A stretch of DNA of 64,000 nucleotides from Streptococcus devriesei DSM 19639 (GTDB lineage Bacteria; Bacillota; Bacilli; Lactobacillales; Streptococcaceae). Position 1 is the first letter of the stretch; each line of letters starts with the position of its first letter. Below are positions 1-64,000 of the stretch, piece after piece. The notes below the pieces were generated by a model. That model was not told the DNA's origin, did no database searches, and saw only the letters and a program-made list of their open reading frames with translations. The stretch lies in assembly GCF_000423725.1 (NCBI RefSeq), contig NZ_AUIN01000020.1, positions 1 through 64,000 on the forward strand, read 5' to 3'. The position numbers and the translations under genes are program-made.

Positions 1-198
1 GGATATTTGAAGCTAACTTAGTTAGCTTTATTATCACTCTCAAAAGGTCTCCCAGACCTTTTGAGCTAATAAACTGTGCGGAGGTGGGATAGAAATTATC
101 CAGTGGATGATTTCTACCTGAGCCTTAAAATAGGAGAGCGAGGAAAATCGAAATCGCCATTTCATGACGATTTACCGATTTTTGTCCCACTCTCTTTA
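1..198. repeat. Intergenic palindromes and streptococcal-type inverted repeat
   Basis: No gene is seen here. Positions 11-27 form a 7-bp palindrome. Positions 39-50 and 54-65 are perfect 12-bp inverted arms around a 3-nt loop, without a T-tract. From about 81 to 198 the sequence opens with a ggtggga motif and closes with its partner tcccact about 100 nt later, enclosing a smaller hairpin (aaatcg/cgattt). Segments bounded by gtggga and tcccac recur between genes in many streptococci as terminator-like repeats; assigning this one to that family is from memory. Confidence 0.45.
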
Positions 199-199
199 A

Positions 200-230
200 T
201 TGCCTCTTTCAGCAATACTTCTGCTATAAT
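200..230 (+). promoter_or_regulatory. namA promoter
   Basis: A ttgcct -35 (200-205) and a perfect tataat -10 (225-230) are 19 nt apart. The -10 is extended by an upstream TGc, which compensates for the long spacer. It lies 28 nt before the namA start codon at 259. Confidence 0.6.
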
Positions 231-258
231 GAAAGCAAGAATCCAAAGGAGGCGTTAC

Positions 259-1296
259 ATGTCAAAATTATTATCACCTGCTCACGTTGCAGGTCTTTCA
301 CTGAAAAACCGAGTGGTCATGCCGCCCATGTGTATGTATGCAGTCGACAAAGAAGACGGAAAAGTCACTCCCTTTCACCATGCGCATTACGGTGCCCGTG
401 CTATCGGGCAGGTCGGCTTGATTATTTTGGAAGCAACTGCAGTAGAACCTGACGGCCGCTTAACAGACAAGGATCTGGGAATATGGAGCGATGAACATAT
501 TACAGGGCTGAAAGCCTTGGTAGATGAGCTGCATGCTTTCGGGGCCAAAGTCGGTGTACAGTTGGGGCACGGCGGGCGAAAGTCAGCTGATGCCAAGGAT
601 AAGATCGCTCCCAGTCCTATTGCCTACAATCAGGACTACGGAGTTCCGCGCGAAATGACACTCACAGATATTGAACGGACTCAAAAATCTTTTGCTGCCG
701 CAGCCGGGCGCGCCCATAAAGCCGGCTTTGATATGATTGAGCTGCACGGGGCTCATGGCTATCTCATTAATCAATTTTTAGAACCTCTGACCAACCACCG
801 CAAGGACCGTTACGGCGGCAGTCTGGAAAATCGTTATCGCTTTGTTCAGGAAATGCTGCCTCACATTAAAGCTAATTTTAACGGTTCTATCTGGATTCGC
901 CTGTCCTTGACTGCTTACGATGATAGCGGTATACAAAATACTATTGAAGACTGGCAAAATATCGGACGCTGGCTTGAACGTGACGGCATCGACTGTATTG
1001 ATGTTTCAACAGGCGGGCTGCTCGACGTCCGCCCAAATATTCCCGTTTACGGCGGCTACCAGGCACCCTATACCAGCCGAATAAAGGAAGCTGTCTCCAT
1101 TCCTGCTACTGCTGTCGGGCTGCTGAATTCTCCGGAATTAGATGAATACCTCTTGCAAACCCAGCAAGCTGACCTGATTGAAATTGGCCGCGGCCTCATT
1201 CGCAATGTTAATTGGCTGAGTGATGCTGCCAGCGTTTTGCACGATCACCAGTTTAAGGTTTACAACAATTCTTATCAACGCGGACAGGTAAAATAA
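259..1296 (+). CDS. namA: NADPH-dependent flavin oxidoreductase, old yellow enzyme (YqjM/NamA type)
   Basis: A 345-residue FMN enzyme of the old yellow enzyme family, which reduces activated C=C bonds of enals, enones and nitro compounds with NADPH. The N-terminus has the YqjM-type PPMCMY motif with the redox-tuning cysteine at about residue 25. The active-site histidine pair is in HGAHGYL, and the barrel ends with the phosphate-binding motif IEIGRGLIRN. The ATG at 259 is chosen because AAAGGAGG precedes it by 7 nt; the same frame is open back to 76 but those residues are unlike the family. It is a single gene with its own promoter and terminator. The physiological substrate is unknown. Confidence 0.93.
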   Translation: MSKLLSPAHVAGLSLKNRVVMPPMCMYAVDKEDGKVTPFHHAHYGARAIGQVGLIILEATAVEPDGRLTDKDLGIWSDEHITGLKALVDELHAFGAKVGVQLGHGGRKSADAKDKIAPSPIAYNQDYGVPREMTLTDIERTQKSFAAAAGRAHKAGFDMIELHGAHGYLINQFLEPLTNHRKDRYGGSLENRYRFVQEMLPHIKANFNGSIWIRLSLTAYDDSGIQNTIEDWQNIGRWLERDGIDCIDVSTGGLLDVRPNIPVYGGYQAPYTSRIKEAVSIPATAVGLLNSPELDEYLLQTQQADLIEIGRGLIRNVNWLSDAASVLHDHQFKVYNNSYQRGQVK

Positions 1297-1300
1297 ATGC

Positions 1301-1341
1301 AAAAAGCACCAACAGTAAAATTTAAGCTGTTGGTGCTTTTT
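1301..1341. terminator. Bidirectional terminator between namA and the small membrane protein gene
   Basis: The 15-nt arms aaaaagcaccaacag (1301-1315) and ctgttggtgcttttt (1327-1341) are perfectly complementary, with A/T tracts on both outer sides. It can end namA on the plus strand and the convergent small gene on the minus strand, whose stop codon overlaps it. Confidence 0.85.
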
Positions 1342-1486
1342 AAATGTCTTCTTGCTTATCGGCTAAGACTTCCGAATCCTTTTGTGTCCTTGCTTCAGGC
1401 GCCTTCATTGTTTTGCTGATAACGACAGCACTAATGATTTTCGCAAGGGAAAAGACCATCAAAAAAATGAGAAAAATTTTTTCCAT
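1340..1486 (-). CDS. Small single-pass membrane protein, 48 residues, unknown function
   Basis: A short gene of 48 codons plus stop. The ATG at 1486 is preceded by AAGGAGC at good spacing. The product starts MEKIFLIFLMVFSLAKII, a hydrophobic stretch of about 22 residues that looks like a membrane anchor, and ends with a charged tail of about 20 residues (KAPEARTQKDSEVLADKQED). The stop codon falls within the edge of the terminator shared with namA. It sits downstream of perR, in the same direction, with a 93-nt gap. I do not recognise a family. The ribosome binding site and coding-like composition support a real gene, but conservation was not tested. Confidence 0.6.
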   Translation of the reverse strand: MEKIFLIFLMVFSLAKIISAVVISKTMKAPEARTQKDSEVLADKQEDI

Positions 1487-1579
1487 AATAGCTCCTTCTT
1501 CTTTTCTTAGCATGTATCAAGAAATGGTTAGCTCCGTCTCTTCAGAAAATGGGATCATACCATCTGATTTTTTAAGCTT

Positions 1580-2050
1580 TTATCTAATTCTTTCTCTTTT
1601 TTGGCAGTCCGGGCAAAGGCCATACATCAAAAGCTGCGTCCGTGTAATGTCATAGCCGGTTTGCTCATGCGCCTCTTCCTCAATCGAAGAAAGATCGGCA
1701 TCTGCAAAATCTGTAATCTTTCCGCAGGACTCACAGACAACATGCAGATGATCATCCCCCATAAAGTCAAAATAAGCCGTATTGTCATTGCTGAGTTTGA
1801 GCTCTGCAACAAAGCCTTCATCTATCAAGACTTTGAGATTGTTATAAACGGTCGCTAAACTCATGCTGGGATACTGAGGAAGAAGGTCGCGGTAAATCTG
1901 TTCTGCGCTCGGATGATGGTGAGCATTAATCATATAAACAATAACGGCCTTCCGGGTCTCTGTAATACGGATATGCTTTCTTTTAAGATGTGTCAGCACA
2001 CGATTATATGCCGCCTGTTTTGGATCATTATCATGGATATGCAGTGCCAT
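1580..2050 (-). CDS. perR: Peroxide-responsive repressor, Fur family
   Basis: A 156-residue Fur-family regulator. An N-terminal winged helix covers about residues 20-85 (helix RITETRKAV and SLATVYNNL). The C-terminal dimerisation domain carries two structural-zinc CxxC pairs at Cys106/109 and Cys146/149, plus the metal-sensing histidines in DDHLHVVC. I call it PerR rather than Fur because it is the usual Fur-family peroxide sensor in streptococci and because a PerR-like operator lies in the dpr promoter at 40903. A -10 tataat is at 2086-2091. A GGAG lies about 12 nt before the ATG, somewhat far. Confidence 0.9.
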   Translation of the reverse strand: MALHIHDNDPKQAAYNRVLTHLKRKHIRITETRKAVIVYMINAHHHPSAEQIYRDLLPQYPSMSLATVYNNLKVLIDEGFVAELKLSNDNTAYFDFMGDDHLHVVCESCGKITDFADADLSSIEEEAHEQTGYDITRTQLLMYGLCPDCQKRERIR

Positions 2051-2216
2051 TCTTAATCCCAGCTCCTTTCTTTTTATCCTTTTCTATTATACACTATTTT
2101 CGCTTGAAAACGAAAAGGAAGGCTTAAACAGTAAAGTAATGACTTCAATTAAGCCAGTTTTAGCGAGCATAAATCCGGCAGTTTGTGGTTTTATCTGTAA
2201 AATCACAGTGACAAAC

Positions 2217-2244
2217 AAAAACCCTGCACAAGTGCAGGGTTTTT
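2217..2244 (-). terminator. hup terminator
   Basis: The arms aaaaaccctgcac and gtgcagggttttt form a 13-bp hairpin with a 2-nt loop, just past the hup stop codon. On the minus strand it ends with a run of U. The symmetric A/T tracts also allow it to work from the other side. Confidence 0.88.
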
Positions 2245-2258
2245 AGACTGGCCTATAA

Positions 2259-2534
2259 TTATTTTACAGCGTCTTTAAGAGCTTTACCAGCTTTGAATGC
2301 TGGAACTTTAGAAGCTTTAATTTCGATTTCTTCACCTGTTTGAGGGTTGCGACCTTTGCGTGCTGCACGTTCGCGAACTTCGAAGTTACCAAAACCAATA
2401 AGTTGCACTTTTTCACCTTTTGCAAGGTATTCAGATACTGCTGAAAATACAGCATCAACTGCTGCAGCTGAATCTTTCTTAGTCAATTCAGTAGCTTCAG
2501 CAACTTTTGCAATTAAATCTTGTTTGTTAGCCAT
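2259..2534 (-). CDS. hup: DNA-binding protein HU
   Basis: A 91-residue histone-like protein of the HU/IHF family, the main nucleoid architectural protein of streptococci. It has the normal HU length and starts [20 protein letters not shown]. The DNA-clamping arm region is visible as [22 protein letters not shown], including the conserved RNPQTG at the arm tip. GGAGG precedes the ATG by 8 nt. It is a single gene with a good promoter and a strong terminator, as expected for an abundant protein. Streptococci normally have one essential HU gene. Confidence 0.97.
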
Positions 2535-2585
2535 TTAACAAATCCTCCAATAATTTTATAAGCCTTATAGGCTTTAACAGATTCT

Positions 2586-2614
2586 ATCATACCTAAAAAA
2601 CCTAGATAGGTCAA
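2586..2614 (-). promoter_or_regulatory. hup promoter
   Basis: Read on the minus strand, TTGACC (2609-2614) and TATGAT (2586-2591) are 17 nt apart, close to the sigma-A consensus. The leader is about 45 nt and contains a small aagcc/ggctt hairpin. Confidence 0.8.
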
Positions 2615-2629
2615 GTATTTAATGCCTTT

Positions 2630-3229
2630 TTAACGATTTTTCTTTAAAATATCAAAGTTTATTTCGTCAGTCGCCAAATTGATAGCAGTCGATTTCAAAT
2701 AAAGGCCACTGTCATTGTCAATATTTTGCAGATTGATATTAACAACAGACTTCTTAGGGAGAATTTCAACAAAGCTCGGCAGCTTGTAGCTGGATCTGAT
2801 ATAGCTGAGTACTTCGGCTTCCGGTAAGGGCAGATTCCCGACTGACATTGAGGTGACTTTAAGCTGAATGGCTCCGCTTTTTAGATGGTAAGGTTCAAAG
2901 TAAATGTAGAGCGGCACTTCAGATCCCAGAAGCTTGTAACTTCCCTGAAATTCAATGTTCGTTGAGGTCAGGCGGACACTGTAGCCCATATTTTTTGACT
3001 GATAATCATTTAAATAGCTGGTCAGGGCTTGATTGAGTTCTTCTTTAGTCGTTGTAATCGTGCCGACCTTAACCGGATTTGTTATGGTCCGGCTGCTCTT
3101 AGGTGCGGCCGCAGAGCCTCCCATTACTCGGATGACAATCACTCCCCAAAAGGCGATATTAACAGCTAATAAAAGCAGAAACGCCCACTTCCAGCCGTTT
3201 CTTTTAGTTCCAATTCTTTTTTGTTTCAC
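2630..3229 (-). CDS. YpmS family membrane-anchored protein (DUF2140)
   Basis: 199 residues. A basic N-terminus ([13 protein letters not shown]) is followed by one membrane segment at about residues 14-35 and an extracellular beta-rich domain. That places it as a single-pass protein with its body outside. Motifs such as FEPYHLKSGAIQLKVTSMSVG and LPLPEAEVLSYI match the YpmS/DUF2140 family as I recall it; its function is unknown. It overlaps the upstream lipase gene by 26 nt, and both are in one unit with degV. In Bacillus ypmR and ypmS are also adjacent, which supports a shared cell-envelope role. Confidence 0.8.
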   Translation of the reverse strand: MKQKRIGTKRNGWKWAFLLLLAVNIAFWGVIVIRVMGGSAAAPKSSRTITNPVKVGTITTTKEELNQALTSYLNDYQSKNMGYSVRLTSTNIEFQGSYKLLGSEVPLYIYFEPYHLKSGAIQLKVTSMSVGNLPLPEAEVLSYIRSSYKLPSFVEILPKKSVVNINLQNIDNDSGLYLKSTAINLATDEINFDILKKNR

Positions 3230-4055
3230 TGATTTTCTCCATTACTGCTTTTGACATAATCTGGTAACCGATATTATTGGGATGGAAACGATCGCTTTCA
3301 GACAGGACATTGTTGGTTACCTTTCCGGAATCACTGTCACTGCTTGGCGCTTCAACGGCCGTTTGACCGCCGTCAACACCCTTATAAAGCAATTCATTAA
3401 TCGAGACAAAATAAACGTTCTTATATTCTGCGGTAACCTTTTGTGTTCCCTCATTCCACTTATCAATAATTTCCTGCATCTGCGTCAAATCAGGAAAATT
3501 TAAATAGTAAGGATTGTAGATGCCGACCACATAGATAGGCAGATCCTTATTATTCTGTCTGGCCAATTCAATAATTTCCCTCAGATGCTTTTGATAAAGC
3601 TGAGCCGGTTTTGTAAAAGAAGAAGCTTTCAAATTAGCCAAATCCTTGCGGATAACAGCCATAACATCGTTACCGCCGACTGTCAGCGTCATCAGATTAG
3701 CTCTGGTAAGACTTTTTTGAATTTTTTCTTCTTGGGACATCCGTGTCAGAATCTGCCGGCTGGTATTGCCTGAAACCCCGTAATTATTGCTGGCCACATC
3801 ATAATGATAGCTTGTCTGCAGTTCTTGTGACAGCAGCGGAATAAAACCGCCCTGCTCTGTTGTGTCGCCAACACCTTCTGTCAGAGAATCACCGATGGCA
3901 ACATAATTAAAGGTTGTTGATTTCTTTATAGACAGCTTTTGTCCCAAATGTTTAAAGCCAGACTCTCTTGCCGGAATTAAAAAGTAAAATAGAAGACTGA
4001 AAACAAGAAGGCTTGCAAGAAAAAAAGCAAGTCCTTTAGGAAGTTTTTTATTCAT
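3204..4055 (-). CDS. SGNH/GDSL-family lipase/esterase, membrane-anchored (YpmR-like)
   Basis: 283 residues. An uncleaved signal anchor lies at about residues 8-27, followed by an extracellular SGNH hydrolase domain. Block [11 protein letters not shown] carries the nucleophile Ser, block III is TVGGNDV, and block [11 protein letters not shown] holds the catalytic Asp and His. All catalytic blocks are intact. The substrate, whether lipid or a wall acyl group, cannot be read from the sequence. It overlaps degV by 8 nt and the ypmS-like gene by 26 nt, so translation is probably coupled. Confidence 0.88.
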
Positions 4056-4887
4056 AGTGCACCATCACCGCAAAAGCTCCTTCACCCGTGTGAGTCTGTA
4101 TGACTGAGCCTGTTTCAAAAACAGCAATTTCTTTTTCAACGTGGGCCTGCAATTTATCTCTGAGACCGTTGGCAAGTTCTGCAGTTCCCGCATAAGAAAT
4201 ACCAATCTCAGCGACTTTCCGATCCTTGATGTGAGCAATGAAACTATCCAGCCATTTATTGAAGGTCTTATTGCCCCGGCCTTTAGCGACCGGATTTAAG
4301 ACATGGTCTTTGAGTTCCATGACAACTCTGATATTAAGCAAAGAACTGATAAGCCCTGTTACACGGCCAATCCGTCCGCCTTTGACAAGATTTTCCAATG
4401 TTGAGACGCCAATAAACAGCTCCGTTTTCTTTTTGACCTCTTCAATCTTGGCTAAAACCTCTTCCAGACTGCTGCCGTTCTTAGCTGCTCGAGCAGCAGC
4501 AACGACTTGGAATTTCATGGCCTGATCCGTAAAAGAAGAGTCCAAAACAGTGACATCTGCCCCGGCAATATTAGCTCCCTGGCGCGATGCTTCAACCGTT
4601 CCTGATAAGGCATGGGTAATGTGGATGGCAACAATATGCTCTGCACCTTCTTTAAGAAGATGTTCGTACGTTTCAGCAAATAATCCCACAGGCGGCTGGC
4701 TTGTTTTAGGAAGTGTCTTGCTGTTTTTAGCCAGAGCACGAAATTTGCCTTCCTCCTTAAGATCATTATCGGAATAAACCACACCATCAACCATAACCGT
4801 TAGGGGAACCACAGTAATATCCAATTCCTTGATCAATTCAGGTTCGATCGTAATAGACGAATCGGTGACAATTTTAATTTCGCTCAT
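4048..4887 (-). CDS. DegV family fatty-acid-binding protein (FakB-like)
   Basis: 279 residues with the DegV two-domain fold: N-terminal [13 protein letters not shown], the threonine/serine segment [12 protein letters not shown], and [20 protein letters not shown] in the C-terminal part. DegV proteins bind a fatty acid; the FakB type presents it to the kinase FakA so exogenous fatty acids can enter phospholipids. The match is to the family, and which fatty acid is bound is unknown. It is the first gene of the degV-lipase-ypmS unit, which would fit lipid handling. A tataat -10 lies at 4936-4941. Confidence 0.87.
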
Positions 4888-5050
4888 TTTTGATCCTGCT
4901 TCATTTAAGCTTTCTATTTTTATAGTATCGCCTTTATTATACCAGATAATAGCCTTTTAGGGGAAGTTTTACGGCACAAAAAGTCGGAAAGCACTCGCTA
5001 TTTTTTAGGTGGTACAATTTCCCTGCCTGAGAGCTTTTTAGAACTGCTGA
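4888..5050 (-). promoter_or_regulatory. degV promoter region
   Basis: The gap between recN and degV holds a perfect minus-strand tataat at 4936-4941 with no convincing -35. I see no clear terminator for recN. Several T-rich stretches (5001-5007, 5034-5039) lack a strong stem, so read-through from recN is possible. Confidence 0.45.
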
Positions 5051-6709
5051 TTATTTCCTTAACAATTCTTTAGCCTGCTCACGGGCAGCCGGTGTGACAT
5101 TGTCTCCTGCCAGCATCTTGGCAATCTCTTCAACTCTTTCATCCGTACTCAGGAGACGGACAGTCGAAACGGTAGAGTCCTCACTGCTTTGTTTTTCAAT
5201 GAAATACTGATAATCACTGATGGCAATGACCTGAGGCAGATGAGAAATGGCCAAGACTTGACCGTGCCGGCCAATTTTATAAATCTTTTGCGCTATGGCC
5301 TGCGCCACACGGCCTGATACACCGGTATCAACCTCATCAAAAACAATGCTGGTCTTGTCTTCACGGCGGGAAAAAGTTGATTTAATCGCCAGCATCAGTC
5401 GAGACAATTCTCCGCCGGAAGCCACTTTAACCAAAGGTTTGAAGCCTTCTCCCGGATTTGTTGAAATATAAAACTCGATAGCCTCATTTCCTTCACGGTT
5501 GAACTTGCCCTTAGTGAAAACCACTTTGAAATCAGCCTTATCCATGTAGAGGTCTTTTAATTCCTGCTTGATTTCTTTGGATAGGTGCTCTGCAATAGCA
5601 TGGCGCTTTTGGCTTAACTCTGCTGCTGATGCTAGCAAAGACTGTTCTAAGGATTTTAATTCTTTTTCAATATCGTCAAAGGACAGATCATTTCCTGTTA
5701 AGTGATCGTATTCTTTGGCAATATTGGCAAAATAATCCAAAACATCATCTACTGAACCGCCATACTTGCGGGTAATCGTGTTAATCGTATCCAGCCGCGC
5801 TTCAATCTGAGCTAAAGCGCCGGCATCAAAGTCCAGACTGTCCAGAATATCTCCCAGACGCTTGCTGACATCTTCCAAAATATAGTAAGACTCGCTGAGA
5901 TTATCCGACAGCTCTTTGTAATCAGCATCGTATTCTTCCAGGCTTTGCAGATCATTCATGGCTGAGCGGACATTGGCAAGACTGGAAAAGTCGTCATTAT
6001 CCAGCAGGACATAAGCGTTGGTCAGAGTGTCCACAATGAGCTTGTGGTTCATCAGCTTATCCCGCTCTTTTTGCAGTTTGAGGTCTTCACCTGATTTGAG
6101 AGCGGCTGCTTCAATTTCAGCAATCTGATACTCCAGCATCTCAATTCGGGCTTGATGCTCTTTTTCATTTTTGCGCTTATCCAGAACACGCTTACGCAGA
6201 CTTTTATAGCGGTCAAACAGCTCCTGATAGGTCTGCTTGGCTGTTTGAAAAGCCTCATCGCCCAAGGCATCTAAAAGCTGGATATGCTTTTGCGGACGCA
6301 TGAGTTCTTCTTGATCGTGCTGACCGTGAATATCAACCAGATACTGCCCAACGGCGCGTAAAGTCGCAAGATTCACCATCTGGCCATTAACACGGCTGAT
6401 ACTGCGGCCGTTTTGCAAAATTTCCCGGCGAATAATCAATTCATCAGAACACTCTATACCATTATCCTGCAGCAGCTCCTCTAAAAACGGATTAGCATCA
6501 AGGGAGAAAAAGCCCTCGATTTCTGCCTTGGAACTGCCATGGCGAATAACATCGGTGCTGGCTCTGCTTCCCAGCATCATATTCATAGCATCAATGATAA
6601 TGGATTTTCCCGCACCCGTTTCACCAGTCAAAACAGTCATGCCCTGCTCAAAGCTGAGTGAAATTTCTTTAATAATGGCAAAGTTTTTTATGGCAATTTC
6701 TAAAAGCAT
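5051..6709 (-). CDS. recN: DNA repair protein RecN
   Basis: 552 residues, the normal length. It is an SMC-like ATPase that acts early at double-strand breaks and in natural transformation. Walker A is GETGAGKS at about residues 30-37. A long central coiled-coil region (about 150-370, rich in E/K/L) is followed by the ABC signature VASGGELSRLM and Walker B SIVFDEVDTGVSG. AAGGAGGG is 4 nt before the ATG. It is the last gene of the xseA-xseB-ispA-tlyA-argR run, 17 nt after argR, an arrangement also seen in Bacillus. Confidence 0.96.
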   Translation of the reverse strand: MLLEIAIKNFAIIKEISLSFEQGMTVLTGETGAGKSIIIDAMNMMLGSRASTDVIRHGSSKAEIEGFFSLDANPFLEELLQDNGIECSDELIIRREILQNGRSISRVNGQMVNLATLRAVGQYLVDIHGQHDQEELMRPQKHIQLLDALGDEAFQTAKQTYQELFDRYKSLRKRVLDKRKNEKEHQARIEMLEYQIAEIEAAALKSGEDLKLQKERDKLMNHKLIVDTLTNAYVLLDNDDFSSLANVRSAMNDLQSLEEYDADYKELSDNLSESYYILEDVSKRLGDILDSLDFDAGALAQIEARLDTINTITRKYGGSVDDVLDYFANIAKEYDHLTGNDLSFDDIEKELKSLEQSLLASAAELSQKRHAIAEHLSKEIKQELKDLYMDKADFKVVFTKGKFNREGNEAIEFYISTNPGEGFKPLVKVASGGELSRLMLAIKSTFSRREDKTSIVFDEVDTGVSGRVAQAIAQKIYKIGRHGQVLAISHLPQVIAISDYQYFIEKQSSEDSTVSTVRLLSTDERVEEIAKMLAGDNVTPAAREQAKELLRK

Positions 6710-6726
6710 GCTCCCTCCTTTTTAGT

Positions 6727-7191
6727 TTATTCTTTCATCCAAGATTTAATTTCCCGGCGGATTCTGTCACTGTCCTTAGGACTTTTAGCCAGCAAAAGCA
6801 GACTGTCATCATCGGCAATCAAGCTGAAAATAAGCCCCTCAAACTCTTCCAGCAAAAAACGTTTAAGCAGGTAGCTGGTTCCCGGCACAACATCAATATG
6901 AAGAAAATTTTCCAAACCTGAAACCTCATCTGAGACAGCCCTAACCGAACTTTCAGTCGGCTTAGGTACCGATGTTTCTTTCCGAGTGTTTCCTTTAGAT
7001 AGGCCATAGATATATCGGCCGTTTGCAGTCGGTACTTTGGAAATCCCCACTTCATTAATATCACGGGAGATGGTTGCCTGTGTTGCCTGCAGGCCTTCTT
7101 TTTTTAAAAGCCCGACTAATTCGTTTTGGGTTTCAATCTCATTTTCTAAAACAATCTTTTTAATTAATTCTAAACGTTCACGTTTTTTCAT
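6727..7191 (-). CDS. argR: Arginine repressor ArgR/AhrC
   Basis: 154 residues. The N-terminal winged helix (about 1-70, with QATQATISRDINEVGISK) binds ARG boxes. The C-terminal domain hexamerises and binds L-arginine (GTSYLLKRFLLEEFEGLIFSLIADDDSLLLL). The start at 7191 (MKKRERLEL) has GAGGA 9 nt upstream; the frame is open 20 codons further, but those codons lie inside tlyA and are unlike the family. It overlaps the tlyA end by 14 nt. Two ARG-box-like sites lie in this window before the ornithine carbamoyltransferase gene (19193-19231), a likely target. Streptococci often carry more than one ArgR paralogue. Confidence 0.93.
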   Translation of the reverse strand: MKKRERLELIKKIVLENEIETQNELVGLLKKEGLQATQATISRDINEVGISKVPTANGRYIYGLSKGNTRKETSVPKPTESSVRAVSDEVSGLENFLHIDVVPGTSYLLKRFLLEEFEGLIFSLIADDDSLLLLAKSPKDSDRIRREIKSWMKE

Positions 7192-8005
7192 TCTTTTTAA
7201 ATTCCTCGTGTGCTTGATCAACAACAGTCTGAATATCGGCAGCAGCCTCATTTTCAGGATGATTTGATTTTTCTAAATGGGCTAAAAATTCAATATTGCC
7301 GTGCCCGCCTTGAATCGGTGAAAAATCCAGGCCCTTAACTGTAAATCCGCAATCTGTCGCAAAAGCGCTCACATTTTCTAAGACACTTCTATGAACCTGC
7401 CGGTCCCTAACAATCCCGTGTTTGCCAATCAGCTCCCGGCCGGCTTCAAACTGAGGTTTAATCAGTGCAACAACCTGCCCTTTATCCTCTAAAATCTTAA
7501 ACAGGGCCGGCAATATCAAAGACAGGGAAATAAAACTGACGTCAATAGACGCAAAAGCCGGCTGACCTTTTGTAAAATCCTTTGGTTCTGCATAGCGAAA
7601 ATTATACTGTTCCATACTCAGCACGCGCTCATCCTGACGCAGCTTCCATACTAATTGATTGGTTCCGACATCAACCGCATAGACCAGCTTGGCACCATTT
7701 TGCAGCATAACGTCCGTAAAACCGCCTGTAGAAGCGCCTATATCAAGTGTTATCAGGCCGTCTACCGAAAGCGAAAAAACAGTCAAAGCCTTTTCCAGTT
7801 TAAACCCGCCGCGGCTGACATATTTGAGCTTGTCACCTTTTAATTTCAATTCAGTTGCTGCATCAATTTTTTCGCCGGGCTTGTCATAGCGCTGACCGTT
7901 TAAAACAGCCACGACTAAACCGGCCATAACTCCGCGCTTGGCCTGCTCTCTCGTCTCAAAGAGGCCTTGTTTGTAAGCTAAAACATCTACTCTTTCCTTA
8001 GGCAT
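7178..8005 (-). CDS. tlyA: TlyA family rRNA 2'-O-methyltransferase (hemolysin A)
   Basis: 275 residues. An S4 RNA-binding domain at about residues 4-65 (RVDVLAYKQGLFETREQAKRG) is followed by an FtsJ-type methyltransferase domain with the AdoMet-binding loop LDIGASTGGFTDVML and VALIKPQFEAGRE. In other bacteria TlyA methylates 23S and sometimes 16S rRNA; the older name hemolysin is probably misleading. It overlaps ispA by 8 nt and argR by 14 nt, in the same order as the Bacillus yqxC-argR-recN cluster. Confidence 0.92.
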   Translation of the reverse strand: MPKERVDVLAYKQGLFETREQAKRGVMAGLVVAVLNGQRYDKPGEKIDAATELKLKGDKLKYVSRGGFKLEKALTVFSLSVDGLITLDIGASTGGFTDVMLQNGAKLVYAVDVGTNQLVWKLRQDERVLSMEQYNFRYAEPKDFTKGQPAFASIDVSFISLSLILPALFKILEDKGQVVALIKPQFEAGRELIGKHGIVRDRQVHRSVLENVSAFATDCGFTVKGLDFSPIQGGHGNIEFLAHLEKSNHPENEAAADIQTVVDQAHEEFKKNEKT

Positions 8006-8870
8006 GAAGACGCAACCTTTCTATCATCATCTCAATCTGACTGCTGTCAAAGGAGCTTTGTGCAGCAAATGTTTGAAAAATAGCCTGCGCCTGATCGAGA
8101 GCATCGTTTAAAATGTCATATGACTTATCTAAGCCTAAAAGGCTGGGATAGGTTGATTTTTCAGCACTCAAATCTTTTTGCGGTGTTTTGCCTAATTGAG
8201 CAAAGTCAGCTGTCACATCCAAAATATCATCACGCACCTGAAAAGCTAAACCAATCAGCTCACCCGCACGGCGCAGGGCACTCAGATCTTTTTCGGACAA
8301 ACCGGCAATCAGACCGGCTGCAACGAAAGGAAAAGTTAAAAGTTTTCCTGTCTTATTGGCATGAATCTTAGCCAAATCAGCCAAATCAAGCTGAGCATGT
8401 TCACCCTTAATATCCAGCATCTGACCGCCAACCATGCCATCGGTACCCGCAGCCTCAGACAGTTCAGCCGATAAGCTGACCTTAACCTTATCCGGCAAAT
8501 CTGCTCTGGCTAAAAGACCAAAGGGATCCAGAAAAAGGCTGTCACCTGCCAAAATGGCTGTTGCCTCATCAAATTTTTTATGGTTGGTCAGCTGTCCCCG
8601 TCTATAGTCGTCATTGTCCATAGCAGGCAGATCATCATGAATGAGACTGCCCGTGTGAATCATCTCCAGACAGGCTGCTACTTGATAATGCGCATCCTGC
8701 AAACTTAGGCCGAACCCCTGCAAAAGTTCCAGAAACATCAAGGGTCTGATCCGCTTGCCGCCAGCATTAATGGAATATAAAATAGCATCAACAAGCTCTT
8801 TGGAAACCGTCTTTTGAGCATAATAGTCCTGCAGGGCTTGATCAATTTTTTGAATCTTCTTATTCACCAT
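7998..8870 (-). CDS. ispA: Geranylgeranyl/farnesyl diphosphate synthase
   Basis: 290 residues, a short-chain trans-prenyltransferase that condenses IPP with allylic diphosphates to make farnesyl diphosphate, the precursor of undecaprenyl phosphate. The first aspartate-rich motif is HDDLPAMDNDD at about residues 78-88 and the second is VRDDILD at about 212-218. Both are complete. The GGKRIRP motif that binds IPP is at about 37-43. Its start overlaps the xseB stop by 1 nt. Product chain length is inferred from the family. Confidence 0.94.
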   Translation of the reverse strand: MVNKKIQKIDQALQDYYAQKTVSKELVDAILYSINAGGKRIRPLMFLELLQGFGLSLQDAHYQVAACLEMIHTGSLIHDDLPAMDNDDYRRGQLTNHKKFDEATAILAGDSLFLDPFGLLARADLPDKVKVSLSAELSEAAGTDGMVGGQMLDIKGEHAQLDLADLAKIHANKTGKLLTFPFVAAGLIAGLSEKDLSALRRAGELIGLAFQVRDDILDVTADFAQLGKTPQKDLSAEKSTYPSLLGLDKSYDILNDALDQAQAIFQTFAAQSSFDSSQIEMMIERLRLHA

Positions 8871-9085
8871 CAGTCCATTTCCGCTTCGCTGCCATCAGCC
8901 TGCATAACCTTAACCAAGGTTTTCTCTGCTGATTCCAGAGTTTTTTGCAGATCCTTAGAAAGCACCATTCCCTTTTGAAATTCAGCAATGGCTTCTTCGA
9001 GAGGAACATCACCGTTTTCGAGTTTTCCGACAATTTCTTCTAATTCCTGCAAATTTTCTTCAAATGTTTTCTTCTTGTTCGACAT
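8870..9085 (-). CDS. xseB: Exodeoxyribonuclease VII small subunit
   Basis: 71 residues. It contains the XseB signature [33 protein letters not shown], with the predicted two-helix fold. With XseA it forms exonuclease VII, which degrades single-stranded DNA. It overlaps xseA by 26 nt and ispA by 1 nt, which suggests coupled translation. Confidence 0.96.
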
Positions 9086-10403
9086 TTTCTACCTCCACTT
9101 GAACGTGTCCGTCTTTCATTGCCAGACTGAGACGGTCGCCTTTTTTAATCTCCTTGGCGGACTGAATGATATGACTGTCTTTTTGGACAATAGCATAGCC
9201 CCGTGCGACAATCCGCTTGGTATCCAAAGACAAAAGCGCATCCTGCGCCTTTTCAAAGCGAGCCAGTTTACTGTCATACTGACTGGTCATATGGCTCAAA
9301 AGCAAACGCTGTGTCTGTTTTAATTGCTCTTGATAACGATTTATCGTTCCCGACAGATCAACCGACTGCAATCGCTGTCTCAGGAGCCTTTCTTCCCGAT
9401 CGTAATAATCGTAGGTTTGCTGGGTCTGTGTAAACAGTCTGGTTTTTAAATGGTCTAATTTTTGCACATAGGCATCATAGAGCCTTTCCGGCTGCCTAAA
9501 GATAACTGACTGCTGAAGTTTTCTGACTTTTTCATCTTTTTGCCGAATCAGCCGCATGACCGCCTGATAGGAACGCATCTGCCTTTCCTGAAGAAAGGCC
9601 AGCAAATCAGCCTTGGTCACCGGAGTAGCCAGTTCTGCTGCTGCTGTAGGAGTAGCTGCCCTGCGATCCGCTGCAAAATCAGCTAAGGTTGTATCCGTTT
9701 CATGCCCGACACTGGAGATGATGGGCAAATGAGAATCAAAGATAGCCTGAACCACGATTTCTTCATTAAAAGCCCAGAGATCTTCAATAGATCCGCCGCC
9801 GCGGCCCACAATCAGCAAGCCCAAATCCTTATGCTCATTTGCCAGCCGGATATTAGCCGCCACTTCTTGGCTGGCGCCTTCTCCTTGCACCTTGGTTGGA
9901 AAAAGCAAGATATTAACGCCTGGAAAACGACGTGAAACAGTGGTGATGATATCTCTGATAACAGCACCGCTGGGGCTGGTGACAACACCGATTTTTTTCA
10001 CAAAGCGCGGCAGAGGCTTTTTATGGCGCTCATCAAAATAACCGGCCTCTGTCAGCTTTTTCTTGAGCTGCTCAAACTGAACAGCTAAGGCTCCGATGCC
10101 GTCCGGCTCTGCTTTTTCAATGATGATGGAATAGGAACCCGATGGTTCATAAAGCTGCACACGCCCAACGACATTGATTTTCATGCCCTCTTCCAGCTCA
10201 AAACCCAGCTTTTGATAAATACCGCTCCACATGGTTGCCTGAATAACAGCCTTTTCATCTTTCAGCGAAAAATACTGATGCTTCGGCCGTTTTCTAAAAT
10301 TGGAAACCTGACCTGTCAGATAAACCCGCTCCAAATAAGGATCACGGTCAAATTTCAGCTTCAAATACTTGGTCAAAGATGACACCGATAAATACTCAGC
10401 CAT
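9060..10403 (-). CDS. xseA: Exodeoxyribonuclease VII large subunit
   Basis: 447 residues. An N-terminal OB-fold (about 1-100, [21 protein letters not shown]), a catalytic domain with [14 protein letters not shown] and [17 protein letters not shown], and a long coiled-coil (about 255-400) that gathers XseB subunits. [27 protein letters not shown] carries conserved active-site residues. AAGGGG precedes the ATG. It is the first gene of the run that continues to recN. Confidence 0.96.
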
Positions 10404-10469
10404 GGAACCCCTTTCTTAAGATAACACACCCCGGAACTGCATCTGCTATCCAAACTGCATAGTAATACA

Positions 10470-10475
10470 ATTATA
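10470..10475 (-). promoter_or_regulatory. xseA promoter (extended -10)
   Basis: On the minus strand a perfect TATAAT preceded by TGc forms an extended -10, about 66 nt before the xseA start. I see no good -35. Confidence 0.6.
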
Positions 10476-10512
10476 GCAAAAAATAGAGAATTTAGCAGGC
10501 TTTAGACAGGAA

Positions 10513-10549
10513 AAAAGAGCTGTCAGAAAAACACTGTGACAGCTCTTTT
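10513..10549. terminator. Terminator-like hairpin in a divergent gap
   Basis: The 13-nt arms aaaagagctgtca and tgacagctctttt are perfectly complementary, with an 11-nt loop. It lies upstream of both divergent genes, xseA and the HAD gene, where no terminator is expected. Confidence 0.65.
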
Positions 10550-10603
10550 GCCAGTAAGATTAATGAGTTTATCTTCAGTGTTGCTGCATTGTTGATTTTG
10601 AGC

Positions 10604-10632
10604 TTGAAAACACGGAAGAAAACGTTTACAAT
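10604..10632 (+). promoter_or_regulatory. HAD gene promoter with overlapping cre site
   Basis: ttgaaa (10604-10609) and tacaat (10627-10632) are 17 nt apart. Between and into the -10, 10617-10630 reads agaaaacgtttaca. This matches the catabolite-responsive element consensus tgwaarcgytwncw at every position but the first. CcpA binding here would block transcription on preferred sugars. Confidence 0.65.
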
Positions 10633-10655
10633 ATAAAGTGGAAATGGATGGTTAT

Positions 10656-11300
10656 ATGGAAAAAGTTATTATTTTTGATATGGACGGTGTTATTGTTGAC
10701 TCCGAGTACACCTTTTTTGAAACTAAAACACAGATACTGCGCGATGAAGGGATTGACACAGATGAATCGCATCAGTATCAGTACATGGGAACAACCTTTG
10801 AATTCATGTGGCAGCAAATGAAAGATGAGTTTAATCTGCCAAAATCAGTGGCTGAATATATAGCCGATATGAATGCACGCCGCGATGCTTTGATGGCACG
10901 GGACGGCGTACGGCCAATCAAGGGCGTGCAAACCCTAATCCACTGGCTGAAAGACCATGGCTATCGCTTAGCAGTAGCATCATCGTCACCCTTGAAAGAA
11001 ATCAGGCGTGCATTAACAGAGCTTCAGCTGGCAGACTGTTTTGACTATATGGTAACCAGCGAAGAGGTGCCCCATTCAAAACCCGCTCCCGATGTTTTCT
11101 TATATGCTGCTCAGCTCTTAAAAGCCCAGCCGACTGACTGCATGGTCATAGAAGATACTAAAAACGGCACCCGGGCTGCTAAAGCTGCCGGTATGTACTG
11201 TTTCGGCTTTGCCAATCCGGATTATCCCCGCCAAGATTTAAGCGCAGCTGATCAGCTGATTACAGACTACAGTGATATTTACCAGTATTTAAAAGAATAG
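10656..11300 (+). CDS. HAD superfamily phosphatase/phosphoglucomutase-like hydrolase
   Basis: 214 residues from the ATG at 10656. HAD motif I is IFDMDGVIVDSE (nucleophile Asp and general acid Asp), motif II is VASSS, and motif III/IV is SKPAPDVF followed by VIEDTKNGTRAA. A helical cap sits between motifs I and II (subfamily I, beta-phosphoglucomutase type). Two earlier in-frame ATGs (10638, 10644) lie on or before the predicted transcription start, so 10656 is preferred, although its ribosome binding site is weak. The cre in the promoter hints at a role in sugar-phosphate use. The substrate is unknown. It converges with nnrD, with 14 nt between the stops. Confidence 0.85.
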   Translation: MEKVIIFDMDGVIVDSEYTFFETKTQILRDEGIDTDESHQYQYMGTTFEFMWQQMKDEFNLPKSVAEYIADMNARRDALMARDGVRPIKGVQTLIHWLKDHGYRLAVASSSPLKEIRRALTELQLADCFDYMVTSEEVPHSKPAPDVFLYAAQLLKAQPTDCMVIEDTKNGTRAAKAAGMYCFGFANPDYPRQDLSAADQLITDYSDIYQYLKE

Positions 11301-11314
11301 GCTGTGCTGATTTT

Positions 11315-12163
11315 CTACGATGGCAGACTACCCTTACTCAGTGCTTTCATCCACTTTGGCAGTTCTTGACTGATTCTTGTGGGTAAAACAACGTAAGCGG
11401 TCTGAGCCAGTGCTTCAGCAATAGCAGAGTGAAGATAGGCTGCTGCTGCAGCTGTTTCAAAAAGATCAGATTTAAACTGGGCGGCAAAACCTGCTATCAT
11501 GCCCGCTAAGGTATCTCCCATACCGCCCGTTGCTTGGTAGGGGCCTCCTACACGCAGCTCTCCCATGCGATTTCCTTGATAAACTTTTGTTTGATGTGAT
11601 TTAGCGACTAGCACTGTTCCTTTTGGAAAACGGGCTAGCGCTGTTTTTGTTTTAGCCTCAGTCTGTTCGGAAATAGCAAGATTTGACAGCCTCTCCCACT
11701 CTTTCTGATGAGGGGTGAGAATGATCTTATCGGTTTGCCAGACAGTTTCTTTTTCCTGAGCCAGTAGATTAAGGGCAGAACCGTCTATAATCAGAACCTG
11801 CTGCGAACTTATTTGCTGCTGAACGAGAGCGAGGCTTTTTTGCGCCAAGTCATCTTCAGCCAAACCCGGACCGATTAAAATAACATTGGCTGCTGCTATA
11901 TGCTGCTGAAGTCGGGTAAAATCAGCCATATCAAAAGCCATAGCCTCAGGCAGATGACTGTGCAGGGCTGTGATATTGTCTTTATGGGTTGCGACCGTAA
12001 CCAAGCCAGCTCCGCTATTGACACAAGCGAGAGCCGCCATGATGACAGCACCGCCGTAGGGATAGTTGCCGCCAATTAAAAGAACACGGCCAAAAGTCCC
12101 CTTGTGACTTTCAAGAGGACGCGGCTGAATAATTTTTTGAGCTAGTTTTTCATCAATTATCAT
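11315..12163 (-). CDS. nnrD: ADP-dependent (S)-NAD(P)H-hydrate dehydratase
   Basis: 282 residues, a ribokinase-fold enzyme (carbohydrate kinase/YjeF C-terminal family) that repairs damaged hydrated NAD(P)H. It shows the N-terminal glycine-rich loop [18 protein letters not shown], the helix [11 protein letters not shown], the ADP-binding KGTVLVAKS, and the catalytic-region motif [13 protein letters not shown]. It lacks the N-terminal epimerase domain found in E. coli YjeF, which is normal for streptococci. It overlaps folD by 4 nt (ATGA). Confidence 0.9.
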
Positions 12164-13014
12164 TTTCCCACACTTCTAAGGGCAGCTTGATAGGTTTGTT
12201 CCAAAAGCATAGTGATGGTCATAGGACCCACACCTCCCGGAACCGGTGTAATCAGACTGGCAGCTTGGGCAACTTCCGAAAATTTAACGTCACCGACTAA
12301 TTTCCCGTCATCGTCACGGTTCATTCCAACATCAATCACGACTGCTCCGTCTTTGACAAAATCTTTGGTTACAAAATTTCCCTGACCGATAGCAACGATC
12401 AGCACATCGGCTTGTTTTGCTACCTGAGGAAGGTGCCGCGTCCGTGAATGCGTTAAAGTAACTGTTGCATTTTTATCCAGTAATAACTGCGCCATCGGCT
12501 TTCCGACAATATTTGAGCGGCCAATAATAACTGCATGCTTGCCTTCAAGATCCACCTGATAAGCGCTCAGCATTTCCATGATGCCCGCCGGTGTGCATGG
12601 AACCATAACCGGTCTGCCGCTCCACAAATGGCCTGTATTCATAGGATGAAAGCCATCAACATCCTTATGCGGATCAATAGCCAGAATAATCTTTTTATCA
12701 TTAATATGAGCAGGAAGGGGCAGCTGAACCAAAATACCGTGAATTGACGAATCTTGATTATAATTGTCAATCACATCAATTAATTCTTCTTCGCTGATGG
12801 CATCTGACAGGCGTACTGTCTCGCTTTTGAAGCCCGCTTTCTTAGCTGCGCGTTCTTTGTTGCGGACATAAACCTGACTGGCAGGATCATCTCCCACCAA
12901 AATCACTGCCAATCCCGGAACAAGATTGTATTTTTCCTGCATGCGCGCAACTTTCTCAGCCAGCTGCGTCTGCATCTGCTGTGCTAAGGCTTTACCGTCA
13001 ATAATGTCTGTCAT
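12160..13014 (-). CDS. folD: Methylenetetrahydrofolate dehydrogenase/cyclohydrolase
   Basis: 284 residues, a bifunctional enzyme interconverting methylene-, methenyl- and formyl-tetrahydrofolate for purine and formyl-Met-tRNA synthesis. Catalytic Tyr49 and Lys53 are in [11 protein letters not shown]. Signatures are [22 protein letters not shown] and the nucleotide-binding [16 protein letters not shown], and [16 protein letters not shown] closes the protein. Length and motifs are normal. It has its own extended -10 promoter and is co-transcribed with nnrD. Confidence 0.97.
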
Positions 13015-13042
13015 CTTTCTCTCCTGAAATAAAACTAAATCT

Positions 13043-13078
13043 ATTATATCAAAAAAAGAGAGCCGCAGCCTCTCTTTT
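13043..13078 (-). promoter_or_regulatory. folD extended -10 promoter and preceding terminator hairpin
   Basis: A 9-bp hairpin (aaaagagag 13054-13062 with ctctctttt 13070-13078, 7-nt loop) ends the feo unit. Immediately after it on the minus strand, TGa followed by TATAAT (13043-13048) makes an extended -10 for folD, so terminator and promoter abut. Confidence 0.7.
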
Positions 13079-13136
13079 CTTATATTTAATTCTTATAAGC
13101 CGTTCAAAGGGTTACTTTTCCCGGCAAAAGATTCTG

Positions 13137-13283
13137 CTAGTCTGATTTTGCTGATTTCTTCATTTCCTCTTTGATAGGGCAGGCACAGCTGCAGTCTCCG
13201 CAAGAGCCTTTTTGTTTAAGATAATGGCGCATACCCAAAAAGGTACCGCCTGCAATCAGCAGGGCAATAATAATTGTCGACAT
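13137..13283 (-). CDS. FeoB-associated Cys-rich membrane protein
   Basis: 48 residues. The ATG at 13283 is preceded by GGAGGAAATAG. The product begins MSTIIIALLIAGGTFLGMRH, one membrane segment, followed by KQKGSCGDCSCACPI, a cluster of four cysteines, and a short lysine-rich tail. This is the layout of the small FeoB-associated Cys-rich membrane family found after feoB in Firmicutes; its role in Fe(II) uptake is unproven, perhaps gating or metal handling. It lies 15 nt after feoB, is co-directional, and is followed by the terminator. Confidence 0.85.
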   Translation of the reverse strand: MSTIIIALLIAGGTFLGMRHYLKQKGSCGDCSCACPIKEEMKKSAKSD

Positions 13284-13298
13284 CTATTTCCTCCTTTA

Positions 13299-15449
13299 TT
13301 ACTCGCGAATGAGGCCTAAATTGTCCAAGGTAATGACTTCTTCCTTAATATGACGCGGTTTTCTTGCAATGAAATAAAGCATGACTGCAAACACTGCAGC
13401 AGCTACGCCGGTCCAAAGGGAGAAAGGCTTGCCATAAAGAGCCACAAGCCCCACTTGATAAATAAGGAGACTGACCAGATAAGCAAGGCCTGTTTGAAAA
13501 CCAATTGCCGCTAAGGTCCACTTGAGATTCCCCATTTCCCGCTTGATTGCTCCGATAGCCGCAAAGCATGGCGCACACAGCAAGTTAAAGGTTAAAAAAG
13601 AATAGGCAGCGAGAGCTGTGTAATCCCCTTGCAGACTGGCCCAGAGCGAGTGTGTGGTTTCTGTAGCATTGGGATTATGATAGAGAATACCAAAGGTCGC
13701 TACAACCGTTTCCTTAGCAGCAAGACCGGTAATAGCTGCTACTGCTGCTTTCCAGTTGCCAAAACCGAGCGGTGTGAAAATCCACGCCAGCAGGTGGCCA
13801 AGACCAGCCAAGATACTATTTTCTGTATCAACAGCCTGAAAGGCAAAATTATAAGAACTCATAAACCAGATTAAGACAGTTAAACTGAAAATAATGGTTC
13901 CAGCGCGCTTGACAAAACTCATGGCCTTGCCAAAGGCATAGCGCAGAACGGCATCAGCTTTTGGCAGGTGATAGCTTGGCAGCTCCATGATGAAAGGACT
14001 GGTATAGCCGCCGAGAAAACTTGTTTTCTTAAGCGCAATTCCCGATAAAATAATGGCAATCATCCCCATGAAATAAGCACTGGGAGCAATCCAAGGATTA
14101 TGCGGGAAAAAGGCTCCTGCAATCAAGGCGATAATGGACAGCTTGGCTGAACATGGCATAAAGGTAGCAGTCATGATGGTGATACGCCGATCACGCTCAT
14201 TTTCAATCGTCCGGCTGGCCATAATTCCAGGTACGCCGCAGCCTGTTGAAATCAGCATAGGAATAAACGATTTGCCCGAAAGACCGAAACGTCTGAAAAT
14301 ACGATCCATGACAAAGGCAATCCGGCTCATATAGCCGATATCTTCTAAGATTCCCAGACAGACAAAAAGAACAAAAATTTGCGGCAGAAAGCCGAGCACT
14401 GTTCCAACACCGGCTACGATACCATCAATAATCAGCGACTGCAGCCAGGCTTCTACCTTTAAACTCTCCAGAATCCCGGTTGCAAAATCAGGCACGTATT
14501 GACCAAAGAGCACATCATTGACCCAATCGGTGCCAATAGTTCCGACTGTCTGGATGGAGAGGTAGTAAACCAAAAACATGACGCCTGCAAAGATCGGCAG
14601 TGCCAAGATCCGATTGGTTACGACCTTGTCAATCTTGTCAGATACAGACATCTTAAAATCACTGTCCTGACTCTGTGCCATTTGGCTGACACGCTCAATA
14701 AAGGCATAACGCTGGTTGATCACAATCGATTCTGAGTCCTCTGTGAAGATTTCCTCTGTGATTTGAATAATGTCTTGAATTTCTTTCTTTTGAAAGGCTG
14801 ATAAATCAAACTCTTCTTCAACCAAGCGATCGCGCTCAAACAGCTTTATAGCATAGAAGCGCCCAGAACGCTCTGGAACTGTCTGACCGAGGACTTCTGT
14901 AATCTGAGCAATGGCCGCCTCAAATTTAGCATCATAAGTTGGGTACTGAATGCTGTCAATACTGGTTTTAGTTGTTTGGCTGGCTTTTTTAAGAGCCTTG
15001 TCAATACCAGTATTTTTCAAAGCACTGGTAGCAACAACCGGAACTCCCATCTGATAAGCTAATTTTTCGACACTGATTAGTTTTCCCTGACTTTTTAAAA
15101 CATCACTCATATTAAGAGCGATCGTCACAGGAATACCCGTCTCAATCAGCTGGGTTGTCAGATACAGATTTCTTTCCAAATTGGTCGCATCAACCACATT
15201 CAAAATAGAATCTGCCTGATTGCTGAGCAGGTAATCACGCGCCACCTTTTCTTCCGGACTGTAAGGAGACATGGAATAAATCCCCGGTAAATCCTGTACA
15301 GTGACAGCTTTTAGTTTTCTGACTTGTCCGCTTTTGCGTTCAACCGTTACGCCGGGCCAGTTTCCGACATGCTGACGGGTTCCTGTCAGCAAATTAAAAA
15401 GACTGGTCTTTCCGCTGTTGGGATTGCCAATCAAAGCAATTTCTGTCAT
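13299..15449 (-). CDS. feoB: Ferrous iron transporter FeoB
   Basis: 716 residues. The N-terminal cytosolic GTPase has G1 GNPNSGKT at about residues 8-15 and G3 DLPG at about 53-56, with NVVDATNLERNLYLTTQL. It is followed by the GDI-like helical spacer (about 170-260). The membrane domain begins at about residue 285 with repeated Gate motifs (SFIPMLISTGCGVPGIMASRTIENERDRR and LCAPCFAAIGAIKREMG), each with the conserved cysteine. It imports Fe2+ under anaerobic or reducing conditions. It is 8 nt after feoA. Confidence 0.97.
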   Translation of the reverse strand: MTEIALIGNPNSGKTSLFNLLTGTRQHVGNWPGVTVERKSGQVRKLKAVTVQDLPGIYSMSPYSPEEKVARDYLLSNQADSILNVVDATNLERNLYLTTQLIETGIPVTIALNMSDVLKSQGKLISVEKLAYQMGVPVVATSALKNTGIDKALKKASQTTKTSIDSIQYPTYDAKFEAAIAQITEVLGQTVPERSGRFYAIKLFERDRLVEEEFDLSAFQKKEIQDIIQITEEIFTEDSESIVINQRYAFIERVSQMAQSQDSDFKMSVSDKIDKVVTNRILALPIFAGVMFLVYYLSIQTVGTIGTDWVNDVLFGQYVPDFATGILESLKVEAWLQSLIIDGIVAGVGTVLGFLPQIFVLFVCLGILEDIGYMSRIAFVMDRIFRRFGLSGKSFIPMLISTGCGVPGIMASRTIENERDRRITIMTATFMPCSAKLSIIALIAGAFFPHNPWIAPSAYFMGMIAIILSGIALKKTSFLGGYTSPFIMELPSYHLPKADAVLRYAFGKAMSFVKRAGTIIFSLTVLIWFMSSYNFAFQAVDTENSILAGLGHLLAWIFTPLGFGNWKAAVAAITGLAAKETVVATFGILYHNPNATETTHSLWASLQGDYTALAAYSFLTFNLLCAPCFAAIGAIKREMGNLKWTLAAIGFQTGLAYLVSLLIYQVGLVALYGKPFSLWTGVAAAVFAVMLYFIARKPRHIKEEVITLDNLGLIRE

Positions 15450-15457
15450 CTTTCCTC

Positions 15458-15922
15458 CTATTCATCTATCTTGACAACGCTGATCATCTGCGCTTCAGAT
15501 TTTCTCAGGGTCAATTCATAACCGCGCAGGCTAATCTCTATCGGATCTCCCAATGGAGCCACCTTGCGAAGATAAACCTTGGTATGGCGCGTCAGCCCCA
15601 TATCCATCAAACGGCGTTTGGCCTCATTGACAGCAAAAATGTTATCAATACAGGCAAACTGTCCTACCGGCAGCTCTGATAAGGGAAGGGTCTCTATCGT
15701 TTCCTTATCCTCACTGACATCTATTTGAGCTAAAATGGAGTCATCAAAAGCAAGGCGGCTTGATTTTAACATGACAATAGCACTGGATTTTGTCTTTGAA
15801 ATCAGCTCAACACGGCTGCCAACCTTTAAGCCCAGATTAGAAAGATGCCTTATGCTGGCTTCCGGCAGATTGATACTGACAATGTTATAAGGAACATTGA
15901 GACGTGCATCTTGTAGAATCAA
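15458..15922 (-). CDS. feoA: Ferrous iron transport protein FeoA, two FeoA-like domains
   Basis: 154 residues, about twice a single FeoA. The N-terminal half (about 1-72, ASIRHLSNLGLKVGSRVELIS) and the C-terminal half (about 78-154, AKRRLMDMGLTRHTKVYLRKVAPLGDPIEISLRGYELTLRKSEA) each show the SH3-like FeoA pattern, with the C-terminal copy closer to the classical family. FeoA stimulates FeoB. Translation starts at TTG (15922), fixed by GGAGG 9 nt upstream, so expression may be damped. I see no iron-regulator site that I can name with confidence. Confidence 0.9.
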   Translation of the reverse strand: MILQDARLNVPYNIVSINLPEASIRHLSNLGLKVGSRVELISKTKSSAIVMLKSSRLAFDDSILAQIDVSEDKETIETLPLSELPVGQFACIDNIFAVNEAKRRLMDMGLTRHTKVYLRKVAPLGDPIEISLRGYELTLRKSEAQMISVVKIDE

Positions 15923-16136
15923 ATTTCTTGACCTCCATTAATATTCTTGATAAAATCAACAATTTTACTCATTCAGTATATCATAATTTGGCAATTTCTG
16001 ACACCCCAAAACAGACCCGAAGGGCTGCAGTGACAGTAAAAAGAAGGTACTTTTATATGGTTTGCATCTGCTAAAAAAGCGAAAAAGTGCTGCTGCCAAT
16101 TCTCATTTATCTGCCCCTTTGCCGCCTTTAGGGAAA
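15923..16136. other. feoA upstream region
   Basis: A 214-nt gap. On the minus strand a tatact preceded by TGa at about 15978-15983 could be the feoA -10; the -35 is poor. The rest has no plausible gene and no hairpin I would call. Confidence 0.4.
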
Positions 16137-16167
16137 TGAAAAAAGCTGGAAGATGTACCTTCCAGCT
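16137..16167 (-). terminator. Terminator of the amino-acid ABC unit
   Basis: The arms agctggaag (16144-16152) and cttccagct (16159-16167) form a 9-bp stem. On the minus strand it is followed by a run of six U (rc of 16137-16143). Confidence 0.8.
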
Positions 16168-16177
16168 CCTGCTTGAT

Positions 16178-16912
16178 TTATAAGACTTTTCCCAAAAAAT
16201 CCTTAGTTCTTTCTTCCTTAGTATTTTCAAAGACAGCCTCAGGCGATCCTTCTTCAACAATGACACCGTCATCCATAAAGATAACACGGTCTGCCACTTC
16301 ACGTGCAAAGCCCATTTCATGCGTAACGATTGCCATGGTCATGCCCGATTTAGCCAAATCCTGCATAACGCCCAGCACTTCACCAACCATTTCCGGATCA
16401 AGGGCTGAAGTCGGTTCATCAAATAAAAGGACATCCGGATCCATAGCTAATCCGCGCGCGATAGCAATACGCTGCTGCTGCCCTCCTGAAAGACTTGAAG
16501 GGTAGGCATCAGCCTTGTCCCGCAAGCCGACCTTATCCAAGAGCTGATAGGCTTTCTCTTCGGCTTCAGCCTTGCTGAGTCCTCTCGTTTTAATCGGAGA
16601 CAATGTGATATTACCAAGAACAGTCATATTAGGAAAGAGGTTAAACTGCTGAAAGACCATTCCCATCTTCTCACGCATTTTAAAAATATCATTTGCCTTA
16701 TCTGTGATATCTACACCTTCAAAGGTGATGCGTCCTTTAGTCGGTATTTCCAAGAGATTCATGGTCCGCAAAAGAGTCGATTTCCCAGAACCCGACGGAC
16801 CGATGATAACCAGAACTTCTCCTTGTTTGATATCAAGGTCAATCCCTTTAAGCACCTCATTTTTACCGAAATATTTATGCAGGTTTTTAATACTGATGAG
16901 TGTTTCTGACAT
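16178..16912 (-). CDS. Polar amino acid ABC transporter ATP-binding protein (GlnQ-like)
   Basis: 244 residues. Walker [11 protein letters not shown]-loop [16 protein letters not shown], signature [16 protein letters not shown], Walker [15 protein letters not shown] and the switch His in [12 protein letters not shown] are all intact. It belongs to the family powering uptake of polar amino acids or cystine. Its start overlaps the permease stop. No substrate-binding protein is encoded next to the pair, so the substrate cannot be inferred from context. Confidence 0.93.
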
Positions 16913-17595
16913 TAGCTGTCTCCTTTACCAAAACGGGTTTCAAGTGATTTGACCAGTGCTGACATCAGTGTCGTCACCATCAAATAATAAAAGGCTCCAA
17001 ACAAAAGCGGGGTCAAAGGCAGATAGGTTGCCGTTACAACTGACTGAGCACCGTTCCACAGCTCCATAACACCGATGGTCTGTAAGAGCGAGCTATCCTT
17101 GATAATAGTAATAAATTCATTTCCCAAAGCAGGCAGAATGTTTTTAAAGGCTTGCGGCAAAATGACATAACGCATAGCATTGACCGGTTTAATCCCCAGC
17201 GAATAAGCAGCTTCCAGCTGCCCCTTAGGCACCGCTTCGATACCGGCACGGACAATTTCTGAAATATAAGCACCGCTGTTTAGCGATAAGACGATAATCC
17301 CGGGCAAAAGCCGCGAAAAATCCAAATCCAAAACACCGAATTTAACAATAGGCATATTGGCAAAGTGCAGAATAACGAAAGAAATCATAATTTGAACGAC
17401 CATAGGCGTTCCGCGGAAAATCCACACATAAAAGGAAACCAGCCAATTTAAAAATTTGATATTGCTGCGTTTAATCAGGGCTACCAGAACACCGATAATG
17501 GTCCCGAAAAATACCACACATGCTGAAATCATGATGGTAACAAGCACCCCATAATTAAAATAGGCCCAATATTTAGGTAAAAATGAAAAGTCCAT
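16912..17595 (-). CDS. Polar amino acid ABC transporter permease
   Basis: 227 residues with about five membrane segments. The coupling motif [35 protein letters not shown] (EAA loop) and the N-terminal [16 protein letters not shown] signature define the HisM/GlnP permease family. It is a bare permease without fused binding domains and presumably works as a homodimer with the downstream ATPase. It has its own near-consensus promoter. Confidence 0.93.
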
Positions 17596-17623
17596 AACTT
17601 ACTCCTCTAAAATGATATGAAAT

Positions 17624-17652
17624 ATTATATTATAATTTGAATAAAAATACAA
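17624..17652 (-). promoter_or_regulatory. Promoter of the amino-acid ABC unit
   Basis: On the minus strand TTGTAT (17647-17652) and TATAAT (17624-17629) are 17 nt apart. A second overlapping TATAAT sits at 17629-17634. Confidence 0.72.
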
Positions 17653-17896
17653 GTCATCTTTCGGAGCTTTTAACCGACATCAGCAGCTGTCAAACAGTCT
17701 GTAAAAAATCAAAAGCCTCCAAAAACAGAACCGAGCGCCTTTGTGCAAATCCCTGCTTCCTTGATTTATCAGGGAAAAACAAGTTTAGCCGGATTCATTT
17801 TAAGCAGTTTTTGCTTTTATCTGCATAACTGTTTTTACTGCGAAAGACATAAATTAAGAGGTTAGGACTCCTCCCAACCTCTCTTCATTATTTACA
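17653..17896. other. Non-coding gap before the amino-acid ABC promoter
   Basis: 244 nt with no open frame of credible length. At 17857-17882 agaggtt pairs with aacctct, a weak hairpin that may end the DUF1797 gene. Nothing else is recognised. Confidence 0.4.
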
Positions 17897-18127
17897 CTAG
17901 TAGAGTAAATCGTAGATTTCCATAGCGATGAGATCAATACTGTCAAACGTATAAGTCTCACGCGCCGCAACATCCCGCAGGGTAAATACAGGACCGTTTT
18001 CCGGATCATTATTGAATGAAACTTCAGCAACAACAACGCCGTCACGCTCAAAATGACGTTTCAAATTACTGTCATCAGTCGTCATCAATTCTAAACGATT
18101 AATAATTCTCACTAAATGTGATTCCAT
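17897..18127 (-). CDS. DUF1797 family small protein (YkuJ-like)
   Basis: 76 residues, soluble and acidic. The pattern FERDGVVVAEVSFNND, FTLRDVAARETYTFDSIDLIAMEIYDLLY matches the YkuJ/DUF1797 family, whose C-terminal FDNIDMVSIEIFELL in Bacillus is clearly similar. No function is established. It stands alone, 75 nt after the ornithine carbamoyltransferase gene in the same direction, and could be its downstream partner by read-through. Confidence 0.82.
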   Translation of the reverse strand: MESHLVRIINRLELMTTDDSNLKRHFERDGVVVAEVSFNNDPENGPVFTLRDVAARETYTFDSIDLIAMEIYDLLY

Positions 18128-18202
18128 GATATTCTCCTATTCGTTTTTTAACTCTTCTTATTTTAACACAAATAAGGCAAAAAAACAGTAAAATAGTCGA
18201 TT

Positions 18203-19183
18203 TTAGATATTTTTTAGGGATTGGTAGATAATCGCTTTGATAGAATGAAGACGGTTTTCTGCTTCCTGAAAAATAACCGGACTGTATTTCTGGAAAACAG
18301 CATCTGTAATTTCAAGTTCTGCATAGCCATACTGTTCATAAATAGTCTGAGCTATTTCTGTATTGGTATCATGAAAGGCAGGCAGGCAGTGCAAGACAAT
18401 AGCTTCAGCATTAGCTGTCTTATCAAGCAAGGCCTGATTTAGCTGATAATCCATCAGCAGATCGATTCTTTCTTTAAAATCAACTTCTTCCCCCATTGAG
18501 ACCCAAACATCGGTATAAAGAATATCAGCACCCTTTACTGCCGCAGTGTCATCTGTAATGGTAATGTCTCCTCCTGTCTGGTGCTGCTGGGCCAGAGCAA
18601 CAATCTCTGCCTTCGGCTGCAGGGCTTTGGGAGCAATGATCTTTACATTAATTCCTAAGATAGCCGCAGTCACCAGCAGGGAATTGGCAACATTGTTGCG
18701 GCCGTCTCCCAAATAGGCCAGTGTCAGGCCATCTAATTGACCAAAATGCTCTTTGACTGTCATAAAATCAGCTATCATCTGGGTTGGATGCCAGGTATCT
18801 GTCAAACCATTCCACACAGGAACCCCTGAAAATTCAGCCAGCATCTCCACATGTTCCTGCTTAAAGCCGCGGTACTCGATGCCATCAAACATGGAACCCA
18901 AGACCTTAGCCGTGTCAGCAACCGACTCTTTTTTTCCTAACTGTATCTCATTGCTGCCCAAATAGGTCACATTCATTCCCAAATCCTGACCGGCAACAGT
19001 GAAGGCACTTCTGGTTCGCGTTGAGGTTTTCTCAAAAATGAGAGCAATATTTAAACCTTCCAGATAGTTATGAGGAATTCTTTGCTTTTTTAATTTTTTA
19101 AACTGTAGAGAAAGGTCAATAAGAGCTTCCAGTTCTTCTTTCGTATAATCTATCTCTTTTAAAAATGATTTTGTGGCTGTCAT
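18203..19183 (-). CDS. argF: Ornithine carbamoyltransferase
   Basis: 326 residues. It makes citrulline from ornithine and carbamoyl phosphate, or runs the reverse in the arginine deiminase route. The carbamoyl-phosphate motif STRTR is at about residues 54-58. [13 protein letters not shown], the ornithine-binding DVWVSMGEE and the catalytic HCLPAF are present; the SMG and HCLP combination favours ornithine over putrescine or aspartate as substrate. It is slightly shorter than usual (about 330-340). No arcA or arcC neighbours are present, which suggests a biosynthetic argF-type role. Two ARG-box-like sites overlap its promoter. Confidence 0.9.
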
Positions 19184-19192
19184 TTGAATCTC

Positions 19193-19239
19193 CTTGTATT
19201 TTTATACTATATTTTTACATTTTTATTCATAATTGTCAA
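19193..19239 (-). promoter_or_regulatory. argF promoter with two ARG boxes
   Basis: On the minus strand a perfect TTGACA -35 is at 19234-19239. Next to it, 19214-19231 reads tatgaataaaaatgtaaa, close to the low-GC ARG box consensus catgaataaaaatkcaak. A second partial match (gtataaaaatacaag) spans 19193-19207, just before the Shine-Dalgarno. The -10 is unclear: TATAGT at 19206-19211 is 22 nt from the -35. Confidence 0.65.
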
Positions 19240-19329
19240 GTTTCTTTTGTAAATGCTTAAACTCAGCAAATGTTGCATGACAATCCCTTATCTAAACTTT
19301 ATCAAAGGTTTAACTTTCAATCTTTTTAC

Positions 19330-19386
19330 TTGATTTATGTTTAAATGGTGCTATAATTAACATATAAAGTTTGACCATTATTGACC
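19330..19386 (+). promoter_or_regulatory. clpE promoter and CtsR operator
   Basis: ttgatt (19330-19335) and tataat (19352-19357) are 16 nt apart, with an extended TGc. At 19370-19386 two heptads, tttgacc and attgacc, are repeated directly with a 3-nt spacer, which is the CtsR heptad layout. The operator covers the expected transcription start. Confidence 0.85.
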
Positions 19387-19437
19387 AAACGTTTTAATAG
19401 TCAAAACTTGTATTCTACGACGAAAGAGGTAGCCATT

Positions 19438-21702
19438 ATGCTCTGTCAAAATTGTAATTTAAATGAAGCGACTATCCACTTGTATACGAGTGTGAACGGT
19501 CAGCAAAAGCAGGTTGATCTCTGCCAAAATTGCTATCAAATTATGAAAACAGATCCTGAAAACAGCTTTTTAAATAATCTTTCCCATCAAAATTCGTCAT
19601 CTATGAATCCTTTCTTTGATGATTTCTTTGGTGATTTGAATAATTTCCGAGCTTTCAATCAGGACCTGCCAAATTCACCGCAGACTCAGTCCGGCGGCAA
19701 TAGCGGCAACGGGAACAACCGACGCCCCGGAGGCCCTCGTCAGCAGGGTCCTCAGCGGCCAAACGGTCTGCTTGAAGAATTTGGTATCAATTTAACGGAT
19801 ATTGCCCGCAAAGGCGAAATTGATCCTGTCATCGGCCGTGACGAAGAAATCACCCGAGTCATTGAAATTCTTAACCGCCGAACCAAAAATAATCCTGTTC
19901 TCATCGGAGAACCCGGTGTCGGTAAGACTGCTGTTGTTGAGGGACTTGCTCAAAAAATTGTTGACAATGATGTTCCTCAAAAATTGCAAGGCAAAAATGT
20001 CATTCGCCTTGATGTTGTCAGCCTGGTCCAAGGTACCGGTATCAGAGGGCAGTTCGAAGAACGCATGCAAAAATTAATGGAAGAAATCCGGCAGCGCAAA
20101 GATGTCATTCTCTTCATTGATGAAATCCATGAAATTGTCGGTGCCGGTTCTGCCGGTGATGGCAATATGGATGCCGGTAATATTTTGAAGCCTGCTTTGG
20201 CTCGCGGTGATCTCCAGCTTGTCGGTGCTACGACACTCAATGAATACCGAATTATTGAAAAAGATGCGGCTCTGGAACGTCGGATGCAGCCTGTCAAGGT
20301 TGATGAGCCTAGTGTTGAAGAAACAATCACTATCCTCAAGGGTATTCAGCCTAAATATGAAGACTATCACCATGTCAAATATACTGACGAGGCTATTGAA
20401 GCAGCTGCTACTCTGTCTAACCGCTATATTCAGGACCGCTTCCTGCCGGACAAGGCTATTGACCTTCTGGATGAATCCGGTTCTAAGATGAACCTGACCC
20501 TTAACTTTGTAGATCCGCAAGAAATTGATCACCGCTTGGCTGAAGCTGAAAATCTAAAGGCTCAGGCAACCCGTGATGAAGATTATGAAAAAGCAGCCTA
20601 CTTCCGCGATCAGATCGCTAAATATAAAGAAATGCAGTCTGCTAAGATCGATGAACAAAACACACCAATCATCACAGAAAAAAATATTGAAGCCATCGTT
20701 GAGCAAAAGACAAACATTCCGGTTGGTGAACTCAAAGAAAAAGAACAGTCTCAATTAATCCATCTGGCGGATGATTTAAAACAGCACGTTATCGGACAGG
20801 ATGCAGCTGTTGACAAGATTGCTAAGGCTATTCGCCGCAACCGCGTAGGATTGGGTACACCTAACCGGCCAATCGGCAGCTTCCTCTTTGTAGGACCTAC
20901 CGGTGTCGGTAAGACCGAACTGTCTAAACAATTAGCTATTGAACTTTTTGGATCTGCGGACAGCATGATTCGCTTTGATATGAGTGAGTACATGGAAAAA
21001 CACTCTGTCGCTAAACTGGTCGGAGCTCCTCCGGGATATGTGGGTTATGAAGAAGCCGGACAGCTGACAGAAAAAGTCCGCCGCAATCCTTACTCTCTCA
21101 TCTTGCTTGATGAAGTTGAAAAAGCCCATCCGGATGTCATGCACATGTTCCTGCAAGTCTTGGATGACGGCCGCTTGACAGACGGACAAGGCCGCACGGT
21201 CAGCTTCAAGGATACTATCATCATCATGACTTCTAATGCCGGTACAGGAACAGCCGAAGCCAGTGTTGGTTTTGGTGCCAGCCGAGAAGGCCGGACAAAT
21301 TCTGTTCTGGGTGAATTGGGCAACTTCTTCAGTCCTGAATTTATGAACCGCTTCGACGGTATCATTGAGTTCCAAGCACTGAGCAAGGATAACCTGCTTA
21401 AGATCGTTGACCTGATGCTGGATGATGTTAATAATCGTTTGTCAGTTAATGACATTCACCTTGATGTTACGGACAAGGTCAAGGAAAAACTGGTTGATCT
21501 TGGTTACGATCCAAAAATGGGTGCAAGACCGCTTCGCAGAACTATTCAAGATTACATTGAAGATGCTATTACCGACTTCTACCTTGAAAATCCTGATCAA
21601 AAGAACTTAAAAGCTGTCCTGACCAGCAAAGGAGCTATCAGTATCAAGGCTGCTAACAATAAAGTGGAAACAGTAGCCAATACTGCTTCAGAATCGGAAT
21701 AA
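19438..21702 (+). CDS. clpE: ATP-dependent Clp protease ATPase subunit ClpE
   Basis: 754 residues, an HSP100 unfoldase partner of ClpP induced by heat and misfolded protein. The N-terminal zinc finger has Cys3, Cys6, Cys29 and Cys32, the hallmark separating ClpE from ClpC and ClpL. A Gly/Asn/Pro-rich linker follows at about 75-105. AAA+ domain 1 has Walker A GEPGVGKT and Walker [12 protein letters not shown]; a UVR motif ([19 protein letters not shown]) lies between; AAA+ domain 2 has GPTGVGKT and [13 protein letters not shown]. The ATG at 19438 is preceded by AGAGG; the frame is open to 19381 but that stretch overlaps the CtsR operator. Confidence 0.96.
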
Positions 21703-21710
21703 CTTTCTAA

Positions 21711-21747
21711 GAGGCTGGGATAAGACAAACTCCCAGCCTTCTTTTTA
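21711..21747 (+). terminator. clpE terminator
   Basis: aggctggga pairs with tcccagcct around a 10-nt loop, followed by cttttta, starting 9 nt after the clpE stop. Confidence 0.85.
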
Positions 21748-21823
21748 TAGGAAATTCTAAACTTCTGAAAAAGCCAATAGACTCTTTTTCAGCTGTACAC
21801 TAGGCAAGAAAATCGTTTTTTAG

Positions 21824-21829
21824 TATAAT
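21824..21829 (+). promoter_or_regulatory. Nudix gene -10
   Basis: A perfect tataat, 40 nt before the start codon, without a convincing -35. Confidence 0.45.
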
Positions 21830-21869
21830 AATAAGCAATATTGACATGATAACTTTAGAGGGGGACCAC

Positions 21870-22322
21870 ATGAACCATCCAACTTTTGGCGAAAAAAAAG
21901 CAGACATCACTTACAAAGAGCGCTTTGGTGTTTATGCCGTTATTGCTGATTGCAGCCAAGAAAAAATTATTCTTGTTCAGGCGCCAAACGGGGCTTGGTT
22001 TTTGCCGGGCGGTGAAATCGAAAAAGGTGAAAATCAACTGCAGGCGCTAGAGCGGGAACTCCTTGAAGAACTAGGATTTACAGCCACTATTGGTCAGTAT
22101 TACGGTCAGGCAGACGAGTATTTTTACTCCAGCCATAGGGACACTTATTTTTACAATCCTGCTTATATTTATGAGGTAACAAGTTTTACCAAGGTTGGCA
22201 AGCCTCTTGAAGATTTCAATCATCTGGCTTGGTTTTCTATTGCAGAAGCTAAAGAAAAATTAAAGCGCGGCAGTCACAAATGGGGCATTGACTGCTGGCA
22301 AAAAGAGCACCAGAAAAACTAA
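21870..22322 (+). CDS. Nudix hydrolase
   Basis: 150 residues. The Nudix box GGEIEKGENQLQALERELLEELGF (G-x5-E-x7-RE-L-x-EE-x-G) is complete at about residues 46-69, so it should hydrolyse a nucleoside diphosphate linked to another group. The substrate, for example an oxidised nucleotide or a nucleotide sugar, cannot be told. The ATG at 21870 has GAGGGGGA upstream; an earlier in-frame start at 21846 would leave the ribosome binding site inside the coding region. Confidence 0.88.
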   Translation: MNHPTFGEKKADITYKERFGVYAVIADCSQEKIILVQAPNGAWFLPGGEIEKGENQLQALERELLEELGFTATIGQYYGQADEYFYSSHRDTYFYNPAYIYEVTSFTKVGKPLEDFNHLAWFSIAEAKEKLKRGSHKWGIDCWQKEHQKN

Positions 22323-22352
22323 ATTAAAACGGCATTTCTTCTCAAATCATGC

Positions 22353-22358
22353 TATAAT
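22353..22358 (+). promoter_or_regulatory. DUF1827 gene extended -10
   Basis: tgc followed by a perfect tataat, 31 nt before the start codon; the -35 is weak. Confidence 0.55.
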
Positions 22359-22389
22359 ATTATTACGACACTACCACAGGAGGAAAGTT

Positions 22390-22692
22390 ATGAGATTGAT
22401 CAACACAACCAGCAGCCACCAGCGCCTGGTAAAAAATCAGCTGCAGCATACAGATGCGACACTTGTTGAAACTTATTCAGCCGGCAATACTGATGTTATT
22501 TTTACCCAAGCCCCTAAACATTATGAACTCCTAATTTCAAATAAGCATCGCGCTATTAAAGACAGTGAAATTGAAGCTATCCGAGAATTTTTCCTCAAGC
22601 GTAAAATCGATAAAAATATTATTCTTTTAGATCAGCTAAAAACCTTGCATACAGCAAATCTGATCGAAATTTCTATTCCGATAATTAACTAA
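22390..22692 (+). CDS. DUF1827 family protein
   Basis: 100 residues, soluble, with MRLINTTSSHQRLVKNQLQ at the N-terminus. I recognise it as the streptococcal/enterococcal DUF1827 family, which has no known function. The ATG at 22390 is preceded by AGGAGGAAA; the frame is open further upstream but would run through the promoter and the end of the Nudix gene. From memory the gene also follows clpE in other streptococci. Confidence 0.8.
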   Translation: MRLINTTSSHQRLVKNQLQHTDATLVETYSAGNTDVIFTQAPKHYELLISNKHRAIKDSEIEAIREFFLKRKIDKNIILLDQLKTLHTANLIEISIPIIN

Positions 22693-22753
22693 TTAGTCAG
22701 GAACTTTTGTTTCTGGCTTTTTTCGTGGACGCTGCAGCAACAGTTTTAAACAC

Positions 22754-22807
22754 AAAAAAAGACTTGGGCTCATCTTTCTTAGCTGAAGATAAGTTCCAAG
22801 TCTTTTT
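22754..22807. terminator. ileS terminator, bidirectional
   Basis: aaaaaaagacttgg and ccaagtcttttt form the outer stem, with further inner pairing (catctt/aagat). It starts 3 nt after the ileS stop on the minus strand and is also suitable for ending the convergent DUF1827 gene. Confidence 0.85.
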
Positions 22808-22809
22808 AA

Positions 22810-25602
22810 TTATTTACTTTCAAATCCTTGAGCGATAGCTTCTGGGAAATGTTCTTCCAAGATGGCTGCACAATGATCGCAAATCGCAGCATTATAAGAG
22901 CGTTCTTTAACACTTTCGTCCACACGGCGGCAGCGATCGCAGACGTCACCGTGAGCATGCTCAACAGTAAATGCAACATCCTCAAAAGCAAGGGCTGACT
23001 CCGGTGCTGCTTCCTGTGTCACGGTTAATTGCGATACAATAAGCAATTGAGCCACATCACTGTCGAGAGCCGTAAGAAGAGCATAAACTTCTTCACCTGC
23101 ATAGACAGTCAAATGCGCTTCAAGCGATTTACCAATAATCTTCGCATTGCGGACTTCTTCAAGAGCCTTTTGAGCTTGGTCACGAAGTGACATGAAGGCA
23201 TCCCAGGTATCTAAAATTTCATCTTGATTAACAAAATGTTGTGCCTCCGGCATTTCTGCCAACTGTACAAACTCTTCCTCTTCATGATCCAGATAAGACC
23301 AGATTTCTTCGCTGGTATGCGGGAGAATCGGTGTCAGCAGTTTTGTAATCTTGACTAAAATATCATAGAAAACAGTCTGCATTTGCCGGCGAGCCAAGCT
23401 GTCTGCTGCCTCAATATAGACGACATCTTTGGCAAAATCAAGGTAGAAAGCTGACAGGTCAACCGTCACAAAATTAACAACAGCCTTATAAATAGCCATG
23501 AAATCATAATCTTTGTAAGCTTGATTGACAGCCGCTACCAATTTGTTAAACTTGATGGTCATGTATTTGTCAACAGAGCGAAGGTTTTCAAAGGCTACCG
23601 CATCTGTATGTGGGTTAAAATCAGCTGTGTTAGCCAGCAAGAAACGAAGGGTATTTCTAATTTTACGATAGGTTTCTGATACCTGTCCTAAAATTTCCAT
23701 AGATACCCGGACATCGCTGTCGGTATCAACAGAAGCTACCCACAAGCGCAGAATTTCAGCACCGTATTGCTTAGCGACATCATTTGGTGAAATGATATTG
23801 CCTTTTGATTTGGACATCTTTTCGCCCTTACCATCAAGCACAAAGCCTTGAGACAGGACTGATTTATAAGGAGCATGTCCATTAACGGCAACAGAAGTAA
23901 TCAAGGAAGAGTTGAACCAACCACGATACTGATCGCTTCCTTCCAAATAAAGATCAGCAGGGTAAGCAAGTTCCTGACGTGTATTTAGGACACCATTCCA
24001 AGATGAGCCTGAGTCAAACCAAACGTCCATGATATCCGTTTCTTTGGTGAACTCGCCATTAGGCGATCCCGGATGGGTAAATCCTTGAGGCAGCAAATCT
24101 TTGGCATCGCGCTGCCACCACACAATCGAACCGTATTTTTCAAACAGATCAGCAACATGATCCGTAACTTCCTTGGTCATAATAGCTGTTCCGTCCTCTG
24201 CATAAAAAATCGGAAGCGGCACACCCCAGGCACGCTGGCGGGAAATAACCCAGTCGCCGCGGTCTCGGATCATATTGTACAGACGTGTCTTACCCCAAGA
24301 AGGATAGAAATCAACCTTGTCAATTTCATCAAGAATATCCTGACGGAATTTTGAAACCGAAGCAAACCACTGCGGTACTGCCCGCCAGATAATTGGTTTT
24401 TTCGTTCTCCAGTCAAATGGATAAGAGTGAGTGATGACTTCAGACGCAAGCAGCAAGTCACCCAGTTTTTCCTTGACTGTCGGCAGAACCTTGTCATAGA
24501 ATTGCCCTTGAAAATCAGGACCAGCGTTTTCCATCATGATACCGCGCTCATCAACGGTAACCACCACTTCAAGACCGTATTTAATTCCTACATTGTAGTC
24601 ATCTTCACCAAAGCCGGGCGCCGTATGAACAATTCCGGTACCGGAATCAAGCGTAACATGGTCGCCATTCATAACCAATTCTTCTACATCATCATCCCAT
24701 GGATGGGCTGTAACGATGCGATCAAGCTCACTTCCTTTATAAACGGCCAGAGTTTCTGGATTTTCCCAGCCAAAACGTTCTGACAATTCCACAAGCAAAG
24801 CCTGCGCAACCACGAATTTACGTTCATCATTGGCTGGTTTGACCACGGCATAATCCATATCCGGACCGACGGTCAGACCGCAGGAAGCTGTGATGGTAAA
24901 AGGTGTTGTTGTCCAGACAACGATATAGGTATCTGTGTCCAGCACTCCCTTGCCATCTTTAACACGGTTGGCATAGTAAAGCGATGTTGACTCAATATCG
25001 TGATACTCGATTTCTGCCTCTGCCAGTGCAGATTCAGACGACCAAGACCAATAAACCGGTTTGGCACCTCGATAAATGTAGCCCTTATCAGCCATGGCAC
25101 CAAAGACACGAATCTGAGCCGCTTCATATTCAGGTACTAAGGTCACATAAGGGTTCTTCCAGTCACCGGCTACCCCCAAACGCTTAAAGTCTTCACGCTG
25201 TTTATCAACCTGACTTAGAGCATAATCACGGCACATTTCCAAATACTCAGCCAGATCAAGCTCCTTGCGCTTAACACCTTTTTTAGCCAGTACCTGCTCA
25301 ATTGGCAGACCATGGGTATCCCATCCCGGAACATACGGTGCCCTGAAGCCGGACATTGATTTAGCACGTACGATAATATCTTTTGAAATTTTATTGAGGG
25401 CATGTCCTAAATGAATGTTGCCGTTCGCATAGGGAGGGCCGTCATGCAGGAAGAAAGACGGCTTATTGGCATTTAATTCCTGACGTTTAGCATAAATATC
25501 TGCTTCGTCCCATTGTTTTTGCCACTGCGGTTCTTTATTGGGCAGTCCCGCACGCATAGGAAAAGGTGTTTTACCGAGGTTAAGCGTTTCTTTTAATTTC
25601 AT
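22810..25602 (-). CDS. ileS: Isoleucyl-tRNA synthetase
   Basis: 930 residues, class I synthetase, full length. The HIGH motif is in [16 protein letters not shown] at about residues 57-72. The large CP1 editing domain with [11 protein letters not shown] follows. The KMSKS motif is in [11 protein letters not shown]. The anticodon-binding domain is followed by the C-terminal zinc ribbon CDRCRR...CDHC that marks the bacterial (mupirocin-sensitive) type. AAGGAG precedes the ATG. It is a single gene controlled by an Ile T-box. Confidence 0.97.
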
Positions 25603-25691
25603 TATAACTCCTTACTTCATTGTTTAATTGTTACGAGGGATAGCTGAACGATTGCAGTAAAGGCAGCAGCTTTATCATCCGCATAGGAATA

Positions 25692-25890
25692 AAAAAAAGA
25701 ACCTTCATCAAAGGACGAAAGTTCGTGGTACCACCTTAGTTCAGACAGACAAGTGTCTATCCCTCTTAGCTTGTAAGGTAAGCTAGACCTTCCATCTTAG
25801 TTATTCAGACAGAAACGAACAAAATGATAAGCCTTAATCAAGGGAGTGCAGGTCTTCCACCATCACCTGCTCGCTGAAACTGTTCATTAA
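25692..25890 (-). promoter_or_regulatory. T-box riboswitch, isoleucine, upstream of ileS
   Basis: On the minus strand the T-box core AAGGTGGTACCACG lies at 25724-25737. It is followed by the terminator hairpin with a run of U (about 25692-25723). Stem I starts near 25885 (gaaca pairs with tgttc) and its specifier position carries ATC (25826-25828), an isoleucine codon. Uncharged tRNA-Ile would stabilise the antiterminator and permit ileS transcription. The promoter was not located with confidence; it may lie in the 3' end of divIVA. Confidence 0.93.
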
Positions 25891-25903
25891 GCTTGTGTTT
25901 TTG

Positions 25904-26698
25904 TTATTCGTTAATATTTAATTTAAAGGTTTGTGTCTCGTTCAAATTCAGCTCTTCCGGAGTATCCGGTGTTGTTTCATGAGTTGCTTCAATAATAATC
26001 GGCTGCTCATTGTCCGCTTGTGTTTCTTCCAATTTCTTATTGCTTTCAGCAACACGGCGGTGCAAATCTTCCAACTCTTCCGGGCTAAACTGACGCGTTA
26101 CATCAATAGGTTCTGTATCCGCAGTGTCCGGTACATGTTCATCTAAAACCTGTTCAACAACTTCTTTAAAGGCTGCATCAGAATTTTGCAGATAAACTGC
26201 TGTTGGCTGCAAAAGTTCTGTCCATTCCGGAGAATTAGCAAGAGCCAGCTGACCTTCTACCACAGATAAGAGATGCTGATGGAACACACGGCTTTGGCGT
26301 TTGAGTTCTTCTGTTTCAACAGCAATGCGCTTAGCTTCATCTGTAGCATCACGCAGAATTTCGTTAGCCTTCGCTTTAGCTGCATCAACCAATTGCTGAG
26401 ACTCATAAGTAGCCTTATTTAAAATGTTCGTTGACTCTGTATTTGCTGATGCCTTAACTTTCTCAGCCGTTTCCTGAGCCAAAATGACAGACTGGCTAAG
26501 TGACTCTTTCATTTCATCAAAGTAGCCCAGTTTATCTTCTAATTCCTTGATACGATTATCTTTTTCACGATTAGCGCGTACCAACTCTTCGTAGTCATCA
26601 ACAACAATATCCAAGAATTCTTCTACTTCTTGGGTATTGTAGCCAAACATTTTTGTTCCAAAAGTTTTATCTTTAATTTCAAGTGCTGTAATTGCCAT
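25904..26698 (-). CDS. divIVA: Cell division initiation protein DivIVA
   Basis: 264 residues from the ATG at 26698 (AAGGAG upstream). The N-terminal membrane-curvature binding domain (ITALEIKDKTFGTKMFGYNTQEVEEFLDIVVDDYEELV, about 1-55) is followed by long coiled coils to about 210 and an acidic Thr/Glu/Pro tail. It marks poles and septa and, in streptococci, is a StkP-type kinase target. The T-rich tail (TTPDTPEELNLNETQTF) would suit phosphorylation; that is inference. It ends the division cluster. Confidence 0.95.
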   Translation of the reverse strand: MAITALEIKDKTFGTKMFGYNTQEVEEFLDIVVDDYEELVRANREKDNRIKELEDKLGYFDEMKESLSQSVILAQETAEKVKASANTESTNILNKATYESQQLVDAAKAKANEILRDATDEAKRIAVETEELKRQSRVFHQHLLSVVEGQLALANSPEWTELLQPTAVYLQNSDAAFKEVVEQVLDEHVPDTADTEPIDVTRQFSPEELEDLHRRVAESNKKLEETQADNEQPIIIEATHETTPDTPEELNLNETQTFKLNINE

Positions 26699-26708
26699 TT
26701 TATTCTCC

Positions 26709-27497
26709 TTATTTATGTGTGATTCGGTCAATGGTCAGTTTATGTTTTCCATGCTTTGAAAAACCATTATCACGTTTTACGGTAAATCTCCCGTAACCTC
26801 TGACGCTGATTAGATCGCCAACTTCAACCAGATGAGATACCTTGGGCTGAATGAGATAATCCAGCTTCACCTTTTCGCTTTCGATTAACTTACTGGCCGT
26901 TCCCCGAGAAATCTTCAGAACGGCTGCGATAATTTTATCTAATCGCATACTTGATGCTAAAATATCAACTTCTTTGGTATCGGATTGATTTTCCAGCTGT
27001 TTTTCAAAGGGTATTTCTTCAAAAACAACCGCTGCTCTTCCTATTTTACTTACCTGAGTACTTAAATAAGAAACCATGCTTTTTTCAACAAAAACCTGTG
27101 CGCGATTTTCCTGAACTAAAATATCACCTAAAATATGACGTTCAATGCCTAATTTATTAATCAGGGTTCCCATAATCTGAGCATGCGTCAAGTGATTAAA
27201 TTTACTGTTGTATTTAATTTCCAGCAAACTAATACCAAAGTCTGCCAAATCCAAATTGTAGTAAGCCGGCGCTATCAAGAGCCGAGCATATTCAGAAGGA
27301 ATAAAATCCGAGCTGACATAACACTTTAGATCTGTCTGCCCTGCAATACTCTTCATAACTGCAATTTGTCTGGGGTTTAAAAAATCCGTAAGGCAAAAAC
27401 TGTAGGTATCTTCTGCTTGTTTAATTAAATCATAAGCCTTTTCAATTAATTCTTGCTCTTCTAACCTAAAGTGCTGATAAATCTCTTGTTTTGCCAT
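26709..27497 (-). CDS. ylmH: YlmH family RNA-binding protein (S4 domain)
   Basis: 262 residues. An N-terminal alpha/beta region is followed by an S4 domain at about 180-245 (MRLDKIIAAVLKISRGTASKLIESEKVKLD). It lies in the conserved ftsZ-yggS-sepF-yggT-ylmH-divIVA order. YlmH binds the 50S subunit and has been linked to rescue of stalled ribosomes in Bacillus. It starts 1 nt after the yggT stop. Confidence 0.92.
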   Translation of the reverse strand: MAKQEIYQHFRLEEQELIEKAYDLIKQAEDTYSFCLTDFLNPRQIAVMKSIAGQTDLKCYVSSDFIPSEYARLLIAPAYYNLDLADFGISLLEIKYNSKFNHLTHAQIMGTLINKLGIERHILGDILVQENRAQVFVEKSMVSYLSTQVSKIGRAAVVFEEIPFEKQLENQSDTKEVDILASSMRLDKIIAAVLKISRGTASKLIESEKVKLDYLIQPKVSHLVEVGDLISVRGYGRFTVKRDNGFSKHGKHKLTIDRITHK

Positions 27498-27498
27498 A

Positions 27499-27759
27499 TT
27501 AAATAAGAAGATTAAATAAAAACTGTTTCAATAAATTCAAAAGCAAAATAATGATAATAATTGTAAAATCAAGTCCTGCAAACTGCAGATTGAAACGCCT
27601 GAACGGTTTAATGACTGGTTCCACAATATCAACTAACAGTCTCCCAAGCCAAGTATCATAAGCATCAGGAAACCATGATAAGAGAGCATAAACCACCAGC
27701 AAGAAAGAGTAGATTTCAATCGCTCTTGCCAGGATAAGCACAATATACGCTAACATCAT
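27499..27759 (-). CDS. yggT: YggT family membrane protein
   Basis: 86 residues with two membrane helices (about 3-25 and 60-83) flanking the conserved segment YALLSWFPDAYDTWLGRLLVDIVEPVIKPFRRF. It is the YlmG/YggT family, implicated in division or nucleoid distribution in other organisms, with no biochemical role. It abuts sepF with no gap. Confidence 0.92.
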   Translation of the reverse strand: MMLAYIVLILARAIEIYSFLLVVYALLSWFPDAYDTWLGRLLVDIVEPVIKPFRRFNLQFAGLDFTIIIIILLLNLLKQFLFNLLI

Positions 27760-28338
27760 TTAACGTCTCTTCATATCGTAGTTAAAGCTGACATCCTGAC
27801 CGTTGGCAGCAAGGCTCATTTCTTCAACATCAACAATAACATTGATTGGTGTCAAAAGATACATTGATGCACCGACTTTTTGCAGATTTCCTGCCAACAC
27901 CTTGCTGGCTCCGTCAATAAAGTCTAAGCAGCGCCTAGCTTGTGCTTCAAGCATGTATTGGAAATCAATCAGCACACATTCATTTCGAATCAGCAAATCA
28001 ACGATTTCTTCTGCATCCTCGTATTTACGAGGAAATTTAAGCGCAATTGTTGTTTTTTCCTGCGCAGACTGCTGAGCATTATTGCGGCGAGTTGGGAGCG
28101 GGTGAATATTTTCTTCACTTGACGGGCGGCGATTCTGCCCTGACTGCCCTTGATTTGGCCTAGCAGGCGCTTGTTTAGGCTGATGATTCTTTTTTGCATT
28201 TTGCTGTGTCTGCTGAGCAACAGGACGTTTAGCAGACTCCTGCTGTCGAGCCGGTACAGCAACAGGTTCTTCTACTTCGCTGACTTCATCAGTATCAAAG
28301 TAAGAAATAATTCTGTTAAAGCTATCTCTAAGTGCCAT
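27760..28338 (-). CDS. sepF: Cell division protein SepF
   Basis: 192 residues from the ATG at 28338. An N-terminal membrane-binding amphipathic helix ([14 protein letters not shown]), a long Gln/Pro/Arg-rich linker (about 25-105), and the C-terminal SepF domain ([32 protein letters not shown]...[21 protein letters not shown]). SepF tethers and bundles FtsZ. The start is chosen because CGGAG lies just upstream and the first residues match other SepF proteins; an upstream in-frame start at 28368 would overlap yggS. Confidence 0.94.
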
Positions 28339-28351
28339 ACGTATCTCCGTT

Positions 28352-29023
28352 TCATTTAAAGAATTCACTGCCTATTCGAACAAAGGTTGCACCATTTTGA
28401 ACTGCAATCGGAAAATCACCGCTCATCCCCATGCTCAATTCATCGAAAGGCATATTCTTTAAGTTTCTTTCTTTTAGATTTTTTCTCAATTCATTGGCTT
28501 GGCTGAAAATTTTTGCCAATTCCTGCTTTGAAGCATCTATTGGCGCCATGGTCATCAAACCAACAACTTTAATCTTATCAAATTTTTGAATTTCTTCAAG
28601 TATATTATCTACTTCTGACACTTTGAAACCATGCTTGCTTTCTTCGCCAGAAATATTAACTTGCAAAAAGCATTTAATATCATGTTCAGCACGTTTTTGA
28701 ATTTCAGCAGCTAACTTTACAGAATCAAGGGCATGGAAGTAATCAACCAAGTTGATAACATCCTTAACCTTACGCCGCTGCAAACTGCCAATCAGATGCC
28801 ATGTCAGATCATAAGCCTGTAAAGCACGATATTTGTCGAGAAACTTGTCAACCCTGTTTTCGGCAATGTGCTTAACCCCCGTTTGAACAAGCTTTTCTGC
28901 TGTGCTGCTGTCAACGTATTTAGTAACTGCAACAACAGTGACATCATCTTTATTGCGTCCGGCTGCCTGAGCACAGGCAGCGACTTCCTGAAAAATGCGA
29001 TCTTTATTTGCTTGTAAGTTCAT
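28352..29023 (-). CDS. yggS: YggS family pyridoxal phosphate homeostasis protein
   Basis: 223 residues, a PLP-binding TIM barrel (alanine racemase N-terminal fold) without racemase activity. The PLP lysine is in [44 protein letters not shown] and [23 protein letters not shown] are the family signatures. It keeps free PLP and amino-acid pools balanced. It is 2 nt after ftsZ. Confidence 0.94.
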
Positions 29024-29025
29024 TG

Positions 29026-30342
<1,317 letters not shown>

Positions 30343-30353
30343 TCACTTTAACT

Positions 30354-31715
30354 TTAATCAAACATACTGCCAAAGATACCACGTACGCGGTCACTCATCT
30401 TTTGTTTTGGCTTGGCTGCTTCTCCTGTTTGAGGAGGCAAATCTTCCAGCTGTGACTCAAGAGTGGTAGATTCTTGTGTTTGAGCGAAACTTCTAGTTTT
30501 AGGAGCAACACCTGTCGGTTTAATATCAATTGGTTTTCTTCTCAATTTTTCATCACCGGAAACAGCTCCCTGTGCCAAAATATCAACTTCGGTCAGTGTT
30601 CCTACATACTCAACAATACTGATAATGTTAGCAAACATAGGGTTTCTGATACCAACTTGGTTGGGAACATGAAGTTTGACATTGGCGCCAAAGATCTCCT
30701 GAGCGACCTCAACAACACCGGGCATGATTGCGGCACCGCCGACAATCACAATACCGCCGGGCAGATCCAGCAGCCTGCCGCGTTCCAAATCTTGCTTGAT
30801 GCGATCCAGCAAGTGACGGACGCGTGCTGAAATAATTTCCGCAAGGTAACGTTCTGTGACCTCTATCGGATTTCTTTCACCGACAACTTCTACCTGCACT
30901 GTTTCTGTTGAACTGGCTTCAGAGACATTAGCTTCTCCGAAATTAAATTTAAGTGCTTCGGCAACTTGGTGCGATGTCTTAAGGACTTTAGAAATATCCT
31001 TAGTGATGTAATCGCCGCCCTCGGCATAAGTATTTGTAAACTGCAGCTCTTGGGCACGCATTGAAGCAACAGTTGTCTGACCGCCCCCCATATCAATGAC
31101 GGTAGCACCAAACTCACGTTCTCCTTCGTTTAAAACTGATTTTGCAAGAGCAAGCGGTGAAATAATAATATTTTCAACCTCAATGCCTGCACGTTCCACT
31201 GTTTTGCGAAGATTATGCAAAATCGTACTTGGCCCGGTGTAAATCAAGCCGCGCATTTCCAAGCGAATACCCATCATACCGCGAGGATCGCGGATACCCT
31301 GAAAGCCATCCACAATGAACTCTTCCGGAATCAGTGAAATAACTTCACGCTCCGGTGTGATGCTCTTGGTCAGGGCTGAGCGGACTACACTGTCAACATC
31401 TTCATCTTTGATTTCTTTAGACTCGCTAGGGACAGGAATCATTCCTTGAGTAGGCTCAATCTGCAGCAGATTTGCCGGCAGACCGACATTAACCTTGCTG
31501 ATTGACATTCCTGCCTTTTCTTCTGCTTCTTCAATCGCTGTTTTAATAGCTTCTGCTGCAGTGTCTATATCAATGATAATGCCGTCTTTTACACCCGAAC
31601 TTTTAACATTACTGACACCGATAACATTCATACTGCCGTCAATGAATTCAGCAACCAAAACTTTAATCGAGCTTGTTCCTATATCTAATCCTGTAAAAAA
31701 GCCATCTCTAGCCAT
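30354..31715 (-). CDS. ftsA: Cell division protein FtsA
   Basis: 453 residues of the actin/HSP70 fold. FFTGLDIGTSSIKVLV (phosphate 1), ATVIDMGGGQTTVASM (phosphate 2) and GIVIVGGAAIMPGV (adenosine) are clear. The last residues (SDRVRGIFGSMFD) form the amphipathic membrane-targeting helix, preceded by a Pro/Gln-rich linker. It anchors FtsZ to the membrane. It has an own extended -10 promoter. Confidence 0.97.
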   Translation of the reverse strand: MARDGFFTGLDIGTSSIKVLVAEFIDGSMNVIGVSNVKSSGVKDGIIIDIDTAAEAIKTAIEEAEEKAGMSISKVNVGLPANLLQIEPTQGMIPVPSESKEIKDEDVDSVVRSALTKSITPEREVISLIPEEFIVDGFQGIRDPRGMMGIRLEMRGLIYTGPSTILHNLRKTVERAGIEVENIIISPLALAKSVLNEGEREFGATVIDMGGGQTTVASMRAQELQFTNTYAEGGDYITKDISKVLKTSHQVAEALKFNFGEANVSEASSTETVQVEVVGERNPIEVTERYLAEIISARVRHLLDRIKQDLERGRLLDLPGGIVIVGGAAIMPGVVEVAQEIFGANVKLHVPNQVGIRNPMFANIISIVEYVGTLTEVDILAQGAVSGDEKLRRKPIDIKPTGVAPKTRSFAQTQESTTLESQLEDLPPQTGEAAKPKQKMSDRVRGIFGSMFD

Positions 31716-31775
31716 TCACTCGACCTCTCTATCTTTCCATTCTATTACTGTCAAAAACAGAATTATTCAGGAAAT

Positions 31776-31821
31776 ATTATACCATAAAAAAACGTAAAAT
31801 GTTAAGCTTTTTACGTTTTTT
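31776..31821 (-). promoter_or_regulatory. divIB terminator followed by ftsA extended -10 promoter
   Basis: A hairpin with arms aaaaaaacgtaaaa and ttttacgtttttt spans 31786-31821. On the minus strand it ends the murD-murG-divIB transcript with a long U run. Directly after it TGg plus TATAAT (31776-31781) gives a new start for ftsA-ftsZ. So the cluster is at least two transcription units. Confidence 0.75.
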
Positions 31822-31856
31822 GTTATAGAAACTTAATTTCTTGATTCTCATGAAAA

Positions 31857-33002
31857 TCATGGAGCAGTGGTCGCTTCTGTGACCGGCTGAGTATTTTCCT
31901 CTGACCCGGCAGCCGAAGAAGCTTCTGAAGCTGAATTGTCATCTGCAGACGACTGGCTTTCCTCTCCCTCAGAAGAGGCTTCTGTTGTGGCAGATGCCTT
32001 GTGTTCGGCAAGCGCAGCTTCAATATCTGAATTAGTACTGTAGAGGCCGACTTCCATATCAACAATACTGCCGTCTGCCAGATCCTTCTTGATTTTAGGG
32101 TAGTAAGGCAGCTTACTGTCAATTTCCGACAGAGGAACACGAACAGTATTGCCGTCTGTCATTTCCAATAAAAGCAAATCCTTGGTGGAGTTCGAATTGG
32201 CTGAGGAGATCGTTTTAATCCCCTTAACTAAGGCTTGGTCTAATTTTGCCAATTTTTTAACAAGTGTCTGGACATCCTGCGCATTGTCAAGATTGATGGT
32301 CAAAAAAGAGTCAGGCAGTTCTGAAGCATTGACTGCGTCAGCCTGTGTGCCATTTTCTAAAATAGGAATATAGCCGTTGTCAGTCTGCGTATAGGCAATT
32401 ATGCTGCGCTCTTTGACTCTCAGCGTAAAGCTGTTTGGAAAACGGTAAATCAGATGAGCTTCTTTAATCCATTTGTCCTTGGCTTTTAAGGTATTTTCAA
32501 AGCGGCTCTTTTCAAAAATCAAAGCTGTCAGATAATCTGACTTCTTAATGCCTGATCTTTCAATCAACTGCGCTTCAATCGCATTTTTATTGCCTGAAAC
32601 CTTTATGTTTTTTTGACGGCTGAACGGGCTGATCATAAACAAGGAAACCAGCAAAACCAGCACTGAAACAGTGATTACCAAAAAGGCCTGCCAGAAATCT
32701 TTGCGAGGAATAACCCGTGTTTTTTTCTTCTTGGGCTTTTTGACTTTTGCTTGCTTTTCTTTGGTTTTTTCCTGTTCAGTTTCTTTGTCGGGAGCAGACT
32801 CTTTTTTTGCCTTTGGTTTGGCTTCTTGAGAACTTTCCTTGTCAGCCTGAAACTGAGCTCTTTTCTCAGCTATCTTTTTTTCATTTAATTTTTCTTTTTC
32901 AAGCTTTTCTTCCTGTTTTTTTCTGAGAAATTCCAGATTGCGCTGCTGCCACTCTGTTAAAGGAACTTCCTGTTTTTCTGTATCTTTTTTATCTTTTGCC
33001 AT
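31857..33002 (-). CDS. divIB: Cell division protein DivIB/FtsQ
   Basis: 381 residues. A long charged, Lys/Glu-rich cytoplasmic region covers about 1-95, a membrane segment about 100-120, then the POTRA domain (about 125-200, KNIKVSGNKNAIEAQLIERSGIK) and the beta domain. The C-terminal 50 residues are a low-complexity Ser/Glu/Ala tail. It forms the FtsQLB complex at the septum. Its start overlaps the murG stop by 1 nt. Confidence 0.94.
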   Translation of the reverse strand: MAKDKKDTEKQEVPLTEWQQRNLEFLRKKQEEKLEKEKLNEKKIAEKRAQFQADKESSQEAKPKAKKESAPDKETEQEKTKEKQAKVKKPKKKKTRVIPRKDFWQAFLVITVSVLVLLVSLFMISPFSRQKNIKVSGNKNAIEAQLIERSGIKKSDYLTALIFEKSRFENTLKAKDKWIKEAHLIYRFPNSFTLRVKERSIIAYTQTDNGYIPILENGTQADAVNASELPDSFLTINLDNAQDVQTLVKKLAKLDQALVKGIKTISSANSNSTKDLLLLEMTDGNTVRVPLSEIDSKLPYYPKIKKDLADGSIVDMEVGLYSTNSDIEAALAEHKASATTEASSEGEESQSSADDNSASEASSAAGSEENTQPVTEATTAP

Positions 33003-34087
33003 TATTTCCCTTTATTTTCAGTTTTTATATCTTTTAACAAAAGACTGTAGAAATCGTCCGGAGAGGTAATCTCATTTGATGATGCCATATTCTTTTTATA
33101 AAAATCTTGATTGACCAGCAAGTTTTCGACTTTTTCAGCTAAGTGAGCCGCATCCAGATTTTCCTCAGGCAATTGCTGAGCATAACCTTTTTTTTCAAAG
33201 TAGGCAGCATTTTCCAGCTGATCCCCGCGGCTGGCTTCTTGTCCTAAGGGAACAATCAAATGCAGTTTGTTCATTGCAAGCAGCTCAAAGATGGTATTTG
33301 ATCCGCCGCGTGTAACGACAACATCTGCCAAATCCATGAGAGGCTGATAGAGATCCGTTACATAATCCACCCTGTAAAGATGTGGGCTCAGGCTGTTTAA
33401 CTGCTTATCACCAGAAATATTGATAATGTTATAACTTTTCAGCAGTTCAGGCGAAGCGCTGATGAAGCGGTTAAAAACCTTGGCACCGGCTGATCCGCCG
33501 ATAAAAAGCAGCGTTTTCAAATCAGAATCAAACTGTTCTTTGACAGCTTCAATCTGCTCTGCTGTCTCCAGACTCAAGCTTTTTTTGCCAATTTTAGTGA
33601 TGGCTCCGACATGCTTGGTTTTAGTCAATGTATCTGCCTGTTCAAAAGTGGTGTACATGGTCGTAGCAAATTTATAAGCAATTTTATTGGCCAGCCCCAT
33701 TGATAAATCTGATTCATGAACAAAAACCGGAACCCTTAAAAACTTGGCTGCAATTACAGGCGGAACCGATACGAAGCCCCCTTTGGAGAAGAGTAACTGC
33801 GGACGGATTTTAGCAATGATGGCCAACGACTGCAAAACACCCCAGCCGACCTTAAAAGCATCCAGCAGATTTTGCCAGGAAAAATAGCGCCGCAGCTTGC
33901 CGGTGGCAATCGAATGAAAGCTGACATCCAGACCCGACTGCTCAATCTGTTCGTGCTCAATCCCATGCTTGTCACCAATATAGTGGACTTCCCAGCCGTC
34001 CTTTAGAAATCGAGGGATTAAAATCAAATTGAGAGTAACATGGCCGACAGTGCCGCCGCCTGTAAAGACAATTTTCTTTTTTGCCAT
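33002..34087 (-). CDS. murG: UDP-GlcNAc: undecaprenyl-PP-MurNAc-pentapeptide GlcNAc transferase
   Basis: 361 residues, a GT-B glycosyltransferase that makes lipid II on the inner membrane face. The N-terminal loop is [13 protein letters not shown], the second glycine loop is [16 protein letters not shown], and the C-terminal nucleotide site is [14 protein letters not shown] with [11 protein letters not shown]. The streptococcal variants of these loops are as expected. It lies 2 nt after murD. Confidence 0.97.
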
Positions 34088-34089
34088 GT

Positions 34090-35445
34090 TTACTCTCCCT
34101 TGATCGCTTCAAAGGCTGCGATAAATTCATCTCCGCGCACTTCAAAATTTTTATACATATCCCAGCTGGCATTAGCCGGGCTCAAAAGGATGACATCGCC
34201 GCTCTCGGCATTTTCAAAAGCAAGCTTAGCAGCCTCAGCAACATCTCTAGCATCCAGATAAGATACTTTTGCCTTATCTGCAGCACGCTTAACCCGGGGA
34301 GCCGATTCTCCCAGAATAATCATTTTTTTCAGCCCTGCAAGATCCGGCACAAGGTCATCAAATTCATTGCCGCGGTCAAGACCGCCTGCAATCAGGATGA
34401 CTTTCTTATTATCAAAGCCTGACAGAGCTTTTTGAGTTGCTAATATGTTAGTTGATTTACTGTCATTGTAAAATTTAACGTCATTGACTTCACCCAAATA
34501 TTGCAGACGGTGCTTAACACCGCCAAAATGAGCCAAAGTTTCTCTGATGGCTTCATCTGACACACCGGACAATTTAGCCACAGCGATTGCTGCCAAAGCA
34601 TTTTCAACATTATGGCTGCCCGGAACACCGAGCTCATCTGCTTTCATGACGGCCTGTCCCTTAAAACAAAGCATTCCGTCCTCTAAATAAGCACCATCAA
34701 CTTTTTTCTCTGTTGAAAAAGGAACAACCGTAGCCTTAGTTTGTGCCGCCAGATCCTCAGCAAGTTTCTGATTGAAATTAAGAATGATAACATCATCTGC
34801 AGTCATATTCTTTTGGATATTCCACTTGGCCTCAACATAATTCTCAAAGGAACCGTGGTAGTCAATGTGCGTTGGCATCAGATTAGTAATCACAGCAAGA
34901 TGCGGATGAAAATCTTCCGTTCCCATTAACTGAAAAGAGGATAATTCCATAACCAAAGTGTCTGCAGTAACTGCCGACTGTGCCACTTCACTGGCCGGAT
35001 AGCCAATATTCCCTGATAAAAGCGCCGAATGACCGCCGTGATTTAAGACCTCTGCAATCATGGTTGTCGTCGTTGTCTTGCCGTTAGAACCTGTAATGCC
35101 AATAATAGGCGCTTCAGAAACCAAATAGGCCAGTTCAACCTCTGTAATGACAGGAATATTTTTCTCCAATGCCCTGACAACCATAGGATTGGTATAAGGA
35201 ATTCCCGGATTTTTAACCATATAAGCAAATTCCTCATCCAGAAGTTCCAAAGGATGGCTGCCGCAAATGACCTTGATGCCTTCTTCCAAGAGTGCCTGCG
35301 CAGAAGGATTTTCATCAAAAGGTTTGCCATCATTGACGGTTACAATGGCCCCCAGTTTTGCCAAGAGGCGGGCAGCTGCTTGGCCCGATCGTGCTAAACC
35401 CAGCACCAAGACTTTTTTATTTTCAAATTTTTTAACTTGTTTCAT
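34090..35445 (-). CDS. murD: UDP-N-acetylmuramoyl-L-alanine:D-glutamate ligase
   Basis: 451 residues, a Mur ligase adding D-Glu. The N-terminal Rossmann domain starts [17 protein letters not shown], the ATP P-loop is [15 protein letters not shown], and the central and C-terminal domains carry the usual [23 protein letters not shown]. The start at 35445 is picked by similarity; the Shine-Dalgarno there is poor, and the frame is open 29 codons further into unlike sequence. It is the first gene of murD-murG-divIB. Confidence 0.95.
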
Positions 35446-35485
35446 TTTGATAATTCTGACTTTCTCATTAACTATATACTCTAAT

Positions 35486-35514
35486 ATTTTACCCTGAATA
35501 GACGACTTTTTCAA
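35486..35514 (-). promoter_or_regulatory. murD promoter
   Basis: On the minus strand TTGAAA (35509-35514) and TAAAAT (35486-35491) are 17 nt apart, about 40 nt before the murD start. Confidence 0.68.
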
Positions 35515-35615
35515 GATTTTAAAGTAAGACAAAGACTTTCTTTCTCACCACAGAAGCAAGAAGATAACGTTCGGCACACAGCAGTTCATTTAACGATTAG
35601 CTAAACATAGCTAAA

Positions 35616-36042
35616 AAACCGGAACAAAAGTTCCGGTTTCAGACTGAAGAAAAAGTCTATTTTCTCAAAACGTAATATTTTGTTATGATACTTTCCTTAG
35701 GTAGCACGGACGGCAAAACCAAACGCCAAGGCTATAGCTCTTGACTAGGTTTTGCATTAGATTGCCGTTAGAAATAGTATCGATTTCTAACGGCAATCGT
35801 CATAGCGACTTCCTTCGGAATTCCATACCTAGATTTTGAGCCTAGGTCTCAAAATCTCCGAGAGGCAGAAACTCAATGTTTCTGCCTCTTTTGCTACATC
35901 AGGAAGTATCAGATTAGGCTTCGCTCATTTCTATATCATCTTACAAAAACGAAAAGTGATACTATTCTATGATGAAACTTTAGAGAGAATTTAGTTTTGG
36001 GAATTTGTCTACAACCTGAGACCGGAACTTTGTTCCGGTCTC
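35616..36042 (-). repeat. Structured intergenic element, copy 1 (multi-hairpin)
   Basis: 427 nt between murD and the DUF3165 gene, with no gene. End hairpins are 35616-35639 and 36018-36042, sharing the stem ccggaac/gttccgg; on the minus strand the 35616 hairpin is followed by six U and looks like a terminator. Inside lie a hairpin at 35861-35889 (12 bp), one at 35831-35857 (10 bp), a conserved block 35803-35830, an 8-bp pair 35713-35720/35748-35755, a 16-bp palindrome 35760-35798, and block 35690-35713. The core is homologous to copy 2 at 38285-38589, in opposite orientation. Confidence 0.75.
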
Positions 36043-36048
36043 AACATT

Positions 36049-36312
36049 TTAGTTATGATTTTTTTTACTTTTAGGTCTGGTCGTTAGCTGCAGTACATCT
36101 TTTAAGGCACAATAGCCGACAGCAAGCATCCCTATACCGACAAAGATTTCGGGAGGTGACTGCATAATCTTGATAAAAGTCATTCCGGCCAGCACCATTA
36201 AAAAGGCCACAATAGCTACCACAGAAATCATATTCATGGTATTTTTGACCGTCTTAGGAGCGATAAAAATGTAATACATTACAAGCAGTATTGCGATGAT
36301 AGCATAAAACAT
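36049..36312 (-). CDS. DUF3165 family membrane protein
   Basis: 87 residues with two to three membrane helices (about 2-18, 27-47 and 55-72) and a basic C-terminus (TTRPKSKKNHN). I recognise the streptococcal DUF3165 family, always small and of unknown function, found next to typA. It is 29 nt after typA in the same direction and probably co-transcribed. Confidence 0.78.
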   Translation of the reverse strand: MFYAIIAILLVMYYIFIAPKTVKNTMNMISVVAIVAFLMVLAGMTFIKIMQSPPEIFVGIGMLAVGYCALKDVLQLTTRPKSKKNHN

Positions 36313-36341
36313 TTTTTCTCCCTTCTCTCTGACTGAGTATT

Positions 36342-38186
36342 TTAATCTTCAGCAGATTTTTTCTTTTTAGCAGCCTTGGCCCGTGCATTCTTATCCAGGA
36401 TTTGCTTGCGCAGACGGATAGACTCAGGCGTCACTTCCATGTATTCATCATCATTGAGGAACTCAAGCGACTCTTCAAGTGTCAGAATGCGCGGTGTTTT
36501 AATAACAGCTGTCTGATCCTTGGTAGCCGAGCGGACATTAGTCATCTGCTTAGCCTTGGTAATGTTTACCGTCAAATCATTCTCGCGTGAATTTTCACCG
36601 ATAATCATGCCTTCATACACTTCTGTCCCCGGATTAACAAAGATTGTTCCGCGTTCTTCAATGGACATGATCGAGTAAGTTGTCGCTTTTCCTGTATCAA
36701 TAGAGACAAGAGCACCGCGGTGGCGGCCGCCGATTTCAGCATTGATAACCGGTAAGTACTTGTCAAAGGTATGGTTCATAATCCCGTAACCGCGTGTCAT
36801 TGACAAAAACTCTGTCGGATAACCGATAAGTCCGCGTGCCGGCGCCAAAAAGATCAAGCGGGTCTGACCGTTGCCGGTTGACTGCATATCAAGCATTTCA
36901 CCTTTACGTTCTGACAGTGACTGGATAACTGCACCTTGATATTCTTCCGGCGTATCAATCTGAACACGTTCAAAGGGTTCCATTTTCACACCGTCAATTT
37001 CTTTAATGATAACTTCAGGACGCGATACCTGCAGCTCATAGCCTTCACGGCGCATAGTCTCAATAAGAATTGACAAATGCAATTCGCCGCGTCCTGATAC
37101 CGTCCATTTATCAGGGGAATCCGTTGCCTCAACACGAAGCGAAACATCAGTCTGCAGCTCAGCTAACAGCCGTTCTTCAACTTTGCGGGATGTGACAAAT
37201 TTACCTTCACGTCCTGCAAAGGGCGAATTGTTTGCCAAGAAAGTCATCTGCAGTGTCGGCTCGTCAATATGAAGAATTGGCAGTGGCTCAACGGCATCAG
37301 TCGGTGTAATCGTTTCGCCGACAAAGATATCTTCCATACCCGAAACTGCAATCAAGTCACCAGCTTTGGCTTCGTTGATTTCACGGCGTTCAAGCCCGAA
37401 GAAACCAAAAAGTTTTGTTACACGGAAGTTCTTAGTAGTTCCGTCAAGTTTTGAAAGGGTAACCTGATCACCCACTTTTACTGTTCCGCGGAAAACACGG
37501 CCAATACCGATACGTCCGACAAAATCATTGTAATCAAGAAGGGATACTTGAAACTGTAACGGCTCGTCTGAATTGTCAATCGGCGCTGGAATATGGTCAA
37601 TAATCGTATCAAAAATCGGCGCCATTGTATGCTCTTGCTCAGCCGGGTCATCTGAAAGAGATGAAGTTCCGTTAATCGCTGATGCATATACAACCGGGAA
37701 TTCCAGCTGATCATCGTCTGCTCCCAGCTCAATGAAAAGCTCCAGCACCTCGTCAACAACTTCTTCAGGACGGGCAGACGGCTTATCAATCTTATTGACA
37801 ACAACGATCGGTACCAAATTCTGCTCCAGGGCCTTCTTCAAAACGAAACGGGTCTGCGGCATTGTTCCTTCATAGGCATCAACAACCAAAACAACACCAT
37901 CAACCATTTTCATGATACGCTCAACTTCACCGCCGAAATCCGCGTGTCCCGGTGTATCCATGATATTGATGCGTGTTCCGTTATAAGCAACAGCTGTATT
38001 TTTAGCCAGAATGGTGATTCCGCGTTCCTTTTCAAGATCGTTAGAATCCATAGCCCGCTCTTCCAGCTGCTTATGTTCATCAAGTGTATGCGATTGCTTC
38101 AAAAGCTCATCTACAAGCGTTGTTTTCCCATGGTCAACGTGGGCAATAATAGCAACATTTCTAATATCTTCTCTAAATTTTGTCAT
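36342..38186 (-). CDS. typA: Ribosome-associated GTPase TypA/BipA
   Basis: 614 residues, a translational GTPase of the EF-G type that helps 50S assembly and growth under stress or cold. G1 [16 protein letters not shown]3 [11 protein letters not shown] and G4 [13 protein letters not shown] are clear. Domain II, the EF-G-like domains ([18 protein letters not shown]) and the TypA-specific C-terminus ([38 protein letters not shown]) complete it. It has its own promoter. Confidence 0.97.
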
Positions 38187-38221
38187 GATTCCTCTTACAA
38201 TTATTTTATTTCAACTTACCA

Positions 38222-38276
38222 ATTATAGCACAATTTTTAAAAAAAATCGCAGGAAAGATGACTGTAAACGTTTGAA
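38222..38276 (-). promoter_or_regulatory. typA extended -10 promoter and weak cre-like site
   Basis: On the minus strand TGc plus TATAAT (rc of 38222-38227) forms an extended -10. Further upstream, 38263-38276 tgtaaacgtttgaa resembles a cre but lacks the conserved C near its end. The promoter is solid; the cre is weak. Confidence 0.5.
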
Positions 38277-38284
38277 ATAAGAAA

Positions 38285-38589
38285 AAACATGCCTAAAAGC
38301 ATGTTTCAACTTGAAGATAAATCTATTTTTTCTATACATATATGTTTTGAAGTTCTAAAAACGCCAATTTAAATAGCATCTATCTGCGAGCGGAGCGAGC
38401 TCTAACCGAGACTTTCCGCCGTGATAAAAGTGCCTGAAACCTGAAGTTTCTGGCACTCGGAAGATTTGAGACCTTAGGCTCAAATCTTAGGTATGGAATT
38501 CCGAAGGAAGTCGCTACCGTCCGTATCACCTAAGGAAAGTCTTAGAAAAGACTTTGTCTACACTCTGAAACATGTCTAAAAGCATGTTT
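38285..38589 (+). repeat. Structured intergenic element, copy 2 (multi-hairpin)
   Basis: 305 nt between typA and the rhodanese-like gene, with no gene. End hairpins at 38285-38306 and 38568-38589 share the stem aaacatg/catgttt; on the minus strand the 38285 hairpin is followed by six U. Internal hairpins are 38429-38457 (11 of 12 bp) and 38461-38488 (10 bp). Block 38489-38516 is identical over 28 nt to the reverse complement of 35803-35830, and 38517-38540 matches the reverse complement of 35690-35713 at 21 of 24 positions. Here the two blocks are adjacent; in copy 1 an extra 89 nt separates them. Confidence 0.75.
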
Positions 38590-38614
38590 GATATTGTATA
38601 AAACCGTAAAGAAA

Positions 38615-39004
38615 TTACCCTTGTTCTTTCACTTTTCCATTCCAGTAGTCAAGACCATTTTTTAAAACATAAAGATCCTTGTAACCTGCTTTTCTGAGCG
38701 TTAAAACGGCACGGGCAACCAGCTGTCCGCGAGTATTGTCGTAGAGCAGAACCGGTTTGTCCTTGCGCAGAGCCGATACAGACTCTTTAAATTGCTCAGA
38801 CGGCAGATTGCGCGCTCCTAAAATATGCTTGCGGCGAAATTCACTTGGAGAGCGCAAATCGATAACCTGAGCTCTTCTCATCATACTTTCAAACTCCGCA
38901 TTGGGAATATACTTAGCCGCACGGCGAACACGGATATAGTTCCAGGCAAAGAAAGCAAGAAAGGCAAAAACAATAATCCATAAAATAATCGTTATAGCTG
39001 ACAT
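38615..39004 (-). CDS. Rhodanese-like domain membrane protein, active-site cysteine absent
   Basis: 129 residues. A membrane helix at about 4-24 is followed by a rhodanese fold (VIDLRSPSEFRRKHILGARNLP, about 48-69). Where active rhodaneses have CRxGxR after the fourth strand, this has LLYDNTRGQLVARA, with Asp in place of Cys. It should not be a sulfurtransferase; a binding or scaffold role is possible. AAGGAG precedes the ATG. It lies 9 nt after glk and is the last gene of yqgQ-glk-rhodanese. Confidence 0.85.
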   Translation of the reverse strand: MSAITIILWIIVFAFLAFFAWNYIRVRRAAKYIPNAEFESMMRRAQVIDLRSPSEFRRKHILGARNLPSEQFKESVSALRKDKPVLLYDNTRGQLVARAVLTLRKAGYKDLYVLKNGLDYWNGKVKEQG

Positions 39005-39013
39005 ATGACTCCT

Positions 39014-39985
39014 TTATTCCTCAATAAACTGACGGGCAAGACTGGCTGCTCCGATGATACCGGCATCATTTCCCAGTTCTGCAATTTTAATTTTAGTGGA
39101 TTTTTTGACTTGCGGAAAGACAAATTTTTGGAAATAATTTTCAATGCGTGAGCGCAAAAATTCACCGGCTGCAGACACACCGCCGCCAACAATAACAGAA
39201 TCAGGATTCAAAATATTACTGATATTGGCCGTTGCAAGACCTAAATAAAATCCGACCTTTTCAACGACAGAATCGGCAAATTTATCACCGGCTGCCGCTG
39301 CAGTGAAAATATCCTTGCTTGTCACACTATCACCGTTATCAATGGCCGCTTTAATGCTTGATGTACCCTCATAACTCTCTGCCATCAGCCGTCCCAAACG
39401 GACAACTCCTGTTGCTGAAGCAACTGTTTCAAGACAGCCTTTATTTCCGCAGGTACACTCAAATCCCCCATCCGGCTCAACAATAATGTGCCCGATTTCT
39501 CCGCCGGCTCCGGCAACACCATGGATAAGATTGCCATCAGCAATGATACCGCCGCCAACACCTGTTCCTAAAGTCACAAAAACAACATCTGGATTATTGT
39601 CACCGGCACCGACCCAGCGTTCGCCCAAAGCAGCAACATTGGCGTCATTATCAATGGCAAAAGGAATGCCCAGCTCTGCTTCAATAGCTGCTCCGACTTC
39701 TTGTGTTTCAGCCCAATTCAGGTTAAAAGCTCCTGTAACAGTCTTTTGAGCACGGTCCACTGCTCCCGGCGATCCCATACCGATACCTGCAAAATCGTCT
39801 TTGGACAATCCATAAAGGTCTAAACGATGTTTGATAGATGCAATAATGTCGGGAACGATATGTTTGCCGTCTTCTAAAATATTGGTTTCAATAGCCCATT
39901 TTTCCTGCACTTGACCATCCAAGGTCAGAATCCCAAATTTGACACTTGTGCCACCGAGGTCAATACCTAAAAGCTTTTTACTCAT
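39014..39985 (-). CDS. glk: Glucokinase (ROK family)
   Basis: 323 residues. The ATP-binding loop is LLGIDLGGTSVKFGIL; the sugar-binding and catalytic segment is FAIDNDANVAALGE with the catalytic Asp; the zinc site is GGFECTCGNKGCLE. It phosphorylates free intracellular glucose to glucose-6-phosphate, for glucose released from disaccharides rather than PTS uptake. It overlaps yqgQ by 8 nt. A cre-like palindrome lies upstream of the shared promoter. Confidence 0.96.
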   Translation of the reverse strand: MSKKLLGIDLGGTSVKFGILTLDGQVQEKWAIETNILEDGKHIVPDIIASIKHRLDLYGLSKDDFAGIGMGSPGAVDRAQKTVTGAFNLNWAETQEVGAAIEAELGIPFAIDNDANVAALGERWVGAGDNNPDVVFVTLGTGVGGGIIADGNLIHGVAGAGGEIGHIIVEPDGGFECTCGNKGCLETVASATGVVRLGRLMAESYEGTSSIKAAIDNGDSVTSKDIFTAAAAGDKFADSVVEKVGFYLGLATANISNILNPDSVIVGGGVSAAGEFLRSRIENYFQKFVFPQVKKSTKIKIAELGNDAGIIGAASLARQFIEE

Positions 39986-40184
39986 TTTCTTTTTCCTTTT
40001 CTATTCTGTGCTCTCTGCGCAAAATTAATTCAGCTTGTAAGTAGTCATTTTTTGAAATCAGCCCGTTTTCATAGAGCCTCTCCAGCTCAATTTTCATCAT
40101 TTCGATGTCGTAAAGCCGCTTGCCCAAATAAACATAAATACCAAACTGTTTTAACAGCTGCTGCACATCATATAATGTTTTCAT
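39978..40184 (-). CDS. yqgQ: YqgQ family protein (DUF910)
   Basis: 68 residues, predicted helical. VQQLLKQFGIYVYLGKRLYDIEMMKIELERLYENGLI matches the YqgQ/DUF910 family, which sits directly before glucokinase in Bacillus too. Function is unknown; context suggests a link to glucose metabolism. It overlaps glk by 8 nt. Confidence 0.88.
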   Translation of the reverse strand: MKTLYDVQQLLKQFGIYVYLGKRLYDIEMMKIELERLYENGLISKNDYLQAELILRREHRIEKEKENE

Positions 40185-40191
40185 CTCTCAA

Positions 40192-40242
40192 ATTTTACCA
40201 AAAAAAGGCCGTTTTTTCAATATATTTTTGCAAACGTTTGCC
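40192..40242 (-). promoter_or_regulatory. yqgQ-glk promoter with cre-like palindrome
   Basis: On the minus strand TTGAAA (40215-40220) and TAAAAT (40192-40197) are 17 nt apart. Nine nt upstream of the -35 lies the perfect palindrome gcaaacgtttgc (40230-40241), which fits the cre core (aacgtt) with C instead of W at one flank. Confidence 0.6.
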
Positions 40243-40258
40243 TCTTTGCATAAGCAAA

Positions 40259-40282
40259 AACCTGAGACATAAATCTCAGGTT
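40259..40282. terminator. dpr terminator
   Basis: aacctgaga pairs with tctcaggtt around a 6-nt loop. A run of A on the left gives U residues on the minus strand after dpr; the right side has a T run for the other direction. Confidence 0.78.
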
Positions 40283-40327
40283 CTTTTTTGTGCGGGAATA
40301 GCTGTGCAACGCATTCAGATTATCGAC

Positions 40328-40861
40328 TTAAAGTCCCGGTGCTTGTCCCAGTTCAGCCTGCAGCATCCAGATTGTTTTTTGTGCTTCAGTTTGAGCAGCA
40401 GTAAAAATATCGTTAGAAACAGCGTCTCCTTCTTCATCGGTCACATCAAGACCCACTTGGTAAAGATTGGACAGATAGCTGTAAACTTCTACGAGCCGGC
40501 TCAAATGATCAGCCATTGATTTATCCCAGCTTCCTACTGTTTCTTCCAGCTTAGAATTTTCATCAAATTCCTTTAAAGTTGAAAACGGACTGCCGCCAAT
40601 GGTAATCAAGCGTTCGCTGATTTCATCCAGATGTCCGTTTAAGCCATCCATCAATTCGTCCATTTTAGGGTGAAGGTAAAGAAAACCAGCTCCGCGCATG
40701 TACCAGTGCACTTGATGAACAATAGAAGCTGCTTTTGACAAATCAGCTACCGCCTGATTGAGTACAGCCTTTGTTTTTTCCTTGCCTGATGGGTCTTTCT
40801 GTTCTACTTGATGTGTAATAGACGCATAGATGTTTTCCACGCGTGTGTCTGTTTTAGTCAT
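40328..40861 (-). CDS. dpr: Dps-like peroxide resistance protein Dpr
   Basis: 177 residues, a ferritin-like dodecamer that oxidises and stores iron to prevent hydroxyl-radical formation; it lets catalase-lacking streptococci survive oxygen. The inter-subunit ferroxidase site is in [37 protein letters not shown], with the typical spaced His, Asp and Glu. It has the usual Dpr length with an N-terminal extension. AAGGAGG precedes the ATG. The promoter carries a PerR box and perR is in this window. Confidence 0.96.
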
Positions 40862-40899
40862 AGTAAGTCCTCCTTGTAGCTTATTTCATTGACACCTCT

Positions 40900-40928
40900 A
40901 TTTTAGAACGATTCTAATTAAAAAACAA
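40900..40928 (-). promoter_or_regulatory. dpr promoter with PerR box
   Basis: On the minus strand TTGTTT (40923-40928) and TAAAAT (40900-40905) are 17 nt apart. The 15-nt site ttagaacgattctaa at 40903-40917 fits the PerR-box pattern ntanaannattntan and sits within the spacer and -10, so PerR binding would block polymerase until peroxide inactivates it. Confidence 0.85.
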
Positions 40929-40945
40929 CTATTTTGTTTCTTTTT

Positions 40946-40953
40946 GACGAATA
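40946..40953 (+). promoter_or_regulatory. Competence (ComX/SigX) box upstream of comC
   Basis: gacgaata after a run of five T differs from the streptococcal com-box tacgaata at one position. It ends only 8 nt before the comC start codon, so a transcript would begin at or next to the ATG. No Shine-Dalgarno is visible. Confidence 0.6.
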
Positions 40954-40961
40954 ATTTAGAT

Positions 40962-41621
40962 ATGAAACTCTTTTTATTTTTTAGCTTGGGCGCTTCACTA
41001 GGTTCTTTTTTGGGGCTGGTTTTTGACCGTTTCCCAGAAAAATCAATTGTCTCTCCCCGCAGCCACTGCAACAACTGTCAGAGATACTTGGCTGTGCGGG
41101 ATTTGATTCCTATCTTTTCACAAGTGTTCAACAAGAGCCGCTGCCGCTTTTGCGGCTGTGTGATTCCTTTGAGATATGCCCTGACAGAATTGCTCTACGG
41201 TCTTATCGTCCTAAGTTTTGGACTTCATCTAGTAACCTTTTCACAAGTATGTTTGCTTTTGATGGGAATTCTTCTGTCACTTTATGACCTAAAAGAGCAG
41301 ACCTACCCTTTTACCTTATGGTTAGGTTTTACTGTTTTGCTGCTGCTTTTCTATCCTTTAAATCTGATCAGCATCATCCTCTTTCTTTTCGGTATTTTTG
41401 CTGCCCTAAAAAATATCAATATTGGCAGCGGTGATTTCCTTTATCTGGCAACCCTGTCCTTATCACTTAGCTTTCAGGAAGTCGTCTGGCTGATTCAGCT
41501 TGCCAGTATAACAGGAATCGCTTACTGCTTTCTTTTTAAAAAACACCAAGAAAGCCTGCCTTTTGTTCCTTTTCTTTTTCTGGCTTACAGCTCTCTTATT
41601 TTGATGCCTCACGTCGTCTAG
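40962..41621 (+). CDS. comC: Prepilin peptidase of the competence pseudopilus (A24 family, ComC/CilC)
   Basis: 219 residues, a polytopic membrane aspartic protease that cleaves and methylates ComG-type prepilins for DNA uptake. The first helix GSFLGLVFDRFP is followed by the cytosolic zinc-type Cys36/39 and Cys61/64 (CxxC...CxxC). Catalytic aspartates are Asp109 in SLYDLKE and Asp158 in the GxGD motif GSGDFL. Complete and probably active. The ATG at 40962 is chosen by similarity of the first helix. The divergent gap with dpr is 100 nt. Confidence 0.9.
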   Translation: MKLFLFFSLGASLGSFLGLVFDRFPEKSIVSPRSHCNNCQRYLAVRDLIPIFSQVFNKSRCRFCGCVIPLRYALTELLYGLIVLSFGLHLVTFSQVCLLLMGILLSLYDLKEQTYPFTLWLGFTVLLLLFYPLNLISIILFLFGIFAALKNINIGSGDFLYLATLSLSLSFQEVVWLIQLASITGIAYCFLFKKHQESLPFVPFLFLAYSSLILMPHVV

Positions 41622-41643
41622 GTTTATGCTGTTTTAAAACCGT

Positions 41644-41705
41644 AAAAAGCAGCGAGGCACAGGCGCCTGTGCTTTTCTGTGACGCTTGTTTCGCTGCTTT
41701 TTTTC
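41644..41705. terminator. Terminator between comC and the flavoprotein gene
   Basis: aaaaagcagcga pairs with tcgctgcttttt as the outer stem, with an inner hairpin gcacag/ctgtgc. It serves both convergent genes. Confidence 0.82.
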
Positions 41706-41711
41706 TGTTAA

Positions 41712-43535
41712 TTAACTTTGCAGCAGGTGCTGCGCTGCTTTTCGGCCTTGATGCACAATGCCGGAAATCGCAGTGCCTGAGCCTGGATAGTAGCCTGCAA
41801 TCCAGCCGCCGGCATTCAAACCAGCTGCATACAGATGCGGGATAGCTTTATCAAACAGGTCTAAAACCTGACAGTCAACATTAATTTTGAGACCGCCGAT
41901 AGAGCCAAGATTGCTGGCAGAATTCTTATAGGCATAAAATGGAGCCTGCAGGGATTTCAGACCCGTACGACGTCCAAATGCCTGATCGACACCTGTTTTC
42001 ATTGCTTTATTCCATTCTTCGATCGTTTCAGCAAGACTGTCCTTAGGAACGTGAATCAGGTCTGCCAATTCTTCTGCTGAATCAGCCTTGATCACATGTC
42101 CGGCAGCAATGTCCTCTGCCAAACTTTCTGCTGTCCAGGCGCTGCCTGCTTCCTTGATTGAATTGCCATCAAAAATCATATAAGTAGGAGCCATAAACTG
42201 CTTTTCCTGCTGGAAAATAGCCCGGTATTGATAGGCATAAGTCGCATCCTCACAGACAAAACGTCTGCCCGCTCCATTGACAAAAATCAAAGGAATTGTT
42301 GGAATTTGGTTGTTGGTAGCATTGCCTGTCTTACCGCAAAAATCAATGCAGCCGCCCATACCAGTTACTGCTGCACCGGCAGAAAGTCCCATTAAAATAC
42401 CATCGCCGGTATTCGTTTTCGCTGTTAAAACCGTATTAAAAGCCAAATCGTTGAACTGCTGAGGATTGTAAGCCTTAGCCAAAGCAGGGTTATGATCAAC
42501 ACTGGCTGTTGCCAAAAGAACTCCCTTCTTTGCAGCGATCAGCTTTTTCTTTCCGTCAACAAGAGCAACAACACCATGGATTGTCTTGGTCTTTTGATCC
42601 TGAATCAAAGAGACTACTGTCGTATTATATTCTATCTCGGCACCGGCTTTGAGAGCTTCTTTAAAGAGTGCCTGAGTTAAAACGACACCGTCTCCGCCCT
42701 GACCACCATTTTCATAGACATGGATACGGTCCGCAAAAATGTCATCCTTGACATAAGGAATGTGGCTGTGTCCGTAGACAGAAGTCCACTTAATTCCCAT
42801 TTGACTGAGCCATTCGATATTTTTGGGTGCACCTTGAGCCAAATCCCTTACCAAATCAGCATCTATGACATTTTCACCCGCTTTAATCCACAATTCTGCA
42901 TGCTTTTCCGGAGTGTCTTCTTGATAAGATGTGAGAGCCTTTTGATAAGGCGTCCCTGCTGCCTGAACGACACCGCCGGAATAATTCGTTGTGCCGCCGG
43001 CAATACCGGCCTTCTCACAAATCAAGACAGATAAACCGCCTCGCGCTGCTTCAACCGCTCCCGACAGACCAGCACCGCCTGAACCGACAATCACCAAATC
43101 ATAGCTGGCATCGTATTCTGAAACCTGATCCAAAGGAGTGACAGGCTGAGCCGATGAGGTGTTTTTCACTTCCTGAATAACGGCCAGAGACGGACTGGTC
43201 ACAGCATCAACGTCCGGCTGAACGGCATAAGGATTGTCTGATTCGGGTGTTAGAGCTTCTTCCTGACTGATTTTTCCGGCATCAGCAGCCAAGGCTTTTT
43301 GGACAGCATTTTTAAAAGCAAGGCTTGAAAAAGTTGCACCGGATACAGCATCAACATCGGCGCTTCCTTGTGCAAGCATGGCCTTCTTCATTTGAGCAAT
43401 TCCCAGATCTCCAACCAAAGCCTTGCTGCTGTGTTCACTGTCTAAAGACTTAATTTTGCCATCTTCCAGACCAACAGTTACCTTTAATGGCCCATGAAAT
43501 CCCAGAGCTGCGCCCTTAACTGTTTTTTCTACCAT
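41712..43535 (-). CDS. FMN-binding/FAD-dependent flavoprotein reductase (fumarate/urocanate reductase-like)
   Basis: 607 residues. An N-terminal FMN-binding domain (about 1-85) ends in DAVSGATFSS, the flavinylation motif in which Thr68 would carry FMN attached by ApbE. A FAD domain begins at about 147 (YDLVIVGSGGAGLSGAVEAARGG) and contains catalytic-domain motifs such as WLSQMGIKWTS, NGGQGGDGVVLTQAL and the C-terminal YAAGLNAGGWIAGYYPGSGTAISG. There is no signal peptide or heme site, so it is a cytosolic, cytochrome-free reductase. The acceptor is undetermined: fumarate, urocanate or an acrylate. An ApbE gene is not in this window. A cre-like site lies in its leader. Confidence 0.85.
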   Translation of the reverse strand: MVEKTVKGAALGFHGPLKVTVGLEDGKIKSLDSEHSSKALVGDLGIAQMKKAMLAQGSADVDAVSGATFSSLAFKNAVQKALAADAGKISQEEALTPESDNPYAVQPDVDAVTSPSLAVIQEVKNTSSAQPVTPLDQVSEYDASYDLVIVGSGGAGLSGAVEAARGGLSVLICEKAGIAGGTTNYSGGVVQAAGTPYQKALTSYQEDTPEKHAELWIKAGENVIDADLVRDLAQGAPKNIEWLSQMGIKWTSVYGHSHIPYVKDDIFADRIHVYENGGQGGDGVVLTQALFKEALKAGAEIEYNTTVVSLIQDQKTKTIHGVVALVDGKKKLIAAKKGVLLATASVDHNPALAKAYNPQQFNDLAFNTVLTAKTNTGDGILMGLSAGAAVTGMGGCIDFCGKTGNATNNQIPTIPLIFVNGAGRRFVCEDATYAYQYRAIFQQEKQFMAPTYMIFDGNSIKEAGSAWTAESLAEDIAAGHVIKADSAEELADLIHVPKDSLAETIEEWNKAMKTGVDQAFGRRTGLKSLQAPFYAYKNSASNLGSIGGLKINVDCQVLDLFDKAIPHLYAAGLNAGGWIAGYYPGSGTAISGIVHQGRKAAQHLLQS

Positions 43536-43561
43536 GTTTTTGACTTCCTTTCTAAATAAAG

Positions 43562-43586
43562 ATTAAACGCTTTCATCTTTATTATA
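43562..43586 (-). promoter_or_regulatory. Flavoprotein gene -10 with downstream cre-like site
   Basis: On the minus strand TATAAT is at 43581-43586. Just downstream, rc of 43562-43575 reads tgaaagcgtttaat, matching the cre consensus except for one conserved C. CcpA bound there would act as a roadblock. The -35 is poor. Confidence 0.55.
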
Positions 43587-43655
43587 CGCCTTCTAACCTT
43601 TTTTAGCTGAGAAAAAGATGACAAATTTCTTATTTTATTAAAAATCAAAGGACAC

Positions 43656-43713
43656 AAAAAAGCGGAAATGAAGCATCATTTTGACCGCATCAATAATACT
43701 CTTTCCGCTTTTT
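43656..43713 (-). terminator. trp operon terminator
   Basis: aaaaaagcggaaa pairs with tttccgcttttt around a long loop of about 33 nt. It starts 4 nt after the trpA stop on the minus strand. Confidence 0.75.
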
Positions 43714-43717
43714 ATTC

Positions 43718-44500
43718 TTATTTTTGATAATGACTGCCGAAACTGATAAAATCTGCTATTTCCTGCTTTTGCCCGTCATGAAGAGCCTTAACAATTTTGG
43801 AACCTACGATAACGCCGTCTGAAACCTTGTTAAAACGCTCAATATCAGCAAAACTGGAGACACCAAAACCTGTTAAGACAGGGATAGGAGAAAGACTGCT
43901 CAGCCGTTTTAAATGCTGATCCAAATCATCACGGTAGCTGCCTGTTTTACCAGTCACACCGTTGATGGCTACAGCATAGATAAAGCCTTGAGCATCTTCA
44001 ATCAACTCTTTTTGACGATCCAAACCTGTTGTCAGGCTAACGAGGGGTACTAAAGCAATGTCTGTGTTTTTAAGATAAGGTTTGATAACATCTTCCTGTT
44101 CATGCGGTAAATCAGGGACAATCAAGCCTTTAACCGAGGTCTTTTTTAGATCTTCCACAAAGCGTTCAACACCGTATTGAAAAACAGGGTTGAAGTAAGT
44201 CATAACGACAAGCGGAACCTCAGTCTTCTTTTCTTGAAGCTGGCTGATAATGGCCGATAGTGACACTCCCTTGGTTAAGCTGCGCTGACCGGCCAGCTCA
44301 ATGACAGGTCCGTCAGCTACAGGGTCGGACCAAGGGATACCGATTTCAATAGCTGATACTCCTTGCTCTTCCAGAAAAGCAATTGTCTCAAAAAGGCCGC
44401 CAAGACCTTTGGGGTGGTCGCCCGCCATGATATAAGGGATAAAAAGTCCCCTGCCTTTTTCTTTGATTGCTTGTAAATGTGCTGTTAATGTCTTTGTCAT
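43718..44500 (-). CDS. trpA: Tryptophan synthase alpha chain
   Basis: 260 residues from the ATG at 44500, with AAGGAAAG upstream. It cleaves indole-3-glycerol phosphate and passes indole to TrpB. The catalytic Glu is in [18 protein letters not shown] (GIPxSDPxADGPVI signature) and the catalytic Asp is in [11 protein letters not shown]. The longer frame upstream of 44500 is out-of-family and overlaps trpB. Last gene of trpEGDCFBA. Confidence 0.97.
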
Positions 44501-44504
44501 GAGT

Positions 44505-45707
44505 TCACTTTCCTTCCTGCTCAAAACGTTCTTTGACCTGCATAACATCTTTATCTCCGCGTCCGGAAAGACAGATAATGATGGATTTATCCGGACCCAG
44601 ATCTTTGGCAACTTTTTGCGCCAATGCAATAGCATGGCTGGATTCAAGCGCCGGTATGATCCCTTCCAAACGAGACAGGAGCTTAAAAGCCTCCAACGCT
44701 TCATCATCGGTAATAGAATCATAGGTTGCCCGACCAATCTCGTTGAAGTAGGAATGTTCAGGACCTACACCTGGATAGTCAAGTCCGGCTGAAATGGAGA
44801 AAGCTTCCATAATCTGACCGTGTTCGTCCTGCAGAACATTCATAAGAGCACCGTGAAGAACTCCGGGACGCCCCTTGGCAAAGGTGGCTGCATGCTTGTC
44901 TGTATCAAGTCCAAGTCCGGAGGCTTCCGCTCCATACATAGCTACAGTTTCATCATTGACAAAAGGATAAAAGAGCCCGATCGCATTAGAGCCTCCGCCG
45001 ATACAGGCCAAAACAGCATCCGGCAGCTGCCCGCCAGAAATATCAGCATACTGACGTTTAGCCTCCTTGCCAATAACCGACTGGAAATCGCGAACGATTT
45101 CCGGGAAAGGAGCCGGTCCGAGAGCTGAACCCATGACATAATGAGTATCATCAATGTTTGCCACCCAAGAACGAAGCGCAGCATTGACCGCATCTTTAAG
45201 GACGCGTGAGCCGTCCGTCACGGAATGAACCTTGGCTCCAAGTAATTCCATTCGAAAAACATTGAGTGCCTGACGTTTGACATCTTCTTCTCCCATGTAG
45301 ATAGTGCATTCCATATCAAAGAGCGCAGCTGCCGTTGCAGTGGCAACACCGTGCTGACCTGCACCTGTTTCGGCAATAATTTTCTTCTTGCCCATGCGTT
45401 TAGCCAGCAGCACCTGACCGAGAGCATTGTTAATTTTATGGGCGCCGGTATGATTGAGATCTTCTCGTTTCAGATAAATTTTGGCGCCTCCGATATGGTC
45501 TGTTAAACGTTGGGCAAGATACAAGGGAGTTTCCCGGCCCACGTAATCTTTAAGAAGGGCCGATAGTTCTTTTTGAAAATCAGGATCAGCTTTGGCTTCA
45601 CGGTAGGCTTCGTCCAATTCAATAACCGCTGTCATCAGGGTTTCAGGAATGAACTGGCCTCCAAAATTTCCATAAAATCCTTTTTCATTTGGCTGATTAT
45701 AAGTCAT
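44505..45707 (-). CDS. trpB: Tryptophan synthase beta chain
   Basis: 400 residues, a PLP enzyme joining indole and serine. The PLP lysine is Lys91 in [31 protein letters not shown] binds the cofactor phosphate and the C-terminus has CLSGRGDKD. It overlaps trpF by 4 nt and ends 4 nt before trpA. Confidence 0.98.
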
Positions 45708-46285
45708 TTTTTCACACTTTCTATAAATTTTATAATCTTTCGGCTGTCTTTTTGACCAGCTGTTTCAACGCCGGACGATACATCAACAGCATAGGGAGAA
45801 AAACGATGGATGCACTCCTTGACATTGCCGGCATTTAAACCGCCTGCAATAAAGAAGGGCTGTTTAATGTGCTTATCCCTGAGCAGCTGCCAATCAAAAG
45901 TCTCACCGCTCCCTGCCACGGGAGCATCAAAGAGCAGATACTTGGCCTTGCTTGATAAAACAGAGCCCTCTTTGGTTACTTGAACCGCTCGAATCATAGG
46001 CACTGAAACACTGCTTATCAATTCCTCGTCAAAGTCGCCATGCACCTGTACTAAGTCCAGCGGAACTGTTTTGATGGCTTCTTCCAGCTCCTTTAAACTC
46101 GGACTGACAAAAACACCGACTTTTTTGACTGTCTCCGGAATATCTCCCGCTAATTTGTTAGCTGTCTCAAAGCTGATCTGACGCTTGCTGGGAGCAAAGA
46201 CAAAGCCGATGTAATCCGCACCGCTGCTGACTGCTGCAAGCACAGCGTCCCGACTGGATAAGCCGCAAATTTTAACTTTTGTCAC
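45704..46285 (-). CDS. trpF: Phosphoribosylanthranilate isomerase
   Basis: 193 residues, a TIM barrel. The catalytic Cys is in [12 protein letters not shown] near the N-terminus, the catalytic Asp in LLFDAPV, and the phosphate loop is [11 protein letters not shown]. Translation starts at GTG (46285), 8 nt after GGAGG inside the end of trpC; no ATG is suitably placed. It overlaps trpC by 14 nt. Confidence 0.94.
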
Positions 46286-47039
46286 TAGCCAGCTCCTCCA
46301 TCTTATCCGCAATACTGTCTGTCTGCATCAAGGCCGTCCCGACAAGAATGGCATTGAAATAGGGCGCAAGCAGCTCACTGTCTTGCCGGCTGAAGATACC
46401 AGACTCTGAAACATAGACTCGGTCATCCCGAAAATGAGCTGACAATTCCAGACTTGTGTTGATATCAACCTCAAAGGTGACCAAATTACGGTTATTCACT
46501 CCGATAATCTGAGCACCGATTTTGTGGGCAATTTCTAATTCGGGCAGGTTATGCGTTTCAACCAACACTTCCAAACCTAAACCGGCCGCAAAATCATAGA
46601 GTTCCTTGAGGCGCTTCTCCGGCAAAGCCGCAACAATCAGCAAAATCACTGTCGCACCGGCATTGCGGCTGCGGACGATTTGTTTTTCATCAATGATAAA
46701 ATCCTTGGCCAGCGTAGGAATAGATACCTTTTGCGAAATATCTCTTAAATAGTCAATATTACCTTTGAAAAAGACCTGATCTGTCAGGACAGAAATCATT
46801 GCGGCCCCAGCCGCTTCATAGGCTGCTGCCTGCTTGATAATATCCACATCAAGATTGATATCCCCCATGCTGGGGCTGGCCTTTTTGACTTCAGCAATAA
46901 TCTGCAGCTGATGAGCGTGTTCCTTTAAAAAATCAAACAGCCGAGAAGTTTTACGAAGAGGCTTTAGCTCAGGCATCGTCAGTTTTGCCACTTCCTCCTT
47001 TTTTTGTTTTAAAATGGTTGGTAGAAATTCTTTAGTCAA
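46272..47039 (-). CDS. trpC: Indole-3-glycerol phosphate synthase
   Basis: 255 residues. Family motifs include [47 protein letters not shown] and VYVSESGI. Translation most likely starts at TTG (47039), with AGGAGG just upstream; the frame upstream of it lies in trpD and is unlike the family. It overlaps trpD by 8 nt. Confidence 0.94.
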
Positions 47040-48039
47040 CTTGCGCCTCCTGTAATGCCTGCAGCTTAGCATAGGCTCGGCCTGATGCGATCACTTCCCG
47101 CGCCAGATTTATTCCTTCTGCCAGAGAATCTGCTTTGCCATTGGCAAAGAAACCAAGACCGGCATTAAGGATAGCTGTTTCGAGGTAGGGACTGGGTTCA
47201 TTTTTTAAAACACTGATAAGGATTCGAGCATTTTCCTGAGCATTACCGCCCCTAATGTCATTCAGACGGACCTCAGGCAAGCCCAATTCCTTAAAACTAA
47301 AGCTCCCCTGCGAAATTTCTCCCTTATCCAACAAGGTATAGTGGTTCACTCCGTACAGCGCAGCTTCATCCATATTGTCAGGCCCCGTGATAATAACAGC
47401 GCGTCTGCGGCCGAGAAGTTTTAAAACCTGTGCAAGATCCTGCTGCAAATCAGCCTGATAGAGCCCCATGAGCTGCGTCTCCAGATTCATAGGATGGGTC
47501 AAAGGACCGATAAGATTCATAATGGTCGGAATCCCCAAGGCCTGTCTGGCAGGAGAGATATAGCGCATAGCCGGATGCATCTTCTGTGCGAAGAGAAAAG
47601 CGATGCCTGTCTCATCCAAAACCTGAGCCAGCTTTTCAGGCGGCAGATCAACACTGATTCCTAAGGCCTCCAGCACATCAGCAGAGCCTGATTTTGAAGA
47701 AATAGAGCGGTTGCCGTGTTTAGCAAGACGGATACCGCCCCCCGCAAGAATAAAGCTGCAGGTCGTTGAAATATTAAAACTAAAAGATCTGTCACCGCCC
47801 GTGCCGCAGTTATCCATGACATGCCTTGTCTGGCTGGGAATAAAAACAGCATTTTCCTTGATCGCCTTGACCAAGCCCAAAATTTCCTCGGGTGTTTCAC
47901 CCTTGATTTTTAAAGCCATCAAAAATGCTGCAATCTGTGCTTCTGTCAGCTGGCCGTTTAAAATTTTTTCGGCAACGGCTGTCATCTGACTTTCTGATAA
48001 GTCAGTCTGAACAGCCAGTTTTTCAAAGATTTCTTTCAT
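47032..48039 (-). CDS. trpD: Anthranilate phosphoribosyltransferase
   Basis: 335 residues. The PRPP loop is [28 protein letters not shown], followed by [22 protein letters not shown] and the anthranilate-site segment [20 protein letters not shown]. It is a monofunctional TrpD, not fused to TrpG. It is 12 nt after trpG. Confidence 0.97.
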
Positions 48040-48051
48040 TGTATATCCCTT

Positions 48052-48621
48052 CTAAATGGTTTCTGCTATCTTGACAAAATTCTCAATCATCTTCAGACCT
48101 TGGGGTGTTCCGATAGATTCCGGATGATACTGCAAACCGTAGATGGGCAGTGTTTTGTGCTGAATAGCCATAATTTCAGCATCGTCAGCAGTTCTGGCAA
48201 CAATCTCAAAATCACCGGGCAGCTCTTCTACCACGATCGAATGGTAGCGCATAATGTCAAGCCGACTTGGCAATCCATCAAAAATCGGACAAGGAGCTGT
48301 AAGAACCATCTGACTTTGCTTGCCGTGCATAACCTGATGAGCCAAGCCCAATCGGCCGCCAAAACTTTCAGCAATAGCCTGATGCCCTAAACAAATGCCT
48401 AAAATCGGTTTCTTTCCCGCAAAATCTTTAATCACATTTTCCATTTTACCGGCAGCGGCCGGCCAGCCGGGGCCCGGAGACAGGACTAGGGCATGCGCTT
48501 CATCAGCCATTTGATAAAGCTCTGCCGCATCATTTCTCAGGACTTTAACATAGGCAAACTGTCCTAAGTACTGGGCTAAGTTATAGGTGAAAGAGTCGTA
48601 ATTATCAACCAGTAAAATCAT
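48052..48621 (-). CDS. trpG: Anthranilate synthase glutamine amidotransferase subunit
   Basis: 189 residues, a class I amidotransferase supplying ammonia to TrpE. The nucleophile Cys77 is in LGICLGHQAI and the His/Glu pair is in LQYHPESIGTP. VLSPGPGWP forms the oxyanion region. In some Firmicutes this subunit is shared with folate synthesis (PabA). It overlaps trpE by 4 nt. Confidence 0.95.
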   Translation of the reverse strand: MILLVDNYDSFTYNLAQYLGQFAYVKVLRNDAAELYQMADEAHALVLSPGPGWPAAAGKMENVIKDFAGKKPILGICLGHQAIAESFGGRLGLAHQVMHGKQSQMVLTAPCPIFDGLPSRLDIMRYHSIVVEELPGDFEIVARTADDAEIMAIQHKTLPIYGLQYHPESIGTPQGLKMIENFVKIAETI

Positions 48622-49976
48622 AGAACTTCTCCTATTCTAGTCATGGCTTTAGCTTTGTTAATGGTCTCGTAGTATTCATTTTCAGGAATGCTGTCATATA
48701 CAATTCCGGCACCGGCCTGAACATAGGCCTTATGATTTTTAACAATCATTGTCCGAATGGCAATGGCAAAATCCATATCGCCGGTTGCTGACAGATAGCC
48801 GATCGCACCGGCGTAAATACCGCGTTTTTCCTTTTCCAGCTCATAAATACGGTTCATAGCACGGATTTTTGGAGCGCCGGAAACGGTCCCTGCCGGAAGT
48901 GTTGATTTGAGAGCGTCCATGGCGCTTAATTCCGGCAGCAGCCGACCCTTAACCACACTGGTTAAATGCATGACATAGCGGAACAATTCAACATCCATAT
49001 ACTTGGTAACTGCAACCGTTCCAATTTCAGCGATTTTTCCAATATCATTGCGGCCAAGATCCACCAGCATCCGGTGTTCGGCAGTCTCTTTGACATCTGA
49101 CTGCAAATCCTCTGCCAGCTCTTTGTCTTCCTCTTCATCTGCTCCCCGAGGACGTGTGCCTGCGATAGGATTGGTCGTGACCACCTTGTTTTTGACAGAC
49201 ACTAAACTCTCAGGGCTGGCACCGATAATCTGATAATCACCAAAATCATAGAAATAGAGGTAGTTGGAAGGGTTGGTCACGCGCAGATTGCGATAAAAAT
49301 CAAAGGGCTTGCCCTTAAGATCGGCTGAAAAACGCTGGCTGAGCACACACTGGAACATATCCCCCTGGCGGATAAGCTGCTTGGCCTTAATCACCATATC
49401 CTTAAATGCACTTTCTTCCAAATGATTTTTAAAGGTCAGCGGGTGCAAATCACGTTCTGAAAACTCATTGTCAGACTGTGTTTGTAAATCAGCTAAAACC
49501 TTCTCAAGTGCTGACTGCTGAGCTTCCTCGCTTCTGCTGCTGTAAATATTATCTTCAACAATAACAACTTTTTCTTTTTTATGATCGAAAATCAAATAAG
49601 ATTCATAAACAAAAAAGTGCATATCCGGCGTGCCTATACTGTCCTTGGGAATCTGACCGATATTCTCATAAAGACTGATCATATCATAGCCGACAAAGCC
49701 AATAGCTCCGCCATTAAAAGGCAAATCCTGAGATTCCTGTGACTTGACTGTCAGCCGGCTAAGGTAATCTAAAGGATCACCTTCAACAGCTCGGCCGTTT
49801 TCTGTCAGGCTGCCATTTTCAAACTTAACTTCAAACACAGGATTGTAAGCTACGATTGAAAAACGGGCATTCTCTTTTTCTCTGGGTATGGACTCAAGAA
49901 TCGTCTTATGTTCTCCCCTAACCCTCATATAAGCCAAAATAGGGGTCAGAATATCCGCAGGAATAACTTTTTGCAT
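48618..49976 (-). CDS. trpE: Anthranilate synthase component I
   Basis: 452 residues, which converts chorismate and ammonia to anthranilate. The N-terminal feedback region has the tryptophan-binding type motif LESIPRE (usually LES). The C-terminal chorismate domain has SPESLVSVKNKVVTTNPIAGTRPRGADEEED, EHRMLVDLGRNDIGKIA and GTVSGAPKIRAM. It is the first gene, behind about 590 nt of leader with two T-boxes. Confidence 0.96.
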   Translation of the reverse strand: MQKVIPADILTPILAYMRVRGEHKTILESIPREKENARFSIVAYNPVFEVKFENGSLTENGRAVEGDPLDYLSRLTVKSQESQDLPFNGGAIGFVGYDMISLYENIGQIPKDSIGTPDMHFFVYESYLIFDHKKEKVVIVEDNIYSSRSEEAQQSALEKVLADLQTQSDNEFSERDLHPLTFKNHLEESAFKDMVIKAKQLIRQGDMFQCVLSQRFSADLKGKPFDFYRNLRVTNPSNYLYFYDFGDYQIIGASPESLVSVKNKVVTTNPIAGTRPRGADEEEDKELAEDLQSDVKETAEHRMLVDLGRNDIGKIAEIGTVAVTKYMDVELFRYVMHLTSVVKGRLLPELSAMDALKSTLPAGTVSGAPKIRAMNRIYELEKEKRGIYAGAIGYLSATGDMDFAIAIRTMIVKNHKAYVQAGAGIVYDSIPENEYYETINKAKAMTRIGEVL

Positions 49977-50122
49977 AAAGAACCTCTTTCTAATCCTCTT
50001 TAAAAATCAAAACGATGGACTGCTGCTTCAACTTGCCGTGCTGAAGTGCTGTCTGATGCTGAACTGCCTGATTAATCGTATTGCCGTATGGCTGTGCTTG
50101 CAGCAATTATTTTCAGAACATC
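49977..50122. other. Segment between proximal T-box and trpE
   Basis: 146 nt of leader after the proximal terminator. GAAAGAGG precedes the trpE start. No further hairpin or open frame with a ribosome binding site was identified. Confidence 0.4.
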
Positions 50123-50280
50123 AAAAAACCTCACACAGAAAAATCTGTGCGAGGGCGTTAAATCTAGCTAACACGGTGCCACCTCAATTAACGGGACAGA
50201 TAGTCTTTCCCCGTCATCTCAACCTCCTCCAACAAGGAGCTGCACGATAAGGAGTGCCAACCTGAAGACTATGTTTTATC
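50123..50280 (-). promoter_or_regulatory. T-box riboswitch, proximal copy of a tandem trp leader
   Basis: On the minus strand stem I closes with atagtctt/aagactat (rc of 50265-50272 and about 50190-50197). The T-box core AGGTGGCACCG lies at 50174-50184. The terminator (cctcgcacag/ctgtgtgagg plus six U) ends at 50123. At the position aligned to the specifier of the distal copy it reads TGA rather than TGG. Confidence 0.88.
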
Positions 50281-50301
50281 TCCACCCATTAGAATTGTAA
50301 T

Positions 50302-50462
50302 AAAAAAACCTCACACAGAAAAAACATCTGTGTGAGGGCATTATACCAATAACGCGGTGCCACCTCAGTTGACAGAAAATCTACAACCTTTCTGCCATCT
50401 CTGTCTCCTCTAACAAGGAGTTGCACGATAAGGAGTGCTCACCTGAAAACTATTGCTTATTT
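50302..50462 (-). promoter_or_regulatory. T-box riboswitch, distal copy of a tandem trp leader
   Basis: A second complete T-box unit upstream of the first. The core AGGTGGCACCG is at 50355-50365. The terminator (ccctcacacag/ctgtgtgagg with seven U) ends at 50302. In stem I a TGG (tryptophan codon) follows GAGA at the probable specifier position (near 50396). The two units are clearly homologous in stem I, core and terminator. Confidence 0.88.
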
Positions 50463-50568
50463 CCAATTCTAAACAATCAGCCCACTTCCCAAAACTCTGC
50501 TGCTTGTTCACAACCGCCACAAGCTCCCTGAAAACATAAAATTCTGGTACTTTTCTGATTTGTTTACG

Positions 50569-50597
50569 ATTATACACTTTCTAAAAAGCAAATGCAA
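50569..50597 (-). promoter_or_regulatory. trp operon promoter
   Basis: On the minus strand TTGCAT (50592-50597) and TATAAT (50569-50574) are 17 nt apart. The transcript would start near 50562, about 100 nt before the distal T-box. Confidence 0.75.
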
Positions 50598-50689
50598 GCC
50601 CTATTATAAGCTTTTTTGCCAAATTTCCAAAAAAATCAGAATTTTTATATTTAAGCTTTTTTAAAATCCTAATGCTTTGATAGATGAAA

Positions 50690-50718
50690 TTGTATTTCCC
50701 TTCAAAATATGCTATAGT
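50690..50718 (+). promoter_or_regulatory. DUF975 gene promoter
   Basis: ttgtat (50690-50695) and tatagt (50713-50718) are 17 nt apart, with an extended TGc. Confidence 0.7.
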
Positions 50719-50758
50719 AAAGCTACTTTCATTTAAATTGTTAAGGAGATTTTCCACT

Positions 50759-51496
50759 ATGTCTAAAACCAGAGCTGAATTAAAAACGGAGGCTAAACAG
50801 CGCCTCCAAGGTAATTGGGCCTATGCTATCGGCCTGTACGCCCTGCCAAGTCTCACTGTCTCAGCCATTGTCTGGGTTTGTGCACTGATAGTTGTCGTGC
50901 TTGCTGGGTCACTAGCGGTAGCTATCAGTGAAGAAGCTGCCATCTTAACAGCAACCCCCTTGTTGATACTTATCGGCCTTGCCCTCTTTGTTTGTACACT
51001 GATCGTTACGGTTGGCATTACTTTGGGATTTTTAGACTTTTTCAGAGGAAAAAAACCAACCTATACCCAAGCCAGTACTTATCTTTTAAGAGAAGGACGC
51101 TTTGGAAAATTTTTCTGGACCGATCTGGTCATGGTGGCTTTTATCTATTTATGGTCATTTCTCTTTATCATTCCGGGAATCATTAAAAGCTTAAGCTATG
51201 TGATGACCAATTACATTATTAAAGATAAACTGGAAAAAGGCGAATCATTGACTCTCACTCAGGCTATCACTGAAAGTCGGCAGTTGATGAACGGTCATAA
51301 ATGGGAATACTTTGTCCTTCAGTTAAGTTTTCTTGGCTGGGCCATCTTGGCCAATTTAACACTTGGTATTGGTTATCTGTGGTTAATTCCTTATATAGAG
51401 ACAACAACTGCTGCTTATTACCAAAATTTAAAAGAAAATTCCGCTTCAGCACCGCTCGCCAATAATACAAGTCAAACTGCTGCTGTATCGGCTTAG
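50759..51496 (+). CDS. DUF975 family integral membrane protein
   Basis: 245 residues with about five to six membrane helices. The N-terminal MSKTRAELKTEAKQRLQGNW is the DUF975 hallmark. Other conserved parts are FLDFFRGKKP, LWSFLFIIPGIIKSLSYVMTNYI and the C-terminal PYIETTTAAYYQNLK. Function is unknown. The ATG at 50759 has AAGGAG upstream; the frame is open to 50684 but would cross the promoter. Confidence 0.85.
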   Translation: MSKTRAELKTEAKQRLQGNWAYAIGLYALPSLTVSAIVWVCALIVVVLAGSLAVAISEEAAILTATPLLILIGLALFVCTLIVTVGITLGFLDFFRGKKPTYTQASTYLLREGRFGKFFWTDLVMVAFIYLWSFLFIIPGIIKSLSYVMTNYIIKDKLEKGESLTLTQAITESRQLMNGHKWEYFVLQLSFLGWAILANLTLGIGYLWLIPYIETTTAAYYQNLKENSASAPLANNTSQTAAVSA

Positions 51497-51522
51497 CCTT
51501 TCAAAAACAGTATATATTCACC

Positions 51523-51553
51523 ACAAGGAAGTCCGGCGGCTTCCTTGTTTTTG
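51523..51553 (+). terminator. Terminator after the DUF975 gene
   Basis: acaaggaag and cttccttgt form a stem with a short loop, followed by gttttt. Confidence 0.8.
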
Positions 51554-51599
51554 TTTGCAAAGGCAACCCTTTTAAAAAGCCTGCAGTCTTTAAAAATGG

Positions 51600-51605
51600 T
51601 ATAAT
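51600..51605 (+). promoter_or_regulatory. Extended -10 of the monooxygenase gene
   Basis: TGg followed by tataat, 40 nt before the start codon; no good -35. Confidence 0.55.
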
Positions 51606-51645
51606 GTAAGCGACAACAATAGTCCCTTAAGAAAGGAGTTCACCA

Positions 51646-51927
51646 ATGAAAATCATCAATGCTGTATTTTTTATCAAAGCTGACAAAAGAGAAGACTTTT
51701 TAGCAGACATCGCTCCTTTGATCGAATCGTCGCGTGCAGAAGCCGGAAACCACGGCTACCAGCTTTATGAGGCTGTGGACCTGCCCAACCAATTTGTCAT
51801 GGTTGAAGAATGGGAAGACCAAGCTGCCATTGACCAGCACAATACCAATCCGCACTTTCTTCATTTAATGGATCATTTAAAAGATTACAGTACAGCCGAC
51901 CCTATTATTAAGGTGGCAGACCAGTAA
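51646..51927 (+). CDS. Antibiotic biosynthesis monooxygenase-domain protein (YgiN-like)
   Basis: 93 residues of the dimeric ferredoxin-like ABM fold: FIKADKREDFLADIAPLIESSRAEAGNHGYQLYEA, FVMVEEWEDQAAIDQHNTNPHFL. Members act as cofactor-free quinol monooxygenases or heme-degrading proteins. This one lacks features that would choose between them; no antibiotic cluster is nearby. AAGGAG precedes the ATG. Confidence 0.85.
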   Translation: MKIINAVFFIKADKREDFLADIAPLIESSRAEAGNHGYQLYEAVDLPNQFVMVEEWEDQAAIDQHNTNPHFLHLMDHLKDYSTADPIIKVADQ

Positions 51928-51934
51928 GAATATC

Positions 51935-51992
51935 AAAAAAGAGAAGATCTCAATCGTCAGTTTAGAAAAACGATTTTGTCCTTCTCTTTTTT
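51935..51992. terminator. Shared terminator of the monooxygenase and dehydrogenase genes
   Basis: aaaaaagagaag pairs with cttctctttttt, with an inner aatcg/cgatt pair. It lies between convergent genes. Confidence 0.82.
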
Positions 51993-52002
51993 AAATGAAT
52001 CT

Positions 52003-53043
52003 TTACGATTGATCTTCCACATAAGTGTGAAGCGGATAAGTCGGATATGCAAGTAAACGCGCTTTTTCCGATGTGACATAGCCGGCAGGAGCATCAAGGA
52101 CGCTTGGGATACGGTTGACGATGGTTGCGCAGGTTAAAACAACAGTGTCAGGCTTAGCAACTGAAAACGTAAGATTAGGGTCTCCGCTTATTTCCCAGTC
52201 ACACATATCGCCATCATCTGGACCATAGACCTTGCCAATGCATTCGACTTCCAATTCAATGCCTTGGTGGGTCCTTATTTTAGTTACAGCTGACATGCCT
52301 GTCACCTGTCCAGCCGGAATGGTGCGCCCCAAGGTTTCAGAATAAACGTCTTCCTTCAAAACATAAGGAACACTCTTTTGCCCAATAGACTGAATGGTCC
52401 AATTCATCTTAGAACAGATAGCTTCTGCAGCATTCCACATATAAGAAGGTAAACTTTCTGCGGAAGCAATTTCTCGCTCAAAACGCTCTACATCATAACC
52501 GGCACCATGAGCTTCAGCAAGAGCTAGACCATAATCTTCGACATTATAGCTGACAGCTCCTTTTACCTTTTTAATTTGGTTCATTCCCGCCATGGCTAAA
52601 CAAGGCATATTAATCCAATAAATATCCTGCATGCCTGATCCCATAATGGTCACACCGTATTCTTTGGCTAGCTTATCCAAACGGTTGGTTTCAGACGGAG
52701 AAGTCGTCCAGGGATAGATGGCTTCTTCACAGGTAGAGATGACATTGACGCCATTTTTAATAGCTTTTTCATAAAATGCGTACATTTCCGGCATGTAAGA
52801 AAAGATGGTGACAATGGCAATATCAGCATCACAATCTTGGAAAACCTGATTGGCATTATCAGAAATAACGACACCTGTCTTGCAACCCAAATTAGCAAAA
52901 TCACCAATGTCCTGTCCTACTGCTGCCGGATTTGTGTCAATGGCTCCAACAATTTCAACACCGTGATCCAAGAGATTTTTGAGAATAACCTTGGACATCT
53001 TACCACAGCCGTATTGGATTGCCCGAATTTTTGTATTTCGCAT
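52003..53043 (-). CDS. NAD(P)-dependent amine/amino-acid dehydrogenase-like protein (diaminopentanoate dehydrogenase type)
   Basis: 346 residues. The N-terminal dinucleotide fold has [20 protein letters not shown] and [15 protein letters not shown] (DapB-like). [10 protein letters not shown] and [14 protein letters not shown] are shared with 2,4-diaminopentanoate dehydrogenases and relatives of ornithine fermentation. No other gene of that pathway is in the window, so the substrate is open. It is divergent from a merR gene whose operator sits in its promoter. Confidence 0.7.
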
Positions 53044-53083
53044 GTGTCCGTCCTCCTTTTATTGTTATTTTTTTCACAACTAT

Positions 53084-53114
53084 ATTATAATATCTATAGT
53101 AACTATAGAGTCAA
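53084..53114. promoter_or_regulatory. MerR-type divergent promoter and operator
   Basis: On the minus strand TTGACT (53109-53114) and TATAAT (53084-53089) are 19 nt apart, the over-long spacing typical of MerR-activated promoters. The 15-nt palindrome ctatagt-a-actatag (53094-53108) fills the spacer. On the plus strand a tataat at 53086-53091 can serve merR itself. Confidence 0.8.
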
Positions 53115-53125
53115 GGAGAAAAGTC

Positions 53126-53980
53126 ATGAATCTCATTTTAAAAATTGGAGATTTCTCCCGTATCAATAATATCTCAATTCAGACCCTGCGCTATTACGAT
53201 AAAATCGGACTTCTAAGCCCTTATTATACTGACAGCGAGACCGGCTACCGCTACTATCACATCAATCAGTCACAGATGGTAGATGAGATTCAGTATCTGC
53301 GCCAGCTTGATTTTTCCTTAGAAGAAATAAGAGCTATCCTGTCCACTCAGGAAAATCTGACGGAAATCAATCATTTTATTGATGAGCACCGGCAGCATCT
53401 TCTCTCCGAAAAGCACCGCTTGGAAGAACGTCTAAAAGAGATGGATACCTACCAAACCGGTGCACAGATTTACGATTATAAACGGCATTGCCACGATCTA
53501 GAAATTCTCACCCTGCCGGCCAGACGAATGATTGTCTACCAAACACAGCAGAATATTTATCAGATGACTGATGAAGATTATGAATTTCATCTGCGGGAAT
53601 TTAAATTAGCTTTGAAAAAAAGTAAACTGTCCTATTCAATCTTTTCCCGTGTTGGCTCAATCATCACTCAGGAAAACTTCAAACACAGAAACTGGCTTTC
53701 CCATCAAATGTTCATGTTCTCAAATGATGAAGCCGCTAACTTTTCAGTAAAGACCTATCCTTCTAGTCTTTATGCCTTGACCTACTGTACTTCTTTTCAA
53801 GAAGAAATTGAAAAACTGGATCTCTTTTACCAAATGATTAGCAACAGAGGATATGATATTACAGGCGATTATATCTGCGAGGTTATCCACGAACATCCAC
53901 GTCTCAATCAAAATAAGAGAGACATGTTTATCAGAATGCAAGTCGCCATCAGGCGGGCAGAAAGGACAAGCAGCCTCTGA
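53126..53980 (+). CDS. MerR family transcriptional regulator with effector-binding domain
   Basis: 284 residues. The N-terminal winged helix (LKIGDFSRINNISIQTLRYYDKIGLLSPYYTDSETGYRYY, about 4-45) is followed by the dimerisation coiled coil (about 75-115) and a C-terminal domain of about 150 residues that resembles GyrI/BmrR-type ligand-binding domains. No metal-binding cysteine pattern is present, so a small organic ligand is more likely. AAGGAG precedes the ATG at 53126. It is divergent from the dehydrogenase-like gene. Confidence 0.88.
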   Translation: MNLILKIGDFSRINNISIQTLRYYDKIGLLSPYYTDSETGYRYYHINQSQMVDEIQYLRQLDFSLEEIRAILSTQENLTEINHFIDEHRQHLLSEKHRLEERLKEMDTYQTGAQIYDYKRHCHDLEILTLPARRMIVYQTQQNIYQMTDEDYEFHLREFKLALKKSKLSYSIFSRVGSIITQENFKHRNWLSHQMFMFSNDEAANFSVKTYPSSLYALTYCTSFQEEIEKLDLFYQMISNRGYDITGDYICEVIHEHPRLNQNKRDMFIRMQVAIRRAERTSSL

Positions 53981-54010
53981 TCTTAGTTTTTTGTCACTTA
54001 TATAAAAACC

Positions 54011-54059
54011 AAAAAAGCGCACGGAGACCGCAATAATATTACTTCCGTACGCTTTTTTT
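54011..54059. terminator. Terminator between merR and the ABC exporter genes
   Basis: aaaaaagcg-c-acgga pairs with tccgt-a-cgctttttt, a long stem with one mismatch, between convergent genes. Confidence 0.82.
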
Positions 54060-54087
54060 ACTATACTGCCTGCCAAGCAAGTCTGCC

Positions 54088-55833
54088 CTAGTCCATCATA
54101 CCTGCCTGCAGCTGATACATTTTATGATAAGTGCCTTCTTTAGCCAATAGCTCATCATGAGTTCCGGACTCAATAATCCTGCCCTTATCAAGAACATAAA
54201 TACAATCGGCATCCTGAATCGTTGACAGCCGATGGGCAATGGCAATCGTGGTACGCCCTTGGCGCATTTTGGCTAATGAATTCTGAACAATTTGTTCCGT
54301 TTCTGAATCAATATTAGCGGTTGCTTCATCAAGAATCAAAATCTTGGGCGCACTGGCAACTGTTCTGGCAAAAGCCAGAAGCTGCCGCTGTCCGGTTGAA
54401 AAGCTGGAGCCGCGTTCACTGACAGGCTCGTCATATTTCTGAGGCAGTTTTTGGATAAACTGATCTGCATCAACAAACTGAGCAGCCTCTTTAATGGCTT
54501 CATCACTCAAATCCTGATACATCTTAATATTGGATTTTATAGTCCCATGGTAAAGAAAGGGTTCCTGCAAGACTAGACCGACATTTTTTCGCAGTTCTTC
54601 CTGACTGTATTTTCTGATATCCGTTCCGTCAATAGTGACCTGACCCTTTTGAAATTCGTAGAAACGCATGAAAACGTTGATGATAGATGATTTTCCCGAA
54701 CCGGTCGAGCCGACAAAGGCAATCGTTTGACCTTGACCAACCTTAAATGAAATGCGGTCTAAAATTTGATTTTCTCCGTCATAAGAAAAAGAAACATCTT
54801 TAAATTCAATATTTCCGGCAGTAATTTCAGCATCACTGTCATCTTGATCGGGTTCATAGCCTTGTTCATCAATCAGATCAAAAACACGGCCTGCCGAAAT
54901 CATAGAGGTTTGTAAGGTTGAAAAATTCTGCGTGACCTCAATCAAGGGATCAAAAAGGCGGTTAATGTACTGGATAAAAGCATACATCATTCCGGCTGAA
55001 ATGCCGATTGCCTGCCAATTAAAGCCGAAATAAGCCATCAGTAAGGCATAGGCCAGCAATTTCAAAAGAGACATGGCCGGACGCAGAAACAGGCTGTCCA
55101 AAGCCATTGAGCGATTGGCATAATGAAAATGCTCTTCGTTGATGGCTTCGAATTCCGCTTTTAAGCGCTCTTCCTGACCGAAAGCTTGGATAATACTAAT
55201 CCCTTCAATGCTTTCAGACAGATTGGTATTGATATCACTCAGCAAACTGCGGGTCTTAGCAATGACGCTGACGGATTTTTTGCGATAGAGATTGACCAAA
55301 ATAAAAATAAAAGGAAGAAAGAACATGACAAGAAAGGTCAGACGATAATTGAGCATCAGCATAGTGTAGAGGGTCACACTAAAAATAAAGATGGCAGAAA
55401 TAAAGCTGGATAAAATGCCTGAAAACATTTCACTGATACTTTCTGTATCATTGGTCAGCCGCGATACAATGGAGCCTGCCGGCGTCTTGTCAAAATAAGA
55501 CATACCAAGCTTTTCCATGTTGGCAAAGGCATCTTTACGAATATCGCGCACAACACTGAAAGAAACACGGGCAAAAAGCAAATTTCCCAAATACTGTAAA
55601 ATAGTCTGCAAGACATAAAGCAGGTAGTAGCCCACTAACAAAAAAGCGGCAGCCTGATTGAAGTTTGTCAGAAAATGGTCAATAAAATAAGAGGCAACCA
55701 AGGGCACAAGACTTTTAATCACCGTCGTTGAAAGAAGAAAGAATAAGGCAAAAAAAGTCAGCCATTTATAGGGTTTCAAATAAGACATCAAGCGCAGAAA
55801 AACGCGGCCTTGGTGTTCGTTATTCCTCATCAC
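54088..55833 (-). CDS. ABC exporter half-transporter, catalytic-site subunit
   Basis: 581 residues: six membrane helices (about 15-310), then an ABC domain with Walker A GSTGSGKSS, signature FSTGQRQLLAFARTV (unusual STGQ) and Walker B ILILDEATANIDSETE with the catalytic Glu. The switch His is in IAHRLSTIQ. It pairs with the upstream half-transporter (14-nt overlap). The split of one intact and one degenerate site is that of BmrCD, LmrCD and PatAB multidrug exporters. The transported compound is unknown. Confidence 0.9.
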   Translation of the reverse strand: MMRNNEHQGRVFLRLMSYLKPYKWLTFFALFFLLSTTVIKSLVPLVASYFIDHFLTNFNQAAAFLLVGYYLLYVLQTILQYLGNLLFARVSFSVVRDIRKDAFANMEKLGMSYFDKTPAGSIVSRLTNDTESISEMFSGILSSFISAIFIFSVTLYTMLMLNYRLTFLVMFFLPFIFILVNLYRKKSVSVIAKTRSLLSDINTNLSESIEGISIIQAFGQEERLKAEFEAINEEHFHYANRSMALDSLFLRPAMSLLKLLAYALLMAYFGFNWQAIGISAGMMYAFIQYINRLFDPLIEVTQNFSTLQTSMISAGRVFDLIDEQGYEPDQDDSDAEITAGNIEFKDVSFSYDGENQILDRISFKVGQGQTIAFVGSTGSGKSSIINVFMRFYEFQKGQVTIDGTDIRKYSQEELRKNVGLVLQEPFLYHGTIKSNIKMYQDLSDEAIKEAAQFVDADQFIQKLPQKYDEPVSERGSSFSTGQRQLLAFARTVASAPKILILDEATANIDSETEQIVQNSLAKMRQGRTTIAIAHRLSTIQDADCIYVLDKGRIIESGTHDELLAKEGTYHKMYQLQAGMMD

Positions 55834-57565
55834 TGTCTCCTTTCATTTCTAATTGCTGGGCTTCATAAGTTCTTGCATACCAGCCGCCTGACTGGATAAG
55901 GTCGTCATGGCGACCGCGCTCAATTATGCGGCCGTCCTGCATTACTAGGATAAGATCCGCATGCACGACCGCACTCAGCCGGTGGGCTGTTATGAGGGTT
56001 GTTTTATCCCGGCGGGTCTCTTTGAGGTTATCAATAATCGCATGTTCAGTCTTAGCATCAACCGCCGACAAAGAATCATCCAAAATAAGAATATCCGGAT
56101 TTAAAATCATGGCACGGCTCATAGCAATACGCTGTTTTTGACCGCCTGATAAGGAAACCCCCTTTTCACCGATAAGGGTGTCAAAGCCTTGAGGCATGGC
56201 TGCAATATCATCATAAACCTGAGACAGCTTAGTGGCTTCTTCAACCGCTGCCATACTCAGCTGAGGATTGCCAAAGCGAATATTTTCTAAAATAGACATG
56301 GCAAAGAGAACCTGATCCTGCGGCACATAACCGATGAGACTGCGCAAGTCTGCCAGACGGTAGTCCCGAATATCGTGACCATTGAGATAGATAGCGCCTT
56401 GATTGACATCATATTCACGCAAAAGGAGCTTAAGCAGGCTGGTTTTGCCGGAACCGGTCTGCCCGACAATTCCCAAAGTCTGTCCTTTTTCCAAGGTGAA
56501 ATGGATGTTGCTGAGCGTCTCTTCATTATCGTAGGTGAAGTGCTCAATGGCATATTCCAAGCGGCCATTTTCAATACCAGGCAGAGGATTTTCAGGGTCT
56601 TTAATATCAGATGTCTGCGATAAAAGGCTCATGATACGCTCATAAGAAACAGCTCCGCGCTGCACAATATTAAAGAGAAAACCTATTGCCATTAAAGGCC
56701 AGACCAGCATATCCAAATAAGTCACAAAAGTCACCAGACTGCCGACCGTTACTTGGTTGTTTTTAACAAAAAAGGCACCGACCAAAAGCGTTAGCGTATA
56801 AGAAGCCCCTACAAACAAGAGCACCAAAGGATCAAACATGCTGTCATATTTCATGGTTGTCATGTTTTTAGCAAAGGTCATCTCGTTTGTTTCCTGAAAA
56901 GCAGCTAATTCATCTGCCTGATAGCCGAATGACTTGGTGACCTTGATGCCTGAGACACTTTCCTGAACCTTATTATTAAGCTCTGAGAAGGCTGCCTGCG
57001 AATGCTTGAAGCTCTCGTGCGTCCTGCGTCCCAGACGGCTGGTTGCAAAAGCCATCAAAGGCAGAGGAATTACCGCAATCAAGGTCATCTGCCAGGAAAT
57101 ACTGAAAAACATGGTCATCAAGGTAACCAGAGCTGTGATGGAGGCATCAACAGCCGACATGACACCGCCCCCTGCTAAACGTGTCAGGGAGTTGATATCA
57201 TTGGTCGCATGAGCCATCAAATCACCTGTCCGGTATTTTTGATAAAAAGAAGGAGACATTTTCGTGAAATGCTCAAAGAGACGGGAACGCATGATCTGTC
57301 CCAAACGATAAGAAGTCCCCAAAATATAAATGCGCCAGACATAACGCAGCCCATACATGGCAAAGGCGGACAGCAGCAGATAAAAAAGATCCCACAAAAG
57401 CGTTTCTCTTGTCAGACTTTTACGGGTAATATGGTCAATCACATGCCCCATGACCTTAGGCGGAATCAGATTGAGAACACTGACCAAGCTGAGGGCCAGT
57501 ATCCCAATCAAATAGCGGCGCTTTTCCAGTTTAAAAAACCACCATAAATTTTTAATAACAGACAT
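55820..57565 (-). CDS. ABC exporter half-transporter, degenerate-site subunit
   Basis: 581 residues from the ATG at 57565 (MSVIKNLWWFFKLE). Six membrane helices, then an ABC domain with Walker A GQTGSGKTS, canonical signature LSGGQKQRIAMSRAM, and Walker B ILILDDSLSAVD, where Asp replaces the catalytic Glu. This complements the partner's non-canonical signature, so only one of the two composite ATP sites should be fully active. A start at 57589 is also possible. Confidence 0.9.
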   Translation of the reverse strand: MSVIKNLWWFFKLEKRRYLIGILALSLVSVLNLIPPKVMGHVIDHITRKSLTRETLLWDLFYLLLSAFAMYGLRYVWRIYILGTSYRLGQIMRSRLFEHFTKMSPSFYQKYRTGDLMAHATNDINSLTRLAGGGVMSAVDASITALVTLMTMFFSISWQMTLIAVIPLPLMAFATSRLGRRTHESFKHSQAAFSELNNKVQESVSGIKVTKSFGYQADELAAFQETNEMTFAKNMTTMKYDSMFDPLVLLFVGASYTLTLLVGAFFVKNNQVTVGSLVTFVTYLDMLVWPLMAIGFLFNIVQRGAVSYERIMSLLSQTSDIKDPENPLPGIENGRLEYAIEHFTYDNEETLSNIHFTLEKGQTLGIVGQTGSGKTSLLKLLLREYDVNQGAIYLNGHDIRDYRLADLRSLIGYVPQDQVLFAMSILENIRFGNPQLSMAAVEEATKLSQVYDDIAAMPQGFDTLIGEKGVSLSGGQKQRIAMSRAMILNPDILILDDSLSAVDAKTEHAIIDNLKETRRDKTTLITAHRLSAVVHADLILVMQDGRIIERGRHDDLIQSGGWYARTYEAQQLEMKGDSDEE

Positions 57566-57592
57566 CTTTGCCTTTCTTTTAATCATCATAAG

Positions 57593-57616
57593 AAAAATCC
57601 CCCAGAATGAGGGAAA
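57593..57616 (-). terminator. Possible terminator after the VanZ-like gene
   Basis: On the minus strand ccctcattctgggg folds as a short stem followed by a U-rich stretch. It is weak. Confidence 0.4.
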
Positions 57617-57654
57617 ATCACATTACTATTATAAACCTTGGAGTTTACTCTAAG

Positions 57655-58176
57655 TCAAACAATCTGACTGCTAACTGGCTTTTTGATTTTTCTTTGCAAT
57701 GTTTGATAAGAATAAAAAGCTAGAATGCCGCCCAAGGTATTTGTCCACAGATCGTCAATTTCAAAAACGCGGTTGACATTGAAAAACCAATCCAAAAGAA
57801 GCTGGCTTATTTCAATAAAGAGGCTGACACTAAAACTGAGCATCGCAGTCCTTTTTAAACTGCGAACATTTTTGTTCAGCAAAAGTAAGCATAAAATAAG
57901 GGGATACAGCAGCAAAACATTGCTGAAGTTTTGCCCTATGACCCAAAAGAGCTGCCATAAGCTCTTTATCTTTCCCAGACTGACGAGTGAATTAAAGGAA
58001 GTCAAAAGAAGAACAAGGCGGCCGTAGTGCTGAATCCCCGGTGTTTTAACCTGACTAAAAGGCTGCGGCAGAAAGCACATAGCACAGACAGCAAGTGCAT
58101 AGAAACAAAGTACACATCTGACTGCACTTTTTCCCCAAGGTGTCAGTTCGCCGTTTTTCTCCCAAAATCGTGACAT
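57655..58176 (-). CDS. VanZ family membrane protein
   Basis: 173 residues with four to five membrane helices. The VanZ pattern is present: N-terminal helix ending FLPQPF, the central region NVLLLYPLILCLLLL, and SVSLFIEISQLLLDWFFNVNRVFEIDDLWTNTLGGILAFY. Some VanZ proteins raise teicoplanin tolerance; others are unstudied, and no van genes are nearby. Its start overlaps the rlmN stop by 1 nt, an arrangement I recall from other streptococci. Confidence 0.88.
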   Translation of the reverse strand: MSRFWEKNGELTPWGKSAVRCVLCFYALAVCAMCFLPQPFSQVKTPGIQHYGRLVLLLTSFNSLVSLGKIKSLWQLFWVIGQNFSNVLLLYPLILCLLLLNKNVRSLKRTAMLSFSVSLFIEISQLLLDWFFNVNRVFEIDDLWTNTLGGILAFYSYQTLQRKIKKPVSSQIV

Positions 58177-59261
58177 TACTGAGCAGCCTCAGCGATAGCT
58201 TTTTGGCGGTCGCGCTTCATTGTATTGGAACGCAGCTGACCGCAGGCTGCATCGATATCAGTTCCATGCTCCTGCCGGACAACACAGTTAACGCTGTTTT
58301 TCTTAAGCACGTCATAAAAGGCATCTACGCGCTCCTTAGGACTGCGGCTGTATTGATCGTGCTCGGTCACAGGGTTGTAAGGAATGAGATTGACATAAGA
58401 CAGCTTGCGGATTTTCTTGGTTAAATCGGCCAGCTCTTGTGCATTTTCAGGAGTATCATTGACACCGTTAAGCATGATATACTCAAAAGTCACGCGGCGG
58501 TTGGTCGTTTCAATATAGTATTCAATAGCCGCAAACAGTTTTTCTAATGGGAAAGAACGGTTGATCCGCATGATGCTGGAGCGCAGCTCATTGTTGGGTG
58601 CATGGAGCGACACTGCCAGATTGACCTGAACGCCTTCATTGGCAAATTCTCTGATTTTATGAGCCAAACCTGATGTTGATACCGTGATATGGCGGGCACC
58701 GATTGCAAGGCCCTTGTCATCGTTGATGGTCCGTAAGAATTTAATAACATTATCGTAATTGTCAAAAGGTTCACCGATTCCCATGACCACAACGTGGCTG
58801 ACACGCTCGCCCTGACCGCGTTCGTCAAAATATTTCTGAACCAGCATAATTTGAGCAGTGATTTCTCCGTTATTGAGATCACGCTGTTTTTTGATTAAGC
58901 CGCTGGCGCAGAAGGTACAGCCAATATTGCAGCCAACCTGTGTCGTAACACAGACCGACAGCCCGTAGTGCTGGCGCATAAGGACTGTTTCAATCAGCAT
59001 GCCGTCAGGCAGTTCAAAGAGATATTTGACCGTTCCGTCAGCAGATTCCTGAACAATGCGCTGTTTAAGCGGATTCAGGCAGAAGTTTTCATTTAAAATG
59101 GCAATAAAATCCTTGGAAATATTGGTCATTTCTTCAAAAGACTGAACACGCTTGCGGTAGAGCCAATCCCAAATTTGCGCAGCTCGAAATTTCTTTTCAC
59201 CGTGTTCTGCTGCCCAGTCAATCAATTCATCACGGGTCAGCCCGTAAATAGATGGTTTCAT
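58176..59261 (-). CDS. rlmN: 23S rRNA/tRNA C2-adenosine methyltransferase RlmN
   Basis: 361 residues, a radical SAM enzyme methylating A2503 of 23S rRNA and A37 of some tRNAs. The iron-sulfur cysteines are Cys111, Cys115 and Cys118 in [27 protein letters not shown], the NP motif region [14 protein letters not shown] and the C-terminal [19 protein letters not shown] with the catalytic Cys are present. The start at 59261 (MKPSIYG) is chosen by similarity; the ORF is open 4 codons more. Confidence 0.95.
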
Positions 59262-59370
59262 AATTATTATCAAGAACCTGACAAAATTCAGTCAGTTGTT
59301 AAAAATTGCTGACTGTCTTACTATTAAAAGTTTTTGCGGCAGCCAAGTACCTGTCCGGTTCTTATCCTTT

Positions 59371-59910
59371 CTATCTTTCCTTTTTTCTGATGACAAAATT
59401 TTTCTTTGCCTCATGAATTTCCCGCAAGGCAGCACGCTCTTGTGTTTTTTCTTGGCGAAGTCTGTCGGGATTCGTCCTAGTATTTTTGTTAAAGCGTTTT
59501 TTCCGGCGATTATCGCGGCGCCTGCGTCTTTGCGAATTATCTTCTTCAGCTTTGATTTCCCTAGGGTTTGGATTTTCCAAAACAAAATAGGCACAGCCAA
59601 AATTACAATATTCTTTGAGATAGTCATCTAAATAACCGATATAAGGATGTTTATGTTTGGCTTTAGGCGCTTCCTTATAAAATCCCTTGAGCCGCAGCTG
59701 CTCATTGCCCCAATCACCGACAATATAATCATATTTCAGCAGAATCTCTGAAAAACGCTGACTGAACACTGTCGCATTAAAAGCATTTTTAACATTCTCT
59801 AAAATTAATAAATCTATCTCATCACTCTTAACATGATTGTCAAAAGTTATAAACTGAGGCCCAGGAAATTTGTTGTAATTATACATTTCCGGGGAGATAT
59901 CTTTTCTCAT
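59371..59910 (-). CDS. YutD family protein (DUF1027)
   Basis: 179 residues. The globular part (about 1-110; DIVGDWGNEQLRLKGFY and the end HPYIGYLDDYLKEYCNFGCAYFVLEN) matches YutD/DUF1027. The last 60 residues are extremely basic (QRRRRRDNRRKKRFNK), suggesting RNA or ribosome contact. In Bacillus yutD lies near yunD-like genes. It overlaps the nucleotidase gene by 4 nt. No function is known. Confidence 0.85.
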   Translation of the reverse strand: MRKDISPEMYNYNKFPGPQFITFDNHVKSDEIDLLILENVKNAFNATVFSQRFSEILLKYDYIVGDWGNEQLRLKGFYKEAPKAKHKHPYIGYLDDYLKEYCNFGCAYFVLENPNPREIKAEEDNSQRRRRRDNRRKKRFNKNTRTNPDRLRQEKTQERAALREIHEAKKNFVIRKKER

Positions 59911-61238
59911 AGGTCTCCTCTCAGATATTTTTCTACTGTCTGTCTCAGCAAATCAGGAAACAGCAGCCGGCCCTTGCGTGAATTAATGCTGCTGAAGTAG
60001 GGAGCAAAATAGTACTGATCAACTAAAACAAGACTTAATTTATCTTTTTTACTGGTAACCTTATTATTATACACTATTTTTCCATTTTTGTAAGTAAAAC
60101 CACCCGTCACAACCTTGCCAAACTGACGGCCGCGAAAGCCCATACCGCGAATCTGCTGATTAGCCAGCAGGTCAGCCTGAGAAAAAATATCCCGGCAGAT
60201 TTCTAAAAGCTCTGCTCTGCTTATTTGAAAGGTTACTAAACGCATTTGATGCGGAAGGGAGAGATGAAGACTGGCTTTAGTCACTGTCGGCCAAAAAGGC
60301 TCAACAACTAAGCCCGTATTAATGATGGCGATATCGGCAGCAGCCGACTGAACCATAGCTTCCATGACCATCTCCGCACATTCTTCAAGGGTTGGTTTGC
60401 GCGAAAGCCGGCAGACCAGACTTTGTTCAAGCAGGCTCTGTCCCTTGTTCCATAAATCTGCTGTAAAAGCAGCATCATCTTTTTGAGCATCCAGATCACT
60501 AAGCGGCAGAGCCTCAATGCTGATATCTGTTAAAACATGATTATCAAAATCAAGGTCTATCTGACCAACATGGTCTCCGTAGCGTCCTGCTGCCGCCAAG
60601 TAGGTGCCGTTGACCGCCTCTCCTTCTTCAAACACATGATGGGTATGAGCACCGATAATCAGATCAATTTCAGGTATTTCACGCGCTATTTGCTCATCCA
60701 AACGAATGCCCAGATGGCTCAGTAAAATCCGAAAGTCTGCTGCCTGCACCTCCGGCACTTTTAAATCCCGCTTGAGACAGGACACAGCATCATGAACCTG
60801 CCAGCCGTTTGGCTGATAGGTTTTGTAATAAGGGAAAGTGTAAGCCAAAAAAGCGATTTTCGTTTTCGCCTTGGTTTCATAAATCACATAAGGATGAGCC
60901 CAGCTTGGACGCCCGTGCCTGTCAGTAAGATTGCCCAAGATGACTCGAAAATCAGCCTTGCTGTAAAGCTGATTCATCTCAGATTTGGCTAAGCCGATGC
61001 CTTCATTATTGCCAATCGTCGCAAAGTCTATTTTCAAATCATTCATCAATGCCACATTGGCAGCTCCGGCTGTCGCATCTGTCAAAGGATGGCTCTTGTC
61101 AACATTATCACCAAGGTCGCATCTTAATACTTCCTTATCTGTTTGTGACTGCTCATCAAAAAAACGCTTGATCTTGGGATAAGCCTCGAAATGCGAATGT
61201 AAATCATTGATATGCAGAATTCGAATACTTTCTTTCAT
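59907..61238 (-). CDS. 5'-nucleotidase/UDP-sugar hydrolase-type metallophosphatase (YunD-like)
   Basis: 443 residues. The metal-binding motifs are RILHINDLHSHFE, LRCDLGDNVDKSHP, IGNNEG, LLSHLG and IGAHTHH, all intact, followed by a 5'-nucleotidase C-terminal domain (about 285-443). There is no signal peptide or wall anchor, so it is cytosolic, unlike the surface NT5-type enzymes. The substrate is unresolved. Confidence 0.9.
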   Translation of the reverse strand: MKESIRILHINDLHSHFEAYPKIKRFFDEQSQTDKEVLRCDLGDNVDKSHPLTDATAGAANVALMNDLKIDFATIGNNEGIGLAKSEMNQLYSKADFRVILGNLTDRHGRPSWAHPYVIYETKAKTKIAFLAYTFPYYKTYQPNGWQVHDAVSCLKRDLKVPEVQAADFRILLSHLGIRLDEQIAREIPEIDLIIGAHTHHVFEEGEAVNGTYLAAAGRYGDHVGQIDLDFDNHVLTDISIEALPLSDLDAQKDDAAFTADLWNKGQSLLEQSLVCRLSRKPTLEECAEMVMEAMVQSAAADIAIINTGLVVEPFWPTVTKASLHLSLPHQMRLVTFQISRAELLEICRDIFSQADLLANQQIRGMGFRGRQFGKVVTGGFTYKNGKIVYNNKVTSKKDKLSLVLVDQYYFAPYFSSINSRKGRLLFPDLLRQTVEKYLRGDL

Positions 61239-61305
61239 GCTTCTATTTTAACACTTTCACAGCAGATATAAAAAGATAAGTCCTGTTAAACGGACTGGCG
61301 CTTTC

Positions 61306-61331
61306 ATCAAATAAAAAGCCTGCTCAGACAG
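61306..61331 (-). terminator. Terminator after sepM
   Basis: On the minus strand aaagtctgct and agcaggcttt form a stem with a 5-nt loop and one mismatch, followed by a U run. Confidence 0.72.
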
Positions 61332-61404
61332 CAGACTTTCAATCAGTTCAAAAAAGCATTTGTGCCAGCAGCAAAAAGCTTCGGCTCTATACCTTATCCC
61401 GGTT

Positions 61405-62448
61405 TTAATCATGTTTTCGTAAATACTCAACAGCATCTCCCACGTTTTTAACAGGGACAATTTTCATTTTGGTGCCCAATTTTTTGGCAGCCTGTTTAGC
61501 CTCTTGATAATTGGTAAGAGCCTTGGGATTTTCTTTTACAGCAGCTTTGTCAAGAGGATTGTCAGGAACAAAGAAAATATCGGCATCAATCTTATCTGCC
61601 GCTGCAACCTTCAGGCCTGCTCCGCCAATATCTCCGACCTTGCCATCTTCCTCAATCGTTCCTGTTCCCGCAATAATGCGGCCCTTGCGGAGGTCCTCGT
61701 CGATAAGCTGATCATAGATATCCAAAGTGAACATCAGACCGGCACTTGGCCCGCCGACGCCGTCGGTACTGAATTTAATCTTATCATCAGAGGCCACTTT
61801 AGTATGGTCAACCAGACCGATGCCAATACCATTTTTGCCATTTGATAATTTGACAATCTTGCCTTTAGCCGTTTTTTTCTTATTTTCAGAGGTATACTGA
61901 ACACTGACTTTGCTGCCCAACTTTTGACCGGAGACGTATTTGATCAGTTCTTTGGAGCTGGAGAAAGTCCGGCCGTTGACACCGGTGACGGTATCGGCAA
62001 TGTTCAAAATTCCCTTAAAGGTCGAATTTTTACTGACATTAAGAACATAGACCCCCATATAATCAAGACTGGCTTTTTTATCAGCTAAATTGAGGGCTTC
62101 ATAAATAGCGCCATTTTGCGAGGTTTCCATATAAAACTGGTTAATCCGCATGTAGTCTGCATCGCTGACGCCGCCGGTCGTTTCCTGAGCACTGGTAATT
62201 TCTGTAAAAGGTGTCAGCCAAGCATAAACAACTTGAAACACGGTTGCCCTGCTCACCCCGACTGCCACAAAATTGTAGGAGCCTTTTTCTTTGTCTTCTT
62301 GATCATTAACAGTCAAAACCGTACGGATATCATAAGCCCCGCCCGGCATCTCCATGTAGTAGGGTAGAGGAATAAAAAAGCAGCCTAAAAGTAAAAGAGC
62401 ACCCAAGCAGCTAATCAGCCACCATTTATATTTTTTGATTGTTTTCAA
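61405..62448 (-). CDS. sepM: PDZ and Lon-type serine protease SepM
   Basis: 347 residues from a TTG at 62448. A signal anchor lies at about 8-25, a PDZ domain at about 115-205 (GVYVLNVSKNSTFKGILNIADTVTGVNG), and a Lon-type (S16) protease domain with Ser235 in DGVGGPSAGLMF and Lys280 in GGAGLKVAAA. In S. mutans SepM trims the competence-stimulating peptide to its active form; the numbering here agrees with what I recall for that protein. GGAG precedes the TTG; a GTG at 62475 is an alternative. It overlaps coaD by 23 nt. Confidence 0.9.
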   Translation of the reverse strand: MKTIKKYKWWLISCLGALLLLGCFFIPLPYYMEMPGGAYDIRTVLTVNDQEDKEKGSYNFVAVGVSRATVFQVVYAWLTPFTEITSAQETTGGVSDADYMRINQFYMETSQNGAIYEALNLADKKASLDYMGVYVLNVSKNSTFKGILNIADTVTGVNGRTFSSSKELIKYVSGQKLGSKVSVQYTSENKKKTAKGKIVKLSNGKNGIGIGLVDHTKVASDDKIKFSTDGVGGPSAGLMFTLDIYDQLIDEDLRKGRIIAGTGTIEEDGKVGDIGGAGLKVAAADKIDADIFFVPDNPLDKAAVKENPKALTNYQEAKQAAKKLGTKMKIVPVKNVGDAVEYLRKHD

Positions 62449-62926
62449 ACGTCTTCTCCACTTCTTTAACAACACTTATTGGCACGTATTTTTGAATATC
62501 TGACTTAAAATAAATCAGCTCACGCACGTGTGTTGAGTTAATATACTTCATGTCCAATTTGCTCAGCAGGTAAACCGTCTCTAGCTCCGGTGCCAATTCC
62601 CGATTAAAAAAATCCAGTCGAGCTTCGTGCTCTAAATCTTCAGCGCCGCGCAGGCCGCGAACCAAGTGAGTTGCTTTCAGATCTCTGGCGACGTCAACAG
62701 CCAGAGAATCACGCGCCCTTATCACGCAGACATTTTCCAAACCAGACAAGGCCTCTTCCAGCATTTTCTGGCGGCTGTCTATATCAAACAGCCCTGCCTT
62801 ATCCTTGTTATAAAAAATGCCGACATAGAGCTTGTCAAAAAGTTTGCTGGCACGCTCAATAATATCCACATGCCCATTTGTCACAGGATCAAATGATCCC
62901 GCAAAAAGTCCAATTTTATCTGACAT
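62426..62926 (-). CDS. coaD: Phosphopantetheine adenylyltransferase
   Basis: 166 residues. The nucleotidyltransferase motif is FDPVTNGHVDII (T/HxGH), with the C-terminal KYINSTHVRELI replacing ISSTxxR. It makes dephospho-CoA. It overlaps rsmD by 11 nt and sepM by 23 nt. Confidence 0.96.
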   Translation of the reverse strand: MSDKIGLFAGSFDPVTNGHVDIIERASKLFDKLYVGIFYNKDKAGLFDIDSRQKMLEEALSGLENVCVIRARDSLAVDVARDLKATHLVRGLRGAEDLEHEARLDFFNRELAPELETVYLLSKLDMKYINSTHVRELIYFKSDIQKYVPISVVKEVEKTFENNQKI

Positions 62927-63455
62927 AAACCGTCACCTTTGATATCCCATAAATTTTTTGTTTCCAAATGCCCAGCTCTGCAATTTCCTCAGGCAAATTA
63001 ACGGTCTTGTCCGTTTCACAGACCACCATGACATCGTCTGACAAAAGCTTACGCCGGCAAAGCGCTTCAACAGTCTTGACAATTTCTTCTTGGGCGTAGG
63101 GAGGATCCAAAAAAACCAGATCGAATTTTCCGCTCACACGCTCCAAAGCACGCGCAGCTTCCATTTTCAAAAGCTGAAACCGGCTCTCTTCCTTGGTCAT
63201 TTTTATATTGGCCTGAACAATGGCCTGAGCCTTGCGGTTTCTCTCCACCAAGACAGCAGTGTCCATTCCCCGTGAAACAGCTTCAATTGCAAGACCTCCG
63301 CTGCCGGCAAAAAGATCCAAAACACGGCCGCCGCTAAAGTAGGGGCCAATCATATTAAAAACAGCTCCCCTCACCTTGTCTGAGGTCGGACGGGTTGTCT
63401 TTCCTTCCAAAGTCTTTAATGGCCGCCCGCCATAACTACCAGAAACAATTCTCAT
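62916..63455 (-). CDS. rsmD: 16S rRNA (guanine966-N2)-methyltransferase RsmD
   Basis: 179 residues from the ATG at 63455 (MRIVSGSYGGRPL). The AdoMet loop is VLDLFAGSGGLAIEAVSRG and the catalytic motif is LVFLDPPYAQE (DPPY). An ATG three codons upstream overlaps the -10 hexamer and is unlikely. No Shine-Dalgarno is visible. It begins the rsmD-coaD-sepM unit. Confidence 0.94.
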   Translation of the reverse strand: MRIVSGSYGGRPLKTLEGKTTRPTSDKVRGAVFNMIGPYFSGGRVLDLFAGSGGLAIEAVSRGMDTAVLVERNRKAQAIVQANIKMTKEESRFQLLKMEAARALERVSGKFDLVFLDPPYAQEEIVKTVEALCRRKLLSDDVMVVCETDKTVNLPEEIAELGIWKQKIYGISKVTVYVR

Positions 63456-63462
63456 GTGTTTC

Positions 63463-63468
63463 ATTATA
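63463..63468 (-). promoter_or_regulatory. rsmD extended -10
   Basis: On the minus strand TGa plus TATAAT ends only 7 nt before the rsmD ATG, so transcription would start at or next to the start codon. Confidence 0.5.
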
Positions 63469-63549
63469 TCAAAAAAGGGTAAAATTTTCGCCTGCTGACA
63501 TTGCTGCCTTAAATTCCCAGATATTTTTTACCTGATAACACAGCACAAG

Positions 63550-63577
63550 GCCGGAACAAGTTTATTCCGGCCTTGTA
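63550..63577. terminator. Terminator-like hairpin
   Basis: caaggccggaa pairs with ttccggccttg around an 8-nt loop, a stable 11-bp stem without a long T run on either side. It lies between the kinase gene and rsmD. Confidence 0.6.
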
Positions 63578-63651
63578 CTTAATAGTGCTGACCGCTGTGG
63601 CCAGCTGAAATGTCGATTGTCAGTCCTTAAAAAGTAAGTCATGTCAAAACC

Positions 63652-64000
63652 TTATTCTTGAGAAAGCTTGACTAATTTGGCAATCAGGGGCTGATAATTG
63701 ACTTTGGTAAAATCTGTGACATCTATTTCATATAGAGTGCCCAGTGAAAAGTCATTATACTTTCTGTCTTCAATAATCTTTTGGAAGCCTTCCTTGGTGA
63801 TTAAATCATCTGCCAAGTGCCGGTCAGAAAGCGTATCGCCATGATGAAAATGTGTCATGACAAAGCTCAAATGCCTGTCCTCTGCCAAATCCCGTGCCAG
63901 CCGCCGCTGCCAAAGGACATCAAAATCTGCTGTTAAGCGGATAGTAATAACCAGATAACCATGTTTTTGGGATAACCGGTCTAATTGATCTCTTTGTTTA
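63652..64000 (-). CDS. P-loop kinase-like protein, C-terminal part (runs off the window)
   Basis: The frame is open from the stop at 63652 to the window edge, giving the last 116 residues. It reads VITIRLTADFDVLWQRRLARDLAEDRH, like the lid region of small P-loop nucleoside or sugar kinases (LWxRRxxRD), and MTHFHHGDTLSDRHLADDL further on. The Walker A would be beyond the edge. An internal TTG at 63888 is not a real start, as coding continues above it. The family is only tentative. Confidence 0.55.
   Translation of the reverse strand, partial: KQRDQLDRLSQKHGYLVITIRLTADFDVLWQRRLARDLAEDRHLSFVMTHFHHGDTLSDRHLADDLITKEGFQKIIEDRKYNDFSLGTLYEIDVTDFTKVNYQPLIAKLVKLSQE

Follow-up and report, generated by a model that had tools for sequence, protein, structure and literature searches.

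When an enzyme gene and a gene for a MerR-family regulator lie back to back across one short intergenic region, which of the two genes does the regulator govern, and in answer to what signal? This question is raised by a stretch of 64,000 nt from Streptococcus devriesei DSM 19639 (hereafter the window; G+C content 43%), in which a dehydrogenase-like gene and merR diverge from a promoter whose spacer holds a palindrome. The reading favored here, with a probability of roughly 0.86 and with comparative sequence analysis as its basis, is that the pair forms a dedicated ligand-responsive switch, in which MerR would untwist a 19-bp promoter, turning the enzyme gene on, and would repress its own gene.

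Anatomy of the locus

The enzyme gene (52003..53043, minus strand), assigned from its open reading frame and from Pfam and structure-chain matches, encodes a native amine dehydrogenase homologue of 346 aa. The regulator gene merR (53126..53980, plus strand) encodes a predicted BmrR-type protein of 284 aa with a winged helix-turn-helix (wHTH), a 42-residue helix and a GyrI-like C-terminal domain carrying E252. The two reading frames bear out the divergent arrangement reported in a preliminary description of this locus, which had also given the distance from TTGACT to TATAAT as 19 nt and described a perfect 7-1-7 palindrome between them. The coordinates of both hexamers proved exact, on the minus strand: as read from the sequence and from alignment of related loci, the enzyme promoter consists of a -35 element TTGACT (53109..53114), the 19-nt spacer CTATAGTTACTATAGATAT (53090..53108) and a -10 element TATAAT (53084..53089). 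The spacer core CTATAGT-T-ACTATAG (53094-53108) is indeed a perfect 7-1-7 dyad, and one extra pair makes it 8-1-8 (53093..53109, strandless); this dyad, also seen at related loci, is the predicted MerR operator.

A promoter scan of the window predicted a merR promoter on the plus strand, scoring 10/12 with a 16-nt spacer, of which the -35 element TTCACA (53073..53078) is conserved only in divergent loci and the -10 element TATAGT (53095..53100) falls within the operator. A competing reading of the enzyme promoter, TTGACT/TATTAT with a 16-nt spacer, also scores 10/12 in the window. Ribosome-binding sites were read from the sequence as AAGGAGG (53052..53058, minus strand) for the enzyme gene and AAGGAG (53113..53118, plus strand) for merR. 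A terminator-like hairpin stands 3' of the enzyme gene (51933..51994, minus strand, z -4.82) and another 3' of merR (54011..54058, plus strand, z -4.87), so that both genes look monocistronic. Convergent with the enzyme gene lies an open reading frame for a 93-aa protein with an ABM (antibiotic-biosynthesis-monooxygenase) domain (51646-51927, plus strand), which is absent from the recurring neighbor families of the 80 neighborhoods described below.

The enzyme as a native amine dehydrogenase homologue

By homology, the enzyme belongs with the native amine dehydrogenases (nat-AmDHs) and is CfusAmDH/G4-like. Its closest solved chain is 6iau (CfusAmDH; whole-length match, E 1.6e-85), 6iaq (MsmeAmDH) also matches over the whole length (E 1.6e-75), and Pfam models PF01113 (40.0 bits, cut-off 25.6) and PF19328 (40.6 bits, cut-off 23.3) are both exceeded, giving a Rossmann N-terminal domain followed by a DAP_DH_C-type C-terminal domain. 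E106, the predicted catalytic Glu (position P3), aligns with the first Glu of GEEAFYPW in 6iau, and both E106 and E107 are invariant in 13/13 aligned enzymes. We take E106 to be Glu108 of CfusAmDH, which agrees with the offset in numbering seen for the W145A entry; Trp143 corresponds to W145 of CfusAmDH. Position P5 is M138 (F140 in CfusAmDH), group G4 being expected to have Met or Tyr there, and Y166 is probably P10, for which Tyr is expected in G4; P5, P8 and P9 were assigned by the residue numbers given in the relevant passages of PMC11164908. Identity as 2,4-diaminopentanoate dehydrogenase was rejected, the score to NCBIfam NF040740 being 155.3 bits against a cut-off of 400. The enzyme probably interconverts amines with ketones or aldehydes, and nat-AmDHs of groups G3 and G4 take several small carbonyls in vitro, according to the same passages of PMC11164908.

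The regulator as a BmrR-type protein

The N-terminal MerR winged helix-turn-helix was recognized by PF13411 (53.8 versus 21.6 bits) and is matched by all 42 aligned relatives; the 42 rows of this alignment are 41 of the 61 adjacent MerRs found among the loci described below plus the window's own, the other 20 having been left out as near-copies, as having non-ATG starts, or as cut or frameshifted. An AlphaFold model of the regulator (pLDDT 90.9) contains a long helix at residues 78-119, the predicted dimerization helix, and has BmrR as its best fold match (Z 18.9, rmsd 4.8, 266 aligned), while for residues 121-276 the match is to the isolated ligand domain of BmrR (1bow; Z 14.8, rmsd 2.4, 135 aligned). 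A profile built from the 42-row alignment aligns with BmrR from end to end (E 3.6e-24), and the Pfam search returned no family for the C-terminal ligand domain. As modeled, the fold is BmrR-like.

E252 aligns with BmrR E253 and is invariant in 42/42 rows, and G247, Y249, C251 and R133 are likewise invariant within the subfamily. In BmrR, E253 makes polar contacts with drugs (as set out in a part of PMC9909328), and the E253Q substitution lowers affinity for rhodamine 6G nearly 100-fold and leaves that for another drug unchanged (from an excerpt of PMC3022030); since that substitution affects only some BmrR ligands, E252 does not prove a cationic ligand. C251, invariant in all 42 MerRs, directly precedes this pocket Glu; a role for its thiol as a sensor, for instance as an aldehyde-reactive Cys, was considered and is possible. 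Identity as NmlR was rejected (NF041849, 34.1 bits against a cut-off of 175). The window's genome holds eight MerR-family matches, so another MerR might bind the dyad.

Conservation of the promoter in Streptococcus

The palindrome does not attain significance by itself, since perfect 7-1-7 dyads number 7 in the window versus a mean of 5.85 in shuffles. For the motif CTATAGTNACTATAG with at most 2 mismatches, the window has a single occurrence versus 0.04 expected. The promoter is above chance because it is conserved across genomes that carry the pair.

MerR was found in 21 of 197 Streptococcus genomes (E <= 1e-20), and the enzyme in the same 21. The pair is divergent in 21/21 and the 19-nt promoter is kept in 21/21 (19 recovered by alignment and 2, with long inserts, read by eye), counts in which several genomes are near relatives (S. 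sanguinis-like) and which do not represent 21 independent cases. Relative to the window's proteins, the enzyme in these genomes is 78-95% identical and the regulator only 45-92%; the promoter is nonetheless kept. The ratti-like and the sanguinis-like group differ by a symmetric change at the third base of both dyad arms (CTATAG/CTATAG to CTCTAG/CTAGAG), and five streptococcal loci (L015, L022, L025, L026 and L029) have imperfect dyads with one or two broken pairs. At L012 and L029 (genomes G127 and G130) the genes lie 297 and 783 nt apart versus the usual 82-90, and with the promoter staying nearer merR a long leader is expected on the enzyme transcript.

Thirteen of these 21 genomes were searched for the 29-nt promoter motif (24 fixed bases) with up to 3 mismatches allowed; each holds exactly one copy, and on this ground a wider MerR regulon acting through the same promoter was rejected. 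In the window's genome the 15-nt dyad has 10 places at 2 or fewer mismatches and is exact only at the promoter under study; the nine inexact places may include weaker MerR sites.

Pairing of regulator, enzyme and 19-nt promoter in related loci

A scan of contigs returned 330 relatives of the enzyme, of which the best 80 were kept as named loci; these are best hits and not a random sample. The closest named relatives are those of Streptococcus ratti (95% identity) and S. 'caviae' (94%). MerR adjoins the enzyme in 61 of these best 80 loci, a share that applies among the closest relatives and not across the whole enzyme family. The arrangement is divergent in 25 loci (Streptococcus, Enterococcus, Vagococcus, Globicatella and Erysipelothrix) and co-directional, with merR upstream, in 36 (Clostridia, Erysipelotrichia, Spirochaetota, one Chloroflexota and others); many of the co-directional loci are metagenome-assembled, those of Treponema sp. 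Marseille-Q4130 and two Hungatella strains being exceptions.

When the spacer was left free from 14 to 22 nt, 19 nt was the sole best in 25/25 divergent loci and among the best in 35/36 co-directional loci. In the 19 loci without MerR, a spacer of 19 was among the best in 10, mostly as low-score ties, and 11/12 was reached at any spacer in 4/19; 72 of 1220 dinucleotide shuffles reached 11/12, 9 of them at 19 nt. A score of at least 11/12 at 19 nt was found in 53/61 loci with MerR versus 2/19 without (Fisher 1.4e-9, uncorrected for kinship), which leaves 8/61 MerR loci below that score, and at least 10/12 in 61/61 versus 5/19. Two loci without MerR score at least 11/12 at 19 nt: L134, counted among the 19 with only 407 nt of contig upstream of the enzyme, and L152 (Treponema parvum), where MerR is matched only in part.

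Kinship was taken into account on an enzyme tree of 77 of the 80 loci plus the window (L102, L105 and L114, whose tblastn alignments crossed a stop, were dropped), with L134 set aside as well. Ten independent pairs of loci differing in MerR were obtained; on average the promoter went with MerR in 8.2 of them, against it in 0, and did not differ in 1.8 (median p 0.008). With a spacer of 17 nt, a score of 11/12 was not reached in this test by any of the named loci, whether they have MerR or not. Across the enzyme tree, the 19-bp promoter tracks the regulator.

Besides the enzyme and MerR, no family of open reading frames was present in more than 25 of the 80 neighborhoods. A larger conserved operon was rejected accordingly: the next family occurs in 25/80 loci, scattered and on both strands. 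The preliminary description had taken the two genes for a self-contained unit, and this view has held up, as only enzyme and MerR recur consistently. L115 (Wohlfahrtiimonas populi, Pseudomonadota) carries an enzyme 67% identical to the window's that clusters with Erysipelothrix in the tree (98/91), a placement suggestive of horizontal transfer of the enzyme gene; the L115 and Erysipelothrix rows are long-branched and their exact placement is unsure.

Two gene orders and covariation of the dyad

Divergent and co-directional loci fall on the two sides of a 100/100 branch of the enzyme tree, and loci without MerR occur on both sides of it. In both orders the 19-nt promoter directly precedes the enzyme gene, which in co-directional loci places it between merR and that gene. 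The reading advanced in the preliminary description, that MerR would activate the dehydrogenase-like gene in answer to a ligand, agrees with these comparisons: the pairing of regulator with dehydrogenase is specific, and the promoter follows the regulator and stands before the enzyme gene whichever way merR points. Directly behind the -10, the hexamer TTGTGA (which reads TTCACA from the merR side) was found in 23/25 divergent versus 0/36 co-directional loci, and in 25/25 divergent loci when one base was relaxed. Because TTGTGA occurs only with divergent merR, that element would serve merR, and the shared 19-nt promoter would serve the enzyme.

The dyad arms covary. Among 44 distinct sites, the observed complementarity of four of the seven pairs was never reached in 2000 column shuffles, figures that are inflated by related sequences; the two innermost pairs were unremarkable, and one pair has an invariant column and is uninformative. 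Several operators, some of them streptococcal, are imperfect dyads.

Distribution in Lactobacillales and across the phylum

Of 395 Lactobacillales genomes, 17 have a match to the MerR profile (E <= 1e-40) and 26 have one to the enzyme (E <= 1e-20), with 16 of the 17 MerR-bearing genomes among those 26. The exception is G262, in which the enzyme was not found and whose MerR (locus L196) matches only profile positions 86-277, leaving out the DNA-binding part; it is probably a decaying remnant. Ten of the 26 enzyme-bearing genomes have no MerR of the subfamily beside the enzyme. Besides the window's own, 26 Lactobacillales loci were read (one genome contributing two), and MerR is adjacent in 15 of them, always on the opposite strand; the 19-nt promoter is the best in 14 of these 15 and tied in 1, and none of the other 11 loci has its best promoter at 19 nt with a score of at least 11/12. 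At one of the loci without MerR, L051 (genome G245), the enzyme is 80% identical to the window's and is preceded by a 12/12 promoter with a 17-nt spacer, overlapped by TGTAAGCGCTATA. The latter resembles a catabolite-control (cre) site, and control at this locus may have been swapped upon loss of the regulator.

In a phylum sample of 398 genomes the enzyme (E <= 1e-60) was found in 11, with MerR adjacent in 7/11; five of these seven adjacent MerRs are co-directional, and four of those five loci have a 19-nt promoter of at least 11/12. At L199, one of the four loci of this sample without MerR, a dyad follows TTGACC and no MerR lies within the 1.5 kb examined. The share of enzymes with MerR is accordingly 61/80 among the closest loci, 7/11 in the phylum sample and 16/26 among Lactobacillales genomes, and the enzyme can, on the evidence of these sequences, exist without a MerR of the subfamily beside it.

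Proposed mechanism and alternative explanations

The dyad was found inside a promoter spacer within the 19-20 bp range given for MerR-type promoters in a section of PMC9909328, where shortening of such spacers is reported to abolish the response and BmrR to kink DNA, realigning -35 and -10. By analogy with the MerR family we infer an off and an on state, and with them DNA binding at the dyad and the direction of control. A BmrR-type MerR dimer would occupy the spacer dyad upstream of the amine dehydrogenase gene. The promoter itself would be off, because its 19-nt spacer separates -35 and -10 too widely and leaves them out of register. A small organic ligand would enter the GyrI-like pocket with its invariant Glu252, and the ligand-bound dimer would kink and untwist the spacer, whereupon RNA polymerase could start the enzyme gene; with the predicted merR -10 lying within the operator, bound MerR would also hold down its own gene. 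The ligand is probably an amine or a carbonyl handled by the enzyme, and the acidic pocket residue together with an amine-converting enzyme makes an amine the first candidate and a carbonyl the second. More tentatively, and at distinctly less than even odds, MerR may be dedicated to sensing the very amine that the enzyme handles, Glu252 pairing with the protonated amine, and the G4-like enzymes may serve as amine-inducible deaminases (or aldehyde- or ketone-inducible aminases) in fermenting bacteria. If so, a sense-and-convert module common to Lactobacillales, Clostridia and spirochaetes would so far have gone unnoticed.

Several observations weigh against the switch: the 19/80 loci without MerR, the weaker promoters at 8/61 MerR loci, the imperfect dyads, L199 and the 16-nt alternative promoter. 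The last of these, with its score of 10/12 in the window, would suit an arrangement of autoregulation only, in which the dyad represses merR, whose predicted -10 is within the operator, and the enzyme is expressed constitutively, for example from the 16-nt-spaced -10 TATTAT. We consider this very improbable, because the co-directional loci, which have no TTGTGA (0/36), still have the 19-nt promoter before the enzyme, and because 19 wins in 25/25 divergent loci when the spacer is free. These spacer counts bear equally on the idea that MerR is a plain repressor of the enzyme and not a ligand-dependent activator. The operator position is compatible with both modes, and MerR proteins repress when ligand-free (as covered in part of PMC9909328), yet a plain repressor needs no fixed spacer, whereas 19 is best in 25/25 divergent and among the best in 35/36 co-directional loci; moreover, the same part of that source places activation by distortion at near-consensus promoters whose spacers measure 19-20 bp. 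Plain repression seems to us very improbable.

A different kind of alternative concerns the signal. The regulator could be a BmrR-like multidrug sensor within a drug or toxic-amine response, the enzyme detoxifying reactive amines or aldehydes with no single native substrate, a proposal that is compatible with the switch mechanism. BmrR is the nearest solved relative by both profile and fold, and the several small carbonyls accepted in vitro by nat-AmDHs of G3 and G4 (PMC11164908, passages cited above) fit such a role; against it, the regulator goes with one enzyme and has about 20% identity to BmrR, and no neighbor besides MerR is consistently conserved. We regard a drug or toxic-amine response as rather unlikely. 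The dedicated ligand-responsive switch remains the preferred reading of the locus.

Meaning of the pair and relation to known systems

Native amine dehydrogenases are sought-after biocatalysts. In the largest study of the family (17,959 sequences; PMC11164908), the passages at hand assign a native pathway only to group G2, and the passage on the gene context of group G1 reports no clear pointer to a metabolic function; the main text of the study does not contain the words Streptococcus, Firmicutes or regulator. No report of an amine dehydrogenase-MerR pairing or regulon was found in the literature searched (open-licence PMC papers). Many relatives, mainly in Bacillota, have a dedicated predicted ligand sensor adjoining the enzyme and a readable promoter. 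As nothing but the pair is consistently conserved in the 80 neighborhoods, what these enzymes do in nature becomes testable via the inducer. Knowing what induces one such sensor would indicate the substrate that the enzyme uses physiologically, and the sensor itself could become a biosensor for engineering native amine dehydrogenases.

The proposed mechanism has precedents, and the regulator adds a member to the BmrR type. It resembles BmrR of Bacillus subtilis in domain order (wHTH, long helix, GyrI-like domain), in the pocket Glu and in an operator within a long spacer, but differs in its identity of about 20% in structure alignments and in its predicted target, which is the amine dehydrogenase gene and not an efflux pump; no multidrug efflux gene is adjacent as for BmrR, the conserved promoter preceding the amine dehydrogenase gene instead. 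It shares with NmlR, the MerR regulator of the formaldehyde-detoxifying adhC (from a section of PMC9909328), its association with a dehydrogenase gene, whereas HiNmlR lacks a sensor domain (title of entry 5d8c) and the window's regulator has one. On the enzyme side, the likeness to 2,4-diaminopentanoate dehydrogenase (Ord, AmDH4, G2) lies in a Pfam DAP_DH_C domain above cut-off. CfusAmDH (6IAU, G4) and MsmeAmDH (6IAQ, G3) are matched over the whole length, and CfusAmDH also in the catalytic Glu of EEAxYPW and in the Trp; unlike these two, the window's enzyme, known from sequence, represents a Lactobacillales clade with a dedicated regulator.
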